NCBI GenBank assembly: GCA_019637335.1
Contig: JAHBVV010000013.1
Coordinates: 62,001-126,000 of the forward strand
Direction: 5' to 3'
DNA length: 64,000 nucleotides
Source: Candidatus Hydrogenedentota bacterium
GTDB taxonomy: Bacteria > Hydrogenedentota > Hydrogenedentia > Hydrogenedentales > JAEUWI01
Within the stretch, counting starts at the first letter, position 1, and the number at the start of each line of letters is the position of its first letter. The notes under the pieces were generated by a model that worked only from the letters and a program-made list of their open reading frames with translations, did not search any database and was not told the origin of the DNA. The translations under genes were made by a program, and so were the position numbers. Below, in pieces: positions 1 to 64,000 of the stretch.

Positions 1-553
1 CGGTGGCGACGCCGAGAATCGCGAGGCCGAGGTAGATGTACTTGCCCAGGCCCAGGACGCGCTCCAGGGCCGGTGAAATCCGGATGGGGGCAATGGCCAC
101 GAGCTCCTGCATGGCCCCGAGCGGGCAGACGGAGGCGCAGAACACGCGGCCGAAGAACAGGGAGAAGAGCAGGGGCAATACGAAGAAAGCGACAATGATC
201 CAGGAAACCGCCACATCGGGCAGGAAAATGGCGGCGGCGACGTTTTGCGTCGAGCCGACGGGGCATATGCAGCCCTGGCGGTAAAATCCGAAGAAGAGCA
301 GGGAAAACACACTGACCCCGAAGAGGCCGCGCCGCGATCGGGCCTTGAACACGAGCCAGGTGGTGAGGGAGAGCGCGCCGAACAGAATGAGCGCTTCCCA
401 CCAGGTATTGCGCCCGTCCGGGGGCGGTATGAAGAGGTACGGCATGGCGTACTCGGTCTCGAAGTCCGGCGGCGCGAACTTGAGCTCGATAGCGTGTGCC
501 GTGCTTACGAGGAATGCGGCGGCGGCCGCGATGGGTGCAACTGGGGTTCTCAT
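1..553 (-). CDS. NapH/NosR-like membrane 4Fe-4S protein (3' part outside window)
   Basis: This is the N-terminal 184 residues of a membrane protein that runs off the left edge. Residues 1-21 form a signal-like segment ending in AHA. Hydrophobic spans follow at about 51-67, 76-92 and 108-128. The motif GCICPVGS (about 86) and the motif VFCASVCPLGAMQ (about 133-145) are the paired Cys-Pro loops seen in NapH, NosR and RdxA-type proteins, which pass electrons from the quinone pool to periplasmic ferredoxins. The ATG overlaps the stop of the upstream ferredoxin gene as ATGA, so the two are translationally coupled. The family is clear; the physiological partner is inferred from the operon. The C-terminal ferredoxin domain, if present, lies outside the window. 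Confidence 0.8.
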   Translation of the reverse strand, partial: MRTPVAPIAAAAAFLVSTAHAIELKFAPPDFETEYAMPYLFIPPPDGRNTWWEALILFGALSLTTWLVFKARSRRGLFGVSVFSLLFFGFYRQGCICPVGSTQNVAAAIFLPDVAVSWIIVAFFVLPLLFSLFFGRVFCASVCPLGAMQELVAIAPIRISPALERVLGLGKYIYLGLAILGVAT

Positions 554-1122
554 GACAGTGCCGGTGGGTGGGCGAGGTAGGTGTCGCCGGTCAGGAACAT
601 ATAGGGCTGGGACTGGGGAACTTCGCTGAAGCAATCGGAGGGGCAGGATTTCGCGATCGAACATTCGTTGCAGTTGATGCAGATGTCCTGCCGGATTTGC
701 AGGTAGAAGGATCCGTTGCCGAAAATGAGGCAGGCTTTAACGCACTTGGCGCAGCCAATGCACTTGTCTTCGTGGATCTTGTACTCGTAGTACGGGGCCT
801 CGATGTATTTCCGCTCGATCGCGGCGGTGGGGCAGAGCTGGTTTTCCGCGCCCGAGTCGAGATCGCGCGATCCCGGCTGGAGGTAGCCGAAGCACAGGTC
901 GCAGTAGCCGCAGATATCGAACTGGTTGAGGCATTTGACCGCGCTGGGGTTCAGGACGCAGTGGGTGGTGCACTGGCCGCACTGCGTGCACTTGGCCGGG
1001 TCGAGCTGCCAGTACTTCGCCTCGGCCTTCTCGCCCACGGCCATCCAGGTCGCACCGGTGAACGCCGCCGCGCCGGTAAAGCGCATGAAATCACGCCGGT
1101 CGATTTTTTTTCGCTCGCTCAT
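550..1122 (-). CDS. Tat-exported polyferredoxin (NapG/NosR-associated type)
   Basis: A 190-residue periplasmic iron-sulfur protein. The ATG at 1122 was chosen because it is followed by a twin-arginine signal (R9-R10 in DRRDFMRFTG) and a short hydrophobic stretch ending near AEA35. Upstream in-frame starts would bury that signal. Cysteines occur at 45, 48, 51, 55; 64, 71, 74, 77; 97; 121, 124, 127, 131; and 148, 151, 154, 160, 164, enough for about four 4Fe-4S clusters in ferredoxin-like patterns. It probably relays electrons between the membrane protein encoded just downstream and an exported redox partner. It overlaps the small Tat gene upstream by 32 bases and the membrane gene downstream by 4. 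The Fe-S assignment is firm; the electron donor and acceptor are unknown. Confidence 0.85.
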   Translation of the reverse strand: MSERKKIDRRDFMRFTGAAAFTGATWMAVGEKAEAKYWQLDPAKCTQCGQCTTHCVLNPSAVKCLNQFDICGYCDLCFGYLQPGSRDLDSGAENQLCPTAAIERKYIEAPYYEYKIHEDKCIGCAKCVKACLIFGNGSFYLQIRQDICINCNECSIAKSCPSDCFSEVPQSQPYMFLTGDTYLAHPPALS

Positions 1123-1318
1123 CGGGATCCAGCCCTTTCTCCGGCAGGGAACAGCTATGGTTGGCCCAGCACTCATTACAGAGCGTGGTGGTCTCAAAAC
1201 ATTCCTCGGGGCTTCGGGAGCCATGGACCGCGGCCAGCGCCACGCCGCCCATGCCCAGCATTGCGCCCCTGCGCACGAGACTGTTCAGGAACTCTTGCCG
1301 GTTCATATCCTGAGTCAT
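1091..1318 (-). CDS. Small Tat-signal cysteine protein, unknown function
   Basis: A 75-residue protein starting at the ATG at 1318. A twin-arginine segment (R16-R17, then a hydrophobic GAMLGMGG run to about 31) suggests Tat export, so a folded cofactor-bearing product is plausible. The exported part is only about 40 residues and holds four cysteines (C40, C47, C50, C56; spacing C-x6-C-x2-C-x5-C), which could hold a metal or Fe-S centre. Its 3' end overlaps the polyferredoxin start by 32 bases, so the two are probably translated together. I do not recognise a named family. It is a real gene by its position in a tightly packed operon and its signal, not by homology. Confidence 0.65.
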   Translation of the reverse strand: MTQDMNRQEFLNSLVRRGAMLGMGGVALAAVHGSRSPEECFETTTLCNECWANHSCSLPEKGLDPDERAKKNRPA

Positions 1319-1376
1319 CGATCTCACCTCCTCGGGGCGGCCGCGCGCCGGTTGTGGCGCGGGAGCGATCCCCGGT

Positions 1377-2393
1377 TCACTGCGTGTTGGGCTTCGCCGC
1401 CATCTTCGTTTCGTTCGCCTCGAAAATGCGGACGCTGTTTTTCTTCGGATCGAGCACGAGGATCCGGTCGTCGGGGTCAACGGCCAGGTCGCCGATGCCC
1501 TGGGGGAGCTGGAACGCGCTGGAGCCGACGACCAACTCCTCGAATTCGCCGGAAGTCACTTCGAAAATCTTGACCCGCACGGGGCCCTTTTCGCCGGTTA
1601 CCAGGCGGCCCTCGCTGTTGAACGCGATTTGGACGGGGTTGCAGCAGCCCGAGAAGCTGTCGAGCCGGGTCACATCCGCGCGGTACCAGGAGGTCACGAT
1701 ATCCCCGTTGCTGCGGTAGCGCTCGAGGCCGAGCTTGCCGGGATTGACAACCCAGAGGTGCCCGTCGCTGTCGAACGCCAGGTCGAAGTAGGGGCTGGGC
1801 ACTTCGAGGCCCGGAACGTCGCGCGCCTCGTCGGTCTCGCCGATGCGATTGAGCACGGTTCCGTTGTAGTCGATCCGGAGCACGCACCGGCTTGCGGCGT
1901 CGGCCAGGAAGATCTCGTCTTCGCCCGCCGCGATGGCGGTAATGAGGGAGCGCGCGGTGAAATCGCCCCAGACGGCCTCAATCTTTCGGTCGGTTCCGAT
2001 GAGCGCCACGCGATCGTCGAGGCCGGCCAGGAGGCGCCCGTCGGGTGTGAAGTCGAGGCAGGTCACGGCGCCGTCCACGGGGATGCGTTCGATTTCCTTT
2101 CCCGATGCGTCGTAGACGGCGATGGCGTCCTTGCCGCCGATATAGATGTTGCCCGAGGCATCGGTTTTGAGGGCGCGGGGCATTTCGACTGCCGGTGTGA
2201 TTTCGCCGGTCTCGGCGAAACGGGTATCGACCTGATCGACCGCGAGTAGCGCGGTGATATCGTACTCGAGGTTGGGTCCGGGTTCGGGAAACTTGTTCCC
2301 GGTGGTGGTGAGATAGAAGTAGAGCCCGGCGATGGCCGCCATGACCACGCCCCACGCATAGGGGTATTTGGGCTTGTGTACCGGTTCTTTCAT
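1377..2393 (-). CDS. Membrane-anchored NHL-repeat beta-propeller
   Basis: A 338-residue protein starting at the ATG at 2393; the longer frame would add 12 residues that overlap the upstream gene. A single transmembrane anchor lies at about residues 13-30 after a positively charged N-terminus, so the propeller faces the periplasm. The body has repeated blocks such as GNIYIGGKDAIAVYD, HLWVVNPGKLGLERY and RILVLDPKKNSVRIFE, typical of NHL/SMP-30-like six-bladed propellers. No catalytic residues are evident. It starts 10 bases after the stop of the PQQ-type propeller and precedes the Tat ferredoxin genes, so it is probably part of the same redox or sensing complex. A scaffold or ligand-binding role is inference. 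Confidence 0.8.
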   Translation of the reverse strand: MKEPVHKPKYPYAWGVVMAAIAGLYFYLTTTGNKFPEPGPNLEYDITALLAVDQVDTRFAETGEITPAVEMPRALKTDASGNIYIGGKDAIAVYDASGKEIERIPVDGAVTCLDFTPDGRLLAGLDDRVALIGTDRKIEAVWGDFTARSLITAIAAGEDEIFLADAASRCVLRIDYNGTVLNRIGETDEARDVPGLEVPSPYFDLAFDSDGHLWVVNPGKLGLERYRSNGDIVTSWYRADVTRLDSFSGCCNPVQIAFNSEGRLVTGEKGPVRVKIFEVTSGEFEELVVGSSAFQLPQGIGDLAVDPDDRILVLDPKKNSVRIFEANETKMAAKPNTQ

Positions 2394-2403
2394 ATCACGC
2401 CTG

Positions 2404-3879
2404 TCAGCCTGCTGCCTGGCCGGTTCCAAGATTGACGCACGCGAGGTTGTTCATATCGCGGAGCAATAGCCGGTCGCCCGCAATGGCCAGTGGCCCCCAC
2501 GCATCGTGGCCGTGGAGCACCTGCGCCTCGCCCAGTTTCCTGAATTCCCGGGCCGTCGCGTCGATCATGGTCAGTGTGCCGTCGTCGTCCAGTATATAGA
2601 ACTTTCCATCCGCCAGCAAGAAGGGACCCAGCCCGAAGCGATTGTCATTACCACTTGACCAGACCAAATTGCCTTCGGTGTCAAAACAGACAAATTGCGC
2701 CTTCAGCGCGCCGGCATCCTTGGGCATGATGGAGTAGAGGTAGCCGTCGTGGAAGATGGGGGTTTGCTGTTCGCAGGCCAGCCCTTCCTCCGGCGCGGTG
2801 CGCGCGAGGATCTCCGCGGTTTGTCCGCCGGCGCCGCCGTCCTTTATCTGCAACATCATGGCGCCGGTGCTGTAGCCGGCGGTGACGTAGATTTTGTCAT
2901 CACCGGCTGGAACCGGGGAGGGCGCCACCACTTTGGCTTCCCAGGGCACGTCCCAAAGCAGCTTGCCCGCGTCGGGGCCATCCGCCGCCACGCCGGCGAC
3001 GCCGCCGATGGCGCTGTAGACGTAGATATTGCGTCCCAGCATGGTCATGGGAATGACGGAGGAGTGGGACATTTTCCAGCCGCGCGGGTTCGGGGCTTTC
3101 CAGAGCACCTCGCCGGTTTCGCAACTGACGGCCATCATCAGCACCTCGGGGCCTGCGGGCGCCAGGATGACGGCGTCGTCCACAATCGGGGGGCACTGGC
3201 CGGCGTACCAGAGCGGCTCGTCGGAGCCGTAGTCGCGCTGGAGGTCGATGCCCCACCGGAAGTCCCCGGTGTCCGTGTCGAGACACACCACGTGGCATTT
3301 GGGGCCCATGGTCACGACGTATTTTTCGGTCACCGCCGGGATGGTGCGGGACATGCCGTGGTTTCGCTTAATGGCAATTTCATACGAGCGGCGCCAGATT
3401 TCCTTGCCATCCGCGAGCGAAAGGCACCGCAGGACGTCGGCGCGGCCCTCCATGTCGTAGTCCATCAGGAATACGCGGCCGCCCAGGACAGCCGGCGCGG
3501 CGTACCCATCGCCGATGGGCAGGGTCCACTCGATTTTCGGGCCGTCCGCGCCCCAATCGGACGCGAGCGGGGGGCCGTCCAGCACGACATTGTCGGAGCG
3601 TGGGCCCCGGAATTGCGTCCACATGCCGGGAAGGTTGGCCGGTTCGCCTTCGCCCGCGAAGAAGACGCCGGATAGATCCGGGCCGCGCGCCATCAAGGCG
3701 CTCTGGTCGGGTTGTCCGTCCGCGCCCGGGACCTGGACAGCGACGACGAGCGAGGGGCTGCTCGACAGCCAGAAGATGAGGGAGGAGAAACCGAGGAGGG
3801 TGCAGACCGCGCCCGCGGACCACATCGCAATCAGGTTGGCCCGGCGGTCCTGATCGAGCGCGTTTACATCAAATCGCAT
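2404..3879 (-). CDS. Membrane-anchored PQQ-type beta-propeller protein
   Basis: A 491-residue protein that opens the operon. I place the start at the ATG at 3879; a GTG two codons earlier is possible and neither has a strong ribosome site. A transmembrane anchor lies at about residues 18-40. The rest consists of repeats of the PQQ/BamB style: GRVFLMDYDMEGRADVLRCL, GKEIWRR, CLDTDTGDFRWG, CETGEVLWKAP, GKLLWDVPWE and GNLVWSSG. These W-docking motifs occur in quinoprotein dehydrogenases and in non-catalytic propellers. I see no haem motif and no obvious PQQ calcium site, so whether it binds PQQ is open. The order propeller, propeller, small Tat protein, polyferredoxin, membrane ferredoxin suggests an exported electron-transfer unit. 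Confidence 0.82.
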   Translation of the reverse strand: MRFDVNALDQDRRANLIAMWSAGAVCTLLGFSSLIFWLSSSPSLVVAVQVPGADGQPDQSALMARGPDLSGVFFAGEGEPANLPGMWTQFRGPRSDNVVLDGPPLASDWGADGPKIEWTLPIGDGYAAPAVLGGRVFLMDYDMEGRADVLRCLSLADGKEIWRRSYEIAIKRNHGMSRTIPAVTEKYVVTMGPKCHVVCLDTDTGDFRWGIDLQRDYGSDEPLWYAGQCPPIVDDAVILAPAGPEVLMMAVSCETGEVLWKAPNPRGWKMSHSSVIPMTMLGRNIYVYSAIGGVAGVAADGPDAGKLLWDVPWEAKVVAPSPVPAGDDKIYVTAGYSTGAMMLQIKDGGAGGQTAEILARTAPEEGLACEQQTPIFHDGYLYSIMPKDAGALKAQFVCFDTEGNLVWSSGNDNRFGLGPFLLADGKFYILDDDGTLTMIDATAREFRKLGEAQVLHGHDAWGPLAIAGDRLLLRDMNNLACVNLGTGQAAG

Positions 3880-4166
3880 CGTCACGGTACAACAAACTAC
3901 CTATAGTTCCGGCCCGCCGCCCTCGTGCGTCAGCCACCGCAGGCAAGGGCGTCACGCGCCGCACTTACTGTACGCGTTTACAAGGCGTGAAATCTACCTG
4001 TAGACGGAACACGGTACGCTTTCGATCCATTCCGTAAAGCTCGAAAAGCGTGTTATGTGTTCCAAAAGAGGATCATTTTATTTTGGGTGGCGGTCTGGTA
4101 GTATCGCGCGTCGACAGCGGGGAAGTAAGAAAAGCCCTGGTTTTTCGGTTCGACTGAGGCCCACCA

Positions 4167-4353
4167 TGATACGGGCCTTCAGCCCTGGCCGAATTCGTCG
4201 TCATTTCCTGGGCCTGCGGCCCAGGCTGGTATGATCTGCGCCTTCGGCGCTGAAGAAACGAGATTCAAGGCTGAAGGCCTGTTTCAAATCAGCCTGGGCT
4301 ATCGGTTCAGGCAACGGAATCCAATAGGTACTGAGGGCTGAAGGCCCGCTTCA
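4167..4353 (+). repeat. Cluster of GGCTGAAGGCC palindromic repeats in a 536-bp gene-free gap
   Basis: The gap 3880-4415 holds no credible gene. It contains short palindromic units built on GGGCTGAAGGCCCGC: an inverted copy at 4168-4186, copies at 4267-4280 and 4334-4352, plus hairpins CCTGGGCCTGCGGCCCAGG (4207-4225) and GCGCCTTCGGCGC (4238-4250). The arrangement is that of extragenic palindromic repeats. They lie between two genes on the same strand and could act as transcript-end structures. The rest of the gap shows nothing that I can support. Confidence 0.6.
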
Positions 4354-4415
4354 TAGCGCTCGAAATTCATCGGTAATATCATCAAATCTGTCCCCTTTGT
4401 CCTTGATCGGGGTGT

Positions 4416-5786
4416 TCACGGGCTGTAGTAATTGTAGGTCAGCTTGTTCTGGCGGTAATGGCGCTGTTCCCAGAGGCGGGGCTGGTCCGGGCGCGGATTC
4501 GGGTCGGGATTGTGGTAAATCTTGAGGCGGTTGCCCTCCCAGGAGATCAGCTCTTCTCGCCAGTCGCCGGAAACATCCGCGACGTGCAGGCGCGTGGCGT
4601 TATCGTCGAATCGGGCGACGAACTTGCCCGTCATCGGGTCAAACACGCCGAGATCGCCCGCGCCGTGTCGCTCTTTGGCGGCTGCGAGTTGTTTTTCGCC
4701 GCCGGTCCAGTCGATGCAGTAGATGAGCTCGACGCCCGACGCCGTCCAGCCTTCGGGTTTTACGGCGTCGAGTTCATAGTGCGCGATGATCTCGCCCATG
4801 GCGTCGTGTACCCAGGGTTTCTGGCCGGTGTTGTAGCGGCTGCGGCACCAGATTTCGAGGCCGGGCCGATCGGGGTCGAAGTCGCCCACCGCGGCGTTCT
4901 GGGGTTCCTGGTGGTCGTAGTGGGTTTCCCAGAGTAATTCTTTCTCGTTATACAGGAAGATCCGGTTGCCTCCGCCCTCTTCCAGGGCCACCACTTCGAG
5001 ACCGGGCAGGTCGGGGCGCACGTCATAGACGAAGATGGAATCGATGTGCCCCTTGAGGGGGATAATGGTCAGGAATTCGCCGGTGTGGCTCACCATCGTG
5101 CCGCCCAGGACCTCGTCGCGTCCGTCGCCGTCGAGATCCGCCACGCGCGCGCCGTTGTGGGCGCAGGTGGTGAAGTCGGCACGCTGCCAGAGGGGCGTCG
5201 TGTCGCCGGATTGGAGGGCGTCCAGCGCGTAGGCCGCGATGTGGTGTCCGACGCGGTAGCCCTGGTTGTTGGTGGCCTGGAGCAACAGGTCGCGCTCGCC
5301 CTGGCCCCGGAAATTGGCGACAACGAGGTGTTCCCAGCGGTCCGTTCCCTCGGGGTGGGGCGGGTTGGCGGTCCAGCGGAGTTCGCCGGTGGCGCCGTCC
5401 AGCACTTCGAGGCCCTTGGCTTCGGTCGCGCCGCCGAGAAGATAGAGGACCTCCGTCTTGCCGTCGCCGTCGATATCGACGGCGGTTACGCCCGGGGCAT
5501 TGTGGCCGGGCAGTCCCACCCGCTCCGAGGAGCCGCCCACGCGCACGTCGGCCTTCCGGAGCCAGAGCTCCGCGCCATCGTGGCTGTAGGCGCCGATGAC
5601 GCCGGGGGCGGTAACGAGGTAGTCGAAGCGCCCATCCCCGTTCAGATCGGCCACCAGGATGCCGCCGGCGGAATCCTCCGCTACGGGGAAGGCGAGATCG
5701 ATGACGAAGGGGTTGGCGGGGTATTGCGTGGCGGTTGCCGCGGCGGCGAGCGCGATCCCGATGATGGCGGCGATTGGTCTGATCAT
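4416..5786 (-). CDS. Secreted FG-GAP/VCBS propeller, rhamnogalacturonan-lyase (PL11)-like
   Basis: A 456-residue exported protein with a signal peptide at residues 1-19. The start ATG has GAGGG ten bases upstream. Several calcium-binding FG-GAP blades are visible: DLNGDGRFD, DIDGDGKTE, DLDGDGRDE and VSGDWREE. The C-terminal block GDWREELISWEGNRLKIYHN followed by a short tail ending YRQNKLTYNYYSP resembles the end of family 11 rhamnogalacturonan lyases and their non-catalytic relatives in PVC bacteria. The mature protein is shorter than full PL11 enzymes, which carry an N-terminal fibronectin-like domain, so lyase activity is not assured. It lies alone on the minus strand with a repeat-rich gap behind it. 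Confidence 0.75.
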   Translation of the reverse strand: MIRPIAAIIGIALAAAATATQYPANPFVIDLAFPVAEDSAGGILVADLNGDGRFDYLVTAPGVIGAYSHDGAELWLRKADVRVGGSSERVGLPGHNAPGVTAVDIDGDGKTEVLYLLGGATEAKGLEVLDGATGELRWTANPPHPEGTDRWEHLVVANFRGQGERDLLLQATNNQGYRVGHHIAAYALDALQSGDTTPLWQRADFTTCAHNGARVADLDGDGRDEVLGGTMVSHTGEFLTIIPLKGHIDSIFVYDVRPDLPGLEVVALEEGGGNRIFLYNEKELLWETHYDHQEPQNAAVGDFDPDRPGLEIWCRSRYNTGQKPWVHDAMGEIIAHYELDAVKPEGWTASGVELIYCIDWTGGEKQLAAAKERHGAGDLGVFDPMTGKFVARFDDNATRLHVADVSGDWREELISWEGNRLKIYHNPDPNPRPDQPRLWEQRHYRQNKLTYNYYSP

Positions 5787-6146
5787 GCTGGATTTACCCT
5801 CTGTGTCGGTTTGTTGGCGCGCGCGCCGGATCGGGCGATAGGCGCCCGAGCCAGTATTCGCGGAGCAAGCCCCCCACTATAAGATGCCCTGAAGGGCCGC
5901 CAGGTTTCATTTTTTGGTAACAGTTTAGCCGTCTGAAGCAAAGAAGTTTTTCAACCACGAATGAACACGAATTCACACGAATAAGAGAGACGATTGGCCG
6001 GGTTCGAAGACTCGAATGGAACGATTGCAGGTCCGCCATTCGAGCCGTTTGAAGAGGGGAATTTTCCCACAGATTTGCACACAGATCTTTGGAAAAAAAC
6101 TCCCTTAGTTGCGTCTCTCCGCTGGCCTTTGGAGGCTCTTGCCGGG
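5787..6146. other. 360-bp gap without a gene; contains a degenerate interspersed repeat
   Basis: No coding signal stands out on either strand. At 5951-5984 the text TTCAACCACGAATGAACACG and its continuation repeat the ACGAAT-CACGAAT rhythm. A related stretch lies in inverted orientation at 22763-22787, marking a dispersed intergenic repeat. A second common intergenic phrase, CCCACAGATTTGCACACAG, is at 6066-6084. The rest is unremarkable; it must hold the terminator of the DUF5722 gene and the promoter of the FG-GAP gene, but neither is clear. Confidence 0.5.
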
Positions 6147-8258
6147 TCAGTCGATTTTTGTCTCCGTAATCTCCCCGGTATACACCACGTTGTCCCAGTC
6201 CTCGATCCCGATGACCTCTTTGGCGAAGGCGATGGCCTCCTCCTGCGCGTCGGTTTCCAGCGCCTGAAACACATACCAGACGGGCTTTTTCCCGAGGGGC
6301 TCGTCTTCGTCGTCGGGGAATCGCCGCAGGCCGATGCGCAGGCCGCCCTCGTGCCGGTTGTCCACCCAGTTGTGGAAGTGAAACATCGAAACCGACTTCA
6401 GCGGCGCCAACTTTTTCCAGGCGTAGGCCATCGAGGCCGCCTGATCGCGGAGCGACGCCTCGGAATAGTCCGGCGAGTTGGGCCCCTGTTCGGTGAATTG
6501 CACATCGCGCACGATCTCGTCCTTGTAGCGCGCTTCGGGACGGTGCGCCCACGCATCGATCACCTCGAGGTTCTTGAAGGTGATGCGTGGCGTGTCGAAG
6601 GAATACCACGCGGTCTCGTCTTCCCAGGCGCGCGGGTCGCGCAGGTCCTCGGGGTAGGGGTGCAGCGCGACGCCCCACGGGAAATCGCCCTCGGCCTGGC
6701 TGAATTCCAGCAGGAGCGCCAGCAGGTCGCGCCCCTTGTAGCAGTGCGGGTTGTAGATCGAGTTCCAGTGGTGCTCCAGGGAGATATACACCCGCGCATG
6801 CGGATCGTACTGCCACGCGATCAGCTGCGCCATCCGCATCGACTTGTGGTATGCGTCCATATAGCGCAGGGCCGATTTCTCGCCCATGTTCGTCCAGACC
6901 CACCCGGAGTTTACTTCGTTGTGCAGGATCCAGTGGTGGATCCGGCCAAACGCCCCGTCCGGGCGGCTGTAGCGCTCCGCGAGGAAGTTCAGCGCCGCCG
7001 CATACGCCGCCACACCCTCGGGGCCCGTGAAATTCGGCATGACAAAAATCCCCGCCGGGTCCGCGTCCGGATGCGCGACGAGCCGGCGGAAATCGCCCTC
7101 CGCCGCGCCTGTCGCCTGGTTCACCAGGATGATCGCCGACACGATCAGGCCGTGCGCGGCCGCGCCGCGCATCGTGTTGTCCAGCTGCGCCACCGCGCCG
7201 TCGTCGGTATACCACGTGCGCCCGCCATAGGCGCAGGGCGTTCGGCCGTCCCCCGGCGCCGTGCGCATGAAATGGTCCAGCAGAATGTTTACCGTCACCG
7301 CAGAGACATCGAGTTCCACCACATCCTCCACGGGACGCCCCGGCGAGAAGGCCCCGAGCCCCTTGCGGTTCCGGGGTTGCGCCGGTGTTAGCCCGGGCCG
7401 CGCGGCAACGCGCCCGGCGTACTGCGCGTGCGATTGCAGCGCCAGCGCCCCGGCTTCGCCCGATGCGAGGGCCCAGCGCGAATACAGCCGGTCGCGACCG
7501 TCCTCCGCATAACGCGGGATGGTCTTCGAAAAGGCCGATCCCGCCGGCGCCGTGACGGGCCAGCGCGGACCCGAAGCGTCTGGAAGCGTCGCTTCGACGG
7601 GTATCTCCACGAGATAGAACGCTATGGCGTCGCCCGAAGCGGGGGGGAGGGCGCCCCGAATACGAATCTGGTCCTCGGTCACTTCGATATCCAGCGCCGC
7701 GCCGCCGGGGCTGCGCAAGTACGCCGACAGCGCCGCGTCCAGCGCGGCCTCCCGCTCTTTCGCCTCGGCCGCGCGCGCCGCCAGGGCCTGCTCCTCGGCG
7801 TTGAGCGGGCGCACGGCCATATTCCGGATCTGCACGGTATGCCCGGCGGCGCGCCCGAAATCGATCCGCAGCCGGCGGACCGGCGCCTCCAATTGATCCA
7901 GTAGCGGCGCCAGATCGATGCGGTGCGCCGACCATCCCTGGCTCGCGCCCAGACCCGGCGCGTGCAGGCTCGCGTCCTCGCGCACCGGCGGATCGGCGAA
8001 AACCTGTACCGGTCCGGTCCCCGTCAGCGAGAAGTATTCAAAGGCCAGCACCGGCGCCGACCGGAGATCCGTCCCTTCGGGGAAGGGTGTCGTGTAGACA
8101 TACGGATCGCTCCCTGTAGTCTCGATTTCCACCGCGCCCCCGTCCGCATCCCGCACCACCGCGTCATGCGCGCCTTCCGGCACAAAACTGAGGGCAACCT
8201 CCTCCGCCTTCACATCCAGCGCCAGCAACATGCCAACCAGCCCAAGAATCCGAACCAT
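6147..8258 (-). CDS. Secreted DUF5722 glycoside-hydrolase-like protein
   Basis: A 703-residue exported protein. I start it at the ATG at 8258 because a GAGGTAGGT ribosome site precedes it and the first 18 residues (MVRILGLVGMLLALDVKA) form a signal peptide; the longer frame begins at a GTG. The N-terminal third (to about 240) looks like a beta-sandwich carbohydrate-binding region. From about 280 a TIM-barrel-like DUF5722 domain follows, with HHWILHNEVNSGWVWTNMGE as the hallmark; an acid in HNE is a candidate catalytic residue. HPYPEDLRDPRAWE and SMFHFHNWVDNRHEGG also match the family as I know it. Its substrate is unknown; a polysaccharide is likely given the neighbouring FG-GAP protein. Confidence 0.8.
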   Translation of the reverse strand: MVRILGLVGMLLALDVKAEEVALSFVPEGAHDAVVRDADGGAVEIETTGSDPYVYTTPFPEGTDLRSAPVLAFEYFSLTGTGPVQVFADPPVREDASLHAPGLGASQGWSAHRIDLAPLLDQLEAPVRRLRIDFGRAAGHTVQIRNMAVRPLNAEEQALAARAAEAKEREAALDAALSAYLRSPGGAALDIEVTEDQIRIRGALPPASGDAIAFYLVEIPVEATLPDASGPRWPVTAPAGSAFSKTIPRYAEDGRDRLYSRWALASGEAGALALQSHAQYAGRVAARPGLTPAQPRNRKGLGAFSPGRPVEDVVELDVSAVTVNILLDHFMRTAPGDGRTPCAYGGRTWYTDDGAVAQLDNTMRGAAAHGLIVSAIILVNQATGAAEGDFRRLVAHPDADPAGIFVMPNFTGPEGVAAYAAALNFLAERYSRPDGAFGRIHHWILHNEVNSGWVWTNMGEKSALRYMDAYHKSMRMAQLIAWQYDPHARVYISLEHHWNSIYNPHCYKGRDLLALLLEFSQAEGDFPWGVALHPYPEDLRDPRAWEDETAWYSFDTPRITFKNLEVIDAWAHRPEARYKDEIVRDVQFTEQGPNSPDYSEASLRDQAASMAYAWKKLAPLKSVSMFHFHNWVDNRHEGGLRIGLRRFPDDEDEPLGKKPVWYVFQALETDAQEEAIAFAKEVIGIEDWDNVVYTGEITETKID

Positions 8259-8296
8259 ACCTACCTCGTTTTCCACTACAGCCTAAAATCTAAAGC

Positions 8297-9529
8297 CTAC
8301 AGCCTGACTTCCCCCAGCGCGGCATAATCCAACCCGTACACCGCGCGCAGGGCCGCTTCCACCGCCGCGCCGCCTTTCAGTTTACTGATAAACGCCGCCA
8401 TCTTCTCCGCGCCGCCCGCGTCCCAGAGGCGCTGCACCGCGGCATGGGCCTGCGCGTAGGCCACGGCCAGCGCGTCCTTCTCCAGCGCCTGAAGCTGGTT
8501 CGATTCGAGGTCACGAAGCGCGTGCAAGGCCCCCGCGTGCGCCGCGCGGCTCAGCAGGCGCGCCCGGGACTGATCCATCTCCCGCGAAAAGGTATCCGCC
8601 AGCCCCTCGTTCAGCCACCACGGCGCCTTCGGCCCCAGATGGCTCACCACCACAACATGCACAAACTCGTGGGTAAGCCGCGCCGACAACGTGCGCCGGG
8701 GCAGGAAGCGCCCCCGCCGGTCGGTGATCGGCGCGCGGATCTTGCCGTCATACAGCGCGCCCACGTGGGCGGCGGTGTCGGTGGCCTCGGCAAATTGCGC
8801 GCCGTCGTACAGCACCACCTGCACCGTGCCCGGCGGCGTGAGCCCGCCCAGCCGCGCGGCGACGCTTTCCCACGCTTCCTCCAGCACGGAAAACACCAGA
8901 TCCCGCGTTTCCTCCGAAAGCGCCTTCGCGTAGCTGATTTGGAAGTGGCCCTCGGCGTATTGCGCGAAGCCCGCCTCCACCGGCGCCTCCCGCATGAGCT
9001 TGTCGTACTTGCCCTGCAAATCCGGCCAGTCCGGACGCCCCGCGAGGGCCTTCTCCCAGGCCTCCCGCGCGCCGTTCAGGTTGTTTTTCTGGTAGCGCGC
9101 CTCACCGATCAGCGCCAGCGCCTCCACGTTGTCTGGCGCGCGCGAAAGCGCCTCGTCCAGCAGCCCGATCGCCTCGTCCACCCGGCCCAGGCGCAAGGCG
9201 TAGGATCCCGCCTGCGCCTTCGGCTCCGGGTTCTCCGGATCCGCTTCGGCCCCGAGCAATACCCGCGCCAGCGCCTCTTCAAACTGCCCCGCATCCGTCA
9301 GATCGTTCGCCATCGCCTGGTGGACGCGGCACACATTCCGGCGCAAAGAAGGATTCTGTGGGTCCAGCGCAAGCGCCTTCTCGAAGTGCTCCAGCGCCTC
9401 GGGATACCGCTTCGCGCTGAACGCGATGATCCCGAGTTCGTTCAGGCCGCGCGCGGGCTGCGCTTCCGCGCACGCCGCCGCGAGGAACACTAGGAGCAGG
9501 GGCAGCATGCGCGCGGTGGAATGGCTCAT
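8297..9529 (-). CDS. TPR protein with C-terminal peptidase-MA-like metallopeptidase
   Basis: A 410-residue exported protein. The ATG at 9529 overlaps the stop of the upstream kinase gene as ATGA; an upstream GTG at 9538 is less likely. A signal peptide covers residues 1-23. Tetratricopeptide repeats run from about 30 to 175 (for example AKRYPEALEHFEKALALDPQ and GRVDEAIGLLDEALSRAPDN). The C-terminal domain has the zinc site H287-E288-x-x-H291 in LTHEFVHVVV and E308 in WWLNEGLAD, the gluzincin arrangement of the peptidase MA-like family. It probably acts in the periplasm on an unknown peptide or protein. Co-translation with the hybrid histidine kinase suggests a linked function. Confidence 0.85.
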   Translation of the reverse strand: MSHSTARMLPLLLVFLAAACAEAQPARGLNELGIIAFSAKRYPEALEHFEKALALDPQNPSLRRNVCRVHQAMANDLTDAGQFEEALARVLLGAEADPENPEPKAQAGSYALRLGRVDEAIGLLDEALSRAPDNVEALALIGEARYQKNNLNGAREAWEKALAGRPDWPDLQGKYDKLMREAPVEAGFAQYAEGHFQISYAKALSEETRDLVFSVLEEAWESVAARLGGLTPPGTVQVVLYDGAQFAEATDTAAHVGALYDGKIRAPITDRRGRFLPRRTLSARLTHEFVHVVVVSHLGPKAPWWLNEGLADTFSREMDQSRARLLSRAAHAGALHALRDLESNQLQALEKDALAVAYAQAHAAVQRLWDAGGAEKMAAFISKLKGGAAVEAALRAVYGLDYAALGEVRL

Positions 9530-11763
9530 TGGAGACACCTCCCTACAGCTTCAATCAATCCGGTGGTAAGGAAAGGCTTGTTCAGGACTTCCATTATATT
9601 CGGTGGATGGGGGCGTCGAATACGCTCCTGATCCATGACGCCCGTGGCCATGAGCACCGGCATGTCCGGCGCGATCGCGTAGAAATCCGCCGCCAGTTCA
9701 AACCCGTTCTTCTCCGGCATGGTGTAGTCCACGATCGCGATCGCGAAGCGGCCGGGATTGGACTCGAAGGAGGCCAGCGCCGCCAGCGGATCGTTGAACA
9801 CCTCCGGGATATACCCGTAACGCGACAGCACCAACTCCGCAAGCTGCGTGATGGAGACCTCGTCATCGACCACCAGCACCCGCGCCGGACGCGGCGTGGG
9901 AGGCGCTTCACCCTCTTGGGGCGCCTCGTCCCGGACCACGGCCCGGCAAACCGGGAACAGCGCGCGAACGGTGGCGCCGTTCCCCGGGCTGCTCTCGATC
10001 ATCAAGCCACCCTGCATGGACCGCACAATCCCGTGCACGATTGCGAGGCCAAGCCCCGTGCCCTGGCCGACCTCCCGTGTCGTGAAGAACGGGTCGAGCA
10101 GCCGGTCGAACAGCTCCGGGGGAATGCCGGCGCCCGTATCCGCAATCTCCAACTGGACATAGTCGCCCGGCTCAATCGGCCCGGAAAGCGTCTCCAGGGG
10201 CGTCTCGATTCGGACCGGCGTCAGCGACACCCGCAACACGCCGCCGCCCTTTTCCATTGCGTACATGGCGTTGGTGCACAGGTTCGCGACCAGCTGGTGG
10301 ATCTGGGTTGCGTTCGCGAGCACCGGCGGGCAGTCCGCCGCGATGGCGCGCTCGATCCGGATCGACGACGGCAGGGCGCTGCGGAGGAATCGCAGCGCGT
10401 GTTCGATTTCCGGCCCCAGCGGGATCGGGTCCCGCGCCACGTCGGATTTGCGGCTGAAGGTCAGGATCTGCGCAACCAGGTCCCGCGCCCGCTGGGCCGC
10501 GGTCTCGATCTCCCGCAGGCAAAGCGCCACCGTGTCGTCGCGTCCGGCCGGCCCCTGCCGCGCCAAATGCGCGAAGCCCAGGATGGCCTGGAGAATATTG
10601 TTGAAGTCATGCGCGATACCCCCCGCCAGCGTTCCCAGCGATTCCATCTTCTGCGCCTGGATCAGCTGCCGCTCGAGATCCAGTTCCCGCGTCACATCCC
10701 GCTTGACCGAAACATAGCTCACGACCGCGCCGGCGGCGTCCCGGATCGGCGAAATCGTCGCCTCCTCGGTAAAGAGCTGGCCGTCCTTCCGCCGGTTCAC
10801 AAATTGGCCCCGCCAGGTTTCGCCCCCCTGAATGTTCTGCCACATCCGTGCGTAGTAATCCGGCGTCTGGCGTCCGCTCTTCAGGATGCGCGTGTTCTGG
10901 CCGATCACCTCCTCGCGCGTGTAGCCGGTGCATTCTTCGAAGGCCGGGTTCACATACTCGATGATGCCATCCAGGTCCGTCAGGACGATGGACTCCGCCG
11001 CGTGCTCCACCGCCAGCCGGAGACGTTCGCGTTCGATTTCCAGGCGCTTCCGATCCGTGATGTTGCGGATAAGCGCGAGCGCCGCGCGGTCCGCGCCCGG
11101 AACGATCCGCGCCTCGTAACTCCGGCGGTCATCCGGCCCGAAGTCCAGATCATATTCGAACACCGTGACCTCGCCACTTTCAAAGGCCGCCGCGATCCGC
11201 TCCAGGCAGCGCGCCGCGACAGGCCCCGGGATCAGTTCATCAACCCGTCGCCCGACAATTTCCGCGACGTTTGCGTAAAGCAGGTCATCATTGGACGCAA
11301 GCACATCTTCAATCACCCCCGTTGGATCCACACGAAACAGCAGATCGGGAAACGACGCCAGCAGCGACCGGCTCAGCGCCTCGCGCTCGCGCAGCGCGCT
11401 CTCGGACGCCCGGAGGCCCTCAAGCGCCTCGAGAAGCGCCCGGTTCTCCGCGGAAAGCGCCTCCGCCTGCCGCCGCACCTCCGCCAGGCGTCGCGCCAGC
11501 ACGATCACAACCCCAGCCCCGCACAGCAACAGCCCTGCGGACCCCGCAAAGAACACCGCTGGAAGAATCGGACGTGGGGGTGGCAACGGGACTTCATCCG
11601 CCGGCCCTGCCTGCGCCAATAGCACCGCCGGCGCGCCGGAGTCCGCCAGGCGAATCGCGGCGGGCGCCGCCCCAAACACGAGAAACAGCGCCAGTGACGC
11701 GCGCGCCGCGAGGGGCCAGTTTGGCGCCCGCAACGGGTACAACCTGGATACGAGGTTTAGCAA
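9526..11763 (-). CDS. PAS-PAS hybrid histidine kinase with C-terminal receiver
   Basis: A 745-residue membrane-bound sensor kinase. Two hydrophobic segments lie at about 20-35 and 70-90, followed by a coiled region. A first PAS domain is at about 118-235 and a second at about 245-365 (YVNPAFEECTGYTREEVIG, with a PAC segment). The phospho-acceptor box is GGIAHDFNNIL at about 381. The ATPase lobe contains NAMYAMEKGGG, DTGAGIP and GQGTGLGLAI. A receiver domain at about 620-745 has VDDE, the phospho-acceptor D in VDYTMPEKNG, and K in LNKPF. The start is a TTG at 11763; no in-frame ATG lies upstream. Its output partner is not adjacent. It is translationally coupled to the metallopeptidase downstream. 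Confidence 0.88.
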   Translation of the reverse strand: MLNLVSRLYPLRAPNWPLAARASLALFLVFGAAPAAIRLADSGAPAVLLAQAGPADEVPLPPPRPILPAVFFAGSAGLLLCGAGVVIVLARRLAEVRRQAEALSAENRALLEALEGLRASESALREREALSRSLLASFPDLLFRVDPTGVIEDVLASNDDLLYANVAEIVGRRVDELIPGPVAARCLERIAAAFESGEVTVFEYDLDFGPDDRRSYEARIVPGADRAALALIRNITDRKRLEIERERLRLAVEHAAESIVLTDLDGIIEYVNPAFEECTGYTREEVIGQNTRILKSGRQTPDYYARMWQNIQGGETWRGQFVNRRKDGQLFTEEATISPIRDAAGAVVSYVSVKRDVTRELDLERQLIQAQKMESLGTLAGGIAHDFNNILQAILGFAHLARQGPAGRDDTVALCLREIETAAQRARDLVAQILTFSRKSDVARDPIPLGPEIEHALRFLRSALPSSIRIERAIAADCPPVLANATQIHQLVANLCTNAMYAMEKGGGVLRVSLTPVRIETPLETLSGPIEPGDYVQLEIADTGAGIPPELFDRLLDPFFTTREVGQGTGLGLAIVHGIVRSMQGGLMIESSPGNGATVRALFPVCRAVVRDEAPQEGEAPPTPRPARVLVVDDEVSITQLAELVLSRYGYIPEVFNDPLAALASFESNPGRFAIAIVDYTMPEKNGFELAADFYAIAPDMPVLMATGVMDQERIRRPHPPNIMEVLNKPFLTTGLIEAVGRCLQ

Positions 11764-12039
11764 GAACGGATTCCCATGAGGCGCGGCCCCATCCGGTTAC
11801 GGTTCAACGCTGGAAGGTGGCAATAAACACAACTACCCCTCGCACGATCTCGCGCTGGTGCGCCTGGGTTTTGCCCAAAATAATGTTGCGCGACCGCGAC
11901 CGCCGCACGCGATCACCGGAAACCGCCCGGCCAGCGCTAGCGTATCCGCTGGGCGCCTTCATGTCAAACCCCGCATGCCCCGCACGATCCGTGACGAAAC
12001 CCATTTCACAACGCCCCCATCCCTGGCCGATCCCGCGCC
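11764..12039. other. Gene-free stretch upstream of the tRNA
   Basis: No ribosome site, family motif or strong hairpin supports a gene here. A frame antisense to the tRNA crosses it (11804-12157 minus) but is rejected. The end nearest the tRNA holds the tRNA promoter. Confidence 0.5.
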
Positions 12040-12069
12040 TTGATACGGCCCGCGGATTTATTCTATACT
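12040..12069 (+). promoter_or_regulatory. Sigma-70-type promoter of tRNA-Pro
   Basis: TTGATA at 12040-12045 and TATACT at 12064-12069 are separated by 18 bases. The -10 box ends 10 bases before the tRNA 5' end, so transcription would begin just ahead of the mature tRNA. Confidence 0.75.
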
Positions 12070-12079
12070 TACGGAAATC

Positions 12080-12156
12080 CGGGGTGTAGCGCAGTCCGGT
12101 AGCGCACTTCGTTCGGGACGAAGGGGCCGGAGGTTCAAATCCTCTCACCCCGACCA
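12080..12156 (+). tRNA. tRNA-Pro (anticodon CGG)
   Basis: The sequence folds as a full cloverleaf: acceptor CGGGGTG pairing with CACCCCG, D-arm GCGC/GCGC, anticodon stem CTTCG/CGAAG with loop TTCGGGA (anticodon CGG, reading CCG), five-base variable loop, T-arm GGAGG-TTCAAAT-CCTCT, then A and an encoded CCA. CCG is a frequent proline codon in this GC-rich DNA. Confidence 0.96.
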
Positions 12157-12171
12157 TTTTTTGGTCATCCG

Positions 12172-12203
12172 CCGCATCTGGCCAGTCCAGATGCGGTTTT
12201 TTT
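12172..12203 (+). terminator. Rho-independent terminator after tRNA-Pro
   Basis: CCGCATCTGG (12172-12181) pairs perfectly with CCAGATGCGG (12187-12196) across a five-base loop and is followed by seven T residues. Confidence 0.92.
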
Positions 12204-12263
12204 GCGTTGGGCTGGCCGCGCGGCTACCATGACCCTCCAGCCATTCCATGGGAGGGCAAGCAA

Positions 12264-13103
12264 ATGGCCGTGTACAACCATCCCGCGGGCGGGCGCGCCG
12301 TTTCGGTATCGATTACCGTCCCCGGCGCCGCCGAACAGGTCTGGGACGCTATCGCGACCGGCCCGGGAATTTCTTCCTGGTTTGTCCCCACTGAATTTGA
12401 ATCGGGACCCGACGGCGCGCCGGTCCGGGTTGTTTCGCACTTCAGCCCCGATGGAAGCATGGACGCGGTCGCGGCGGTCGTCACGTGGGATCCGCCCCGT
12501 TGTTTCCGCGCGGCCAGTGCGGATCTGGGTCCGGATGCGCCAGAGGTCATTACCGAGTGGCGCGTCACGCCGGTGTCCGGGAGCACTGCCCGGGTCGAAG
12601 TTACCCACATCATTGCGACGGACAGCCACGATTGGGATGCCCAACTCGAGCAGTGGGAGGGAGGCTGGCCCTGGTTCTTCCAAATCCTGCGGCTCTACCT
12701 CGGCGAGTTTCCCAGCCAGCCCTGCGTCGCATTTCGCGCCATGGGCGCCGCCGCCCCGCCCGCGGACGACGCCTGGGAGGCCTTTGCCAAGACGCTCGGC
12801 ATCGCCGGGGCCGAGCCTGGCGCCCGCCGCGCCGCGCCGCCGGAACATCCGCCGGTGCGGGGTCGCGTCGCGCATGTCGCGCCTGGGGAAGGGGACTTCG
12901 GCGTCGTGCTGCGGCTGGACGACCCCTGCGCCGGCATCCTCTCGGCGTTCGCCCTGCCCATGGGCGACCACGTGTACCTCGTGCTCGATTTCTTCTTCTA
13001 CGGGACGCAGGCCGCCGCCGCCGCGGAACGCTGGGCGCCGCGTTGGAAAGGCTGGATGCGAAGCGGATATCCGATGCCGCCGGATACGACGCCCGAACCC
13101 TGA
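12264..13103 (+). CDS. SRPBCC (START/AHSA1-like) domain protein
   Basis: A 279-residue cytoplasmic protein. The ATG at 12264 follows a GGAGGG ribosome site by seven bases, which excludes the longer frame starting at 12207. The first 165 residues carry AHSA1/START features: the opening strand with [24 protein letters not shown], the middle VTWDPPRC, and a C-terminal helix beginning [19 protein letters not shown]. Such domains form a hydrophobic ligand pocket. The remaining 100 residues (from about 180) repeat a weaker strand-rich pattern, possibly a second, degenerate copy of the fold. No enzyme role can be assigned. It stands alone between the tRNA and hemE. Confidence 0.8.
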
Positions 13104-13216
13104 TGGCGCGGGCGCGCAACGTGATCGGCGGCTATACTTCACATACTTGCCCTTGATATTCTCTCGGGCGAGCGCGCGGCCAACAGCGCGCGGACATCCC
13201 ACCCGAGAGGCAGCAC

Positions 13217-14275
13217 ATGACCCAGGCAGTAGTGAACGATACCCTTATCCAGGCCTTGCGCGGCGAGACCACCCCCTACACCCCGATCTGGATGATGCGG
13301 CAGGCGGGCCGCACCGATCCGGAGTATCTCAAGTACAAAGCGGCCACCGGGTTGCCCCTCGAAGACCTCTTCCGCCACCCGGAACACGCCACGGCCATTA
13401 CGTTGCTGCCCCAGCGCTTCGGCGTCGACGCGCTCATCTATTTTCAGGATATCCTCACGCCGCTCACGCCGATGGGCGCGCATTTCATCTTCGATCCGGG
13501 GCCGAAACTCGTTCAACCGATAAACGCGATCGCCGATCTCGACGCGCTGCGCGAATACGACGTGGCCGGTGAACTCCCGTTCGTTCGGGAAACCTTCGAC
13601 CGTATCCACGGCGCCCTCGGCGGCGCGCTGCCCGTCCTCGGTTTTGCGGGCGCCCCGCTCACCCTCGCCGTGTTCATTCTCGAAGGCAAAAGCTTCGGCG
13701 AGTCGGCGTCCCGCGCCATGGCGGCGCTGGAGGAACATCCCCGCGAGGTGCATCGCCTGCTCGACCGCATCGCCGCCATGACCGTCGATTATCTGAAATA
13801 TCAGGCCGAATGCGGCGTCGCCGCGGTGCAGCTGTTCGAGTCCGCCGCGTTTCTGCTGTCCGAGACCCAGTACCGGGAGTTTGCGCTGCCGTACCAGCAA
13901 CAGATCTTCGCTGCGCTCCAGGGCGTCGTCCCCACGATCAACTTCGCCCGGGAATGGAACAATCTGGACGATCTCGACGCCGCGGGAGCCGACGTCATCA
14001 GCCTGCCCGCCTCCATCTCCGTGCGGGAAGCACGCGAACAGCTCGGCGAAAGCCGGGTCCTCCAGGGCAACCTCGACAACCACCTCCTCGCCCATGGCGA
14101 CGAGGCCGCCATCGCCGACGCGGTCGTCGAATGTGTCAACGCGGGCGAACACCGGGGCCACATCTTCAACCTGAGCCACGGCCTCCTGCGCGAGACCCCC
14201 TTCGATCGCGTCACCCGGCTCGTCGAGCAGGTCCACGCCTGCCGCGCGGAAAGCGCCACAAAGAGATGCGGCTAA
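13217..14275 (+). CDS. hemE: Uroporphyrinogen decarboxylase
   Basis: A 352-residue cytoplasmic enzyme of haem synthesis, converting uroporphyrinogen III to coproporphyrinogen III. The start ATG follows GAGAGG. Family signatures are present: PIWMMRQAGR near residue 23-32 with the substrate-binding arginines, FQDILTPL near 77 with the conserved aspartate, GFAGAPLTL, and FNLSHGLLRETP at the C-terminus with the conserved histidine. Length is normal. The loop after GR reads TDPEY where most family members have YLPEY, and DILTPL is preceded by YFQ rather than the common FS, so it may be a divergent subgroup. No other haem gene is adjacent, but NrfHA further on creates a demand for haem. Confidence 0.9.
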   Translation: MTQAVVNDTLIQALRGETTPYTPIWMMRQAGRTDPEYLKYKAATGLPLEDLFRHPEHATAITLLPQRFGVDALIYFQDILTPLTPMGAHFIFDPGPKLVQPINAIADLDALREYDVAGELPFVRETFDRIHGALGGALPVLGFAGAPLTLAVFILEGKSFGESASRAMAALEEHPREVHRLLDRIAAMTVDYLKYQAECGVAAVQLFESAAFLLSETQYREFALPYQQQIFAALQGVVPTINFAREWNNLDDLDAAGADVISLPASISVREAREQLGESRVLQGNLDNHLLAHGDEAAIADAVVECVNAGEHRGHIFNLSHGLLRETPFDRVTRLVEQVHACRAESATKRCG

Positions 14276-14367
14276 CCGGGCAGGCGCCCCACGTTTCGTT
14301 CGCGCCTGCTGAACGTTTGAACAATTTGAGGTGTTGTTTCGCAATGCCAACCTGGAGGACTCCGCGT

Positions 14368-14580
14368 ATGAAGATTCTCACCAAGGACGCGACTAGTGGC
14401 GAACAGCTTCAAGCAGCGTTTTTCGCGGTTGTCGGAACGTTGAGTTGTGTTTACTCTATCTTCTCCCAACGGAACATCGAGATGCTCATTTTTGGGTGGT
14501 TGCTCTTAACAAATCTCGCCATCCTCGAAAACCGGGCGATGATTCGTGGACTCAAGGCGAAATCCACCCAGATGGATTGA
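14368..14580 (+). CDS. Small two-helix membrane protein, unknown
   Basis: A 70-residue frame beginning at the ATG at 14368, which has GGAGG nine bases upstream. Two hydrophobic stretches, at about 14-27 (AAFFAVVGTLSCVY) and 34-48 (MLIFGWLLLTNLAILE), suggest a membrane hairpin with a charged C-terminal tail (RAMIRGLKAKSTQMD). No family is recognised. Support is the ribosome site and the membrane pattern; it might be co-transcribed with hemE, 92 bases upstream. Confidence 0.5.
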   Translation: MKILTKDATSGEQLQAAFFAVVGTLSCVYSIFSQRNIEMLIFGWLLLTNLAILENRAMIRGLKAKSTQMD

Positions 14581-14621
14581 GTCACATCGCGGATCAATGG
14601 CGCCACACAAGCCGCGCACAG

Positions 14622-14690
14622 AAGGTCGGGCGCTTCCGCCATGGCGCGTCTTCGGGGTGCCCGGCACAAGGCCCCCGCCAACCCATTGGC
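14622..14690 (+). repeat. Short interspersed repeat, copy 1 (CGGGCGCTTCCGCC core)
   Basis: The stretch from AAGGTCGGGCGCTTCCGCCA to about 14690 matches 15688-15757 in the same orientation with scattered differences, including the shared GTCGGGCGCTTCCGCC and ACAAGGCCCCC blocks. The two copies bracket the regulator/membrane-protein pair. A weaker relative lies at 53101. Confidence 0.65.
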
Positions 14691-14695
14691 CTTTG

Positions 14696-14986
14696 CTACG
14701 ACCCAATAATCGCCCGCAAGGCCGCGACATGCCTCTCGAAGGCCGCCCGCCCCTGGTTCGTGGCCTGGACAAAACTGCACGGCTTTTTCTTCACAAAGGT
14801 TTTCTCCATGGCGATGTAGCCACCCTCTTCCAGCTTCTGCAGGTGGGCGCCCAGGTTGCCGTCCGTGGCGCCCGTGCACGCCCGCAATTCGACGAAGTTG
14901 ATTTGCTGCCGGGGCTCCAGCGCCACCAGCGCCGCCATGATCTTCAGCCGGAGCGCCTGGTGGATCAAGGGGTCCAGCGCGCTCAT
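14696..14986 (-). CDS. Winged-helix transcriptional regulator
   Basis: A 96-residue DNA-binding protein. The ATG at 14986 overlaps the stop of the upstream membrane gene as ATGA. The segment INFVELRACTGATDGNLGAHLQ (written as INFVELRACTG plus ATDGNLGAHLQ) forms the helix-turn-helix, and the wing follows as EEGGYIAMEKTFVKKKPC. This layout, including NLGAHLQKLEEGGYI, matches the ArsR/MarR-like 'winged helix DNA-binding' family (HTH_27). Such regulators are often encoded with a membrane partner, as here. A perfect palindrome over the likely -10 box of the operon (15637-15653) is a candidate autoregulatory operator. Confidence 0.85.
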   Translation of the reverse strand: MSALDPLIHQALRLKIMAALVALEPRQQINFVELRACTGATDGNLGAHLQKLEEGGYIAMEKTFVKKKPCSFVQATNQGRAAFERHVAALRAIIGS

Positions 14987-15603
14987 GCCCGCTGCCACTT
15001 CCGGCGGCTGATGTAGCCCGCCGCGATGAGGCCGCCGCCGCCGAAGAAGGCCATCCACAAGTAGAAATAATCGTACGCGAAATAGAACCCGATGGCGGTC
15101 AGCGCGGTTACGATGGCGCCGATGCAGGCGATGTAGGCCTGGCTGTTCAGGATGCCCCCCAGCACATAGATGCACATGGGCACCGTGGAAAATACCGCCG
15201 TAAATCGCATGGTGGCGTCGGGACTTTGAATCAGCGATTCGTTGAACAGGGGACCGAGCAGGAAAATCCAGAGGTATACATAGGCGAAGACGACCGGCCA
15301 GAGGATCCCGAATTTCCAACCATCTTTGTCGACGACGGATTCGCGCCCGCGCGCGATCACAAGGGTCAACACGATGCCGAGGAGCACCAGGGGGAGCCAC
15401 ACCATTCCCATGCCGTGGATGGAGACGTTCCCGGACTGGTAGTGGAAGTCACGGCCGAGATGCTGGGTGGTGAATGCGGCAATCCAGAGTGCGCCCCACA
15501 GCACGTAAATGATATCCGCACCTTTGTAATGGGCCCGCGCCCGGGTGCGTTTCTGCGAGGATTCGATGTCGCCCATGGCGGCGACTGCGTCGGTCTTGTT
15601 CAT
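14983..15603 (-). CDS. Six-helix membrane protein co-transcribed with the regulator
   Basis: A 206-residue integral membrane protein starting at the ATG at 15603, which is preceded by AGGAG. After a charged N-terminus of about 27 residues, hydrophobic helices lie at about 30-45, 67-85, 98-115, 133-150, 157-177 and 181-198. The tail is basic (SRRKWQRA). I do not recognise a named family, though membrane proteins of this size commonly accompany HTH_27-type regulators and may respond to or be controlled by them. It is the first gene of a two-gene operon. Confidence 0.75.
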   Translation of the reverse strand: MNKTDAVAAMGDIESSQKRTRARAHYKGADIIYVLWGALWIAAFTTQHLGRDFHYQSGNVSIHGMGMVWLPLVLLGIVLTLVIARGRESVVDKDGWKFGILWPVVFAYVYLWIFLLGPLFNESLIQSPDATMRFTAVFSTVPMCIYVLGGILNSQAYIACIGAIVTALTAIGFYFAYDYFYLWMAFFGGGGLIAAGYISRRKWQRA

Positions 15604-15636
15604 GGCGCCAGTCTCCTGAAGGTTAGTTTTCCATAA

Positions 15637-15677
15637 ACTCTGTAATTCAGAGTACTCTATTGTATGTCCGTTGTCAA
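15637..15677 (-). promoter_or_regulatory. Promoter with palindromic operator for the regulator operon
   Basis: On the minus strand TTGACA (15672-15677) is followed after 17 bases by TACTCT (15649-15654). A perfect palindrome ACTCTG-TAATT-CAGAGT (15637-15653) overlaps the -10 box, and AGAGTACTCT (15649-15658) is a second perfect palindrome in register. The placement fits repression by the winged-helix regulator encoded in the same operon. That regulator link is inference. Confidence 0.5.
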
Positions 15678-15687
15678 GGCCTTTGAG

Positions 15688-15757
15688 GAGGTCGGGCGCT
15701 TCCGCCACGGCGCGTCGTCGGTGTGCCCGAAACAAGGCCCCCCGGCAAGCCAGGGGA
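15688..15757 (+). repeat. Short interspersed repeat, copy 2
   Basis: Same orientation and core as the repeat at 14622-14690, beginning AGGAGGTCGGGCGCTTCCGC. Both share the trailing ACAAGGCCCCC block. It lies just upstream of the regulator operon's promoter. Confidence 0.65.
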
Positions 15758-15816
15758 CGCGCCACGCGCGTCTGCCGGTTGCGGTTTCCTGAGGTGATCC
15801 AAAAAACCGCATATAT

Positions 15817-15845
15817 TTGACAAATATTAGACAAAATGGTAAGGT
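15817..15845 (+). promoter_or_regulatory. Possible photolyase promoter
   Basis: A consensus TTGACA (15817-15822) lies in an AT-rich island with a poor -10 match, TAAGGT (15840-15845), 17 bases on. A second GACAAA repeats 14 bases downstream of the first. Only the -35 box is convincing. Confidence 0.35.
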
Positions 15846-15892
15846 TGGGGCGAACACCCGTAGTCAAAAGCCGCCAGATCCGAGGCCAAGCC

Positions 15893-17332
15893 ATGCCCGA
15901 CACGTCCGTCATCTACTGGATTCGCAACGATTTGCGGCTCGCCGACAATCCCGCGCTTACCGCCGCGGTGAAGGCGGGCACCGTGATCCCGGTGTATATC
16001 TGGTCGCCTGCGGAGGAGGGGGCCTGGACGCCCGGCGGGGCCTCACGGGCCTGGCTGGATGCGTCTCTGCGGGCGCTTTCGGAGGCGTACGCGGCGGCGG
16101 GATCGCGGCTGCTCATGCGGGCGGGGCGTACGGCCGAAATCCTGCTCGCCCTCTGCGCGGAAACAGGCGCGGAAGCGGTGTACGCCAGCCGGCGCTACGA
16201 GCCCGACGCGCTGCGCCAGGAGGCGTCCGTGCGCGATGCGCTCAAGGAAGCCGGCATTGCGCTTCGGATGTACAACGGCAGCTTGCTGAACGCGCCCGAC
16301 GCCATCGCGACGCAGGCGGGCGAGCCGTACAAGGTGTTCACGCCGTACTACAGGGCCTGCCTGGCCGGGAAGGATCCCGGCGAGCCCTATCCCGCGCCCG
16401 AACGCATCAAAGCGCCGAAATCGTGGCCCGCGAGCGATGGGCTGGAGGCCTTGCGCCTGGCGCCCGATCACCCGTGGGGCGATGCGATGCTGTCCCACTG
16501 GGGTGTGGGCGAAGCCGCCGCGCTGAGCGCGCTGGATGACTTTGCCACCGGACCGGTGGAATCGTATCCGGACCTCCGGGACCGCCCGGGTGAAACGGGC
16601 ACGTCGCGCCTGTCGCCCCACCTGCACTTCGGCGAAGTGTCCCCGCGCCAGGTCTTCCACGCGGTGGCCAGCGGCGGGGGGACGGGGCTGGGCGCCGCGC
16701 GGGAAGCGTGCATCCGCCAGCTCTACTGGCGCGAGTTCGCGCACCACCTGCTCTACTACTTCCCGCATACGCCCGAGGAACCGCTGAAGGATATGTTCGC
16801 TCCCTTTCCGTGGGTGCGGGACGCCGGCGCGCTGCGCCGCTGGCAGCGCGGCCAGACCGGTTACCCGTTTGTGGACGCGGGCATGCGCGAACTCTGGGTC
16901 ACCGGCTGGATGCACAATCGCGTGCGCATGGTCGTGGCGTCGTTCCTCGTGAAGGACCTGCGCATCCACTGGCGCGCGGGCGCGGACTGGTTCTGGGACA
17001 CCCTCGCCGACGCGAACCTGGCGAACAACACGCTGGGCTGGCAGTGGGTGGCCGGGTGCGGCGCCGACGCGGCGCCGTACTTCCGCGTGTTCAACCCTAT
17101 CACCCAGGGCATGAAGTTTGATCCCGAAGGCGCCTATGTCCGGCGCTGGGTCCCGGAGCTGGCGAAGGTTCCGGATAAGTACCTGCACGCGCCGTGGACC
17201 ACGCCGCCGATCGAGCTCGCGGCCTGCGGCGTCACGCTCGGAAAGGACTACCCGCAGCCGATGGTCGATCACGACGAAGCGCGAAAAACGGCGCTGGCGA
17301 TCTACGACGAGATCAAGTCGGCCCGGCGGTAA
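15893..17332 (+). CDS. phr: Deoxyribodipyrimidine photolyase (class I CPD-type)
   Basis: A 479-residue light-driven DNA repair enzyme that splits cyclobutane pyrimidine dimers using reduced FAD. The ATG at 15893 is preceded by GAGG, and the protein then opens directly with the antenna-domain strand SVIYWIRNDLRLADNPAL. The Rossmann antenna domain covers about 1-130. The FAD domain contains TSRLSPHLHFGEVSPRQV, REFAHHLLYYFP, MRELWVTGWMHNRVRM and the closing signature NNTLGWQWVAGCGADAAPY with FNPITQGMKFDP. Both tryptophan and asparagine positions expected for FAD binding are present. Length is normal for the family. A cryptochrome role is possible but less likely. Confidence 0.95.
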   Translation: MPDTSVIYWIRNDLRLADNPALTAAVKAGTVIPVYIWSPAEEGAWTPGGASRAWLDASLRALSEAYAAAGSRLLMRAGRTAEILLALCAETGAEAVYASRRYEPDALRQEASVRDALKEAGIALRMYNGSLLNAPDAIATQAGEPYKVFTPYYRACLAGKDPGEPYPAPERIKAPKSWPASDGLEALRLAPDHPWGDAMLSHWGVGEAAALSALDDFATGPVESYPDLRDRPGETGTSRLSPHLHFGEVSPRQVFHAVASGGGTGLGAAREACIRQLYWREFAHHLLYYFPHTPEEPLKDMFAPFPWVRDAGALRRWQRGQTGYPFVDAGMRELWVTGWMHNRVRMVVASFLVKDLRIHWRAGADWFWDTLADANLANNTLGWQWVAGCGADAAPYFRVFNPITQGMKFDPEGAYVRRWVPELAKVPDKYLHAPWTTPPIELAACGVTLGKDYPQPMVDHDEARKTALAIYDEIKSARR

Positions 17333-17353
17333 TATCGGGCTTCGCTGATCGGC

Positions 17354-17920
17354 TCAGTTCAAGATCGTCAGAAGCTCAACCGCGGCGAAGGGAAGCAGCC
17401 AGAGCAGGCAGTGAAGCTCCGCGACGACGCTGGATCGGGCGTAACGCCGCACCTCGGCGTGCTCTCCGGCGCTTTCGGGCCACTTCGGCAACCAGCGCGG
17501 GGTGCTTTCAAGAAAGGCGCGGTAGGGGGTTCCGTATTTCTCGGCCAGGTGGGCCTCCTCGCGACGCACCACGAAGGTGTAGACAGCCGCGCACCAGGCC
17601 AGCATAAACGGCAGAAACCAGAGGAGCCCGGAAATGATGGTAAGCGCGAGAAGCATTGCCGTGTTCGCGATATAGATCGGATTGCGCACGAAGCGGTACG
17701 GTCCGGTGGTGGTGAGGTTTTTTCTCACCCGGAGCCGGTAGTGGAGGTGCATCTGCGCCCATACGCGCACGAGCACCCCCGCCGCAAACAGGGCGAGCCC
17801 CGCCGCCCAGAACAGCGCGTTGTGGCTGTCGTTCAGGTAAAAGCCCACGAGAATCGCGAAGCAGGGCGGAAGCATGAGAAGCCCGCGCTTCTTGTAGATG
17901 AAATTGTACGGCTTGTCCAT
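17354..17920 (-). CDS. Isoprenylcysteine-carboxyl-methyltransferase-like membrane protein
   Basis: A 188-residue integral membrane protein starting at the ATG at 17920. Hydrophobic segments lie at about 15-31, 35-53 and 85-115. The segment LTTTGPYRFVRNPIYIANTAM is the S-adenosylmethionine-binding hallmark of the ICMT/phospholipid methyltransferase (PEMT) superfamily, and RREEAHLAEKYGTPYRAFL supplies the conserved C-terminal ExxL-(x)5-Y pattern. Bacterial members methylate diverse lipid or isoprenoid substrates; this substrate is unknown. It is convergent with the photolyase and divergent from the response regulator gene. Confidence 0.85.
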   Translation of the reverse strand: MDKPYNFIYKKRGLLMLPPCFAILVGFYLNDSHNALFWAAGLALFAAGVLVRVWAQMHLHYRLRVRKNLTTTGPYRFVRNPIYIANTAMLLALTIISGLLWFLPFMLAWCAAVYTFVVRREEAHLAEKYGTPYRAFLESTPRWLPKWPESAGEHAEVRRYARSSVVAELHCLLWLLPFAAVELLTILN

Positions 17921-18014
17921 GGAGATACTGCCTTTCCGGATCGGAGATTGTCGTACACGGAGAGTGTTTTCATCCGCAGTGTACCGCCCGGCGATGCGCC
18001 GGAACCTTGCGGCA

Positions 18015-18060
18015 AGATTGCCATTTGGCAATCTCTCCCGGCGGCGTCATCTGCTATACT
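18015..18060 (+). promoter_or_regulatory. Extended -10 promoter with perfect palindromic operator
   Basis: TGCTATACT (18052-18060) is an extended -10 box without a well-placed -35 box, so an activator is expected. AGATTGCC-ATTT-GGCAATCT (18015-18034) is a perfect inverted repeat 20 bases upstream of the -10 box. Autoregulation by the OmpR-type protein encoded at 18109 is the simplest reading and is an inference. Confidence 0.55.
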
Positions 18061-18108
18061 GCGGCAAGCAACAAAGCGGGGCGGGCCAGGCATTTCGAGC
18101 ACGGAACC

Positions 18109-18786
18109 ATGCATGTATTGGTTGTAGAGGACGACGAGAAAATCGCGTCATTCATCGCGCGCGGCCTCCGCCAGGAGGGCTGCGCGGTCGATACGGCGGA
18201 CAACGGGATCGATGGTTTCCACCGCGCCATGGAGGAGCACTACGACGCCGCCATCGTTGACGTTATGCTGCCCCGCCTCGGCGGGCTGGACCTTATCCGG
18301 GACCTGCGCAAGGAGGACAACCTGGTTCCCGTCTTGATTCTCAGCGCCCGGTCCTCGGTGGACGACCGGATCTCGGGGCTGCGGGCCGGGGGCGACGACT
18401 ACCTGGTCAAGCCCTTCTCGTTTGCCGAGCTCATCGCGCGCGTCCAGGCGCTGGTCCGGCGCGCGCGCTCCGTAGCCGATCCCGTCACGCTTGCGGCGGG
18501 TGATTTACAGCTGGATCTCGCCCGCCGGACCGTCAGCCGCGCGGGCGTACCCATCGAGCTGCAACCGCGCGAGTTCGCGCTTCTCGAATTTCTGGTTCGC
18601 AACCGGGGGCGGGTCATCTCCAAAACCCTCATCATGGACCGCGTATGGGGCTACGATTTCGACCCCAGCACAAACGTGGTTGAATCTCGGATGAGCCGGC
18701 TCCGCGACAAGGTGGACCGGGGATTCCCGCACGCCCTCATCAAAACGGTGCGCGGGGCGGGGTACACGATTGATGACAAGGCGTAG
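18109..18786 (+). CDS. OmpR/PhoB-family response regulator
   Basis: A 225-residue two-component regulator. The ATG at 18109 begins the receiver domain exactly (MHVLVVEDDEKIASFIARGL). The acidic pocket is E8-D9-D10, the phospho-acceptor D52 lies in AIVDVMLPRLGGLD, and K102 is in DDYLVKPFSFAEL. The C-terminal winged helix contains IELQPREFALLEFLVRNRG and VVESRMSRLRDKVDRGF with the recognition region, ending KTVRGAGYTI. The following kinase gene overlaps its end by 14 bases, so the pair is one operon. A perfect palindrome upstream suggests autoregulation. Confidence 0.93.
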   Translation: MHVLVVEDDEKIASFIARGLRQEGCAVDTADNGIDGFHRAMEEHYDAAIVDVMLPRLGGLDLIRDLRKEDNLVPVLILSARSSVDDRISGLRAGGDDYLVKPFSFAELIARVQALVRRARSVADPVTLAAGDLQLDLARRTVSRAGVPIELQPREFALLEFLVRNRGRVISKTLIMDRVWGYDFDPSTNVVESRMSRLRDKVDRGFPHALIKTVRGAGYTIDDKA

Positions 18787-20161
18787 GGTTCCAGGATCGC
18801 TCGCCCTGCGCCTGAGCGCCCTGTACGCGTCCCTATGCTTCGTTGCCATGGCGGCCGTGCTTTTCATTTCGTATGAGTACCTGGACGACTACTTGTGGAA
18901 TCGCATCGACAACCATCTGCTCGAAGAGATACACGAATACCGCACCCTGCTGGAAAGCCAGGACCTGGACTTCATTTGTGAGTTGCTGCAACACGAGGCG
19001 CAATCCCACGAGTCCTCAGAGAGCTTCTTCCGGATAATCGACCATTCTGGTGTGATCCATTGCGAGACGGATATGGCCGCGTGGCCTGGCGTAAACGCGG
19101 AGCCAGTATTGATTGCGGAGGCCCGGGAATGGGGTTCCGCGTTCACAGTTCACAACCACCCGGACCGGGGCTTCGCGGTCCGCGTGGCCTACGGCGATCT
19201 CGGCGGCGGCTTCGTGCTGCAGACCGGCCAGTCGAGCACGGCGGACGGGTTGATGCTGCGGCACTTCAAACAGCTGTTCTTCGGCGCCGCCGCCGCCTTT
19301 TTCGTGTGCTCGATTTTCGCGGGCGCCATTGCCGGAGGCCGCTCGCTGAGCCGGATACAGCGGCTGACCGCGGCGGCGGACGATATCGCGGCGGGCGCCT
19401 GGGACCACCGTGTACCCATCAGCAGGCGCGGCGACGAGATCGACGAACTCGCGTCGGCGTTCAACACCATGGTGGACCGGATCCAGGTCCTGTTTAAGGA
19501 GTTGCGCGACGTTACGGACGACATCGCCCACGACCTCCGAACGCCGCTGATGCGGATACGCGGGGAAGCGGAGCTCGCGTTGCGGGAGGGCTCCGACCTT
19601 ACCGGGCTCCCGGAGCGATACGGCAGCGTTCTCGAAGAATGCGATCAGATGCTGCAACTCATTAATACCATGCTCGAAATCTCTCAGACCGAGGCCGGAG
19701 TCCAGCCCATTACACGCTATCCCGTGGACCTGGCTGGCGTCGCGGACGATGTGGCGGAACTTTTCAGGCCCGCCGCGGAGGACCGGGGCATCCGCCTGGA
19801 GACCCGCATCGAACCGGCCCCGGAAATCCTGGGGGAGGCGTCCCGTCTGAAGCGGGCGCTTGCCCATTTGCTGGATAACGCGATCAAGTACACGCCCGAG
19901 GGCGGATCTGTCCATGTACGCGTCCACCGGGAAGGCGCCGAGGTGGCGGTCACGGTGGTGGACACCGGCGCCGGAATACCCGCCGCATCACTCGGAAAGG
20001 TGTTCAATCGCTTCTACCGCGCCGAAGCGAGCCGATCGGCGGCAGGGAATGGGCTCGGTTTGAGCCTGGCGCGGGCCATCGTTCGCGCGCATGGCGGGGA
20101 TATCGAGGTCCAAAGCGAAGCCGGGCGCGGGGCCACATTCAAGATACGCCTGCCTATTTGA
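18773..20161 (+). CDS. HAMP-containing sensor histidine kinase
   Basis: A 462-residue membrane kinase paired with the response regulator upstream; the ATG at 18773 follows a TTG that I reject. Transmembrane helices lie at about 13-32 and 172-193, enclosing a periplasmic sensor of about 140 residues. The HAMP linker (about 194-245) contains RIQRLTAAADDIAAGAW. The phospho-acceptor is in DDIAHDLRTPLMRI. ATPase motifs are DNAIKYTPEGG, DTGAGIP, FNRFYRAE and GNGLGLSL. The architecture matches heavy-metal or envelope-stress sensors such as CusS or CpxA, but the sensor domain does not reveal a ligand. Confidence 0.92.
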   Translation: MTRRRVPGSLALRLSALYASLCFVAMAAVLFISYEYLDDYLWNRIDNHLLEEIHEYRTLLESQDLDFICELLQHEAQSHESSESFFRIIDHSGVIHCETDMAAWPGVNAEPVLIAEAREWGSAFTVHNHPDRGFAVRVAYGDLGGGFVLQTGQSSTADGLMLRHFKQLFFGAAAAFFVCSIFAGAIAGGRSLSRIQRLTAAADDIAAGAWDHRVPISRRGDEIDELASAFNTMVDRIQVLFKELRDVTDDIAHDLRTPLMRIRGEAELALREGSDLTGLPERYGSVLEECDQMLQLINTMLEISQTEAGVQPITRYPVDLAGVADDVAELFRPAAEDRGIRLETRIEPAPEILGEASRLKRALAHLLDNAIKYTPEGGSVHVRVHREGAEVAVTVVDTGAGIPAASLGKVFNRFYRAEASRSAAGNGLGLSLARAIVRAHGGDIEVQSEAGRGATFKIRLPI

Positions 20162-20213
20162 TCGCTTCTGCGAGCATTCTGTTTACCGCGCGCCTGCCGC
20201 GATCGGGAGCCCC

Positions 20214-20420
20214 CTATTCCGCATCCAGTTCGGGGAAGGGAAACGGCTCGGACGGCGTCCGCGCTTCGCGCATGAGGCCCTCAAGGCGCGCGACGATGTC
20301 GGGGTGTTCGGCGGCCCGGTTTCGGGTTTCGCCGGGGTCCTCGGCGAGGTTGTAGAGTTCCGTTTCGAGCTTTCCGTTCTTGCGGATGTCCAGGCGGAGC
20401 GCTTTCCAGCCGCCCTCGCG
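20214..20420 (-). pseudogene. Duplicated 3' fragment of the sulfatase gene
   Basis: These 207 bases match the last 207 bases of the sulfatase gene (21178-21384) with about five mismatches, in the same orientation, stop codon included. The frame encodes the sulfatase tail ([20 protein letters not shown] to the terminal PFPELDAE). Upstream sequence is unrelated, so it has no start and is dead. The two copies bracket a PIN toxin-antitoxin module as direct repeats. A 19-base identity to the end of the photolyase region (17326-17344) begins at the junction, at 20418. Confidence 0.85.
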
Positions 20421-20553
20421 GTAATATCGGGCTTCGTGACGGGCAGCCGATGTTTCACCCGGCGGTTTGCAGCGTGGTACCATCATGGAAACGATGGACC
20501 AGAAAGGCGTGGACTTCAGCGCCGGTAGCGGTCCGTTTACTCGGAGACTGCCC

Positions 20554-20763
20554 GTGAATATCGAAGCGAAAGTAATCGAATCGCTGCGAGCTCTTCCGCC
20601 CGAGCGGCAGTTTGAAGTGCTGGAATTCGTCGAATTCCTGAAGAGCCGCACTTCAGCGAGCCAGATCATGCGCCCCGCCGGTCTCTGCCGTGGAGAATTC
20701 ATCGTACCGGACGGCTTTGACGCGCCGTTGCCCGACGAAGTACTTCGGGAATTCGAGGGATGA
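20554..20763 (+). CDS. DUF2281/VapB-like antitoxin
   Basis: A 69-residue protein. I prefer the GTG at 20554 because GGAG lies five bases upstream and it gives the usual family opening NIEAKVIESLRALPPERQ; a longer frame from 20485 (ATG) is possible. LPPERQFEVLEFVEFLKSR is the DUF2281-type dimerisation and DNA-binding region. The C-terminal part RGEFIVPDGFDAPLPDEVLR is the extended toxin-wrapping segment common in antitoxins paired with PIN toxins. It overlaps the toxin gene as ATGA. Expected role: neutralise the toxin and repress the operon. Confidence 0.8.
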   Translation: MNIEAKVIESLRALPPERQFEVLEFVEFLKSRTSASQIMRPAGLCRGEFIVPDGFDAPLPDEVLREFEG

Positions 20764-21155
20764 GGATGCTGCTCGATACGCATATATTCCTCTGGTACAT
20801 CAGCGGAGACCCCCGCCTGCCCGCGGCGATGAATGCGGCGATCGCGGACACAAGCAACGCCGTCTTTCTCAGCGTTGTGTCAATTTGGGAATGCCTTGTG
20901 AAGGAACGGCTCGGAAAGCTTCCGCTACCCGCCCCGCCAGCAGCATACCTCACGCAACATCGGGTAAAGCACCAAATCGAAACCTTGTACCTTGATGAAT
21001 CAAGCGTCAGCCGGCTTCCGTCGCTCCCCGATATCCATCGCGATCCCTTTGACCGCATCCTGGTATGCCAGTGCCTGAATCACGACCTGATAATGGTTAC
21101 CGTCGACGATCTCCTGCGAAAGTACCCGGCGCCAACCTTTCCGTTGGGCGAGTAG
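20760..21155 (+). CDS. PIN-domain toxin (VapC-like ribonuclease)
   Basis: A 131-residue PIN nuclease. MLLDTHIFLWYISGDPRL gives the first catalytic aspartate (D6) and the DTHxFLW hallmark of this PIN subfamily. Further acidic residues are E44 in SIWECLVKERLGKL, D97 in HRDPFDRILVCQC and D116 in VTVDDLL. The usual activity is cleavage of tRNA or rRNA when the antitoxin is degraded. It overlaps the antitoxin by four bases. Flanking 207-bp direct repeats suggest that the pair arrived by insertion into, or recombination at, the sulfatase end. Confidence 0.88.
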   Translation: MRMLLDTHIFLWYISGDPRLPAAMNAAIADTSNAVFLSVVSIWECLVKERLGKLPLPAPPAAYLTQHRVKHQIETLYLDESSVSRLPSLPDIHRDPFDRILVCQCLNHDLIMVTVDDLLRKYPAPTFPLGE

Positions 21156-21177
21156 GTCAAACCCTCACTATCCGTGA

Positions 21178-22617
21178 CTACTCCGCATCCAGTTCGGGGA
21201 AGGGAAACAGCTCGGACGGCGTCCGCGCTTCGCGCATGAGGCCCTCAAGGCGCGCGACGATATCGGGGTGTTCGGCGGCCCGGTTTCGGGTTTCGCCGGG
21301 GTCCTCCGCGAGGTTGTAGAGTTCCGTTTCGAGCTTTCCGTTCTTGCGGATGTCCAGGCGGAGCGCTTTCCAGTCGCCCTCGCGCAGGGCCTGCTGGCCG
21401 CCGTAGGCGACGAATTCCCAGTAGAGGTAATCGTGCGCGGGCTGATCGCCCGTTCCCAGAAGCGCGGGAACCATGGATATCCCGTCGACCTTCACGTCGT
21501 ATGCCGCGCCCGCCAGCTCCGCGAAGGTGGGGAAGAGGTCCCACATGGCGGAGACGTGGTCCGAGGCGCCACCGGCGGCAATTTTTCCGGGCCAGCGCGC
21601 CACGAAGGGAACCCGGATACCGCCTTCGAGCAGCGATCCCTTGCGCCCGCGGAAGGGGCCGGAACTTTCGAAGTAGTCGGAGTCCGATCCGCCCAGCCGG
21701 TCGAAGGTGGGGCCGTTGTCGCTGCTGAACACCACGAGCGTGTTCTCGTCGAGGCCGAGTTCCCTCAGCAGGGCCATGAGCTCGCCGATGCCCCGGTCCA
21801 TGTGCGTGATCATCGCGGCGTATCCCGCGCGGGGGTGCGGATGCTCCAGGTAGTTGTCCCGGTGCTCATAGGGCGCCTCCGGAAGCGCGCCCCGGTATTC
21901 GGCGACGGATGAATCGGGGGCCTGGATGGAGAGGTGCGGGATGGCGAAGGGCAGGTAGAGGAAGAAGGGGCGCTCCCGGTTCTCGCGGATGAAATCCTTG
22001 CCCCACTGGACGAAGTAATCCTGCGAGTAGCTTTCGCCGTGCAGCGTGCGATCGTTGCCCGGCATAGCGATCTGCCGGCCGCCTTTCCAGAGGAAGCGTG
22101 GATAATGGTTATGCGCGTGCTCCTGGCAGAGGAAGCCGCCGAAATCGTCGAAGCCCTGCTTCAGCGGGTCGCCGCTGGAGCCCTCGTAGCCCAGGCCCCA
22201 TTTGCCGTAGGCCGCCGTCGCGTAGCCGCGCGCCTGCAGGACCTCCGCGATGGTGAGGGTATCGTCCGGGATCGGGACCTGGCCAAGCCACTGCCAGTTC
22301 TCGGGATCCTTTACGCGTTCGCGGTTGCTGGCGTTGTTGCGGATGGGGGCGTGGCCCATGTGCAGGCCCGTCATCAGGCCGCTGCGCGCGGGCGCGCAGA
22401 CCGCCTGGGCCGTGTAGTGTTGTGTGAAGCGCATGCCTTCGGCGGCGAGCCGGTCGATGTGGGGCGTCTTGATGTGCTTCTGCCCGTAGCAGCCGAGTTC
22501 CGCATAGCCCAGATCGTCCGCCAGGATATAGACGATGTTCGGCGGGCGCTCCGCGGCCAGGTCCCCTGAACTAAACAGGGCGGCCATCAACATCACGAAT
22601 GCAAATGCGTACCGCAT
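21178..22617 (-). CDS. Secreted type I sulfatase
   Basis: A 479-residue sulfatase starting at the ATG at 22617, which is followed by a signal peptide (to about residue 22) and the family opening [21 protein letters not shown] with the metal-binding aspartates D34 and D35. The formylglycine site is C74 in AVCAPARSG (C-x-P-x-R), so maturation needs a formylglycine-generating enzyme that is not in the window. Further motifs: [20 protein letters not shown] and FSSDNGPTF. It hydrolyses sulfate esters, probably on polysaccharides, in the periplasm. The last 207 bases are duplicated at 20214-20420. Confidence 0.93.
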
Positions 22618-22911
22618 GAACGGTTCCTTTCTGGGCGCTGTGCCGGTGCATTTCAGGCCATGGTACGCATCCACCGGGATGTCCCTCAAGATTCATCCAG
22701 CGCGTGGGCACGGAATTCTGCGGAACTGTTCAACTTCTCCTCCTATTTTCGCTTCTTTTTCCTACTCGTGTGCATTCGTGGTTCAACAATTTGATCGCGG
22801 CCAACGGACGCTCCAGGCCCGCGTTACAAACGAGTTACAAAAATTTCGCGCGCCGCGTGATAGCGTTGTACCTGGAACCAGCAGGGCGAATCGCCCGGAA
22901 AGGAGCAGATT
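22618..22911. repeat. Gap with inverted copy of the ACGAAT-type interspersed repeat
   Basis: No gene is seen. At 22763-22787 the text TACTCGTGTGCATTCGTGGT and the following TTCAA are the reverse-complement relative of the repeat at 5951-5984. GTTACAAA occurs twice (22824-22831 and 22835-22842 region), ahead of the VWA operon; this could be a binding site but is too short to call. Confidence 0.4.
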
Positions 22912-24108
22912 ATGCTTATCGAGACGCTGCACGGAAACACAAGGGGAAGCGCGAGGACATCACGAAATACCGGCGGGCTGCGGCAGGGCGTACGGTGGGT
23001 GGCGGTACTTCTTCTGGCGGCGGCGGGGCCGGCGGTTGTCGCATCGGACCCGCCGGTCGGTACGCCACCGCCGCGCATCCAGCTCGCCCTGCTGCTGGAC
23101 ACCAGCAACAGTATGGACGGCCTGATCGATCAGGCGAAGTCGCACCTGTGGCGCATCGTCAATGAATTCGTCCCGGCAAGACTTGGGGACCGGTCGCCCG
23201 TGCTGGAGGTCGCTTTGTACGAGTATGGCAACAACGGCCTGAGCGCGGAATCGGACTGGGTGCGACTGGTCCTCCCCTTCACCACGGATCTCGACCTTTT
23301 CTCCGAGATGCTCTTCGGCCTGCGCACCAACGGCGGCAAAGAGTTCTGCGGCGCGGTGATTGAGCGCGCCGCGGGCGGACTCGCCTGGAGCGGAGCCGCC
23401 AGCGACCTCAAGGCCGTGTTCATCGCGGGCAATGAACCTTTCAACCAGGGCCACGCGGACTACCGCGTCATTTGCCCGCGTGCGCGGGAGCGGGGCATCG
23501 CCATCAACACCATCTTCTGCGGCGAACGCCAGGAAGGGGTCGCGACCTTCTGGCAGGATGGCGCAAACCTCGGCGGCGGGCGCTTCCTCCATATCGACCA
23601 GAACAAGGAGATCCGCCACATCGACGCCCCGCAGGACAGCGAGATCACGCGCCTGGGCCTCGAACTGAACCAGACCTACATCCCGTACGGCGCATCGGGC
23701 GCCGCAGGCGCGTCGAACCAGATCCGGCAGGACAGCAACGCCGCGTCGCGCAGCCGTTCCGTGGCCGTGGAGCGCCAGAAGGTCAAGGGCTCACGCTACT
23801 ACAGCAACGACCACTGGGATCTCGTGGACGCGGCGGGCAAAGGCGTCAAGGTGCGCGAAATACCGGACGGGGAGCTCCCAGCGATCATGCGCGCCATGTC
23901 GCCGGAGGAGCGCGCGGCCTACGTGGAGCAAAAGCAGAAGGAGCGCAATGCGATCCAGGAACAGATCCGCGTGCTGAGCGCCGCGCGCGACGTCTACATC
24001 GCGGAGCAACAGCGGAAGCAGGGCGGCGCGAGCCAGGACGGCCTCGATGCTGCTATCATAGCCACCGTGCGCGACCTGGCCGCGTCGAAAGGTTTCCGGT
24101 TTGAATAG
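22912..24108 (+). CDS. Exported von Willebrand factor A domain protein
   Basis: A 398-residue protein with a strong AAGGAG ribosome site. A long charged n-region (1-28) precedes a hydrophobic signal or anchor (29-45). The VWA domain at about 56-240 has the metal-ion site D63-x-S65-x-S67 in LLLDTSNSMDG. The C-terminal third is helical and charged (SPEERAAYVEQKQKERNAIQ). VWA domains mediate metal-dependent protein contacts. It is followed after only three bases by a response regulator and its kinase, so it may be a sensor or effector of that two-component system. The family is common in PVC-type genomes but I cannot assign a function. Confidence 0.85.
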   Translation: MLIETLHGNTRGSARTSRNTGGLRQGVRWVAVLLLAAAGPAVVASDPPVGTPPPRIQLALLLDTSNSMDGLIDQAKSHLWRIVNEFVPARLGDRSPVLEVALYEYGNNGLSAESDWVRLVLPFTTDLDLFSEMLFGLRTNGGKEFCGAVIERAAGGLAWSGAASDLKAVFIAGNEPFNQGHADYRVICPRARERGIAINTIFCGERQEGVATFWQDGANLGGGRFLHIDQNKEIRHIDAPQDSEITRLGLELNQTYIPYGASGAAGASNQIRQDSNAASRSRSVAVERQKVKGSRYYSNDHWDLVDAAGKGVKVREIPDGELPAIMRAMSPEERAAYVEQKQKERNAIQEQIRVLSAARDVYIAEQQRKQGGASQDGLDAAIIATVRDLAASKGFRFE

Positions 24109-24111
24109 ATC

Positions 24112-24822
24112 ATGACAAAGCAACGCATATTGGTTGTCGAAGACGATGCCCCGATCCGTCGGGGCATCGCCGACGCATTGGAGTTCGACGGCTACCAGAT
24201 CCTGCAGGCCGGCAACGTGGCGGACGGGCGCCAGATCGCCCTGGATGCCGCGTTCGACCTCTTGCTGCTCGACCTCGTCCTGCCCGACGGTCAGGGCCTC
24301 GACATCCTGGCGGACCTGCGCCGCGCCAAACCCACGGTCCCCGTCATCATCCTTACCGCCCTGGGCCAGGAAGATGATCGTGTGCGCGGACTCAAGGCCG
24401 GGGCGGATGACTACGTCGTGAAGCCCTTCAGCGTCAAAGAACTCCTCGCGCGCGTCGAGGCCGTCCTGCGGCGTTCGCCGGCGCGGCCCGGAGAATTCAA
24501 CGTACTGCGGATCGCGGGGGTCACCATTGACTTCGAGCGCCGCGAAGCGCGGCTGCCCGGCGGCGCCCGCGCGGAACTCTCCGACCGGGAACTGGAATTG
24601 CTCCGCTACCTGGCGCAACACGGCGGCCGCGCCGTCTCGCGCGACGAACTCCTCGCCAACGTATGGCGCGTCGACCCGCGCGCGATCCTCGAAACGCGAA
24701 CCATCGACATGCACGTGAAGCGGCTGCGCGAGAAACTCGGGGACGACGCCGCGCACCCCGCGCTCCTGTTGACCGTCCGGGGAAAGGGCTACATGCTGGC
24801 GCGGACCAGGGGCGCGCCATGA
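24112..24822 (+). CDS. OmpR-family response regulator
   Basis: A 236-residue two-component regulator, second gene in the VWA-regulator-kinase operon. Receiver: acidic E10-D11-D12, phospho-acceptor D54 in LLLLDLVLPDGQGLD, switch T in IILTALGQ and K104 in DDYVVKPFSVKEL. The winged-helix output contains ELSDRELELLRYLAQHGGR, ETRTIDMHVKRLREKLGDD and LLTVRGKGYML, which is typical of the OmpR/PhoB DNA-binding domain. The kinase ATG overlaps its stop as ATGA. Confidence 0.93.
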   Translation: MTKQRILVVEDDAPIRRGIADALEFDGYQILQAGNVADGRQIALDAAFDLLLLDLVLPDGQGLDILADLRRAKPTVPVIILTALGQEDDRVRGLKAGADDYVVKPFSVKELLARVEAVLRRSPARPGEFNVLRIAGVTIDFERREARLPGGARAELSDRELELLRYLAQHGGRAVSRDELLANVWRVDPRAILETRTIDMHVKRLREKLGDDAAHPALLLTVRGKGYMLARTRGAP

Positions 24823-26678
24823 AACATCCGCTGTACATCGGCGCACTCGTTGCCGCTTGCCTCGCCGTCGGCGCCGCCGCCACCCTGTGGCTGGGCGCGA
24901 CCATTTTCCGGCTGGACCGGGAACAGCGGGAATACCAGCAGCGTGCGGCGCTGGAGGAAAAGGTACGGCTCGCCCTGTGGCGGATGGACTCCGCGCTGGG
25001 CCCCTTCATCGCGGCGGAGAGCATGCGGCCCTACAACCTCTACAGCGCATTTTACCCGACGGCCGAGGCGGTCGACATCGCAAGCAACGCCGTCATTCAC
25101 GATCCGGTACTGTTGCCCTCGCCCCTCCTGACCTTCAGTTCGCCCTATATCCGCCTCCATTTCCAGATAGACGCCGCGGGGCAACTTAGCTCGCCCCAGT
25201 TGCCCGATGAAGAACAACGCCCGCTCGCGCAGGAAGCGTATCTCGCACCCGGCGCGCTGGTGGAGGCACTCGACCGCCTGCGGGAACTCCGCCCGCTCGT
25301 GCAATACGAGCCGCTCCTCGCGCAGCTCCAGCAAACCGGCACGGGCCCGCCGCCGATCGAGCAGGCCAGCATGGCGCAGCCGGCCACGGACCCGGCGCAG
25401 GCGACCAGCAACATCTCCGAGCTATTGTCACGGAGAAATCAAGCGACCGCCCAACAGCAAGCGCCCCCCACAAAACTTTCTATCAAGGGCGGCGGCCGCG
25501 GGGGCCGCACCGGCGGACGGAGTGGCGACCTCGGATGGGTTGTAGAAAGCCCGCCTGCCGCCCCCCCCACGCCGTCCATGCCCGACACGGAGCGGGCCCC
25601 CGGCGCGCCCGGCTGGAACGAGGACCCGATGATCCCGCTCTGGGCGGGTGGCGAACTGCTCCTCGCGCGCACCGTGCGCAACGGCGGCCCCATCCTTCTC
25701 CAGGGATGCTGGCTCGATTGGCCCGCCATCAATGCCTGGCTGCTCGGATTGTGCGAAGACCTGCTGCCCGGCGCTCGGCTCGTACCGGCGGACAACAGCA
25801 CCGCGTGGAACACTGAAATGCCCGGAAGACAACTCGCCTCCCTCCCCGCCCGCCTCGTGCCCGGCCCGCAGCCCACGGGAACCGCAGGCCGGACCTCACC
25901 GGTGCGGATCTACCTGCTCGCCTCCGTCGGCGGCATCGCCGTGGCCACGCTCGCCCTGACGGCGCTGCTGTGGGGCGCGGTCTCCCTCAGCGAGCGCCGC
26001 GGACGCTTTGTCTCCGCCGTCACCCACGAACTCCGCACCCCCCTCACCACCTTCCGCCTCTACACGGAAATGCTCGCGGGCGGCATGGTGTGCGATCCCG
26101 AAAAACGCCAGCAGTACTACGAAACTTTGCACGAGGAATCCGCGCGACTGTCCCACCTCGTGGAAAACGTGCTCGCCTACGCGCGCCTGGAGCGGGTGCG
26201 GCTCCCGGACCGGCTCGAAACACTCCCGGCAGGCAAGGTGCTGGAAAAAGTCGCCCCCCGCCTCGAAGCGCGCGCCGCACAGGGTGGCATGTCACTCGCC
26301 CTCGAAATCTCCGACTCCGAAGCCCCCATTCGCGTCGATCCCGACCTCGTGGAGCAGATCCTCTACAACCTGGTCGATAACGCCTGTAAATATGCATCGG
26401 CGGCAGGAGACCGGCGCATCCATGTCCGCACCGCGCTGGAAGGGCGCTTCGTGGCCATCCGCGTAAGCGATCACGGCCCCGGGATCCCGCCGCGCGACGC
26501 CAGGCGCATCTTCAGGCCCTTCACCAAGTCCGTCCATGAGGCCGCCCGCTCCGCGCCCGGCGTGGGCCTCGGGCTCGGCCTCAGCCGGAGGCTGGCCGCC
26601 TCCATCGGCGCCACCCTCCGGCTGGAACCGCACGGGGAAGGCGCCTGCTTCACACTCCGTGTGCCCCGCCAGGGCTGA
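24819..26678 (+). CDS. Sensor histidine kinase with large proline/glycine-rich extracytoplasmic domain
   Basis: A 619-residue membrane kinase whose ATG at 24819 overlaps the regulator stop. Helices at about 5-25 and 364-388 enclose an unusually large (about 335-residue) extracytoplasmic region. Its middle (about 200-280) is low-complexity, rich in Q, P, G and R, with a GGGRGGRTGGRSG run. There is no clear HAMP domain. The kinase core has the H-box FVSAVTHELRTPLTTF, the N-box LVDNACKYAS, DHGPGIPPRDA and GLGLGLSRRLA. Its sensor does not resemble a known domain. The upstream VWA protein is a candidate ligand or partner; that is inference from the operon. Confidence 0.88.
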   Translation: MKHPLYIGALVAACLAVGAAATLWLGATIFRLDREQREYQQRAALEEKVRLALWRMDSALGPFIAAESMRPYNLYSAFYPTAEAVDIASNAVIHDPVLLPSPLLTFSSPYIRLHFQIDAAGQLSSPQLPDEEQRPLAQEAYLAPGALVEALDRLRELRPLVQYEPLLAQLQQTGTGPPPIEQASMAQPATDPAQATSNISELLSRRNQATAQQQAPPTKLSIKGGGRGGRTGGRSGDLGWVVESPPAAPPTPSMPDTERAPGAPGWNEDPMIPLWAGGELLLARTVRNGGPILLQGCWLDWPAINAWLLGLCEDLLPGARLVPADNSTAWNTEMPGRQLASLPARLVPGPQPTGTAGRTSPVRIYLLASVGGIAVATLALTALLWGAVSLSERRGRFVSAVTHELRTPLTTFRLYTEMLAGGMVCDPEKRQQYYETLHEESARLSHLVENVLAYARLERVRLPDRLETLPAGKVLEKVAPRLEARAAQGGMSLALEISDSEAPIRVDPDLVEQILYNLVDNACKYASAAGDRRIHVRTALEGRFVAIRVSDHGPGIPPRDARRIFRPFTKSVHEAARSAPGVGLGLGLSRRLAASIGATLRLEPHGEGACFTLRVPRQG

Positions 26679-26768
26679 TGCCCGCCCTCCCGCTTCCAGC
26701 GCCACGAACTTACTTGTTTACTACAAGTAACTCCGCGCGTAACCATTCATCCATGGAGGTGTGACCAT

Positions 26769-26861
26769 GCCACCGTCGGCGAACGGCTCGTTGCGCGAGT
26801 GCCCGATGTCTCGCATCTCGTCGACCGCGCCGTGGATCACGGCCTGATGACCCGAACCCGC
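26769..26861 (+). pseudogene. Fragment of a MarR-family regulator
   Basis: One frame reads TVGERLVARVPDVSHLVDR followed by AVDHGLMTRTR. This is the recognition-helix and wing region of MarR proteins (usual form ERLVxRxPDVTRLVDRLExxGLVxR). No start, N-terminal helices or proper C-terminus are present; downstream codons lose the pattern. The rest of the gap 26679-26943 shows nothing else. Confidence 0.55.
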
Positions 26862-26943
26862 CCAGAACACGCTCATCGGCCTGCTGGCGAGTCTCCGCAA
26901 TGCGCGGTAGATGCTGGCGGAGGCGACGATGTTTTGAAAGCGA

Positions 26944-27840
26944 TCACGGGCTAAACACGCGGTCGTAGCGACCCATGAACAGGGCGCTGTCCGGGCTTAC
27001 CGGAAAGCGATCCGAGGGGTACCTGATGAACGTGGCGTGCCCGTCCAGGTAGAGGACGTTGCCGCCGCCCGGGACGTGGGAAAAGGGCTCGACGTTGCCG
27101 CTGATATGGTCCCACATGAGGGGGACTTCGCTGGCGGCTTTGCTGGAGGCGCCGGGGTTGTTGATGTCGGTGATCAGAAAGCGCTCGATGCCCTGGCGCA
27201 GCCGGTAGAGCGTATCTCCGCCGCCGGCCTGGGTGCCCGCGTGGGCGCCCGAGAAGGTGTAGTCGCGATCGCTGGCGGCGCCGTACGTCGCGATGTTTTC
27301 GAGGCCGAGCTCGCCGAAGGGCGTCGTCAGCATTTCGGCGGTCGTGTAGCGCCCGCCATTGGCCGTATCCGATCCCGGCGTACCCAGCAGCGCCCCGAGG
27401 ACGTTCACGTCTTCCATCACGAGCCAGCCGGTGTAGTTGTAGGGCCCGCGGGCGAGTTCCTCGGGCTGAATTTCACCGTCGCCATTGCCCTTGTCTCCGT
27501 CGTAGCGCTCCAGCGGGGTGCCGCGCGGGGTGGAGGGACACCAGACCACCTCCAGGTCCGAGAGGTACTCCGGGTAGACATCGGGGCCGTTGAAAATGTG
27601 TTCGGCGCTCAGGTCGCCGAAGACGTTGCGAATGAGCCGCGGCGGGAAACGATTTCCGGCGCTCTCGTTGGCGTACATGTGCAGCGCGAGGCCAATTTGT
27701 TTGAGGTTGTTCTGGCAGGAGGCCCGCCGCGCCGCCTCGCGCGCCCGGGACAGGGCCGGAAGCAGCACCGCCGCGAGGATGCCGATGATGGCGATTACGA
27801 CCAGAAGTTCGATGAGGGTAAAGCCCCGGGGTGACTTCAA
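26944..27840 (-). CDS. DUF1559 prepilin-like (H-X9-DG) protein
   Basis: A 298-residue protein of the DUF1559/SBP_bac_10 family. A type III (prepilin) signal at the N-terminus ([21 protein letters not shown]) is followed by [20 protein letters not shown] and [15 protein letters not shown]. Near the C-terminus [17 protein letters not shown] carries the H-X9-DG motif. These proteins are numerous in Planctomycetes, Lentisphaerae and related phyla and form pilus- or pseudopilus-like surface structures. The start is a TTG at 27840 with AAAGG eight bases upstream; no ATG is available. A diverged paralogue lies at 28434-29417. Confidence 0.92.
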
Positions 27841-27957
27841 GCGCTGCTACCTTTTCGTTACTCCCACCCATCCGTTCGACACCGTATCACGGCGTGTAGG
27901 TTATGTTCAACGCCGTGTAGATGCAAACGCGCGGGGTGATAGCGCATACTGCGCCGC

Positions 27958-28437
27958 ATGATCCTCCGACCCTACACGCCCGGCGACCTCGACGCGCTTG
28001 CGGCCATTTACCGCGACGCCGTGCTGCGCATCGGGATTACCGCGTACAGCCCCGAGCAGGCGGCGGTCTGGGCCTCCTTTCCGGACGACCGGTCGGCATT
28101 CGCGGGCTTACTGGAAAAGGGGGTTGCGGTAGTGGCCGAGCTAGACGGCCGGCCGGCGGCCTTTTGCCATCTGCATCCAGCCGACCATGTCTCGCTGCTC
28201 TACACGGACCCCCGGCATGCGCGCCGGGGCCTGGCGACTTCGGTCTACCAGGCCGTCGAGGCGCATGCGCGGGAACTTGGGCAGCGCGTGCTCACGACGG
28301 ACGCGAGCAAGATATCGCGCCCCTTTTTCGAGCGGCAGGGCTTCTCGGTCAGGCGCACGGAGCAGACCATCCGCCAGGGGGTCGCGTTCGAGCGGTACCA
28401 GATGGAGAAGCGCCTGGAACCGCCGAACGCGCGTTAG
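27958..28437 (+). CDS. GNAT-family N-acetyltransferase
   Basis: A 159-residue acyl-CoA-dependent acetyltransferase. The opening [21 protein letters not shown] is the usual GNAT start. The acetyl-CoA loop is [20 protein letters not shown] (motif A, R/Q-x-x-G-x-A), and [16 protein letters not shown] gives motif B. It resembles YafP-like acetyltransferases of small molecules or amino groups; the substrate is unknown. It ends overlapping the convergent DUF1559 gene by four bases. Confidence 0.88.
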
Positions 28438-29417
28438 ATCTGGCCCGGGAAGCGCCCCGGATAGGGCACGGACACGTAGAATTCCGCTTCGGGGCCGTTG
28501 CTGAAGCGGTGCAGCATGGTGTGGAAGACGATCCCGTAGACGTTCATGGGGAACCTCCGGTTGTTCGGGTAGTCCACGCCCTGAAAGTCCGCGTGGCCGA
28601 GGTCCGCCTGGCCCCATTTCACGAATTCCACATGCCCGTCCATGTACAGCAGGTTGCAGCCGCCCGGCACGTGGTTGAAGTGCCCGTCGTCGGCGATGTT
28701 GTCGCCCAGCACGAAGATCTCCGACTGGGCGCGCGCCGAGGCCCCTGGATTGTTGATGTCCGTGATGAGAAAGCGCTCGATCCCATCGCGCAGGCGGAAT
28801 ACGGTGTCGCCGCCCCCGTTTCCGAGGCCGTGCGCCACCGGCCAGTCGGCGTCCACCACATCGGGTTGCGCGAAGATCCGCTGTCCCTGGGCGATGATCT
28901 CCGCCTCGAAGGCGCCCACCCGCGCCGCATCGCTGGTCATTTCCGGCGAGATGGTCCAGCCCAGGTAGGTATACGGGTGGTCCGTGACCTCGCAGAAATC
29001 GACCCGACCGTTCTTGAGGTACGGCGCCACCTGGTTCGACAGGGCGTTGTCGCTGCCGGTGTTGTGCTGGTCCCAGGTTTCCAGGGCCGATGCGCCGTTG
29101 GGATTGCTGGGGCAGATCCCGAGATTGAAGTCGTTCAAGTAGTCGGGGTACAGGACTGACGGATCATAAATCTGCTCCCACGCGCTCACGGTGCCGTCGC
29201 AATGGTAGTTCTTCATCGGGGGATAGTGCTGGCCGCGGCTTTCGGCGGCGTACATCGTGAAGACGAGCCCCATCTGCTTGAGGTTGTTCTGGCAGTGCGC
29301 CCGGCGGGCGGCCTCGCGCGCACGGCTCAGCGCGGGGAGGAGAATGGCGGCGAGCACGCCGATGATGGCGATAACGACGAGGAGTTCGATGAGCGTGAAG
29401 GCGGATTTAGGCGACAT
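28434..29417 (-). CDS. DUF1559 prepilin-like (H-X9-DG) protein
   Basis: A 327-residue paralogue of the protein at 26944. The N-terminal prepilin signal is [20 protein letters not shown], then the conserved [20 protein letters not shown]. The C-terminal H-X9-DG motif lies in [17 protein letters not shown]. Two regions of about 40 residues around [11 protein letters not shown] are nearly the same in both paralogues. The ATG at 29417 has AGGAA upstream. A good promoter (TTGACA-16-TATAAA) lies at 29488-29515, so it is transcribed independently of its paralogue, from which it is separated by the GNAT gene. Confidence 0.92.
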
Positions 29418-29487
29418 TTCGGGGTTCCTTTTAGGTGTTTGTTATTTGTGATGATTTATTAATAATTTATCAATTAGTTGACACTAA

Positions 29488-29515
29488 TTTATAATTTATG
29501 GCCTACTCCTGTCAA
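29488..29515 (-). promoter_or_regulatory. Sigma-70-type promoter of the DUF1559 gene
   Basis: Reading the minus strand, TTGACA (29510-29515) is followed after 16 bases by TATAAA (29488-29493). The leader is about 65 bases and strongly AT-rich, unlike the surrounding DNA, including TTGATAAATTATTAATAAAT which may be a binding site. Confidence 0.65.
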
Positions 29516-29529
29516 GAGGGGTGTTCTGG

Positions 29530-29728
29530 GAACTGCCACCGGCTGGCCAGTGCGCCGGGGGACTGCCTCCGGCTGGCCAGGCCGCTCAATCTTTGGCAGA
29601 GATGTGTCGAACCAGCCGGTGGCTGTACCCGCAGACAATTGTGGGTACAGTCGTTCAGGATGGGTGAGGTCACCGATTACGGATGAAGTTCCGGTTGCTT
29701 CGCAACCGGTACACAGCCGGGACGGCTG
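29530..29728 (+). repeat. Repeat-rich 5' flank of the group II intron
   Basis: Two near-identical units CTGCCACCGGCTGGCCAG (29533-29550) and CTGCCTCCGGCTGGCCAG (29563-29580) are followed by an inverted relative (AACCAGCCGGTGGCTG, near 29608) and a hairpin CTGTACCC/GGGTACAG. The last 40 bases contain the perfect hairpin CCGGTTGC-TTC-GCAACCGG and ACAGCCGGGACGGCTG. This tail recurs in inverted orientation at 50473-50513. No gene is present. Confidence 0.6.
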
Positions 29729-30203
29729 GTGCGGCCGGGCAAGGTCGTGTTTTTTTCTAGCGGGTGAGAATCCCGCCCCGGTAAGGTTGGCCGCCGCCGG
29801 GTAGCGAGTCCTTGGAGGGCGGGGAGTAATCCCCAACTTTAAGCGTAGGGCCGCAAGCATGTAGGCCGTAAGCCGTTAAGCGCGGACCCGTAGTCCGTAG
29901 GGTTGAAGGGATTGAGCCCCGAAATCCGGTCATTGGGTAGGACGACGCTTTTAGCCTGTCGGAAGTCAACACGGGCGGAGCTTAAGTGGCCTTGCTCCGT
30001 CCGCGCCCCGGGGTCAGAGACCATGGCATGCATGACACCACGAAAACACGGCAACCCGGGAGGCCCTGTGTTCCGCTTCCAGGGATGGGAGAGGACTCCA
30101 ACAACCGTAACTGGAAAGGCGGAGTTTATCGGGCACAGGGAGTCGGATTGTCTCGTAGTACCGATGAAGGCGGGTAATTCCGCTGGAGGAAAGGAGATGA
30201 CAC

Positions 30204-31595
30204 ATGGTCGGGCGATGTGAGGACACACCGGCTGCGCGCAGACGCAGGGAACCGGTGGCCACGAAATTGCATCGCATAGCATGCAAGGCCCGCAAGGAAC
30301 CGGAATTCAAGTTCACCAGTCTATATCATCTGATGAACGAGGACCTGTTGCGGGGATGTTTCGCGCAGCTGCGAGGAGATGCGGCTGCCGGAATAGACGG
30401 GAAGACGAAGGCGGAATACGCCGAGAATCTGGAGGCGAATGTGGCCGGTCTGGTAAGCCGGCTCCACCGGATGGCGTATCGACCGCAAGCGGTCCGGCGG
30501 GTGTACATTCCCAAGCCGGGCAGCGACAAAGGCAGGCCACTGGGTATACCTGCCCTTGAGGATAAGCTTGTGCAGTCCGGGATGTCCCGCATACTGGAGC
30601 AAATCTATGAGCAAGATTTCATAGAGGACTCCTATGGGTTCCGGGCGAAACGCAGCTGCCACGACGCGTTGCGCGCCTTGAGCGTGACCGTGGAATCGGG
30701 CCGGATAGGGTGGATTGTGGAGGCGGACATCAAAGGGTTCTTTGACAACGTCGATCACGATTGGCTCATGCGCTTTCTGGCGCTCCGGATCGGTGACAGG
30801 CGTATGCTGCGCATGGTAAAGCGATTTCTCAAGGCGGGCGTGCTCGAAGAAGGCAAGTTGTACGCCAGCGAGGAAGGGGTGCCGCAAGGCGGCAGCATAT
30901 CGCCCATACTCAGCAACATCTACCTTCACTACGTTCTAGACCTATGGTTCGAGAAAGGGTTTCGCCGCGTGTGCGGTGGAGCGGCGCGACTGATTCGCTA
31001 TGCCGACGATTTTGTGGCCTGTTTCGCCACGCAGGCGGATGCGGAACGGTTTAACCGCGAACTCGTCACACGTCTGGCCAGATTCGGCCTTGAGGTGGAG
31101 CCCGCCAAGACCAAGGTGCTGGCGTTTGGGCCTGACGCGGCAAGGCGTGCGCGGCGAGAAGGGAAGAGGAAACCGGAAACGTTTGATTTTCTGGGCTTTA
31201 CCCACTATTGCAGCAGAACACGCAACGGGCGGCGGTATCGCATGAAGCGGGTGACGGCGCGCAAGAAATTCCGCGTCAAACTCGCGGCCATGAAAGAGTG
31301 GCTGAAGGAAAATCGGGCGAAGATGACCACACTGGAACTATGGCAGAAGGTCTGCGAGAAACTGCGCGGCCACTATGGCTACTATGGGGTCACGGACAAC
31401 TCTCGGGGAATTGGCCGATTCCACGAAGCGGTGAAGAAGCTGCTGTACAAGTGGCTCAATCGCCGAAGCCAACGAAAAGCCATGACCTGGGAGAAGTTCA
31501 ACCTGATGGAAGGGCGATTTCCGCTGCCGCGGCCGCGTATAACAGTAAACCTGTTTGCGCGGCCCAAAGCCCCCGTACAAATCGACCTGTTATGA
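30204..31595 (+). CDS. ltrA: Group II intron reverse transcriptase/maturase
   Basis: A 463-residue intron-encoded protein with an AAGGAG ribosome site. Reverse transcriptase motifs are in order: RRVYIPKPGSDKGRPLGIPA, DSYGFRAKRSCHDAL, VEADIKGFFDNVDHDWL, EGVPQGGSISPILSNIYL, and RYADDF (catalytic YADD at 266-269). The maturase (domain X, GIIM) region covers about 380-440 with FHEAVKKLLYKWLNRRSQ. There is no C-terminal HNH endonuclease, as in class C introns. It binds the intron RNA to aid splicing and copies it into new DNA sites. Confidence 0.95.
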   Translation: MVGRCEDTPAARRRREPVATKLHRIACKARKEPEFKFTSLYHLMNEDLLRGCFAQLRGDAAAGIDGKTKAEYAENLEANVAGLVSRLHRMAYRPQAVRRVYIPKPGSDKGRPLGIPALEDKLVQSGMSRILEQIYEQDFIEDSYGFRAKRSCHDALRALSVTVESGRIGWIVEADIKGFFDNVDHDWLMRFLALRIGDRRMLRMVKRFLKAGVLEEGKLYASEEGVPQGGSISPILSNIYLHYVLDLWFEKGFRRVCGGAARLIRYADDFVACFATQADAERFNRELVTRLARFGLEVEPAKTKVLAFGPDAARRARREGKRKPETFDFLGFTHYCSRTRNGRRYRMKRVTARKKFRVKLAAMKEWLKENRAKMTTLELWQKVCEKLRGHYGYYGVTDNSRGIGRFHEAVKKLLYKWLNRRSQRKAMTWEKFNLMEGRFPLPRPRITVNLFARPKAPVQIDLL

Positions 31596-31618
31596 CAGCA
31601 TGTGAATGGCACTGTGAG

Positions 31619-31651
31619 GAGCCGTGTGCGTGAATAGCGCAAGCACGGTTC
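31619..31651 (+). ncRNA. Group II intron domain V (catalytic hairpin)
   Basis: GAGCCGTG pairs with CACGGTTC around a bulged and looped centre (TGCGTGAATAGCGCAAG). The catalytic AGC triad is at 31620-31622. Size and sequence match domain V, the most conserved part of group II introns, lying 23 bases after the maturase stop. Confidence 0.9.
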
Positions 31652-31796
31652 TGGGAGGGGCGGAGGGACAACCGAAAATGGACGGAATAACGTGGCACCG
31701 CCGAGAAATCAGGCGGCAAACAGAGAAAACAAACCCTGTCCTCAAATTCGGGAGCCCTCCGCCTACTCGACTCCTACTTTCTTCCATGCCATTTCG

Positions 31797-31832
31797 GAAA
31801 AAAGCCCACCACCCCTCCCGGGGTGATGGGCT
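31797..31832 (-). terminator. Rho-independent terminator of nrfHA
   Basis: On the minus strand AGCCCATCACCCC pairs with GGGGTGGTGGGCT across a four-base loop, with one G-U pair, then at least six T residues. It lies 63 bases past the nrfA stop. On the plus strand the G-U becomes a mismatch, which supports the minus orientation. Confidence 0.88.
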
Positions 31833-31894
31833 GTCATTCCGTATTTCGATTGCACTTCGCATCCCGCTCGCTGAGCCGACGCGTTTTCCAAGCC

Positions 31895-33472
31895 CTACGA
31901 CGCGGGGGACTGCCCTGCCGGGGTCACGCCGTGCAGCGGTTCGGGCTGTACCGTCGACGCCGGGGCCTCGGGGGCGCGCAGGCTGATCGCGGCGATGGTC
32001 GCCTGGCGCGAATAGTCGATAGACTCGGCCAACACCCGCGCCGCCTCCTGATCCGCGTGGAACCCGAGCGAGTTCTCGCTGCTGATGAAGTCGAGGCGCC
32101 ACTGCGACTTGCGTTGCAGCTCCAGCACAGGCGCCAGGGCTTCCTCCGAGACGCCCGCCGCCTGCGCCGCCAGGATCGCGTCCAGCATGTCCGTCATCGC
32201 CACCGCCGCCTTCTCCATGAGCGCCTTGTGGCGTGACTGGATCGTGTCAACCCGGGCTTTCAGCTCGGATTCGGGCACGTTGTGGCAGGTCTGGCAGGCG
32301 TTGTTGATGTTGTTCATCGGGCTCTGGACCCAGTGGCTGCTGACCTTCATCGCGCCCTCGCGCTCGTAGGGCATGTGGCAGTCCGCGCAGGAGACCCCGC
32401 TGCGCGCATGGATACCCTGGCTCCAAAGCTCGAATTCGGGGTGTTGCGCCTTATACAGCGGCGCGCCGGTCTCGCCGTGCTTCCAGTCGTTGAACGGCGT
32501 GCCGTCGGGGAACTTATGCTCGTCGTACATCGCCTCAATAAGATCAACCGTCAGGCCTTTGTCCCATGGGAAGAACAATGTCTCCTTCGGGCCGCAGTAG
32601 TACTCCACGTGGCACTGCGCGCACACGAGACTACGCATTTCCTGGCGGGACGCGTCCCGGTTCGGGTCGTAGGGGGTTTTCCGGTCCCCTTTCCGCCAGC
32701 GATCGATACTCGGCAGGTGCGGAACCTCCGCATCGCCCGCGGCCAGCGCCGCAATGCCGTTTACCAGGCCGGGCCGCGTGACCCGCATCGCCATCGTCTT
32801 CGGATCGTGGCAGTCCACGCAGCTCACCGGGTGGCCGCCCGGATCGCCGTGTCCATCCGGCGTTTTGACCAGCTCGGCATGGGCATCCGGGTAGTCCATC
32901 GCGCCGAGAATCTCGAAGCCTTTCTGGACGGCGGGCCAGTTGAAGTCGGCGGCGAGCGCCTCAGCGTCCGCGGACTGCCCCATCGCTTCCAGGCCGAGGC
33001 GGCGGTAGGTCGGAACCACGCTGGAGTGGCAGTGCAGGCATGCGCCCGGTTGCGATCGCTCGGTAACGCGTTTCGTCGCGAGCTGATCGGAAAGCATATA
33101 CGCGTGGCCCCGCGCTTCGCGGTAATCGATCGAAAACGCGTAGCCCGAATACAGGCGCACCAGCCACGGGTGCTCTTCAAGCTTCTGCGCGGGCATTGCG
33201 CTCGACCCCCCGTAGAAGCGCGCCGTGTCGGCCGTCCGCTTGTAGCTGTCGTGCTGGCGCGGCCAGTTCATGCCCCACGGCTCGGGGTCGGTCGAAATCT
33301 CGTTCACCTCCACCAGGCGTATAAAGGGCGTGCGCGCCTCTTGCTTGCGCCCGAAAATGTTCACCAGAAGCGCCGCCACCGCCACCGTCGCCACCGCCGC
33401 CCCGGCGAAGAGCCCAATCAGCACCGGCATGTTGATCCGATCCAGAAGTCCCGTTTTTTCGCTATTGCTCAT
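31895..33472 (-). CDS. nrfA: Ammonia-forming cytochrome c nitrite reductase, all-CxxCH type
   Basis: A 525-residue pentahaem enzyme reducing nitrite to ammonium with six electrons. The ATG at 33472 is followed by an uncleaved-looking signal or anchor (about 17-40). Haem sites are C145-LHCH, C218-VDCH, C284-AQCH, C362-ADCH and C393-QTCH. The catalytic region [11 protein letters not shown] and [19 protein letters not shown] is canonical. The first site, which carries the active-site haem, is CLHCH rather than the CxxCK of most NrfA proteins, placing this in the CxxCH subgroup, which does not need a dedicated lysine-type haem lyase. It lies 35 bases after nrfH and ends at a strong terminator. 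Confidence 0.93.
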
Positions 33473-33507
33473 GATGCCCTGTCTTTCCTTCCGTTGCTGT
33501 CGGTGTT

Positions 33508-34008
33508 TCAGCGCGGCCCGTGGCCCACATCCGCGTGGCACTGGATACAGCTCGCCATTTCACCCCCCGCCTGCACGGGGAACATGTTGTGCACGACGTC
33601 CTGGTGGCATTCCAGGCAGTTGTTCTGCGTGATGCGCCGGTTGCGTGGCTTGATCTGGATCGGCTCGTGGAAGTTGTCCAGCGTAAACGCCACCGAGTGG
33701 AAGAAACCGTTGTCGGCCTTGGAGACATACTTTCCCACGAAATCATGCGGCAGGTGGCAGTCCACACACGCCGCAACGTGGTGGTGGCTCGATTTCTGCC
33801 ACGTGTCGTAATAGTCCTGCATGATGTGGCAATTCGCGCAGGCCCGCGGATCCGTGCTCAGGTAGCTGAAGCCATTGGCGTAGCCGAAGGTGAAGGTCCC
33901 CACTCCCGCCAGCGCGCCGCAAGCCAGCACGGCCCCCACGAGGATTGCCCGCCGCACGAGCATGGCCCGCGTCGGGCGGGCGGTCACAGGGTCGCTGCCG
34001 TCGTTCAT
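33508..34008 (-). CDS. nrfH: NrfH tetrahaem quinol dehydrogenase subunit
   Basis: A 166-residue NapC/NirT-family cytochrome anchoring NrfA to the membrane and passing electrons from quinol. An N-terminal transmembrane helix lies at about 20-42. Four haem motifs are C57-ANCH, C81-VDCH, C131-LECH and C154-IQCH. The linker [20 protein letters not shown] is characteristic of NrfH. The product and NrfA form the NrfHA complex. The gene is first in the operon, with AAGGGA before the ATG and a near-consensus promoter 72 bases upstream. Confidence 0.95.
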
Positions 34009-34079
34009 CTGGGTCCCTTTTCGGCTGAGGCATCGCGCTCCCTGCCGGCACTTCCGCAGGTCAGCGCGTGACCGCCCCC

Positions 34080-34136
34080 ATCATAGTAAACAGGCCGCGC
34101 CCATGTCAAGAAATAATGTATATAAAATGCACTATT
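34080..34136 (-). promoter_or_regulatory. nrfHA promoter with upstream palindrome
   Basis: On the minus strand TTGACA (34104-34109) is followed after 18 bases by TATGAT (34080-34085), with the start expected near 34073. Just upstream, AATAATGTAT-N5-ATGCACTATT (34112-34136) is an imperfect dyad in an AT-rich island, overlapping the end of the symporter gene. It is placed where an FNR-, CRP- or NarL-type activator would bind; the identity of any protein is unknown. Confidence 0.65.
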
Positions 34137-35673
34137 TGAGCGGCGTTACGGTCTCGTTTTCGCTGGATGTGGTCCAGATTGTAAGCCCGGCCAGGTCGCG
34201 CGTGTTGCCGCGAAGACAGCCGATTGCGTAGGCGCAGATGAGAAACACGCCGTTGACGAGTGCGCCGGTCCAGTAGCTGTGAATTTCGAGGGTAATGGCG
34301 GCGGGCAGTTTGCCGGCGAGTCCCAGCGCAAGGTAGATATTGAAGAGAATGGCCAGGAACATGGCGATGGTCGCCGCAAATCCGTCCACGCGGGTGGTGA
34401 AGAAGCCCAGCATGAACAGGCCCATCAGGCAGCCGCCGAAAACACTGGTCACAATCAGACTCACGTCGTTCATGCTCTCCTTGGGCAGGTAGCTGAAGGT
34501 GATGGCCCCAATGACCACGAGCATGGTCACGGCGGACGCCACGAGGCGCGCGGCGCGCAGGTAGAAGCGGTCTTCGCGGCCGGGCGCAATCCAGGGACGG
34601 AGAAGGTCAACCACGGTGACGGTGGAAATCGCGTTAATGCCGGAATCCAGCGAACTCATGGCGGCGGCCATGACCGCGGCGATCATGATCCCGGCGATGC
34701 CGGCGGGCACCCGGTTGAGGATGAAATACGGCAGGACCTGATCGGACTCCAGCGCCGCCACGGCCGGGTCGGGAAAGGCCTGGAAGTAGACGAACAGGCT
34801 CGTCCCCACGAAGAAGAACATGATCCACAGCGGCAGCGCGATGACCGAGTAGAGGATCGTGGCCTTCCGCGCTTCGCGGGTGGATCGCGCGGCGGCGTAG
34901 CGCTGGACCATGTTCTGGTCACCCCCGTAAATCGCCAGCCAGTTGATCACGCCGAGAATGGCCACGGTCCAGAAAGTTCGCTCGTGTAAGTTCCAGTCGA
35001 AGCTCCCCAGGCTGAACTTGTCTTGCGCGGCCCCCACCTCGAAGATCTGGCGGAAGCCCCCGGGCAGATCGAACGCGATTACACAGAAGCAGATCGCGCC
35101 GCCCAGCATGAGGATGATCGCCTGGATCACGTCCGTCCAGACCACGGCCTCGATCCCGCCGGCAATGGTGTAGAAGGCGATAAACAGGCCGCAGGCCACG
35201 ATGACGGCGGTCATCGGCGCCCCCGTAAGCACCTGGATCGGCAGGCTCACGAGAAACAGGATCTGCGCCATGCGGATCACCTGCATGAGGATGAAACTGA
35301 GCGTGCCGTAGACGCGCGGCGCCGCGCCGTAGCGGCGGCCCAGGTACTCAAAGGCGGTTGTCAGGTTGCCCTGCCGGAAAAACGGAATAAACACCAGCAC
35401 CGCCAGCACCGCCACGAAGGGCAGCACCAGGTTCACGTTCAACTGCCGCCAGTCCAGCACATACGCCGCGGCGGGCAGCGCCAGAAACGTCGCCGAGCTC
35501 ACAATTGTGCCCAGCATGGACAGCCCCAGCACCCACCCGGAAAAGTTCCGGTTCCCCACGAAATACGCTTCCGTGGTGTCGTTCTTCCGCGCGAAATAGA
35601 TCCCCGCGGCCACCATGGCCAGGAGGTACAGGCCGATGGCGGCGGCGTCCAGCGGGCGGATGGCGTGTTCCAT
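34132..35673 (-). CDS. Sodium:solute symporter (SSS family)
   Basis: A 513-residue integral membrane transporter with about 13-14 helices. The opening AAIGLYLLAMVAAGIYFARKN followed by TTEAYFVGNRNFSGWVLGLSML is typical of SSS proteins, as is the sodium-site region with GGIEAVVWTDVIQAIILMLGG and the central INWLAIYGGDQNMVQRY. MSSLDSGINAISTVTVVDLLRPW is also conserved. Family members import sugars, sialic acid, amino acids or vitamins with sodium; the sequence does not reveal which. PVC-type members commonly sit beside glycan-degradation genes. It lies downstream of the 839-residue secreted protein and shares its strand. Confidence 0.92.
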   Translation of the reverse strand: MEHAIRPLDAAAIGLYLLAMVAAGIYFARKNDTTEAYFVGNRNFSGWVLGLSMLGTIVSSATFLALPAAAYVLDWRQLNVNLVLPFVAVLAVLVFIPFFRQGNLTTAFEYLGRRYGAAPRVYGTLSFILMQVIRMAQILFLVSLPIQVLTGAPMTAVIVACGLFIAFYTIAGGIEAVVWTDVIQAIILMLGGAICFCVIAFDLPGGFRQIFEVGAAQDKFSLGSFDWNLHERTFWTVAILGVINWLAIYGGDQNMVQRYAAARSTREARKATILYSVIALPLWIMFFFVGTSLFVYFQAFPDPAVAALESDQVLPYFILNRVPAGIAGIMIAAVMAAAMSSLDSGINAISTVTVVDLLRPWIAPGREDRFYLRAARLVASAVTMLVVIGAITFSYLPKESMNDVSLIVTSVFGGCLMGLFMLGFFTTRVDGFAATIAMFLAILFNIYLALGLAGKLPAAITLEIHSYWTGALVNGVFLICAYAIGCLRGNTRDLAGLTIWTTSSENETVTPLK

Positions 35674-35861
35674 GCAATGGCTTTCTTGAATGCGTGCGGG
35701 CTGCGGCTTGCGAGGGCCGCTATCTTACCGCGCCGGAACATGCCCGCGCGACCCGTGGAAGGAGCGGCGCCCGGGCGTATTCGGGACCCCGACTCAAGCG
35801 AACCGAGCCCGAAGGAGCGCTGGCATCCCTGCCGGTCAATCCCCGGCTCGAAGCGCTCGCT

Positions 35862-38381
35862 TCAGTCCGCGCATCGCTCGACAAAATAGTTCCCGCTGTA
35901 GTCCGGATCGCCGATCGGAAGATAATACAGCCAGTCCGCCGACTCATAGAGGATGACCTCCCCGATTTCCTCGTGCGCGAGCACCTCGCAGATGAGCGCT
36001 TCCCGCTCGGCGCGGGCGGTGTCGTAGTCCTGCCGGCGCAGGGTGTATTGCGCCTCGAAAAAGAAGCTCCGTGGCCCGCGGAAGCTGGACCCGCGGTTGC
36101 CCTCGAGGTCCCGCAGGGATTCGCGCAGGTGAATCTGGAACGGGCCCGGCTCCGGGATATCGCGCACCCCAAACAGCACGGGTTCCGTGGCCAGTCCGCT
36201 CAAGTCGAGCATGGCCATGCCCTCGCCGATGCTGTGGATGTGGTTGATCGTGCTCCAGACGCCCCCATACGCGCCGTACGGGGTTCCGTCCGGACGTGGC
36301 AGGGCCGCGATGGCGGCGCGGGCGCGCGCGGCGGCCTCGGCGCCCATCGGGACAACCGCGCGGGTGCGCACGCCGGGGAACGCGGCTTCGTAGTCGATTA
36401 GCAGCGCCCGGACGCCATCGGCCACGGCCCGGTTGCGCGCGTAACGCCACCGGAACGGGGTGTCGGGATCCTGGCAGTCGCCTTCCCACTCCCCGGGCTG
36501 CCACGTGGTGATGCGCTCGACCAGCGCCGGGTCCGCGGCCCATTCCCGAAGCACGGGATCCTCGGCCAAAGAAATTGGCGCATAGGCGCGGTCGATGCCC
36601 AGGTGGGTGTAGCCCTTTCGCGCCTGACGATAGGTCACCAGCGGCTGGAGGCCCGCGTCGCCATCGGCCTGGTAGGCCGCGAGCTGCACGTGCGACCGCG
36701 TGTTGACAAAGAGCTCGTCCACGGCCTCCAGATCGAGCAGGGTCTTCATCTCCCGCAGGACGTTCGCGCGGGCGGCGGGGCGCTGGAGGTCGATCATCTC
36801 CACGGAGTACGGATCGCCCAGGTCAATTACCAGCTGGCGTTCCCGCAGCGGAAGGCGCGCCGCCCCGGACTCGTAAATCAGCCGCGCACCGGTCTCGGTC
36901 GCATTAAACGTCGTCGCCTGGGCGCCGTCCGGTGGAATGCCCGGCACGCGGGTCTGGCGCTCGGCCTCTGGGTCGTTGTCGAGGACCCAGTACACGTTCT
37001 CCCGCCCGATCCGGTTGCCCGCGCGGGCATACAGCGTTACCGGCGCCAACGCGGGGAAGTCCAGCGCTTCCTCCGCGCCCGATGGGTTGGAAAGCACCAG
37101 AAAACGCGTTTCAAAGGGGACCTCCAGGCCGTCAATCACCAGTGCGCCATCCTCCACGCGCAGATCGAAGCCGCTGAGCGCCGCGCAGCGGGATGCGGCC
37201 TGACCGGCAAGGTCCGCGTAGGGGACGAGCGCGAAGGAGGCGTCGGCCCGCCGTTGCAGCACCAGCGAATCGTGTTGCAGCGGCGGATAGCCCCGCGCCT
37301 CGATGCGGAGGTTGTCGCCGCCGGCCCGGAAGCGCGCCAGGAAGGCCTCCGCGTTCTCCACGCCGGGGACGGCGATGCGGCCCAATCGCCCCTTGTCCTC
37401 GTGGCCCATCGCGCGCAGGATGGTGCGGTAATGGGCGAAGCACGCAGCCTCCATCTGGTAGTTCACCAGCGGCGTGGCCATCGGCAGGAAGCTCCACAGG
37501 AAACCGCCCTGTTCGTCGAAGGACGGAATCTCGTAGTATTTCGTCAGCGCCGTCTCAAACGGGCGAAAGCTCACCGTCAACCGCACGCCATGCTGCGCGG
37601 CGCTCTGGGATAGCATCGGCCCGAAATCCCGCATCAACCGGTATTCGTTCAACTGCCGGATCCAGTCCCACGAGATGTGGCGGCCCCAGTGGCCCGCCTC
37701 CGCGCCCTTCATCCGCTCCGCGATCAGCGCCTGAAATAGCGGACTTCCGTTCATCGCGTGGGCCTGCGCCGCATAGCGCGCCCAGTCTTCCGGTGCGTAG
37801 TTCTCCGGGTCGGCGATGTACGGCATCGGGCTCAGCCAGAAGATCATGCGGGTGACGCCGTGCGCCTGGCAGCGCCGGAAATACTGATCGAAGGCGTCCT
37901 TCGTCACCGGACGCCACGACCCGTCGGGCGCCTGGAAGATGCGGATGAGATCGTCGCCGAAATCCGCCAGATACGACAGCGGCCGCGCGGGCGGCCCGGG
38001 CTGGATGGTCAGGGTCTGGTATTCGATAGCGCCCCCCGGCAGCGCCAGGGCCACTTCCAGTTGAAAGGTCGTGTCCGGCGCGTCCGCCTCCGCCGCCACG
38101 CGCAAATAGCGATCCTCCGCCAGGTCCACCCGCAACCCCGGCAACGTGATCGCGTTGCCCTGCGCCAGGGTCGCCTCCCCCGCCTTCGCCACAAAGGTCA
38201 TCCGCCCGCCCGCCGGAACCGGCCGCGTGAGAATGGGCCATGTCCGCGTCTCGCCGGCGAGATAGGGAAACGGGACCTCCGTGTTGCGCGGCGCGAGGAA
38301 GGGGGTGGCGGCGTGGACCGACGAAGCCAGAGCGAACAACAGCGCGCCAACGGCCAGGAGGTTGATGCGTTTCAAGGCCAT
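35862..38381 (-). CDS. Large secreted protein of unknown function, putative glycoside hydrolase fold
   Basis: An 839-residue exported protein. I start it at the ATG at 38381 (MALKRINLLAVGALLFALAS, signal peptide to about 24); an ATG at 38393 is equally possible. The N-terminal region (30-150) looks like a beta-sandwich. From about 160 there is a TIM-barrel-like stretch (LSYLADFGDDLIRIF, GVTRMIFWLSPMPYIADPEN, RLTVSFRPFE). The segment ELFVNTRSHVQLAAYQADGD and later GVRALLIDYEAAFPGVRTRAV resemble barrel strands. I recognise no family and no certain catalytic residues, though paired acids (for example in LIDYEAAF) are candidates. Its neighbour is a solute symporter, consistent with substrate release then uptake. 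Confidence 0.7.
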   Translation of the reverse strand: MALKRINLLAVGALLFALASSVHAATPFLAPRNTEVPFPYLAGETRTWPILTRPVPAGGRMTFVAKAGEATLAQGNAITLPGLRVDLAEDRYLRVAAEADAPDTTFQLEVALALPGGAIEYQTLTIQPGPPARPLSYLADFGDDLIRIFQAPDGSWRPVTKDAFDQYFRRCQAHGVTRMIFWLSPMPYIADPENYAPEDWARYAAQAHAMNGSPLFQALIAERMKGAEAGHWGRHISWDWIRQLNEYRLMRDFGPMLSQSAAQHGVRLTVSFRPFETALTKYYEIPSFDEQGGFLWSFLPMATPLVNYQMEAACFAHYRTILRAMGHEDKGRLGRIAVPGVENAEAFLARFRAGGDNLRIEARGYPPLQHDSLVLQRRADASFALVPYADLAGQAASRCAALSGFDLRVEDGALVIDGLEVPFETRFLVLSNPSGAEEALDFPALAPVTLYARAGNRIGRENVYWVLDNDPEAERQTRVPGIPPDGAQATTFNATETGARLIYESGAARLPLRERQLVIDLGDPYSVEMIDLQRPAARANVLREMKTLLDLEAVDELFVNTRSHVQLAAYQADGDAGLQPLVTYRQARKGYTHLGIDRAYAPISLAEDPVLREWAADPALVERITTWQPGEWEGDCQDPDTPFRWRYARNRAVADGVRALLIDYEAAFPGVRTRAVVPMGAEAAARARAAIAALPRPDGTPYGAYGGVWSTINHIHSIGEGMAMLDLSGLATEPVLFGVRDIPEPGPFQIHLRESLRDLEGNRGSSFRGPRSFFFEAQYTLRRQDYDTARAEREALICEVLAHEEIGEVILYESADWLYYLPIGDPDYSGNYFVERCAD

Positions 38382-38484
38382 GGAAATGATCATCCGCGTG
38401 ATTGGGTTAGAGAATGTTTGCGAGTATAGCTGCGTATGACGCGTCGCCCCTAAACGGCTGTACTTCAACGAGGTATGCCGTCAC

Positions 38485-38766
38485 TCACACACCGATGGGT
38501 ACAACGTGAATGCTTGATTGGGACTTCCGGCACTGCCAAAGATCGTGGGCGTTTTGAAGTCGAAGCCAGTGATCGGCCGAAGGCCTCTCGAACACCAGTT
38601 CAAGCCGCAACGCCATTTCCGGCGTCACCGCGCCACGGCCGTTCAGCACTTTGGAAAGCGTCTTCCGGCTCACGCCCAGATGACCGGCGGCATCGGTAAC
38701 CGTGAGGCCCAATGGATCAAGTACAAGTTCACGAAGGATTTCTCCGGGATGGGCTGGATTATGCAT
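38485..38766 (-). CDS. higA: HigA-family antitoxin (XRE helix-turn-helix)
   Basis: A 93-residue protein. [20 protein letters not shown] is the signature HigA opening, followed by the [23 protein letters not shown] and [32 protein letters not shown] completes the domain. HigA normally binds its own promoter and neutralises the ribosome-dependent mRNase HigB encoded just upstream. Here the gene upstream by 32 bases is a different small protein, so the partner is unusual. The C-terminal 15 residues are not conserved. Confidence 0.9.
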
Positions 38767-38798
38767 AGGTTACAATACGCCTTCTCTATCGATTTCCG

Positions 38799-39017
38799 TC
38801 AGACGTCCACGGGCGTCAACGTATAAACTTTGCCAATTCTTGATGCAGCTTCAAAATCCCGGTCGCGTAGCGCTGTCCGGACATCGTCCAATCGGTAGGC
38901 GTCTTCTACGGAAAGATAGGGTGAGCACGCGTCGTTATATTCCATCAAATCGACGACAACTTCAGCGAGGTAGCGCCCTTCTCGGATGTGCCTGATTCGT
39001 GTTCTTCGTGACTTCAT
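38799..39017 (-). CDS. Small protein in the toxin position next to HigA
   Basis: A 72-residue protein beginning MKSRRTRIRHIREGRYLAEV and containing CSPYLSVEDAYRLDDVRTAL and a closing FEAASRIGKVYTLTPV. It lacks the HigB RelE-like fold features and its length is short. I recall similar small proteins (RHIREGxYxAEV, SPYLSxEDAYKLDDVRxAL) in several phyla, but I cannot name the family. Its position 32 bases upstream of HigA, same strand, implies a shared operon and perhaps a non-canonical toxin, a second antitoxin, or a remnant partner of a lost gene. Confidence 0.7.
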   Translation of the reverse strand: MKSRRTRIRHIREGRYLAEVVVDLMEYNDACSPYLSVEDAYRLDDVRTALRDRDFEAASRIGKVYTLTPVDV

Positions 39018-39347
39018 GGTTGCCTCATCGCATCAGCATGACACAAGCGGCTTGTGGTCTGCCAATCGAAGGAAAATGAAGTTCAGTCTGTACGGAATGG
39101 CGTTTCCTTGCGGGTACAGGCACCCTCGCGCGTCGGTCTCTTTGACGCGTTCGCGACCGGGCGCAACGGGGCTCGGGAGCCAGTCCCCCTGCCAGCGCGT
39201 CCGCTCCCTCGTTACCACGGTCCACTGTGGTACTGCGTACCGTGCCGCTCCCGCGGCACAGCATACGGAGGGCAACCTCGATTTCGCTCACCGACGGTGG
39301 ATGAGACCAAAACCGTATCGACTACTTTCACGTAGCTGGAAACCACA
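39018..39347. other. 330-bp gap with short dyads only
   Basis: No gene is apparent. Two short inverted repeats are visible: TACCAC-N8-GTGGTA (near 39213-39232) and GTGCCGCTCCCGCGGCAC (near 39242-39259). The stretch must contain the promoter of the small-protein/higA operon, but no clear boxes stand out. Confidence 0.4.
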
Positions 39348-40586
39348 CTATTCCAACTGCCCCGCCAGCCACGCCCGCAGGCGCTCCTCCAGGGGCGCGG
39401 GGCTTCCTTCCAGCACGTTGAAATCCTGCGCGCGTATCAGCTGCCGCTGCCATCCATCCCGCTCGGCGGCTTCCCCGTCCACCGGCCCTGTGAACGACGG
39501 CGGCACGGCCACCACGTCCCATTCCTGCCGCCCGAAGCTGAGCGACCAGTTCATGGTCCAGGTGAAGTGGCGCTTGAAATCCTCAATACCCTCGGCGGGC
39601 GCTTCTGCCGGCACGGCGATAAACACCAGGTCCGGCGGATTGTCCCGCACGGCCTTCGCTTCGGCCTCGAAATCCGCCATCGACTTCCCGGCCACCGTCC
39701 AGGTGGTGACCGTGACCTCGGATTCCGGGGCGGCCTCCTTCAACACCGCCGGCAGCAGCGTGTCGTAGGGCGGCATGGCGAGGATGCGGATGGTCTGCTT
39801 CGCGTCGATGAGCGCGAGGGTATGCGGGATCATCGGCTCGGGTGCGGGGACATCCGCAAGCGCGACCGCCTCGCCCGTGGCCGCCGCCACGATGGTCTCG
39901 GCGATCAGCTTGTGCCCCGCCATGTTGGGGTGGATCTCGTCGCTCATGAGGAAGGCCCACGCCCGCGCGTCCCCGTCACGCACCGCCTCAAAGGCGTTGT
40001 AGCAATCCGCCAGCGCCGTCTGCTCCGCAGCCGCGACCTCGCGGACCGCGGCGGCGTACTCCAGCAGCTTCGCCGTGGGGCGACTTTCGGTGTCGCGGAC
40101 GTTGTTGGGGGTGCAGAGCATCACCTCCGCCCCGATGGCGCGGCATTGAGCCACGATTTCCCGGAGGTTGGCGCGATAGTCTTCCAGCGGCACACGGGTC
40201 ATATCGTTGAGGCCGAACATCACCGTCACCAGGTCCGGCCTGTGCGCGAGTACATCCTTGTCAATACGTTCCAAGGCCTTGGCGGTCGTGTGGCCGCTCA
40301 CGCCGGCGTTGATCGCGGTGACTTTCGCGTCCGGGAAGGCCTGCTGGAGTCCTGTCGCCACCATGTCCGTATAGGCCCGCCGTCCGCCGGTATGGTAGTA
40401 GAGCCCGGTGACGCTATCCCCAAAGCAGATGACTGTGACGGATTGGTTGGCGGCAAGTTTTTCGGCGGTCGCAAGAGTTTGAGGTTGGGCGGTGGCGACG
40501 GAGGTGGAAAGGACCCAAAGGACGGAAAGGACATAAGGGACAAACAGGCGTGGCTTGGCTGACCAGCGAAGGTGGTTCATCTTCAT
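39348..40586 (-). CDS. Secreted SGNH/GDSL esterase with extra C-terminal domain
   Basis: A 412-residue exported hydrolase. A signal peptide spans about 1-33. SGNH blocks are visible: I, VICFGDSVT with nucleophile S58; II, glycine in AINAGVSGHT; III, FGLNDMT with N127; and V, SDEIHPNMAGH with the Asp-x-x-His pair near 214-217. About 150 further residues (from 255) form a second alpha/beta region ending in an ARAWLAGQLE-like helix, longer than a single SGNH domain, possibly a degenerate second copy (LIDAKQTIRILAMPPYDTLL). Likely role: deacetylation or de-esterification of polysaccharides. Confidence 0.87.
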   Translation of the reverse strand: MKMNHLRWSAKPRLFVPYVLSVLWVLSTSVATAQPQTLATAEKLAANQSVTVICFGDSVTGLYYHTGGRRAYTDMVATGLQQAFPDAKVTAINAGVSGHTTAKALERIDKDVLAHRPDLVTVMFGLNDMTRVPLEDYRANLREIVAQCRAIGAEVMLCTPNNVRDTESRPTAKLLEYAAAVREVAAAEQTALADCYNAFEAVRDGDARAWAFLMSDEIHPNMAGHKLIAETIVAAATGEAVALADVPAPEPMIPHTLALIDAKQTIRILAMPPYDTLLPAVLKEAAPESEVTVTTWTVAGKSMADFEAEAKAVRDNPPDLVFIAVPAEAPAEGIEDFKRHFTWTMNWSLSFGRQEWDVVAVPPSFTGPVDGEAAERDGWQRQLIRAQDFNVLEGSPAPLEERLRAWLAGQLE

Positions 40587-40673
40587 GTCAGAGCTTTCTG
40601 TGCCGGGTCTGTTCGGCGAGAGCGGAATGGTATAGCGTTATCGGAATCGACGAGTCGCGAACTCGGCTTGCTT

Positions 40674-41342
40674 CTAGTCGTCTTGCGCGGCAATCTCGGC
40701 GTGTGTTGATTCGCCATCAGATGAACACTCATCTGCCGGGTCCAGGCTCCGGTTGTTCACATACGAGACCGCAACGGCATATAAGACCGCGATCGCGCAC
40801 AGGGTGGCGATCAACAGTCCCCACGAAAGCAGCCGTTCTGTGGAATTTGCCGGCCCGAAGTAATCCCAGAGTCGGACAAAAATAACGGCGAGCCAGAAGC
40901 AGGCCGTAAGCATCGCGATCAAGGGTTGTGGCGCCCACGCGTTCGAGGGTATGAACGCATTTCGGTGGCCGATAGGCACGGGGCGCACGGCTGGATGGGC
41001 CTCAATCCAACGGGAGGCGAGTTCGCTACGATAGGTGTTGATGCGGAAGAGGCTCCAGTAGATCGCCAGCGACACAACGAAGCCAGGCAATGGAAGGAGC
41101 GTCTTAAGCGCCAGTTCCAGCGGCCGGTCCGGCCCGCCAGAAACGGCAAGGACGGACAACGGAATTACCAGCACGGCGTTGAGCCCAAGCAAACCCAGCA
41201 AGCCCTTTTGCATTCGGGCGTCCAGTCGGTCGAACAGGCCCTCGTACCGGGTCCAGTCGCGATCCAGGTCCCCCGTCGTCCAACGGCGCCCTTTCGCTGA
41301 AGCTTGCGGAGGCGTTGCGCCCCCCGATTCCTCATTGCCCAT
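40674..41342 (-). CDS. Four-helix membrane protein, unknown
   Basis: A 222-residue protein with a charged N-terminus (about 45 residues), then hydrophobic segments at about 47-67, 80-98, 139-157 and 168-188, and an acidic tail (DPADECSSDGESTHAEIAAQ). A soluble loop of about 35 residues containing RPVPIGHRNAFIP lies between helices two and three. No family is recognised and there is no close neighbour on the same transcript, so function cannot be inferred. Confidence 0.65.
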   Translation of the reverse strand: MGNEESGGATPPQASAKGRRWTTGDLDRDWTRYEGLFDRLDARMQKGLLGLLGLNAVLVIPLSVLAVSGGPDRPLELALKTLLPLPGFVVSLAIYWSLFRINTYRSELASRWIEAHPAVRPVPIGHRNAFIPSNAWAPQPLIAMLTACFWLAVIFVRLWDYFGPANSTERLLSWGLLIATLCAIAVLYAVAVSYVNNRSLDPADECSSDGESTHAEIAAQDD

Positions 41343-41413
41343 GATGCTCCCTCACTTTCGTTGTATACCTCACCAGGCTCACCGTTGAAGGTGGCGAACT
41401 GGAACAAGCGGCG

Positions 41414-43147
41414 CTACGCCGCAATACGCTCAGGATACCACATCAACATCGGATCCGGGCCGTCGCCGGTGTCCACGGTCGCCTCCACCTCCAGGGTTTC
41501 CGTGTTCACGACATGCAGGCCATCGGTGTATTCACAGCCCACGAATGCGCGTTTTTCGTCCGGGCTCAGCTCCACGCCGATCGCATGCCCCCCCACCTTC
41601 ACCCGCTTGATCTCCTTGCGCGACGCCACGTCGATCACGATAAGTTCGCCCTCGGGCGTCCAGCTCGGAACGAAGGCCCGCGATCCATCCTTCGTAAACT
41701 TAATGCGCACCGGCATCCCGGGCACATCAAAGCGTTCGACGACCGTATGGCTGGCCAGTTCGATGATGGACATCGACCCGCCGCTCTGGTTCGCGACCCA
41801 CAGATACTTGCCGTCGGGCGTGAAGGCCATGCCCTCCGCGCCTTCCTCGCAGGAAACCTGGGTAATCAGTTCTCCGCTTTCACGGTCGATCACGGACACA
41901 TTCTCGCTGGTGATATTCGCCGTGTAGATCCGCTGGTTGTCCGGCGACACCAGCACCATGTGCGAGATCTTCCCGTGCGTCGGGATACCCCGCGTCACCG
42001 CGTGCGTGGCTGTATCCACTTCCACCACCCAGCCGGTCTGGCCGGCGGTGAAATAGGCATGCTTGCCGTCCGGGGCCATGGTCGCGCCATGGATCCGGGT
42101 GTACTCGCCCGTCGGGATCTGCTTGATGTGGTTGCGCGCCACCAGATCCACCACCGATATCGTGTCGCCCGGCGCGGCGTAGTTGGAGAGGTACATGAAG
42201 CGCTGGTCCGGAGTGATCGTCATTTCGTGCGGGTTCGGGCCGACCGTAATCGTCTGTTCGACTTGGAGGCTCTCGGGATGGACGTAGCTTAAGGTGTCGC
42301 TGTGCTTGTTGGCCACGAGCAGCATCGGCCCATCGCTGATCGGGCCCGAAACCGCCGCGGCGGCCTGCGCGAGCGGCGTCAGCTCGATGCGCCGGACAAA
42401 CAGCTCCGCCGCCTCGGATTGCACCTGGATCCGTCCCTTTTGGGGTTTGCAGTCGATCGCGCGGTTCACCACGATCCCATTGAGCAGCACCGTGATCTTG
42501 CCGCCGTCGGCGATCACTTCAAGCCGGTTCCACTCGCCCACCGGCTTCTCCACGTCCTTCGGCCCACGGAAGTCGAGCTTGTCCTCCCAGTTCGGATCGC
42601 GGCCCCACCAGTTGATGCGCCCGCCGTTCACGGTGATCGGGTCCCCGTCCGGGCTGAACACCGGCACGGTCCCGTGCCGCTCTTCGGCCACCGGCGCCGT
42701 GATCTGGTAGTTGTCGGATTTATCGCCCACCACGATGAAGTCGCCCGTGCCGCCCTCGATCATCTGCACCTCCAGCGAATGCATCCAGGTATTGCTGTAG
42801 CCGCCATCCTCGCCCACCGAGTGGATCAGCAGCCCCGAGTCCCGCGCGCGGTCCAGGCGGGGCTCCCAGGTTTTCTCGCCCCACTTGAACTCCAGCACCA
42901 GGTGGTAGTTCTCGTACTCCTCGTTGGTCGTGATGCAGCCCCACTCCTCGCCGGAAATCCGCAGGACCCCATCCTGCATCGTGAAAACCTGCTTCGGGTC
43001 GTTGTCGCGCCCGCTTTCCTTGAGCCACGTGTACCAGTGCTTAAGCGTGCCGTCTTCGAGCAGGTCGATGGTGTTCGGGGCGGCATGGCGCGGCGCGGCC
43101 ACCAGGAGCATCGCGGTGATTAAAAGGTATCGGAGTGTTTTTCGCAT
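41414..43147 (-). CDS. Secreted DUF1080 (3-keto-disaccharide hydrolase) domain fused to YVTN beta-propeller
   Basis: A 577-residue exported protein. The ATG at 43147 opens a signal peptide (MRKTLRYLLITAMLLVAAPR, then HAA). Residues about 25-240 form a DUF1080 concanavalin-like domain: ENYHLVLEFKWGEKTWEPRL, RDSGLLIHSVGEDGGY and PVGEWNRLEVIADGGKITVL with LNGIVVNRA. Residues about 265-577 form a YVTN/cytochrome-D1-like propeller (MLLVANKHSDTLSYVHPESL, MAFTPDGKYLWVANQSGGSM, RAFVGCEYTDGLHVVNTETL). DUF1080 proteins often act on 3-keto-glycosides or bind glycans. The fusion to a propeller is uncommon to my knowledge. Confidence 0.88.
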   Translation of the reverse strand: MRKTLRYLLITAMLLVAAPRHAAPNTIDLLEDGTLKHWYTWLKESGRDNDPKQVFTMQDGVLRISGEEWGCITTNEEYENYHLVLEFKWGEKTWEPRLDRARDSGLLIHSVGEDGGYSNTWMHSLEVQMIEGGTGDFIVVGDKSDNYQITAPVAEERHGTVPVFSPDGDPITVNGGRINWWGRDPNWEDKLDFRGPKDVEKPVGEWNRLEVIADGGKITVLLNGIVVNRAIDCKPQKGRIQVQSEAAELFVRRIELTPLAQAAAAVSGPISDGPMLLVANKHSDTLSYVHPESLQVEQTITVGPNPHEMTITPDQRFMYLSNYAAPGDTISVVDLVARNHIKQIPTGEYTRIHGATMAPDGKHAYFTAGQTGWVVEVDTATHAVTRGIPTHGKISHMVLVSPDNQRIYTANITSENVSVIDRESGELITQVSCEEGAEGMAFTPDGKYLWVANQSGGSMSIIELASHTVVERFDVPGMPVRIKFTKDGSRAFVPSWTPEGELIVIDVASRKEIKRVKVGGHAIGVELSPDEKRAFVGCEYTDGLHVVNTETLEVEATVDTGDGPDPMLMWYPERIAA

Positions 43148-43242
43148 AAAATCCGGGTAATCCTCTGGGTTGGGCGCGATTCGCGCATGGTTTGTCCAAG
43201 TATAAGAACGCCCCGGCGGGATTGCAACGCGCCCCGCCGATA

Positions 43243-43448
43243 CAGGGCAATCGCATTTAAACTTCCAACTCGATCCGAGCGCCACATGAACCACCTTCAA
43301 TCTTATAAAGGGCGCGTGTTGGAGCGCTGGCATCCCTGCCGGCACAGATGCCGGCGCTCCAAAACGCTCACTATCGTTGATTCAAGGTTCCAAATCGACT
43401 CAAGTTTACGCCCATATACCGAGATCGAGTTTAAATGCGATTGCCCTG
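43243..43448 (+). mobile_element. 206-bp MITE-like element, copy A
   Basis: Begins CAGGGCAATCGCATTTAAAC and ends with its exact reverse complement (43429-43448). CCCGCCGAT occurs just before (43233-43241) and just after (43449-43457), a 9-of-10 target duplication. An internal imperfect inverted repeat (GTTGGAGCGCTGGCATC / GATGCCGGCGCTCCAA) makes a long hairpin. No gene is inside. It is the same length as copy B and collinear with it, and lies in the 354-bp divergent gap between the DUF1080 protein and the glycosyltransferase-like gene. Confidence 0.85.
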
Positions 43449-43501
43449 CCCGCCGATTCCGCGCTCGAATTCGCGCCCCAACCCTGTGCTACCGTATCGC
43501 C

Positions 43502-45421
43502 ATGCTCGACCGACTCCTCCAGTGGATCCCGCCCGATCGCCACGCGGACTACCTGCGCCTGCTGGGCCACGTCCCGCCGTGGGCAAAGAGGATTGCCCTG
43601 CTGGGCGATCCCTGCGCGGCGCTCGGCTACCTCCTCAGGAAGCGCGGCGGCTGCGTCACGGGCTTCATCGACGACCCGAAGGCCGCGGCCATCGCCGGTG
43701 AAATTCTGGATGCCGTCCGTCCTCTGTCCCCCGCTTCGGGCGCCGCACAAGAAGAACCCTTCGACGCACTGCTGCTCTGTGGCCTCGAAACCAGCGCGGA
43801 TGCCGTCTTCGCCGCTCTGTCCATGCTGGCGCCCGGGCTCGGCCCGAATACCTGGATCTTCGCGCTCCACGGAAATCCCGCGCTGGGCGGGCGCCCCGGG
43901 AACACCGAGACCCTGGCCAGCGATGTGACGGAACGGCTCGCGAACGCGGGTTTTCCGGCCATTCGCCGCTACCCCGACGGGCCGCCGGACGCGGGAATGC
44001 TCCATCTCGCGGCCCCCGCGGGCTACGATCCGGTTGCCCACGCGCGCAGCCTCCGCAATCAGGGCCTCTTCGAGTACGCGTATACCGTCCTGGAGCTTGT
44101 CCCCCCGCCCCCCCACGCGCGTCGGCCCGCCGCCCTGGAAAAACTTGCCATACTCGCCGCCTGGATCCACCACGATCGCGGGCGCGATGTGTCCCACCTC
44201 ATCAGCCGCGCGCTGGACGCCTTCTACCTGCTGACCAACGAATCGCCGCGCGATCCAGATGCGTATCTCGCCATGGCCGACTGCTGGGCAAGTGCGGGCG
44301 CTCCCGATATGGCGCGCCGGCTGCTTCAGTCGATCGGATACGCCGCGCCCGGCTCGGAAATCGACGCCCGGCTCGCGGCCCTGCCGGAGGTGACTCTTCC
44401 CCGCGAACATATATCGGATCCGCCCGAATGGATGCCCGGCCGCCCCGCGCGGGTACTGTTCCTGCTGCATCCCCGCCCCCATTTCGGCCTGGACGCCCTG
44501 TTCGATGGCCTCTGTGATTGCCTGGGCGATGAAAATGTGGTCGATTTTCCGTGGAAACCCACCCTGCACGGCCAGGAATCCGAGGCCCACCGGGATTACC
44601 CCTGCCGTTACCAGCGGCGCGGCGCGCCGGAGGGCGTTACGGCGCTGGTGGAGGCCTTGCGGGCGGGACATTTCGACGCGATCCTCTACGGCGATGTCGA
44701 AGGGGACTTGCCCCCTGACCATATTCGGGCCCTGTTGGCGGCGCGCGGGGATTGCCCGGTGTTTCTCATGGACGCGCTCGATCAGCCCTGTAATTTCCGC
44801 GATCTCGTCCGGAACCGCCTCGGCCTGGAACGTTTTCACGGCTATTTCAAGCGCGAGATGCTCCACAACGTCGACTACGGCCCCAACGCCTGGCCACTGC
44901 CCTTCGCCTACGCCACCCCCACCGGCGACTTTCGCCCGATCACGGAGCGCCCGCGCCCCTTTTTCTGGGCGGGCCACCGGCAATTCGGCCAGCGGCGGCT
45001 CTACCTCGAAGCCCTGGAAGCGCGCTACGGCTGGGATCTCAACGAGCGCTTCGACCAGGCCGAATACCAGCGTCGCCTGCGGGAAAGCCGGATCGGGCTC
45101 AATTGCTTCGGCATGGGGTTCGACACCGTCCGCTACTGGGAGTTGCCGGCGCATGGCTGCCTCCTGCTCAGCGACCGCCTGCCCATACAGATCCCGCACA
45201 ATTTCGTGGACGGGCGCCACGCCGTCTTTTTCGACACCCTGCCGGAACTAATCGAAAAGATCGACCACTACCTGGCGCACCCGGCGGAGGCCGAAGCCAT
45301 CGCGGCGGCGGGGCGGGCGCATTTCCTTGAACGCCATACCAACGCCGCCCGCGCCCGCCAGGCCCTGGGCTGGATGTCCAGGGCAATCACATCGAAACGG
45401 GATCGCGGCATTGGGGCGTAA
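43502..45421 (+). CDS. CgeB-like glycosyltransferase-family protein
   Basis: A 639-residue cytoplasmic protein. I start it at the ATG at 43502 (MLDRLLQWIPPDRHADYLRL); the longer frame upstream translates the MITE and is rejected. An N-terminal methyltransferase-like region (about 25-170: KRIALLGDPCAALGYLLR) is followed by a helical TPR-like region (about 180-300). A C-terminal glycosyltransferase-1-type domain (300-630) contains GHFDAILYGDVEGDLPPDHI, QRRLRESRIGLNCFGMGFDT and YWELPAHGCLLLSDRLPI, as in CgeB/spore-maturation-type glycosyltransferases. The final 14 residues (AITSKRDRGIGA region) and the stop codon are encoded by decayed MITE copy C. Confidence 0.75.
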   Translation: MLDRLLQWIPPDRHADYLRLLGHVPPWAKRIALLGDPCAALGYLLRKRGGCVTGFIDDPKAAAIAGEILDAVRPLSPASGAAQEEPFDALLLCGLETSADAVFAALSMLAPGLGPNTWIFALHGNPALGGRPGNTETLASDVTERLANAGFPAIRRYPDGPPDAGMLHLAAPAGYDPVAHARSLRNQGLFEYAYTVLELVPPPPHARRPAALEKLAILAAWIHHDRGRDVSHLISRALDAFYLLTNESPRDPDAYLAMADCWASAGAPDMARRLLQSIGYAAPGSEIDARLAALPEVTLPREHISDPPEWMPGRPARVLFLLHPRPHFGLDALFDGLCDCLGDENVVDFPWKPTLHGQESEAHRDYPCRYQRRGAPEGVTALVEALRAGHFDAILYGDVEGDLPPDHIRALLAARGDCPVFLMDALDQPCNFRDLVRNRLGLERFHGYFKREMLHNVDYGPNAWPLPFAYATPTGDFRPITERPRPFFWAGHRQFGQRRLYLEALEARYGWDLNERFDQAEYQRRLRESRIGLNCFGMGFDTVRYWELPAHGCLLLSDRLPIQIPHNFVDGRHAVFFDTLPELIEKIDHYLAHPAEAEAIAAAGRAHFLERHTNAARARQALGWMSRAITSKRDRGIGA

Positions 45422-45606
45422 ACGTGGGTCAATTTGGAGCCTTGAATTAATGAAAGTGAGCGTGTTGGAGCGCCGGCATCTCGGCCGGCAAAGTCACGGA
45501 TTCGCCGCAGGCGAAATGCCAGCGCGCCAACACGGCCCCTTTTGACGTTGCGGGTGGTTCGTATGGCGCTTGGCTCGTACCGAAACGTTATCTGCGATTG
45601 CCCTCG
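45379..45606 (-). mobile_element. Decayed MITE-like element, copy C (inverted)
   Basis: Aligns with the reverse complement of copies A and B: left end CAGGGCAATCACATCGAAAC, shared TTTGGAGCCTTGAATTAATG, AAAGTGAGCGTGTTGGAGCG, then GGTGGTTCGTATGGCGCTTG, and right end GCGATTGCCCT. The central hairpin is interrupted by about 28 extra bases and the right end has CTCG for CTG. Possible decayed target duplication GCTGGATGTC / GCTGAATTTT (7 of 10). It overlaps the last 43 bases of the glycosyltransferase-like gene. Confidence 0.72.
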
Positions 45607-45644
45607 GCTGAATTTTCCGCAAGACTACACTTTGAGGCGGGATT

Positions 45645-45653
45645 TGGTATAGT
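45645..45653 (+). promoter_or_regulatory. Extended -10 box upstream of the protease gene
   Basis: TGGTATAGT is an extended -10 element 54 bases before the ATG. No good -35 box is visible. It begins 39 bases after the end of MITE copy C. Confidence 0.4.
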
Positions 45654-45706
45654 AACGGTAGGTTTTCGATTCGTGGGGCGGCGAGAAGAGGAAGGTAGGC
45701 GTAGTG

Positions 45707-48184
45707 ATGAGGGACAGGCTCTTGCGCATACAACAATCAGCGTTCGGGCGGGTAATCGCCGGTTTCATTGTCGTTGCCGCGGTTCCCGCGTTCGCGGGCG
45801 AAGGCAAGCCCTCCCGCACGGTCATCAGCGGCGATCCCTGGGTCCCGTCCCCGCCGGGCGCGGCGCCCAAAATCATCTATGGCAGCGACGACCGGATCGA
45901 TGTGTACCAGGAAACCGATCCGCAGCGCCTCGCCTGGGCCGCTTCCACCTGCGCGCTCATGAGCAGCAGCAGCCTCACCTCGAATCCGGATGGCTCGTTT
46001 AATATTCGCACCTCCGCCTACGGGGTGTGCCCGGACGAACCCTTCGCAAACCAGCCCACCGCCGCCTTTTGCTCCGGCTTCATGGTCGGCCCCGATCTCA
46101 TCGCCACCGCCGGGCACTGTTACGACTCCGGAGACATCGGCAACGCCCGATTCGTATTCGGCTACGTCATGCGGGACGCCAACAACGCCGTCCTGAATGT
46201 GGACGCCGAAAACGTGTATACCGGCGTCGAACTGGTTGGACAGGCCCTCTCCGGGGACCTCGACTACGCTGTCGTGCGCGTGGATCGCAATATCACCGCG
46301 CCCGGCGCCGTGCCCTTCGAAATCCGCCGCGAGGGCGTCGTGCCCGTGGGCGCGAATGTGGGCGTGATCGGCCATCCCTCCGGGCTTCCCATGAAGATCG
46401 CGTTCGGCGACAATACGGTGGTCCGGAACAACAGTAATCCCTCCTTTTTCGTCGCCAACCTGGACACCTACGGCGGCAATTCGGGCTCGCCCGTGATAAA
46501 TCCGCTCACCGGAATCGTTGAGGGCATTCTCGTTCGGGGCGATACCGATTTCATATTCGACGGCGGCTGCATGCGCTCCAATGTCGTCAGCAATACGGGC
46601 GGGCGCGGCGAGGATGTAACCAAGACCTCCGTTTTCGCGGATATCGTGCCCCAATTGATCAGCGGTGACGGCGCTGTCGCGCTGGACCGCGAGACCTACG
46701 GCTGTAATGACATGCTGATGGTCACGCTTCGCGACAGCGACCTCGCGGGCGAGGGTTCGGCCACCGTCTCCGTCGAAACGAGCGGCGGCGACATGGAATC
46801 GATTGTCCTTTCGCCCGGCATGCTTTCGGGCGAGTTCTCGGGCATGTTGGAAATTACGGCGGCCGCGCCAGTTCCGGGGGACGGCGCCCTCCAGACGGCG
46901 GAAGGCGAAACCATCACGGTAATTTACCTGGACGCCATGCACGGGCCGGAAGCGCCCGATGAAGTGACCGCCACCGCCACAGTCGATTGCACGCCGCCCG
47001 GCGTTGCGAGTGTCGAGGTCACCATGGCGGGCAGCCAGTTCGCCATCATTTCGTTCACAACGACCGAGCCCGCGTCTGGATTCATACGGGTGGGCGAGTC
47101 TTGCGGTGAGATCCTTGCGCAGGCGCCGTTTATTCTGGATACCGACCACCGGGTGACCGTTACCGGGCTCCTTCCGCTGACCGCCTACCGCTTCCACATC
47201 ACTCTGGAGGATGAAGCGGGCAACCCGGCCGTCGCAAACAACGGCGGGGCCTGCTTTGAACTGAACACCGTGGAAAGTGTGCGGTACTACACGGAGGCGT
47301 TCGGCCCCGGTCGCGCCGTGGACCTGGCCAACCTGGCGCTCACGTTCATTCCCGATGGAAACGGCAGCTACGATGTTTGCCGCGAGAGCATTTCTTCCCT
47401 GCCGGTGGACAGCACTGGCGCGACGCCCCTCGTGCTCGGCGACGACGCCACGGTCCAGGTCTCGCTGGAGGGCAAGGCGCCCGTGGTCTTCCAGGGGATC
47501 GCGTATTCCAGCCTCTTCGTGAATTCCAATGGAAATATTACCTTTGAAAGCGGCGACTCATCCTTCGGAACGTCCATCGAAGAGCATTTTGACGCCCCGC
47601 GCGTCTCGCCCTTCTTCTGCGACTTGAACCCGGCCGCCGGAGGGCAGGTCTGGCACAAATCCCTGTCCGACCGTTTCGTCGTGACGTGGAACGCCGTCCC
47701 CCGGTTTTCCAGCAGTTCGCCGAACACGATGCAGGTGGAACTTTTCACAGACGGGCGCATCCGTTTCTCGTACCGCGCATTGACCACCGGAACGGCTTTT
47801 GTGGGCCTGTCCGCCGGGCTGGGCCTGATGCCCGATTTTGTCTCGGACGATTTTTCCGCTTCCCAATCGTGCATCGTGTCGGGCGATCGCTTCCATAGCG
47901 CGGACACGGACCAGAACAACGCGATCAGCCTCCAGGAATTGCTCCGCATCATCCAGTTCTACAACCTGGACGGCTATCACTGTGATGCGGCGGGCGAAGA
48001 CGGCTATGCGACGGGTCCGGGCGTCGAGGACTGCGATCCGCACGATATCGACTATAACCCGCAGGACTGGCAGGTGAGCCTGTCGGAAGTCCTCCGGCTC
48101 GTGCAGTTCTTCAATGCCGCCGGCTACAGCCATGATCCCGGCGCCGGCACGGAGGACGGATTCGTGCCGCTGGTTGCGCGGTAA
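45707..48184 (+). CDS. Secreted trypsin-like serine protease with paired dockerin-like C-terminal repeats
   Basis: An 825-residue exported protein with a signal peptide (to about residue 30). The start is the ATG at 45707; the GTG just before is rejected. The S1-type catalytic triad is H137 in ATAGHC, D186 in GDLDYAVV and S259 in YGGNSGSPV. Beta-sandwich and fibronectin-like domains follow (about 300-480), then a nidogen/HYR-like region with FSSSSPNTMQVELFTDGRIR (about 500-710). The C-terminus has two calcium-loop repeats: DTDQNNAISLQELLRIIQFY and NPQDWQVSLSEVLRLVQFFN. I know that style of repeat from Hydrogenedentota and neighbouring phyla as a sorting or anchoring tail. Function: extracellular proteolysis, substrate unknown. 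Confidence 0.88.
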   Translation: MRDRLLRIQQSAFGRVIAGFIVVAAVPAFAGEGKPSRTVISGDPWVPSPPGAAPKIIYGSDDRIDVYQETDPQRLAWAASTCALMSSSSLTSNPDGSFNIRTSAYGVCPDEPFANQPTAAFCSGFMVGPDLIATAGHCYDSGDIGNARFVFGYVMRDANNAVLNVDAENVYTGVELVGQALSGDLDYAVVRVDRNITAPGAVPFEIRREGVVPVGANVGVIGHPSGLPMKIAFGDNTVVRNNSNPSFFVANLDTYGGNSGSPVINPLTGIVEGILVRGDTDFIFDGGCMRSNVVSNTGGRGEDVTKTSVFADIVPQLISGDGAVALDRETYGCNDMLMVTLRDSDLAGEGSATVSVETSGGDMESIVLSPGMLSGEFSGMLEITAAAPVPGDGALQTAEGETITVIYLDAMHGPEAPDEVTATATVDCTPPGVASVEVTMAGSQFAIISFTTTEPASGFIRVGESCGEILAQAPFILDTDHRVTVTGLLPLTAYRFHITLEDEAGNPAVANNGGACFELNTVESVRYYTEAFGPGRAVDLANLALTFIPDGNGSYDVCRESISSLPVDSTGATPLVLGDDATVQVSLEGKAPVVFQGIAYSSLFVNSNGNITFESGDSSFGTSIEEHFDAPRVSPFFCDLNPAAGGQVWHKSLSDRFVVTWNAVPRFSSSSPNTMQVELFTDGRIRFSYRALTTGTAFVGLSAGLGLMPDFVSDDFSASQSCIVSGDRFHSADTDQNNAISLQELLRIIQFYNLDGYHCDAAGEDGYATGPGVEDCDPHDIDYNPQDWQVSLSEVLRLVQFFNAAGYSHDPGAGTEDGFVPLVAR

Positions 48185-48287
48185 CCCCCCCGCGACAATT
48201 GCAGAAAAACGGGAGCCGGTCCGCATCTTTCCGGTACACTACGGGGTTTACGTTCCCGCGCAACCACCGGAAGGAGACCCCGTTGCC

Positions 48288-50306
48288 ATGAATCCGGGCC
48301 TGACGGCCATGCGGCCAGCCACCATCTTTCTTGTCGCACTCTCCCTGAGTATCGGCTGGGGCATTCGCGGCAATTTCGGGCACGAATACGGCGCGATGAT
48401 TCCCGGCGCACTCGCGGGCCTCGCGGTGGCGCTGCTTTCCGGCCGCGAAGACTGGCGGGCGCGCGCCCCCTACCTGGCCTTTTTCGGCGCGCTCGGCTGG
48501 GCCTTCGGCGGCTCCATGTCCTACATGCAGGTCGTCTCCTACACCCATTCCGGCCACCTGCCCAGCCAGATCTACGGCTTCTTTGGCGTCTTTGTGCTCG
48601 GCTTTCTCTGGGCGGCCATGGGCGGCGCCGGCACGGCCTTCGGCGCAATCGCGGATCGCGCGCGCCTGGCGGAAGTCTTCCGGCCCCTCTGCTGGATCTT
48701 CATCGCCTGGGTTATCTTCAAGAAATTCGTCCTCCATGAGCTCGAAACCCTCTTCCCGGAGGGGTACGACCCCACCTGGTCCCGCCAGGCCGCGCACACC
48801 TACTGGTTCGACGCCGACTGGATGGAAACCACCACCGCGATCCTCGCGCTTCTCCTCTTTGAACTCTGGGACAACCGCTGGGACCACTTCCGTCGGGGCC
48901 GCGCGATCGTGCTCCTGCCGCTCTGCATTGCGGCGGGCGCCCTGCTGGGCTACGGCGCGCAGGCCGTCCTGAACACCACCGGCGCCGCGCCGCACGCGGC
49001 CGCCGCCCTGGTTCAATACCAGGTCAGCCCCGAATTCGTCGCCCGCGCGGCGGAAGAACGCGGCCTGGCCGAGGCCGAAGTGCTCGCCGACCAGCTCATC
49101 AACTGGCCCAACGCCGTGCTCTTCTTCCCGCACCATGTCGGCTGGTTCGTGGGCGCGCTCGTGGGGCTCGGGCTCTATTTCTTCCGCTACGGGCGATTCG
49201 CGTCGGGCGCATCCCTTTTCATGCACATGGCCCTCGGCTGGTTCGCCTGTTTTCTACTCTTCCCCGTCCTCCTCGGCCACCCGATCGAAAGCGGCCCCAC
49301 ACTATTCCGCATGACCCCGCCCCGCGGCGACAACTGGGCCGGCGTCCTCGGTGTGGTCGTCGGAACCGGCGTCTGGCTCCTGCGCAACGGCTACGTGCCC
49401 GTGCTCTTCGGCATGCTGCTCACCGGAATTCTCGGCGGCGTGGGATTCGCCGGCGGTGCGCTTATCAAGCTGATGTTGGTCCGTCCGGGCAACCCGCACG
49501 TGGAAATCGACCCCGCGATCATCGCCCAGTGGGAGCACTGGCAGCGCGCCAACTGGCACAGCGTCATGGAACAGACCCACGGTTTTCTCCACGGCGTCGC
49601 CCTGGCCATCGCCATGGGCCTTCTCGCGCGCCGCACCAGCCGCAACGACGGCGTCCCCGCCGAGGCCCGCTGGACCGCCGCCTTCGCCGCCGCCTTCGTC
49701 CTATTCGGCGTCACCTACCTCAACATGTACAAGAACGTGCTCGAGTGGGTAAAGAACGACTTGATGCCAGAGGCCATGCCAATGCCCCTTTTCGGCGCGA
49801 TCCAGTTGAGCGCCTGGGGCTGGTTCAACCTCATCTTCGCCGCCGCCGCCATCGCCGGGATCGCCCTCCTCTGGCGTCACCAGCGCGCGCCGATTGACCT
49901 CGTGCCCCGATCCGCCCTGGGGCGCGGACAAATGCTCTACGTGGCGTTCCTGGCGGCCGTGTGCGTCATGAACTTCGAGCGCGCGCTCACCGGCTTCACC
50001 GATCAGCGCCTCATCACCGAAGGCATGATCTTTCTGAACGCCACCCTGGCCACCGTCCTGATCCTGATCCTGCCCCGGCCCGGATTCCAGCCCCCGGAAC
50101 ACGGGCAGATCCGATACGGCGACACCCTCCTGCGCACGGCCTGGGGCGGGCTGGTCGCCGTTCTAATCACGGCCTTCGGCATGACCGCCATCGTCCGCGC
50201 CATGTATGGCGGCAACTTCGCCGGCCACGCCAACCAGCAGTTCCGATTCGGCGACGAGGCCGTCTGGCGCATCGAACCCACCGAGAAGAGCGGCCGCCAC
50301 AGCTGA
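48288..50306 (+). CDS. Large polytopic membrane protein, unknown
   Basis: A 672-residue integral membrane protein. The ATG at 48288 follows AAGGAG by eleven bases and opens a first helix (ATIFLVALSLSIGWGIRGNF). About 14 hydrophobic segments are spread along the length. Conserved-looking short motifs include GWGIRGNFGHEYGAMIPGAL, GGSMSYMQVVSYTHSGH and EQTHGFLHGVALAIAMGLL. I recognise no transporter or enzyme family. It is 103 bases downstream of the protease on the same strand but probably has its own start of transcription or reads through. A role in the envelope is all that can be inferred. Confidence 0.75.
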   Translation: MNPGLTAMRPATIFLVALSLSIGWGIRGNFGHEYGAMIPGALAGLAVALLSGREDWRARAPYLAFFGALGWAFGGSMSYMQVVSYTHSGHLPSQIYGFFGVFVLGFLWAAMGGAGTAFGAIADRARLAEVFRPLCWIFIAWVIFKKFVLHELETLFPEGYDPTWSRQAAHTYWFDADWMETTTAILALLLFELWDNRWDHFRRGRAIVLLPLCIAAGALLGYGAQAVLNTTGAAPHAAAALVQYQVSPEFVARAAEERGLAEAEVLADQLINWPNAVLFFPHHVGWFVGALVGLGLYFFRYGRFASGASLFMHMALGWFACFLLFPVLLGHPIESGPTLFRMTPPRGDNWAGVLGVVVGTGVWLLRNGYVPVLFGMLLTGILGGVGFAGGALIKLMLVRPGNPHVEIDPAIIAQWEHWQRANWHSVMEQTHGFLHGVALAIAMGLLARRTSRNDGVPAEARWTAAFAAAFVLFGVTYLNMYKNVLEWVKNDLMPEAMPMPLFGAIQLSAWGWFNLIFAAAAIAGIALLWRHQRAPIDLVPRSALGRGQMLYVAFLAAVCVMNFERALTGFTDQRLITEGMIFLNATLATVLILILPRPGFQPPEHGQIRYGDTLLRTAWGGLVAVLITAFGMTAIVRAMYGGNFAGHANQQFRFGDEAVWRIEPTEKSGRHS

Positions 50307-50342
50307 GCCCTCGCGGGGACTGGCAACAGCGACGACGAACAC

Positions 50343-50718
50343 CCCAGCCGCGAAAGCGCCGCATCCCATCCCAGCATCGCGGGGGCCTGCTCCGAAAATA
50401 CACAGGCGGGACGCCTGTGCCACATTCCTTTAAAGGTACCCTTAATAACCAAGGTGAAGCGTCCAAAGAACGTGGCACAGCCGTCCCGGCTGTGTACCGG
50501 TTGCGAAGCAGCCGAATTCCAATCCAGCCGCGAAAGCGCTCCAAACCACCCCCAAATCGCGGGGGCGGCTCTGAAACCTCAAAGGGAGCCACGCGCGCCA
50601 TCCTCCTGCGGCAGATCTCCGACGTTCAAGCTCCGTGGCTCCGTGGCTCCGCCGCGAAGGCTGGAGCGTGCGAGACTGCTCCGAAAATACACAGGCGAGA
50701 CGCATGTCCTGCTTTGAT
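50343..50718 (+). repeat. Tandem/inverted repeat cluster in a 427-bp intergenic gap
   Basis: CCAGCCGCGAAAGCG occurs at 50344 and 50524, each followed by a variable stretch and ATCGCGGGGGC. TGCTCCGAAAATACACAGGC occurs at 50388 and 50681. ACAGGCGGGACGCCTGTGCC (near 50400) and CAGCCGTCCCGGCTG (near 50480) are perfect or near-perfect hairpins. The segment 50473-50513 recurs inverted at the 5' flank of the group II intron (29690-29727). No gene is present in 50307-50733. Confidence 0.65.
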
Positions 50719-50733
50719 CGGGCGTCGCCGGAC

Positions 50734-52077
50734 TCAGGGCGCGGGCGCGCCGGGGGCCTCCGCGATAAGCTTCTGGAAATTCCATAGCGCCCGGTCGATC
50801 ATCCTCTCCGGGCCGCCTTCCGTCACCCAGGCGGTCGAGGGGTCGGCGCCGTAGCCGCCCTGGGCCATGGCGCGGCGGGTGGGGAAGTACATATCGTGGC
50901 CGTTGCAGTAGCCGACGAAAACGCCCTTGGCCCCCTCTACACGGCGCTTGAAGTCGACGGAGAGATCGCTGAAGAACTCGCCGGACCCGCCCGCGATGGC
51001 GAGTTCGCCGTTAATCAGCAGCGTGGTCAGTTTGGGGTGCATCATCCCCGCGGGGTATTTCAGGTGGTAGCTGTGGTAGAGGGGTTCTCCGTAGCGCGCG
51101 CGGAGCCCTTCACTGACGGGCCCGCTGCTCAGGTCGAGGCGCATCTGGAAGGAGAAGGTGTTTTTCACGCCGCGCAGGTCCGGCTGGTCGGGGACGGCGG
51201 TAGCGAGGCTGCCGTTCAGCGCGATGACGTCGCGGGCCAGGCGTTCGCCCGGCTCGCGCATGAGATCGACCTCGCCCCAGCGGCTGTCGTCGATATCGCA
51301 CTGGAGGTCGCCGGCGGCGCCCTGGAGGAACATGCAGGGCGCGCCCGTGGCCTCCGTGACCGCCGCCATCATGACCCCCGGGAAATCCGCGCTGATCTGG
51401 TTGCTGGCGTGGGGGTGGTTGGTCGGGTGCGCGGCGAAATTGACCGCGATGGCGATGGGATTGCCCGCGAGATCGTCGGCGCGCAGCACGAACAACTCCG
51501 GGTCGCGGGGGATGGGCTCCTCCTCCGTGTGGCGGTTGCGGTTAACGTTGCTCTCGGCGGAAGCCCAGCCGATCTTCGCGGGCTTCAGCCCGTTGGCCGC
51601 CGCCACGATGACGCCCACGAGCTTCTCTTCCAGCTCGGCGTAGTACGACAGGGCGTTGTCCAGCGCGGGATCGTTGAGGCCTTCCACCGGCACGAGTTCC
51701 AGCGCCGGGGCGTGGTGGGTGTGGGAGCCGACCAGGAAGACGTGATCGATCCCCGCGCGCTCCAGCACGGCGTGTTCGATGCGCAACACCATCGGCTCGA
51801 AGGGGGCGCGGCCGAGATCCAGTCCGACGAGCGCGGCGCGCGTCTCGCCGGCTTGCAGGACGAGGGCCTTGGCGAAGAGCGGATCGTGGACGCCGGTCGA
51901 GTTGTTCTCCGGGCGGTGCATGACGCCATAGCCCCAGAGCGGCACGGACGCCTGGGGGGTAATATCCACTTCCGCGTAGCCTGCCTTGAACACCACAACA
52001 TCCTCCTCAACCACCGGCAGTTCCGGCGCGCCCGACAGGGCGGCCATCAGGGCCAGTCCGACCAATCCAGCATGCAT
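50734..52077 (-). CDS. Neutral/alkaline ceramidase-like secreted hydrolase
   Basis: A 447-residue exported protein with a signal peptide (about 1-17). The N-terminal ceramidase-like domain opens with KAGYAEVDITPQASVPLWGY, followed by LFAKALVLQAGETRAALVGL, FLVGSHTHHAPALE (metal-binding His) and NFAAHPTNHPHASNQISADF. GYCNGHDMYFPTRRAMAQGG occupies the place of the conserved C-terminal GYxNdYxGY region. Known relatives are zinc-dependent and hydrolyse N-acyl-sphingosine, but many PVC paralogues act on unidentified amides. The start lies three bases after lpxK ends, so the two share a transcript and perhaps an envelope-lipid theme. Confidence 0.85.
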   Translation of the reverse strand: MHAGLVGLALMAALSGAPELPVVEEDVVVFKAGYAEVDITPQASVPLWGYGVMHRPENNSTGVHDPLFAKALVLQAGETRAALVGLDLGRAPFEPMVLRIEHAVLERAGIDHVFLVGSHTHHAPALELVPVEGLNDPALDNALSYYAELEEKLVGVIVAAANGLKPAKIGWASAESNVNRNRHTEEEPIPRDPELFVLRADDLAGNPIAIAVNFAAHPTNHPHASNQISADFPGVMMAAVTEATGAPCMFLQGAAGDLQCDIDDSRWGEVDLMREPGERLARDVIALNGSLATAVPDQPDLRGVKNTFSFQMRLDLSSGPVSEGLRARYGEPLYHSYHLKYPAGMMHPKLTTLLINGELAIAGGSGEFFSDLSVDFKRRVEGAKGVFVGYCNGHDMYFPTRRAMAQGGYGADPSTAWVTEGGPERMIDRALWNFQKLIAEAPGAPAP

Positions 52078-52080
52078 GCT

Positions 52081-53097
52081 TCACTCTCCTGACCGGGGTG
52101 GCCCGGTGAAGTCCCGCAGGGCGATGCGCAACGCCAGCACATTGTCCGGCGCGGCGTTGAGGCGCATCGCGTCTTTTTCCGTCGTTATAATGAGTCCTGG
52201 ACGTTTCAGGACTTCCCCCGGAATGACGGCATGATCCGGGAAGGCGAAGGTCTCTTTCAAGGTGAAGCCCAGCGACGCGAGGGTCTGGTAAAAGGCCTCC
52301 GGATTGCCGATGGCCGCGATGGCGGTGACCGGTTCCGCGCAGGCGTTCTGCAGGGAAACGGGGGCGCCATCGGCGACGCGCCACAGGCCGTCGGGGGCGT
52401 GGATGGTTTCGCGCACAGGCGCGCCGGGGGCGTATTCCGCCAGGCGCGCGCGCAACCCGTTCAGGCCAATGGCCTGATCGCAGCGGGTCAATACAATCTC
52501 CGTCGCCCGTTTCAGCGCGTCCAGCGGTTCGCGGAGGATGCCGCGGGGGACGAGATAGCCATTGCCGAAGGGGTTCGTGGCGTCGATCAGGCAGATGTTG
52601 CGGTCCCGGGCAAGCTGCACGTGCTGGTAGGCGTCGTCCAATACGATGACGTCGCAACCGTGCTGTTTCATGGCGGCGCGCGCCCCGTCGGCGCGGCGAG
52701 CCGCTTTCACGAGAATGCATTCCGGCGCGTGGCAGCGGATCAGAGCCGGTTCGTCGCCCACCTGGCGCACGATATCGGCCCGCGGCATGTCGGGCAGAAC
52801 GACGAAGGGCTCTGGGACGCGATCGCTGCCGTAGCCCCGCGTGACGACCGCCACGCGATGGCCCGCCGCGATTTGCTGCTGGATGCATTCAATGACGGCG
52901 GGGGTCTTGCCTGTGCCGCCGGCCGTGATGTTGCCAAAACTGATGACGGTGGCGTCGATGCGCTCCGCGGGCTGGCGAAGGCGCCAGTGCATCCCGATGC
53001 GGGTTGCGGGCGTGGCGGCGCGGAGGAGCAGGTCCCAGAAGCGGGGGAGAGGCTCCCCCCGCCGAACGCGGGCGGCTATATCGTTGAAATGAGACAT
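52081..53097 (-). CDS. lpxK: Tetraacyldisaccharide 4'-kinase
   Basis: A 338-residue inner-membrane-associated kinase phosphorylating the lipid A precursor at the 4' position. The P-loop is GNITAGGTGKTP (55-66) and further hallmarks are VAVVTRGYGSD, QVGDEPALIRCHAPECILV, DVIVLDDAYQHVQLARDRNI and LVPRGILREPLDAL. An N-terminal helix would attach it to the membrane. Length is normal. The gene indicates that the organism makes lipid A. It is followed immediately by the ceramidase-like gene; other lpx genes are not in the window. Confidence 0.94.
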   Translation of the reverse strand: MSHFNDIAARVRRGEPLPRFWDLLLRAATPATRIGMHWRLRQPAERIDATVISFGNITAGGTGKTPAVIECIQQQIAAGHRVAVVTRGYGSDRVPEPFVVLPDMPRADIVRQVGDEPALIRCHAPECILVKAARRADGARAAMKQHGCDVIVLDDAYQHVQLARDRNICLIDATNPFGNGYLVPRGILREPLDALKRATEIVLTRCDQAIGLNGLRARLAEYAPGAPVRETIHAPDGLWRVADGAPVSLQNACAEPVTAIAAIGNPEAFYQTLASLGFTLKETFAFPDHAVIPGEVLKRPGLIITTEKDAMRLNAAPDNVLALRIALRDFTGPPRSGE

Positions 53098-53100
53098 AAT

Positions 53101-53315
53101 AGGAGGTTAGGCATTCCGCCACGGCGCATCTTCGACCCGCCTGACCCAAGGCATGCGCTCGATATCAGAAGGCACGACGACTTGGGAACGATTTCATTTT
53201 TGTTCAAGCCAAAGATTTCTGGAAACCTGCTGGAAGTCTCGCCGATGGTCAAAATCCGCCGGTTCCAATGGATTCTCGGGCGCCCCCTGGGTCAGGCAAG
53301 GATGCCTAACCTCCT
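53101..53315. repeat. Imperfect inverted repeat in a 321-bp gap
   Basis: AGGAGGTTAGGCAT (53101-53114) recurs inverted at 53302-53315, and GCCTGACCCA (near 53140-53149) recurs inverted near 53287-53296. The left arm also carries CATTCCGCCACGGCGCATC, which resembles the core of the repeats at 14622 and 15688. The rest of 53098-53418 shows no gene. Confidence 0.5.
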
Positions 53316-53418
53316 CAGCGCGGTGCAAATTGATTCCCGCCATGCTGTCGAGTCGGGCGGGCAGCCTCGCGCATCCGATTCCCGGGCGGGTTGCGGGTTT
53401 GGCAAGAACTCCCGGCGG

Positions 53419-53850
53419 TCAGGCTTCCACCTGCGCGCCCATGCGCGTCAATTCGTCGAGAAACTGGGACGCCATGGGGGAGTTTATACGGAATTTCGCG
53501 TGGCCCTGCCAACCCGGCCGCATGTCCTCATAGCGAAACGAGATCAGGAGGCGTCCTTCGCGGGGACAGGATACCTGCAAGCGCGACACCCGTGGGTCGT
53601 CGCGCGGGAGGTCAATCTGGGGCTTCCCATAACAACATAGCAGGATCCGCTGGCGCGTAATCGCAAGATAGCCCGCGAAGCTCCTGATCTTGTAGAGCGA
53701 GCACCGGCCCGGGATGCGAAGGTTTCGCTGCACGAGGTGGCCGCTGAAACCTTCGTCCGCAAGCACCATCCCTTCACGTTCCAATTCACTCCGGCGCGAA
53801 TCGGGAATACTGCCCGCGCTGAAAAGTCGATACAGGAGCGCTTTACCCAC
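53419..53850 (-). CDS. PH-like-fold cytosolic protein, unknown
   Basis: A 143-residue protein starting at the GTG at 53850, which has GGAGGG seven bases upstream; the longer reading frame lacks such a site. The middle (SLYKIRSFAGYLAITRQRIL, then LCCYGKPQIDLP) and end (FRYEDMRPGWQGHAKFRINS) look like the strands of a bacterial pleckstrin-homology-like (GRAM/bPH) fold, with a C-terminal helix ASQFLDELTRMGAQ. This is a resemblance, not a firm family assignment. It lies just upstream of MITE copy B and shares its strand with dprA. Confidence 0.65.
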   Translation of the reverse strand: MGKALLYRLFSAGSIPDSRRSELEREGMVLADEGFSGHLVQRNLRIPGRCSLYKIRSFAGYLAITRQRILLCCYGKPQIDLPRDDPRVSRLQVSCPREGRLLISFRYEDMRPGWQGHAKFRINSPMASQFLDELTRMGAQVEA

Positions 53851-53940
53851 GAATTGACCCTCCGCGGCGATGCCGGGGCATGCCGCTTCCCCCCGCTTCA
53901 TCTTACACCCAAACGGGCCAATACGGAAGCGGTATTATCG

Positions 53941-54146
53941 CAGGGCAATCGCATTTAAACTTCCTGTCCGAGCCGAGCGCCATATGAACCACCTGAAATG
54001 TTGAAAAGTGAGCGTGTTGGAGCGCCGGCATCTCTGCCGGCAAGGATGCCGGCGCTCCAACACGCTCACTTTCATTGATTCAAGGCTCCAAATCAACTCA
54101 AATTCACGCCCAAATGCCGCCATCGGGTTTAAATGCGATTGCCCTG
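53941..54146 (+). mobile_element. 206-bp MITE-like element, copy B
   Basis: The best-preserved copy. Terminal inverted repeats CAGGGCAATCGCATTTAAAC (53941-53960) and its exact complement (54127-54146) are perfect over 20 bases. GGTATTATCG flanks both sides exactly (53931-53940 and 54147-54156), a 10-base target duplication. The centre holds a perfect 25-base inverted repeat (54008-54032 and 54045-54069; 28 with flanking A/T pairs) around a 12-base loop. The right-hand target duplication contains the dprA stop codon (54151-54153). It has no gene and must be moved by a transposase encoded elsewhere. Confidence 0.9.
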
Positions 54147-54150
54147 GGTA

Positions 54151-55332
54151 TTATCGGGGTGCAAATCGTTTCCCGCTCAGCTGGCGGATCAGGCCCTTCA
54201 ATTCCAGCATGGTGAGTGAGGTAAGGGCTTCCGATACCGAGAGGCGCGCGGCGGCGGCGATTTCATCGACGAAGGAGCCATCCCGGTGCAGCACATCCAG
54301 TACCGCCTGTTCCACGGGCGTGATGTTCGGGCGGGGCGTGGGGGGCGCAGCGGTCGCTGCCGCGAACGGCTGGGGCGCGGCGGTGGTGGAGGCGGGCCGT
54401 GCGGGGACCGGCGCGCTTTCGGGCGTTTTTCGGGCCGCCGGGGCCTGGCGCGCGGACGCTTCCAGGTCGAGTTCCACGAGGATATCGTCCACGGTTTCGA
54501 CGAGCTTGGCGCCCTCGCGGATCAGGGCGTGGGGCCCGCGCGCGTTGTAACTGCCGGCCTCGCCGGGCACAGCAAAGACCTCGCGCCCCTGTTCTGCGGC
54601 GTTGCGCGCGGTTATCAGGGCGCCGCTTCCCACGGGGGCCTCGACCACGACGGTCCCCATGGACAGTCCGCTGATGATGCGGTTGCGGTAGGGGAAGTGC
54701 CCCTTGGAGGGTTTGACGCCCATCTCAAAACAGGAAACGACCGCGCCCCGCTGCACGATCCGGTGCATCAGCGCCGCGTTGGACGCCGGATAGACCACAT
54801 CCACGCCACAGCCCAGCACGGCAATCGTCCGTCCGCCCGCTTCCAGGGCGCCCTCGTGCGCGGCGGTGTCCGTGCCTTCCGCCATTCCGCTGACAACCGT
54901 AATGCCGCGCGCGGCGAGGTCGTAGGCCAGGGAGCGGGCCATGCGGGCGCCGTACGGGGTGGAGCGGCGGGTCCCGACAATCGCCACGGCGTGCCGGTCG
55001 GCCTCGACGAGATCTCCCCGTGCAAAGAGCACGAGCGGCGGGTCGTAGATTTCGGCGAGAAGCAGGGGGTAGGCCGTCTCGTCCATGGTGTACAAGGCCG
55101 CGCCGTATTCTTCCATGCGCGCGATCTGTCCGTCGACGTCCACGACATCGCGATAGGCATGAATGCGCTCGGCCAGTTTGGGCCCCACCACCTCGCGCAG
55201 GGACGCCTCGGAGGCCGCCAGGACATCCGCGGGCGCGCCGTAACGGGCGAGGAGGCGGATGAAGAGGGTAGTTCCGACCCCGGGGATCATCTTCAGGGCG
55301 AGCCACTGCCGCTGCTCGGGTGTGATTGCCAT
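54151..55332 (-). CDS. dprA: DNA-processing protein DprA
   Basis: A 393-residue protein that loads RecA on incoming single-stranded DNA during transformation. It has an N-terminal HhH/SAM-like region (ALKMIPGVGTTLFIRLLARY) and a Rossmann-like DprA core with VAIVGTRRSTPYGARMARSL, VVSGMAEGTDTAAHEGAL, TIAVLGCGVDVVYPASN, FPYRNRIISGLSMGTVVVEA, and REVFAVPGEAG. A proline/alanine linker (about 290-330) leads to a C-terminal winged helix (NITPVEQAVLDVLHRDGSFV, DEIAAAARLSVSEAL). The stop codon lies inside the target duplication of MITE copy B, so the element landed at the end of this gene without shortening it. Confidence 0.95.
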   Translation of the reverse strand: MAITPEQRQWLALKMIPGVGTTLFIRLLARYGAPADVLAASEASLREVVGPKLAERIHAYRDVVDVDGQIARMEEYGAALYTMDETAYPLLLAEIYDPPLVLFARGDLVEADRHAVAIVGTRRSTPYGARMARSLAYDLAARGITVVSGMAEGTDTAAHEGALEAGGRTIAVLGCGVDVVYPASNAALMHRIVQRGAVVSCFEMGVKPSKGHFPYRNRIISGLSMGTVVVEAPVGSGALITARNAAEQGREVFAVPGEAGSYNARGPHALIREGAKLVETVDDILVELDLEASARQAPAARKTPESAPVPARPASTTAAPQPFAAATAAPPTPRPNITPVEQAVLDVLHRDGSFVDEIAAAARLSVSEALTSLTMLELKGLIRQLSGKRFAPR

Positions 55333-55431
55333 GGGGGTACTATGCTATACGGTCGCAATCGACTGCAAGCCCATTTTTGCGCGGTGCGCCGATCGCTTGC
55401 GGCAATTCGGGCGGGTGTGCTGTAATGGATC

Positions 55432-56109
55432 ATGAACATTCGATTACGGCAAACGGGCCGGCTTCAACAGGGCCACACCCTGGTGGAAACGCTGGTGGTC
55501 CTGGCGATTATCGGCGTGCTTCTCGCCACAGCGCTTCCGCACTACGTGAACGCCATTCGCAGCGCCAAGCGCGTCGCGGCCGTTGAGGGGAAGCGGCAGC
55601 AAAATCTCGTGCGGAGCGCCGCGGGGGATTCCGAGCGCCGTCCGAAGCGGAATGTGGATGCGGCCGCCCTGCGCGATCAGGCCCGCCGCGCGTACCGCAC
55701 GAGCATTGACGCGGGCGACTTCGATTTTCACGTGACCGAACTGATTTATAAGGTCAACAGTGACGCGGAGTTCCGGGCCTACTGGTTCACCCTGATCGAC
55801 GCGAATGCTTCCGGCCCTATCACCGAGGTGGATGGCGGGCGCCTCCGCGTCTCGGATCCCGAGGGCAATGTCTTCGACCTGGAACCCGCCTACGATGGCA
55901 TTCACCCGGGCGATGATCGTCCGGCTCCGCTTGGCTGGGACTTTCTTGCCACCTCCCTGCAACACAGCGGTATCGGCGATCTGGGCGCGTCGGTACTGAT
56001 GTCGGATGGTACTTCCCGCTATATTCGCTATCCGGGCGCCTTTCCCGTGACGCGCACGGTGGCGGAGCTGTCCCAACGATTCATGGATGAAGTGCACCCG
56101 TACCTGTAA
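55432..56109 (+). CDS. Type II/IV pseudopilin-like protein
   Basis: A 225-residue protein with a prepilin-peptidase signal: a short basic leader, then G-HTLVETLVVLAIIGVLLATA. The glutamate at mature position +5 is present. The remaining 190 residues contain a helix after the membrane segment and strand-rich parts (GGRLRVSDPEGNVFDLEPAY, LMSDGTSRYIRYPG). The H-X9-DG motif of the DUF1559 family is absent, although SDGTSRYIRYP near the C-terminus recalls the DUF1559 DGHxxFIRYP end, so a distant relation is possible. It is divergent from dprA; a role in DNA uptake pili is attractive but unproven. Confidence 0.8.
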   Translation: MNIRLRQTGRLQQGHTLVETLVVLAIIGVLLATALPHYVNAIRSAKRVAAVEGKRQQNLVRSAAGDSERRPKRNVDAAALRDQARRAYRTSIDAGDFDFHVTELIYKVNSDAEFRAYWFTLIDANASGPITEVDGGRLRVSDPEGNVFDLEPAYDGIHPGDDRPAPLGWDFLATSLQHSGIGDLGASVLMSDGTSRYIRYPGAFPVTRTVAELSQRFMDEVHPYL

Positions 56110-56285
56110 ATGGGGGGGTTGCGTGCTGTTTCCTGGCCCCGTACGGTGGGCGGCGCCGGTTGTCCGGATCCTAACCTGTTTATTTCCATATTGTTAGCGA
56201 TTTCGGCGTCGTGCGACAATTTTTTTTGAATTTTTTTCGGGATTTCGGGAATATATTCGAAGAAAGTCGGTGTTTCCACATACAG

Positions 56286-56406
56286 CATCCTTGGAGGTCC
56301 TTCCCCCAGACCTCCCGGATGTCATCAGTCAGCAATGGCTGGTTCCCACCACCGGCGAGTGCAGAATAACAGTTCCCCCGCTGTTTGCACTCGCCTCTTT
56401 TTTTTC
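56286..56406 (+). ncRNA. Candidate structured small RNA or leader ending in a terminator
   Basis: Two hairpins stand in a gene-free region. The first is CATCC-tt-GGAGGT...ACCTCC-c-GGATG (56286-56321), which would hide a Shine-Dalgarno-like GGAGGT. The second is the terminator hairpin at 56354-56395. An AT-rich stretch upstream (56210-56260) could hold a promoter. A 16-codon frame starting at 56319 runs into the terminator stem, so an attenuator is another reading. Function unknown. Confidence 0.35.
56354..56406 (+). terminator. Strong rho-independent terminator
   Basis: GGCGAGTGCA (56354-56363) pairs with TGCACTCGCC (56386-56395), with inner pairing AACAG/CTGTT, and is followed by TCTTTTTTTTT. 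It lies about 245 bases after the pseudopilin stop, so it ends either that transcript or a separate small RNA. Confidence 0.88.
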
Positions 56407-56488
56407 TAACCGGTTGGAAATAGACCTTTTCGAGCGTTTCGAGTTCAGAATCACGCCAACACGCGGCCCATTGACCCGGTAGAACCTA

Positions 56489-56517
56489 TTGACAAGCCTA
56501 TAGTTATCGCATATAAT
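56489..56517 (+). promoter_or_regulatory. Perfect-consensus sigma-70 promoter
   Basis: TTGACA (56489-56494), 17 bases, TATAAT (56512-56517): the exact consensus with optimal spacing. Transcription would start near 56524, leaving a leader of about 170 bases before the TIM-barrel gene. The leader contains the hairpin CTATCC-N8-GGATAG (near 56535-56554). Confidence 0.85.
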
Positions 56518-56692
56518 GCGCCCGATGAACGGCCCGCTATCCGGTACCTTGGATAGACACTCTCTGAATCCCCTCGTATTGTGAGTATGTTGTGGCTCCC
56601 CTGCAACTCCGGGCTTCGTTTTAACCACGCATTTTGACCAAGTCCAGAACCGGTCTGTCCAAGAGGCCAATTGCATGTCACAGGAGAATATA

Positions 56693-57670
56693 ATGACCCA
56701 AAAATTTTCAACGGGACTCTGGGTGTTTTCGAACAATCCGGACCGTTTTTGCCCGGAAGGCTACCGCGAGGCTCCGAAAGTCCCTGAGGCCATTGCACTT
56801 GCGGCGAAAATCAAGGGCCTGAAGGCGGTCGAGATCAGCCAGTCGGACGTCTCTACCGAAGTGCCTGTGAAGGACTTGAAGCGGATTCTGAAGGATCACG
56901 GGCTGGCGTGTTCGGGCGTCAACACGAATCTTTGCCAGTCGCGGCGCTTTTCCCTGGCCGGGTTTGGTCACCAGCATCAGAAGACGCGCAATGCCGCGAT
57001 CGATGAGGGGCGCAAAGCCACCGACCTGGCGCGGGCGCTGGGAGCGACCGAGATCACGCTGCGGCTGTACACCGACGGCTTCGACTATCCGTTCCAGGTG
57101 GACTATACGACGCACTGGAACACGGTGATCTCATCGATCAAGACGATCGCCAAGTATGCGTCGCCCGATATCAACGTGGCCATTGCGTACAAGCCCCGGG
57201 AGCCCCGGAAGCACCTGACGGTGGCGACGGTGGGCAAGGCGCTTTCGATGTGCCAGGAAATCGCGATGAAGAACGTCGGCGTGGCGATGAATTTCTCGCA
57301 CGCGATGATGTCGGGCGAGAACCCGGCGGAGTCGATCGCGTTTCTCACGCGTTCGAACAAGCTGTTCCAGATGTATTTCACGGATGGGTACCGCCTCTGG
57401 GACGACGCGATGATCCCGGGCAGCCTGAATATCTGGGAGTGCATGGAAGCGTTGTTTTACCTGAAAGCGTCGAAGTACAAGGGCTATTACACGATCGACA
57501 TGCTCCCGCAGCGTATCGAGCCGACGCACGCGCTGCAAATCGCGATCGGGAATCTCAGTATTCTGTTCAAGAAACTGGAAAAGCTCGACACGTCGGAGCT
57601 GCGCAAGGCCCAGAAGACGCTGGACGCCACCGAGTCGCAGCGCATCATCCGCCGGGTTCTGCTCAGCTGA
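56693..57670 (+). CDS. Xylose-isomerase-like TIM-barrel protein (sugar phosphate isomerase/epimerase family)
   Basis: A 325-residue protein starting at the ATG at 56693, which has AGGAG six bases upstream; an ATG 18 bases earlier lacks one. The AP-endonuclease-2-like barrel is seen from KIKGLKAVEISQSDVSTEVP, ILKDHGLACSGVNTNLCQ, ARALGATEITLRLYTDGFDY and VGVAMNFSHAMMSGENPAES. Many members bind divalent metal through E, D and H; here E in AVEIS and H in FSHAMM are candidates. Substrate unknown, perhaps a sugar or inositol derivative. A perfect-consensus promoter implies high constitutive expression, and a terminator follows 26 bases after the stop. Confidence 0.85.
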   Translation: MTQKFSTGLWVFSNNPDRFCPEGYREAPKVPEAIALAAKIKGLKAVEISQSDVSTEVPVKDLKRILKDHGLACSGVNTNLCQSRRFSLAGFGHQHQKTRNAAIDEGRKATDLARALGATEITLRLYTDGFDYPFQVDYTTHWNTVISSIKTIAKYASPDINVAIAYKPREPRKHLTVATVGKALSMCQEIAMKNVGVAMNFSHAMMSGENPAESIAFLTRSNKLFQMYFTDGYRLWDDAMIPGSLNIWECMEALFYLKASKYKGYYTIDMLPQRIEPTHALQIAIGNLSILFKKLEKLDTSELRKAQKTLDATESQRIIRRVLLS

Positions 57671-57695
57671 CCGTGCCGGCCAGACGGTATGCATA

Positions 57696-57729
57696 TCGGC
57701 CCTGTTCTAATGGAACAGGGCCGATTTTT
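57696..57729 (+). terminator. Rho-independent terminator between the TIM-barrel gene and hflX
   Basis: TCGGCCCTGTTC (57696-57707) pairs perfectly with GAACAGGGCCGA (57713-57724), loop of five, then TTTTT. Confidence 0.92.
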
Positions 57730-57758
57730 GTTGAGCCCGGTGCGTTGCGCGTAGTACG

Positions 57759-59432
57759 ATGAAAGTGCGTGAGCAAATCAAACCCGATGAGGAGGCGTAT
57801 CCCCTGCTAAGCGGTAATACAAGCGGTCTCAAGGCGTCCGATACCCGGAACCTCGAGAAGCTGTCCAAAAGAAAGACCGCGCCGGATTCCATCATCTCCC
57901 CCGAGCTGGCGCGCACGATCACGGAGTTATCAGCCGAACTCAACCGGCAGATCGGCCTGTTAATCGACCGCCGCGGCCGTATTTCGGCGGTCGTGGTGGG
58001 GGACGCGCGATCCATTTTCCTGCCGGACATCGCGCGGCGCGGGCGCAATCGCCTTTGCGGGCTCCGGCTGGTGCACACGCACCTCGGGCCGGAACCCCTG
58101 ACCGACGACGACCTGACCGACCTGGCGCTGCTCCGACTGGATTGTGTCGCCGCGGTGGAAGTGGGCCGGGATGGGCTGCCCGGCAAGGTGCATGTGGCGC
58201 ACCTCATGCCCGCGAACGCGGGCGACGAGCCGTGGGCCGTACAGCCGCCGCAATCCGTCCACGATCTCCCGTCGGACTTCCCGGCCTTCATCGAGGCGCT
58301 TGAGGACGAGTTTGCGCGGCAAAGCTGGGGCCGGAAGAGCCAGGAAGACAACAACCGGGCGATCATCGTCCATATTTCCGAAAAGCCCCCGACCGCCGCG
58401 CAGGATTCGCTGGCGGAACTTCGGGAACTGGCCCGCAGCGCGGGCATCGAAGTGGTGCACGAGTTCCACCAGCGCCGGACGCCCGATCCGAAATACGTGA
58501 TGGGCAAGGGCAAGCTGAAATTCGCGATCATCAAGGCGATGCAGCTCGGGGCGGAGCTGCTGATTTTCGACTTGAATCTGACCCCGTCGCAGATGAAGAG
58601 CGTCAGCGAGATGACCGACCTGAAGGTGATGGATCGGACGCAGCTGATTCTGGATATTTTCGCCCTGCACGCGGTGACGCGGGAGGGCAAGTTGCAGGTG
58701 GAACTCGCGCAGTTGCGCTACCGCCAGCCGTTCCTCGGCATGAAGAGCTCGGCCTTCTCCCGGCTTACCGGCGGTATCGGCGGCCGCGGCCCCGGCGAAA
58801 CGAAGCTGGAGGTCGATCGCCGCCGGGCGAGCGATCGCATTTCGCGTCTCGAGCGCGAGGTGAACAAGCTGGGCGAGCGCCGCGAGCTCCGGCGGGGCGT
58901 GCGCCACCGCAAGGGCGTGCCCACGGTTGCGGTGGTCGGCTACACGAACGCGGGGAAATCCACGCTGCTGAACCACCTGACGAACAGCCACGTGACGGCG
59001 GAGGACGCGTTGTTTGCGACGCTGAATCCGGTTTCGCGGCGCGTCCGCTTCCCGCAGGAGCGCGAGGTCATCGTTACGGACACGGTGGGTTTCATTCGAG
59101 ACCTTCCCAAGGACCTGATGGCCGCGTTTCGCACCACCTTTGAAGAGCTCCACGAGGCCGACCTGCTGCTGCACGTCATCGACGCGTCCTGCCCGGACCT
59201 CGAAGCGAAATACGAAACCGTGCATTCGCTGCTGCGCGAGCTTGAATTGGATAGCACGCCGGTGTGCCACGTGCTGAACAAGATGGACAAGTGCGATCCC
59301 GACGTGCTCTCGGGGCTAATCGAGCAGTTCCAGGGCATCGCGATCAGCGCGCTGGATCGGGATACCTTTGGCGATCTGCTCAACCGTATGGAGGCCGACC
59401 TGTGGTCACGGGAATTAACCCCCGCGGAGTAG
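57759..59432 (+). CDS. hflX: GTPase HflX with N-terminal extension
   Basis: A 557-residue ribosome-associated GTPase that rescues or splits stalled 70S ribosomes. The HflX N-domain (about 195-370) includes VHEFHQRRTPDPKYVMGKGK, IFDLNLTPSQMKSV, DRTQLILDIFALHA and GGIGGRGPGETKLEVDRRR. The G domain has G1 GYTNAGKST (about 395), G3 DTVGF and G4 NKMD, and SA in ISALD for G5. The first 190 residues are an extra domain containing SAVVVGDARSIFLPD and LRLVHTHLGPEPLTDDDLTD; this extension is known in deltaproteobacterial-type HflX proteins. The TPR gene follows after five bases. Confidence 0.95.
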   Translation: MKVREQIKPDEEAYPLLSGNTSGLKASDTRNLEKLSKRKTAPDSIISPELARTITELSAELNRQIGLLIDRRGRISAVVVGDARSIFLPDIARRGRNRLCGLRLVHTHLGPEPLTDDDLTDLALLRLDCVAAVEVGRDGLPGKVHVAHLMPANAGDEPWAVQPPQSVHDLPSDFPAFIEALEDEFARQSWGRKSQEDNNRAIIVHISEKPPTAAQDSLAELRELARSAGIEVVHEFHQRRTPDPKYVMGKGKLKFAIIKAMQLGAELLIFDLNLTPSQMKSVSEMTDLKVMDRTQLILDIFALHAVTREGKLQVELAQLRYRQPFLGMKSSAFSRLTGGIGGRGPGETKLEVDRRRASDRISRLEREVNKLGERRELRRGVRHRKGVPTVAVVGYTNAGKSTLLNHLTNSHVTAEDALFATLNPVSRRVRFPQEREVIVTDTVGFIRDLPKDLMAAFRTTFEELHEADLLLHVIDASCPDLEAKYETVHSLLRELELDSTPVCHVLNKMDKCDPDVLSGLIEQFQGIAISALDRDTFGDLLNRMEADLWSRELTPAE

Positions 59433-59437
59433 AAGTC

Positions 59438-60475
59438 TTGGTCGCGGCGGCGCTCCTGGCCTGCGCCTTCACGGCAAGCGCCTCGGTGGATGTCGCGCGG
59501 GAACGCTACCAGGCGTACGAGCAGAAGATCGCGGAACGCCAGGAAGCGGCCGTGCGCGGCGACATGGAGGGGTACCAGGCGCGGGACGCCGAGGCGCGGC
59601 AATCGCTGGTCGAAGCGCGCCAGGCTTTCGAAGCGGGAAAAGCGGCGCGCAGTACGGATGAGACCGTCCTGATGGACTACCTCGTGGTGCTTCGCGCGCT
59701 GGGCGATCACGATCTGGCCGCCGAGGCGGCGGACGCCGCGATCGATCGCGGCGTGGAGAGCGCGGCCCTTTTGCGCGTGCTCGGCGAGAGCCTGCTCGTC
59801 ACCGGACCAGACAACTTCCAGCGGGGGGTGGACGCCCTCCGAAAATCGGTCGCGCTGGACGGGACCAGCCCGGCGTCCGCGCAGGCGTGGTTCGCGCTGG
59901 GCCGCTACTACCTGGAGAACTATCTGCCGGACGCGGCGGCGGACGCCTTCGCGGCGGCCCTGAAGGCGGATCCCGAGCATGTGCCGTCCCGGCTGGGCGA
60001 AGCGGCGGCGCGCGTGTTTTCGGGGGAGATTGCGGAGGCCGGGGCCATCATTGAATCCGTGGGCCGCGCCGCGCAGCCCTACGATATCGAGCTTCGCTCG
60101 ATGATGCGAACGGCGCTCTACGATTTTGATGTGGCCCGCCGTATATTTGACGACACGGCGGACAACCACTACGCCTACGCGCGTCTGCTGTATCTGGCGT
60201 CGCGCGTTCCGGAGGCGGTGCTGGCGGCGCGCCGGGCGACGGATCTGGCGCCGGATCGCGTGGAGATCTGGAACTTCCTGGGCGCGGTGCAATTGCAGAT
60301 CTCGAATTACCGTGACGCGCTGGCGTCGTACGAGGCGTCGCTCAAGCTGAACCCGGACCAGCCGGGACTTCAGCAGACTGTGGAACAGCTTCGCGAGGTC
60401 CAACAGCAGCAGGCCGCGCCGCCGGCCTCCGGACAGGGCCAGGCGCCGCTTCGCGGCCAGGGGCCCTTGCGGTAG
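59438..60475 (+). CDS. Exported tetratricopeptide-repeat protein
   Basis: A 345-residue protein. I choose the TTG at 59438 with GGAG eight bases upstream, giving a signal peptide (LVAAALLACAFTASAS); a GTG at 59402 overlapping hflX is the alternative. A charged helix (VDVARERYQAYEQKIAERQE) precedes TPR units at about 65-320, for example AWFALGRYYLENYLPDAAAD and VEIWNFLGAVQLQISNYRDA. The tail is Q/P-rich. TPR arrays mediate protein contacts; no partner is known. It probably shares the hflX transcript. Confidence 0.8.
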   Translation: MVAAALLACAFTASASVDVARERYQAYEQKIAERQEAAVRGDMEGYQARDAEARQSLVEARQAFEAGKAARSTDETVLMDYLVVLRALGDHDLAAEAADAAIDRGVESAALLRVLGESLLVTGPDNFQRGVDALRKSVALDGTSPASAQAWFALGRYYLENYLPDAAADAFAAALKADPEHVPSRLGEAAARVFSGEIAEAGAIIESVGRAAQPYDIELRSMMRTALYDFDVARRIFDDTADNHYAYARLLYLASRVPEAVLAARRATDLAPDRVEIWNFLGAVQLQISNYRDALASYEASLKLNPDQPGLQQTVEQLREVQQQQAAPPASGQGQAPLRGQGPLR

Positions 60476-60497
60476 GGGATACGGCCCCGCGCTTCCA

Positions 60498-61154
60498 TCA
60501 GTCGCATTCGAAGCGCTCGCGAAAGCAGCGTTCGAAGTTTGCCTCTACTTCCTGGAACGGTGGCGGCGCGCCGAGGAGGAGGGTCAGGGACGTCACGGGG
60601 CGGTCGGCAATGCCGCAGGGCACGATTGCGCCGAAGTGGGCCATGTTGGGATTCACATTCAGGGCGATCCCGTGGAAGGTCGTCCAGCGGCGCACGCCAA
60701 TGCCGATCGCGGCCACTTTCGCCCCCCGCACCCAGACCCCGGTCAGTCCCTCAACGCGCTCGCTGGGCAATCCGAATTCCGCGAGCACGTCGATGATTAC
60801 GGCCTCCAGCGTCCGCAGGTACCAGCCGACCGATGGCTTCCAATGCTGGAGGTTGAGGATGGGATAGGCGACCAGCTGGCCGGGGCCGTGGTAGGTGACG
60901 TCCCCGCCGCGGCTGGTTTCCAGGAGTTCGATGCCCTTGGTCGCGTAGCCCGCGCGGTCCAGTAGCAGGTGCGCGCGATCGGAATCCTTGCCGAGCGTGA
61001 CCACGGGGCGATGTTCGAGGAGATAGAGCGTGTTGGGGGCCTGGCCCGCCGCCACCTCGGCGTGGCGTGCAAGTTGCCGGTCGAGCATTTCCGCGTACCC
61101 CACAGGCGCCGGAATCCGAATGGTCTCCAGGGCGTGGGGGGGGAAATCAGGCAT
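60498..61154 (-). CDS. lipB: Octanoyltransferase
   Basis: A 218-residue cytoplasmic enzyme transferring octanoyl from acyl carrier protein to lipoyl domains, the first step of lipoate synthesis. The ATG at 61154 overlaps the HAD gene by eight bases. Signatures: LLEHRPVVTLGK, SRGGDVTYHGPGQLVAYPIL, catalytic K146 in GAKVAAIGI, TTFHGIALNVNPN and nucleophile C180 in IVPCGI. Length is normal. lipA is not in the window. It is last in the hom-thrC-HAD-lipB strand group. Confidence 0.95.
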   Translation of the reverse strand: MPDFPPHALETIRIPAPVGYAEMLDRQLARHAEVAAGQAPNTLYLLEHRPVVTLGKDSDRAHLLLDRAGYATKGIELLETSRGGDVTYHGPGQLVAYPILNLQHWKPSVGWYLRTLEAVIIDVLAEFGLPSERVEGLTGVWVRGAKVAAIGIGVRRWTTFHGIALNVNPNMAHFGAIVPCGIADRPVTSLTLLLGAPPPFQEVEANFERCFRERFECD

Positions 61155-61812
61155 GGTCCAGCAAAGCCCGGACGGTGTCGATCGAGACCGATTCCAGCGA
61201 GTCCACGATGAAGTCCGCATCGGCCAGCTGATCGGCGGAAAAGGAATTCGTGACCGCGAGCACCTTCATCCCGGCGGCCTTTGCCGAGGCAATGCCCGTG
61301 ATGGCGTCCTCAACGGCGACGCATTGGGCCGGATCGAGCCCGATTTCCGCGGCGGCGCGCAGGTAAATCTCGGGATGCGGCTTCTTGTGTGCGATCATGT
61401 CGCCGTGGATCCACGCGTCGAACAAATCCGTGTTCACGCGCGAGGACTTGAGCGTCTCGGCCGATTTCTTGCCGGGGCTGGACGTGGCGATGGCGAGTTT
61501 CCAGTCCGGCGCATCGTGCGCGGCCTGGATCAGCGGGTGAATTCCGGGAAAGGAGATGTCCGGGTCGTCCGCGAGCAGTTCCATGAAGTATTTGTGGCGT
61601 GTTTCGACGGCTTCCGCCACGTCGATGGCGACGCCGTACTTCTCGGCGGGGCCGATGCAGTAGCGTTCGGCGCCCGTGCCGATGAAGGGGATGAAATCCT
61701 CCGGCTGCACCTTCAACCCGTAGAGGGCCTCATACATCCGCGTGGTGGCGATCACGCTGAGACCCTCGGTGTCGCCAAGCACGCCATCGACATCAAATAC
61801 CAGGCCGAACAT
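61147..61812 (-). CDS. HAD-superfamily phosphatase/phosphomutase (beta-phosphoglucomutase-like)
   Basis: A 221-residue HAD hydrolase with AAGGAG before the ATG. Motif I is FDVDGVLGDTEGL (nucleophile D7, acid/base D9), motif II ATSSPG, motif III K in KKPHPEIYLRAA, and motif IV VAVEDAITGIASAKAAG. The helical cap between motifs I and II is the C1 type seen in beta-phosphoglucomutase and phosphoglycolate phosphatase. Substrate cannot be read from sequence. It overlaps lipB by eight bases and follows thrC by 77. Confidence 0.9.
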   Translation of the reverse strand: MFGLVFDVDGVLGDTEGLSVIATTRMYEALYGLKVQPEDFIPFIGTGAERYCIGPAEKYGVAIDVAEAVETRHKYFMELLADDPDISFPGIHPLIQAAHDAPDWKLAIATSSPGKKSAETLKSSRVNTDLFDAWIHGDMIAHKKPHPEIYLRAAAEIGLDPAQCVAVEDAITGIASAKAAGMKVLAVTNSFSADQLADADFIVDSLESVSIDTVRALLDHA

Positions 61813-61889
61813 GGAAATGGAACTCCTTTGAGAAAGAATCGCGGAACGAGCGGACGGATCCGGCGGATCGGTCCGCTATCGTGGCTGGT

Positions 61890-62987
61890 TTACACCACCG
61901 CCGCCTGTTCGAGGCCGATGGCGTCCAGAATCTGATCGGCGTCGTTGTCCACGGTGAGGGGCTCCTCGGCCGACTTGATTGCGCTGTCCGGATCCTTCAG
62001 GCCGTGGCCGGTGAGGATGCAGGTGATGCGGATCTTGTCGCTGTGGGCCGGCGCCTTGCCATCGAAAAAGCCGCCCGCCGCGAGCTTGATGAGGCCCGCC
62101 ACGCCCGCGGCGCTCGCGGGCTCGCAGAAAACGCCCTCCGCCGCCGCCAGCTTCTGGTAAGCGGCCCGAATCTCGTCGTCCGTGACCATGTCGATCAGGC
62201 CGCCGGATTCGTCGCGCGCGGCTTCGGCGGCCTTCCAGCTTGCGGGGTTTCCGATGCGGATGGCGGTGGCGAAGGTCTGGGGCTGCGGGACGGGGTGGCC
62301 GAGCACGATGGGCGCGGCGCCGGCCGCCTGGAAGCCCAGCATGGCGGGGCGGTTCTTGCTTTTGCCGGCGGCGTGGTACTCCACGTATCCCTTCCAGTAG
62401 GCCGTGATATTGCCGGCGTTTCCGACCGGCATCGCCTGGAAATCCGGGGCGACCCCGCCGAAATCATCCACGATTTCGAAGGCGCCGGACTTCTGCCCCT
62501 CGATACGGTAGGGATTGACGGAATTCACCAGCGCGATGGGATGCTCCTCGCAGATTCTCCGCACTTGCGTGAGGGCATCGTCGAAGTTCCCCCGGATCTG
62601 GATGACCTTCGCGCCGTGGATCATGGCCTGCGAAAGTTTTCCGAGGGCGATCTTGCCTTCGGGGATGAGCACGGCGCAGCGGATGCCGGCGCGGGCGGCG
62701 TAGGCGGCGGCCGAGGCCGAGGTATTGCCGGTGGAGGCGCACATCACGGCCTGGTAGCCCTCTTCCACGGCCTTCGTGATGGCCATGGTCATGCCGCGGT
62801 CCTTGAAGGAGCCAGTGGGGTTCAGGCCCTCGTACTTGAGCCAGATCTCGATGTTCGGGTGGATCATGCGGCTCAGGTTGTACGCCGGAATCAGGGGCGT
62901 GGAACCCTCGTTCAGGGTGATGACGCAGGTGTCGTCCCCCACGGGCATGTATTGGCGGTATCGGTTGATCAAGCCTTCGTTGCGCAT
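61890..62987 (-). CDS. thrC: Threonine synthase
   Basis: A 365-residue PLP enzyme making threonine from O-phosphohomoserine. The PLP lysine K62 lies in [13 protein letters not shown]. The phosphate-binding loop is [38 protein letters not shown] and [14 protein letters not shown] are also conserved. This is the shorter (class II-like, about 350-residue) form. It lies 60 bases after hom on the same strand. Homoserine kinase (thrB) is not adjacent. Confidence 0.95.
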
Positions 62988-63047
62988 GCAATAACCTCGG
63001 TTCGTCTGCGTGGTGGTCCGGATTTCACACTCAAGCGTTTCGCCCGG

Positions 63048-64000
63048 TCAGGATAGAATACGGATCATGTGTGTTGGTTCGTCAATGATGGTCTGCGCGT
63101 CGATTTCCGCGATGGCCTTCTGGACGTTCGCCTCAATGGTTTCGTGCGTCACGATGACGACGTGCGCCGGGACGCCTTCCGCCTCTTCCTTCTGGAGGCA
63201 CGAGGCGATGCTGACCCCGTGATTGCCGAGAATCGTGCAGATTGTGCCGAGCACGCCGGGGTGGTTCTCGGTCGTCAGGCGCAGGTAATAGCGGCCCTCG
63301 ATCAGCCCGCTGTCGCGGAGGCTCAGGTCGTGGGTGTAGTGGAAGGGCGGCGCGGCGGGCGCGTCCCCGCGCCGGGCAATGTCCACGATGTCCGCCACAA
63401 CCGCGCTGGCGGTCGGCAGCTTGCCCGCGCCGCGCCCGTAGTAGAGGGTGTTGTCCGCGATGTCGGACTCCACGAAGATCGCGTTGAACTCATACTTTAC
63501 CGCCGCGAGCAACATGTGATCCGGGACAAGCGTGGGATGCACCCGCACTTCGATTTCGCCCGCTTCGAACTTGATGACGGCGAGCAGCTTGATCTGGTAG
63601 CCCATCTCCTTCGCGTACTGCACGTCCAGGTGGGTCACCTTGGTGATGCCCTCGACATAGATTTCGTCCAGCGGCACGCGCGTGCTGTAGCAGAGGCTCG
63701 CCAGGATCTGGCACTTGTGGGCGGTGTCGTGGCCTTCGATATCCAGGTCGGGCGGCGTTTCCGCGAACCCCTGCTCGATGGCCTGGCGCAGCGCCTCGTC
63801 AAATTCCAGGCCTTCCACGGCCATCCGCGTGAGGATGTAGTTGCAGGTTCCGTTTAGAATGCCGTAAACCGCGTGGATGTTGTTCGCGGCGAGGCTCTCC
63901 CGGATAGTCTTGATGATGGGTATAGTGCCGGCGACGGCCGCCTCGTAGCGCAACTCGACGCCGTTCTTGATGGCGGCCTCACACAGCTCCGGCCCCGCCA
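63048..64000 (-). CDS. hom: Homoserine dehydrogenase, C-terminal part (start outside window)
   Basis: The last 316 residues of an NADP-dependent enzyme reducing aspartate semialdehyde to homoserine, cut by the right edge. Catalytic-domain motifs are AAVAGTIPIIKTIRE, IHAVYGILNGTCNYILTRM, FAETPPDLDIEGHDTAHK (the family signature with the catalytic acids and lysine) and YYGRGAGKLPTASAVVADI. An ACT regulatory domain closes the protein (LTTENHPGVLGTICTILGNH), so feedback inhibition by threonine is likely. It is upstream of thrC, giving a threonine biosynthesis operon. Confidence 0.95.
   Translation of the reverse strand, partial: AGPELCEAAIKNGVELRYEAAVAGTIPIIKTIRESLAANNIHAVYGILNGTCNYILTRMAVEGLEFDEALRQAIEQGFAETPPDLDIEGHDTAHKCQILASLCYSTRVPLDEIYVEGITKVTHLDVQYAKEMGYQIKLLAVIKFEAGEIEVRVHPTLVPDHMLLAAVKYEFNAIFVESDIADNTLYYGRGAGKLPTASAVVADIVDIARRGDAPAAPPFHYTHDLSLRDSGLIEGRYYLRLTTENHPGVLGTICTILGNHGVSIASCLQKEEAEGVPAHVVIVTHETIEANVQKAIAEIDAQTIIDEPTHMIRILS

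What the first reader, a model, noticed from the sequence alone, without database searches (positions are those of the whole stretch)
53941..54146. 206-bp non-coding transposable element with perfect 20-bp ends and 10-bp target duplication
The ends CAGGGCAATCGCATTTAAAC and its exact complement bound 206 bases flanked on both sides by GGTATTATCG. The inside carries a perfect 25-base inverted repeat around a 12-base loop. It contains no gene. This is the architecture of a MITE, and a second copy of the same length exists at 43243. I know of no named family with these ends. The RNA form would make a long hairpin, so it could also affect transcript ends or stability.
Basis: seen in the sequence. 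Interest (0 to 1): 0.72.

Follow-up and report, generated by a model that had tools for sequence, protein, structure and literature searches.

The report
Orphan ISAs1-type miniature transposon family
The 206-base element is one of at least about 80 copies of a gene-less 'hitch-hiking' transposon that uses the ends of a common bacterial jumping-gene family (ISAs1) whose enzyme is not found in this genome; it is a clear, mostly ordinary case of a known kind.

Summary
Observation confirmed; the MITE reading is right. The element at 53941-54146 (perfect 20-bp inverted ends, 10-bp duplication GGTATTATCG) belongs to a family with at least about 80 copies in this 7.16-Mb genome (82 forward, 77 reverse ends; 0 for the reversed control). 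Of 63 end-paired copies, 44 carry a 10-bp flanking repeat (at least 8/10 identical) against 1.1% of shuffled flanks. The family is assigned here: the ends CAGGGCAATCGCATTTAAAC are those of ISAs1-family insertion sequences. Full-length ISAs1 elements in relatives and named genomes have the same ends, a transposase matching NF033564 (about 410 bits, cut-off 70) and 10-bp duplications. No ISAs1 transposase is detectable in the window's own genome, and none of 59 relatives holds the MITE: an apparently orphaned, lineage-specific MITE, probably spread by a transposase since lost or missing from the assembly. The perfect hairpin is atypical: this copy has a 28-bp perfect stem, the family median is 9 bp, which looks like quasipalindrome correction. 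The insertion lies at the dprA stop codon, which falls in the duplicated target. Two more copies lie in the window (43243-43448; decayed 45379-45605). New member of a known kind.

The parts
53931..53940 (.). left copy of 10-bp target-site duplication GGTATTATCG
   Evidence: 10/10 identical
53941..54146 (-). 206-bp MITE with ISAs1-type ends (minus = orientation of the family consensus)
53941..53960 (+). terminal inverted repeat CAGGGCAATCGCATTTAAAC
54005..54032 (+). left arm of internal perfect 28-bp inverted repeat
   Evidence: element positions 65-92
54033..54044 (+). 12-base loop TCTGCCGGCAAG
54045..54072 (+). right arm of internal inverted repeat
54127..54146 (-). terminal inverted repeat, complement of the left end
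54147..54156 (.). right copy of the target-site duplication; contains the dprA stop codon TAA (54151-54153, minus strand)
43233..43242 (.). left target duplication of second copy (CCCGCCGATA)
43243..43448 (-). second 206-bp copy, perfect ends
43449..43458 (.). right target duplication of second copy (CCCGCCGATT)
45379..45605 (+). third, decayed copy (227 bp, ends with 3 and 5 mismatches, 82% to consensus)
54151..55332 (-). host gene dprA, ending inside the target duplication
   Evidence: TIGR00732, 253 bits, cut-off 191
53419..53901 (-). 160-aa ORF of unknown family, next gene downstream of the insertion
   Evidence: no match
52081..53097 (-). lpxK, which directly follows dprA in two genomes of the same order

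Best explanation
It is a non-autonomous miniature transposon (MITE) of the ISAs1 insertion-sequence group. Its two 20-bp ends are the sites an ISAs1-family DDE transposase would bind and cut (inferred). Insertion into a staggered cut duplicated 10 bp of target (duplication shown for 44 of 63 copies). A transposase acting in trans spread the family to at least about 80 places in this lineage (inferred). That transposase is not detectable in the assembly (shown; real loss against an assembly gap is not settled). The internal hairpin is not needed as a perfect structure, because most copies have only an imperfect one. In this copy it was probably perfected by quasipalindrome correction, with one arm recopied from the other (inferred).
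For: Copies. TSD of exactly 10 bp: (mean flank identity 0.76 at length 10, against 0.38 at 9 and 11 and 0.29 in control). Same ends on full-length ISAs1 elements: L131 (1327 bp, same family of bacteria) and L132 (1540 bp), transposases NF033564 at 412 and 409 bits and PF13808 + PF01609. Named-genome elements with exact 10-bp TSD and a homologous transposase: L192, L240, L249. Loci fetched by the transposase profile alone also show CAGGGC...CGCAT ends, two of them with exact 10-bp TSDs (L289 CGCGAAGGGC, L291 GGGGTTCTAA). No ISAs1 transposase in own genome. MITE absent from 59 relatives. In two genomes of the same order dprA is followed directly by lpxK with no element. Insertions avoid long open frames. 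Hairpin statistics.
Against: No sequence similarity between the MITE interior and any ISAs1 element beyond the ends was found (one search gave no match in G005 or G041), so derivation by internal deletion of a particular IS is not shown. The autonomous partner itself was not found; the assembly is a draft (55 contigs, 96% complete), so it could lie in a gap. Mobility was not observed.
Confidence: 0.94

Rival explanations
1. A dispersed non-mobile palindromic repeat (REP/ERIC-like or a structured RNA) that happens to have inverted ends, kept because its RNA hairpin controls transcript ends or stability.
For: Very stable fold, z about -11; insertions mostly outside long frames; the hairpin arm also occurs in non-MITE repeats.
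Against: Sharp 10-bp target duplications; ends identical to ISAs1 elements; hairpin imperfect in most copies, median perfect stem 9 bp; no terminator-like site; Rfam matches are only sub-threshold, mostly eukaryotic microRNA hairpins.
Confidence: 0.04
2. A MITE driven by another DDE family with similar ends (for example an IS4-group element with about 10-bp duplications).
For: The genome has six decayed or intact PF01609 transposase matches.
Against: None of the six has these ends as its own; one decayed element is nested inside a copy of the MITE. The transposases found between paired ends of this type in other genomes are homologous to the ISAs1 transposase.
Confidence: 0.02

Closest known systems
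ISAs1 insertion-sequence family (NF033564; H-repeat type)
   Same: Same terminal repeats (up to 19-20 of 20 identical), same 10-bp target duplication, in full-length elements of 1.2-1.6 kb
   Different: The window element is 206 bp and carries no gene; its interior is unrelated to any ISAs1 element seen here
Bacterial MITEs trans-mobilised by ISs, e.g. MITEPye1 of Paracoccus yeei (IS1182 type, PMC11578231)
   Same: Short, gene-less, IS-type ends and direct repeats, intergenic bias, folds into a long stem-loop
   Different: ISAs1-type ends; at least about 80 copies instead of 1-3 per chromosome; no autonomous partner detected in the genome
Other ISAs1-ended mini-elements seen here in genomes labelled Mariprofundaceae, Desulfobacterales, Chloroflexi, Saprospiraceae and others (e.g. 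L177 228 bp, L180 147 bp, L226 209 bp, L229 172 bp)
   Same: Identical ends and 10-bp duplications, no transposase inside
   Different: Other lengths; probably arose independently (interiors not compared one by one)

Membership tests
MITE | short, no transposase gene | tested here: met
   206/228 bp; no transposase frame inside
MITE | terminal inverted repeats and target-site duplications | tested here: met
MITE | multiple dispersed copies and orthologous sites without it | tested here: met
   at least about 80 copies; absent from 59 relatives; dprA-lpxK adjacent without it in G007/G008. Empty site within the same species not testable.
ISAs1-type ends | same terminal sequence as elements encoding an ISAs1 transposase | tested here: met
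ISAs1-type ends | target duplication of 10 bp as in full-length elements | tested here: met
ISAs1 insertion sequence (autonomous) | encodes ISAs1 transposase | tested here: not met
   no such frame in the element, none in the genome
ISAs1-derived MITE | mobilised in trans by an ISAs1 transposase | not testable with these tools
   needs a transposition or binding assay
REP/RAYT palindromes | short palindrome without long terminal repeats or target duplications | tested here: not met
   terminal repeats and duplications present; a RAYT gene was not searched for

The most novel reading that the evidence does not exclude
ISAs1-ended mini-elements are a widespread, repeatedly arising and little-described class across bacterial phyla, and in this lineage one of them has outlived its transposase while its internal quasipalindrome is repeatedly remodelled (several 22-bp losses, arm homogenisation in the window copy), which would make the family a natural record of hairpin-templated mutation.
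Probability: 0.4. Interest if true: 0.42.

Novelty: new member of a known kind. Interest (0 to 1): 0.3.

Why it matters
It assigns an unnamed dispersed repeat to a specific transposase family by an end/transposase/duplication match. It shows that ISAs1-type ends with 10-bp duplications recur on gene-less elements in several phyla, and it gives a set of at least about 80 copies in one genome in which hairpin remodelling can be followed. For annotation it explains gene-free hairpins next to genes such as dprA.

Tried and rejected
Looked for an autonomous element in the own genome by paired ends at longer spacing. The longer pairs read in full were MITE copies with nested inserts, not a transposase belonging to the ends: 543 bp (L046/L099) and L084 (2066 bp), which holds a decayed IS of another family; the 397-, 460- and 566-bp pairs are too short for a transposase gene and were not dissected. 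The end list is cut at 100 places, so a few ends with 2 mismatches were not inspected. Searched own genome with PF13808, NF033564 and an ISAs1 protein: nothing. PF01609 hits in the genome were examined for the ends: none carry them as their own. A direct empty-site search with joined flanks gave no match across the junction in congeners, probably because flanks are too divergent; the dprA end in G007/G008 served instead. Rfam gave only sub-threshold hairpins. No terminator or promoter consensus. Literature searches for ISAs1 with MITE found no dedicated report of this class in the held open-access library, which is not proof of absence; ISfinder could not be queried. The window's host could not be named; records of its own genome may be left out of the named collection.

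Full report
Observation. The 206-bp element at 53941-54146 is as described: perfect 20-bp ends and GGTATTATCG on both sides. The internal repeat is a perfect 28-bp stem around a 12-base loop, longer than the 25 bp reported. A second copy (43243-43448) and a third, decayed one (45379-45605) lie in the window.

Genome-wide family. A search with the window copy gave 82 matching pieces, about 40 of them distinct elements; one with a 228-bp copy gave 40 (the tool scores only 40 candidates), many of them different places. The end pattern with at most 2 mismatches occurs 82 times forward and 77 reverse in 7.16 Mb, with none for the reversed control, so there are at least about 80 elements. I collected 63 distinct end-paired copies: mostly 228 bp (35) or 206 bp (10). 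The two classes differ by a 22-bp block in the hairpin. The classes are scattered over the tree (12 changes, as many as for shuffled labels; at least 3 forced by well-supported branches), so the 22-bp difference arose or was exchanged repeatedly. Copies are a median 95.6% identical to the consensus.

Transposition signature. Comparing the two flanks over candidate lengths, mean identity is 0.76 at exactly 10 bp, 0.38 at 9 and 11 bp, and about 0.28 elsewhere and in shuffled flanks. 44 of 63 copies match in at least 8 of 10 positions against 1.1% of controls. Insertion points lie in long open frames less often than random window positions (37% against 70% with a frame of at least 250 codons); this is a rough measure.

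Family assignment. In relatives, full-length elements share the ends: L131 (1327 bp, same bacterial family, ends 19/20) and L132 (1540 bp, 18/20), each with one transposase gene matching NF033564 'ISAs1 family transposase' at 412 and 409 bits (cut-off 70) and PF13808 + PF01609. In named genomes the exact 19-base end occurs in several phyla. Elements there with a transposase homologous to that of L131 and exact 10-bp duplications are L192 (1314 bp), L240 (1230 bp) and L249 (1223 bp). As an unbiased check, loci fetched by the transposase profile alone also mostly end in CAGGGC...CGCAT..TAA or close variants, and L289 and L291 have exact 10-bp duplications. A congener (G002) carries such an element with more divergent ends (14/20 and 17/20).

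Orphan status. PF13808, NF033564 and a full ISAs1 protein find no transposase in the window's own genome (best E 0.33), although the same profiles ring in relatives and controls. None of the 59 relatives holds the MITE; the only two matches were 24-28-base fragments within the hairpin region. Caveat: the assembly is in 55 contigs, and repeats are what such assemblies lose.

Insertion at dprA. The insertion lies at the very end of dprA (TIGR00732): the stop codon TAA is within the duplicated 10 bp, so the gene is intact. In two genomes of the same order dprA is directly followed by lpxK with no element (lpxK in those two recognised from its sequence, in the window by TIGR00682). In the window the MITE and a 160-aa ORF of unknown family lie between them.

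Hairpin. The perfect 28-bp stem is unique to this copy: the family median is 9 bp and the next longest 21 bp. At the consensus mismatches (T:C, A:G, C:A in the consensus orientation) the window copy has the Watson-Crick partner of the first arm, i.e. the other arm was changed to match at several positions. This fits quasipalindrome correction by template switching (inference). No T-run or terminator-like site follows, so a role in transcript ends is unsupported. The hairpin arm also occurs outside recognisable MITE copies: 8 of 30 fetched hairpin loci lack the ends.

Verdict. A well-supported MITE family with ISAs1-type ends, lineage-specific and apparently orphaned; a new member of a known kind.

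Noticed in passing
   Followed up: yes
L046 977-1519, L088 428-970 (G000 C3 and C4): 543-bp copies of the MITE; L046 was read and has a nested insert of roughly 315 bp with its own hairpin, an altered left end (CACGTGCAATCG) and 16 identical flanking bases.
   Followed up: partly
L084 374-2439 (G000 C28): MITE copy containing a nested decayed insertion sequence of another family (PF01609, stop inside); sister copies seem to lie in L082, L083 and L087.
   Followed up: partly
L169-L173 (G000:C2:196591-198886): Cluster of spaced repeats that contain the 23-base hairpin arm GGAGCGCCGGCATCCCTGCCGGC without MITE ends; the arm seems to be shared between different repeat families.
   Followed up: partly
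L105, L112, L142, L128 (same order); L177, L180, L188, L200, L226, L229 (other phyla): Other gene-less mini-elements with the same ISAs1-type ends and 9-10 of 10 matching duplications, of different lengths: ISAs1-ended MITEs seem to have arisen many times.
   Followed up: partly
window 53419-53901: 160-aa ORF without Pfam or NCBIfam match lying between dprA and lpxK, which are adjacent in G007 and G008.
   Followed up: partly
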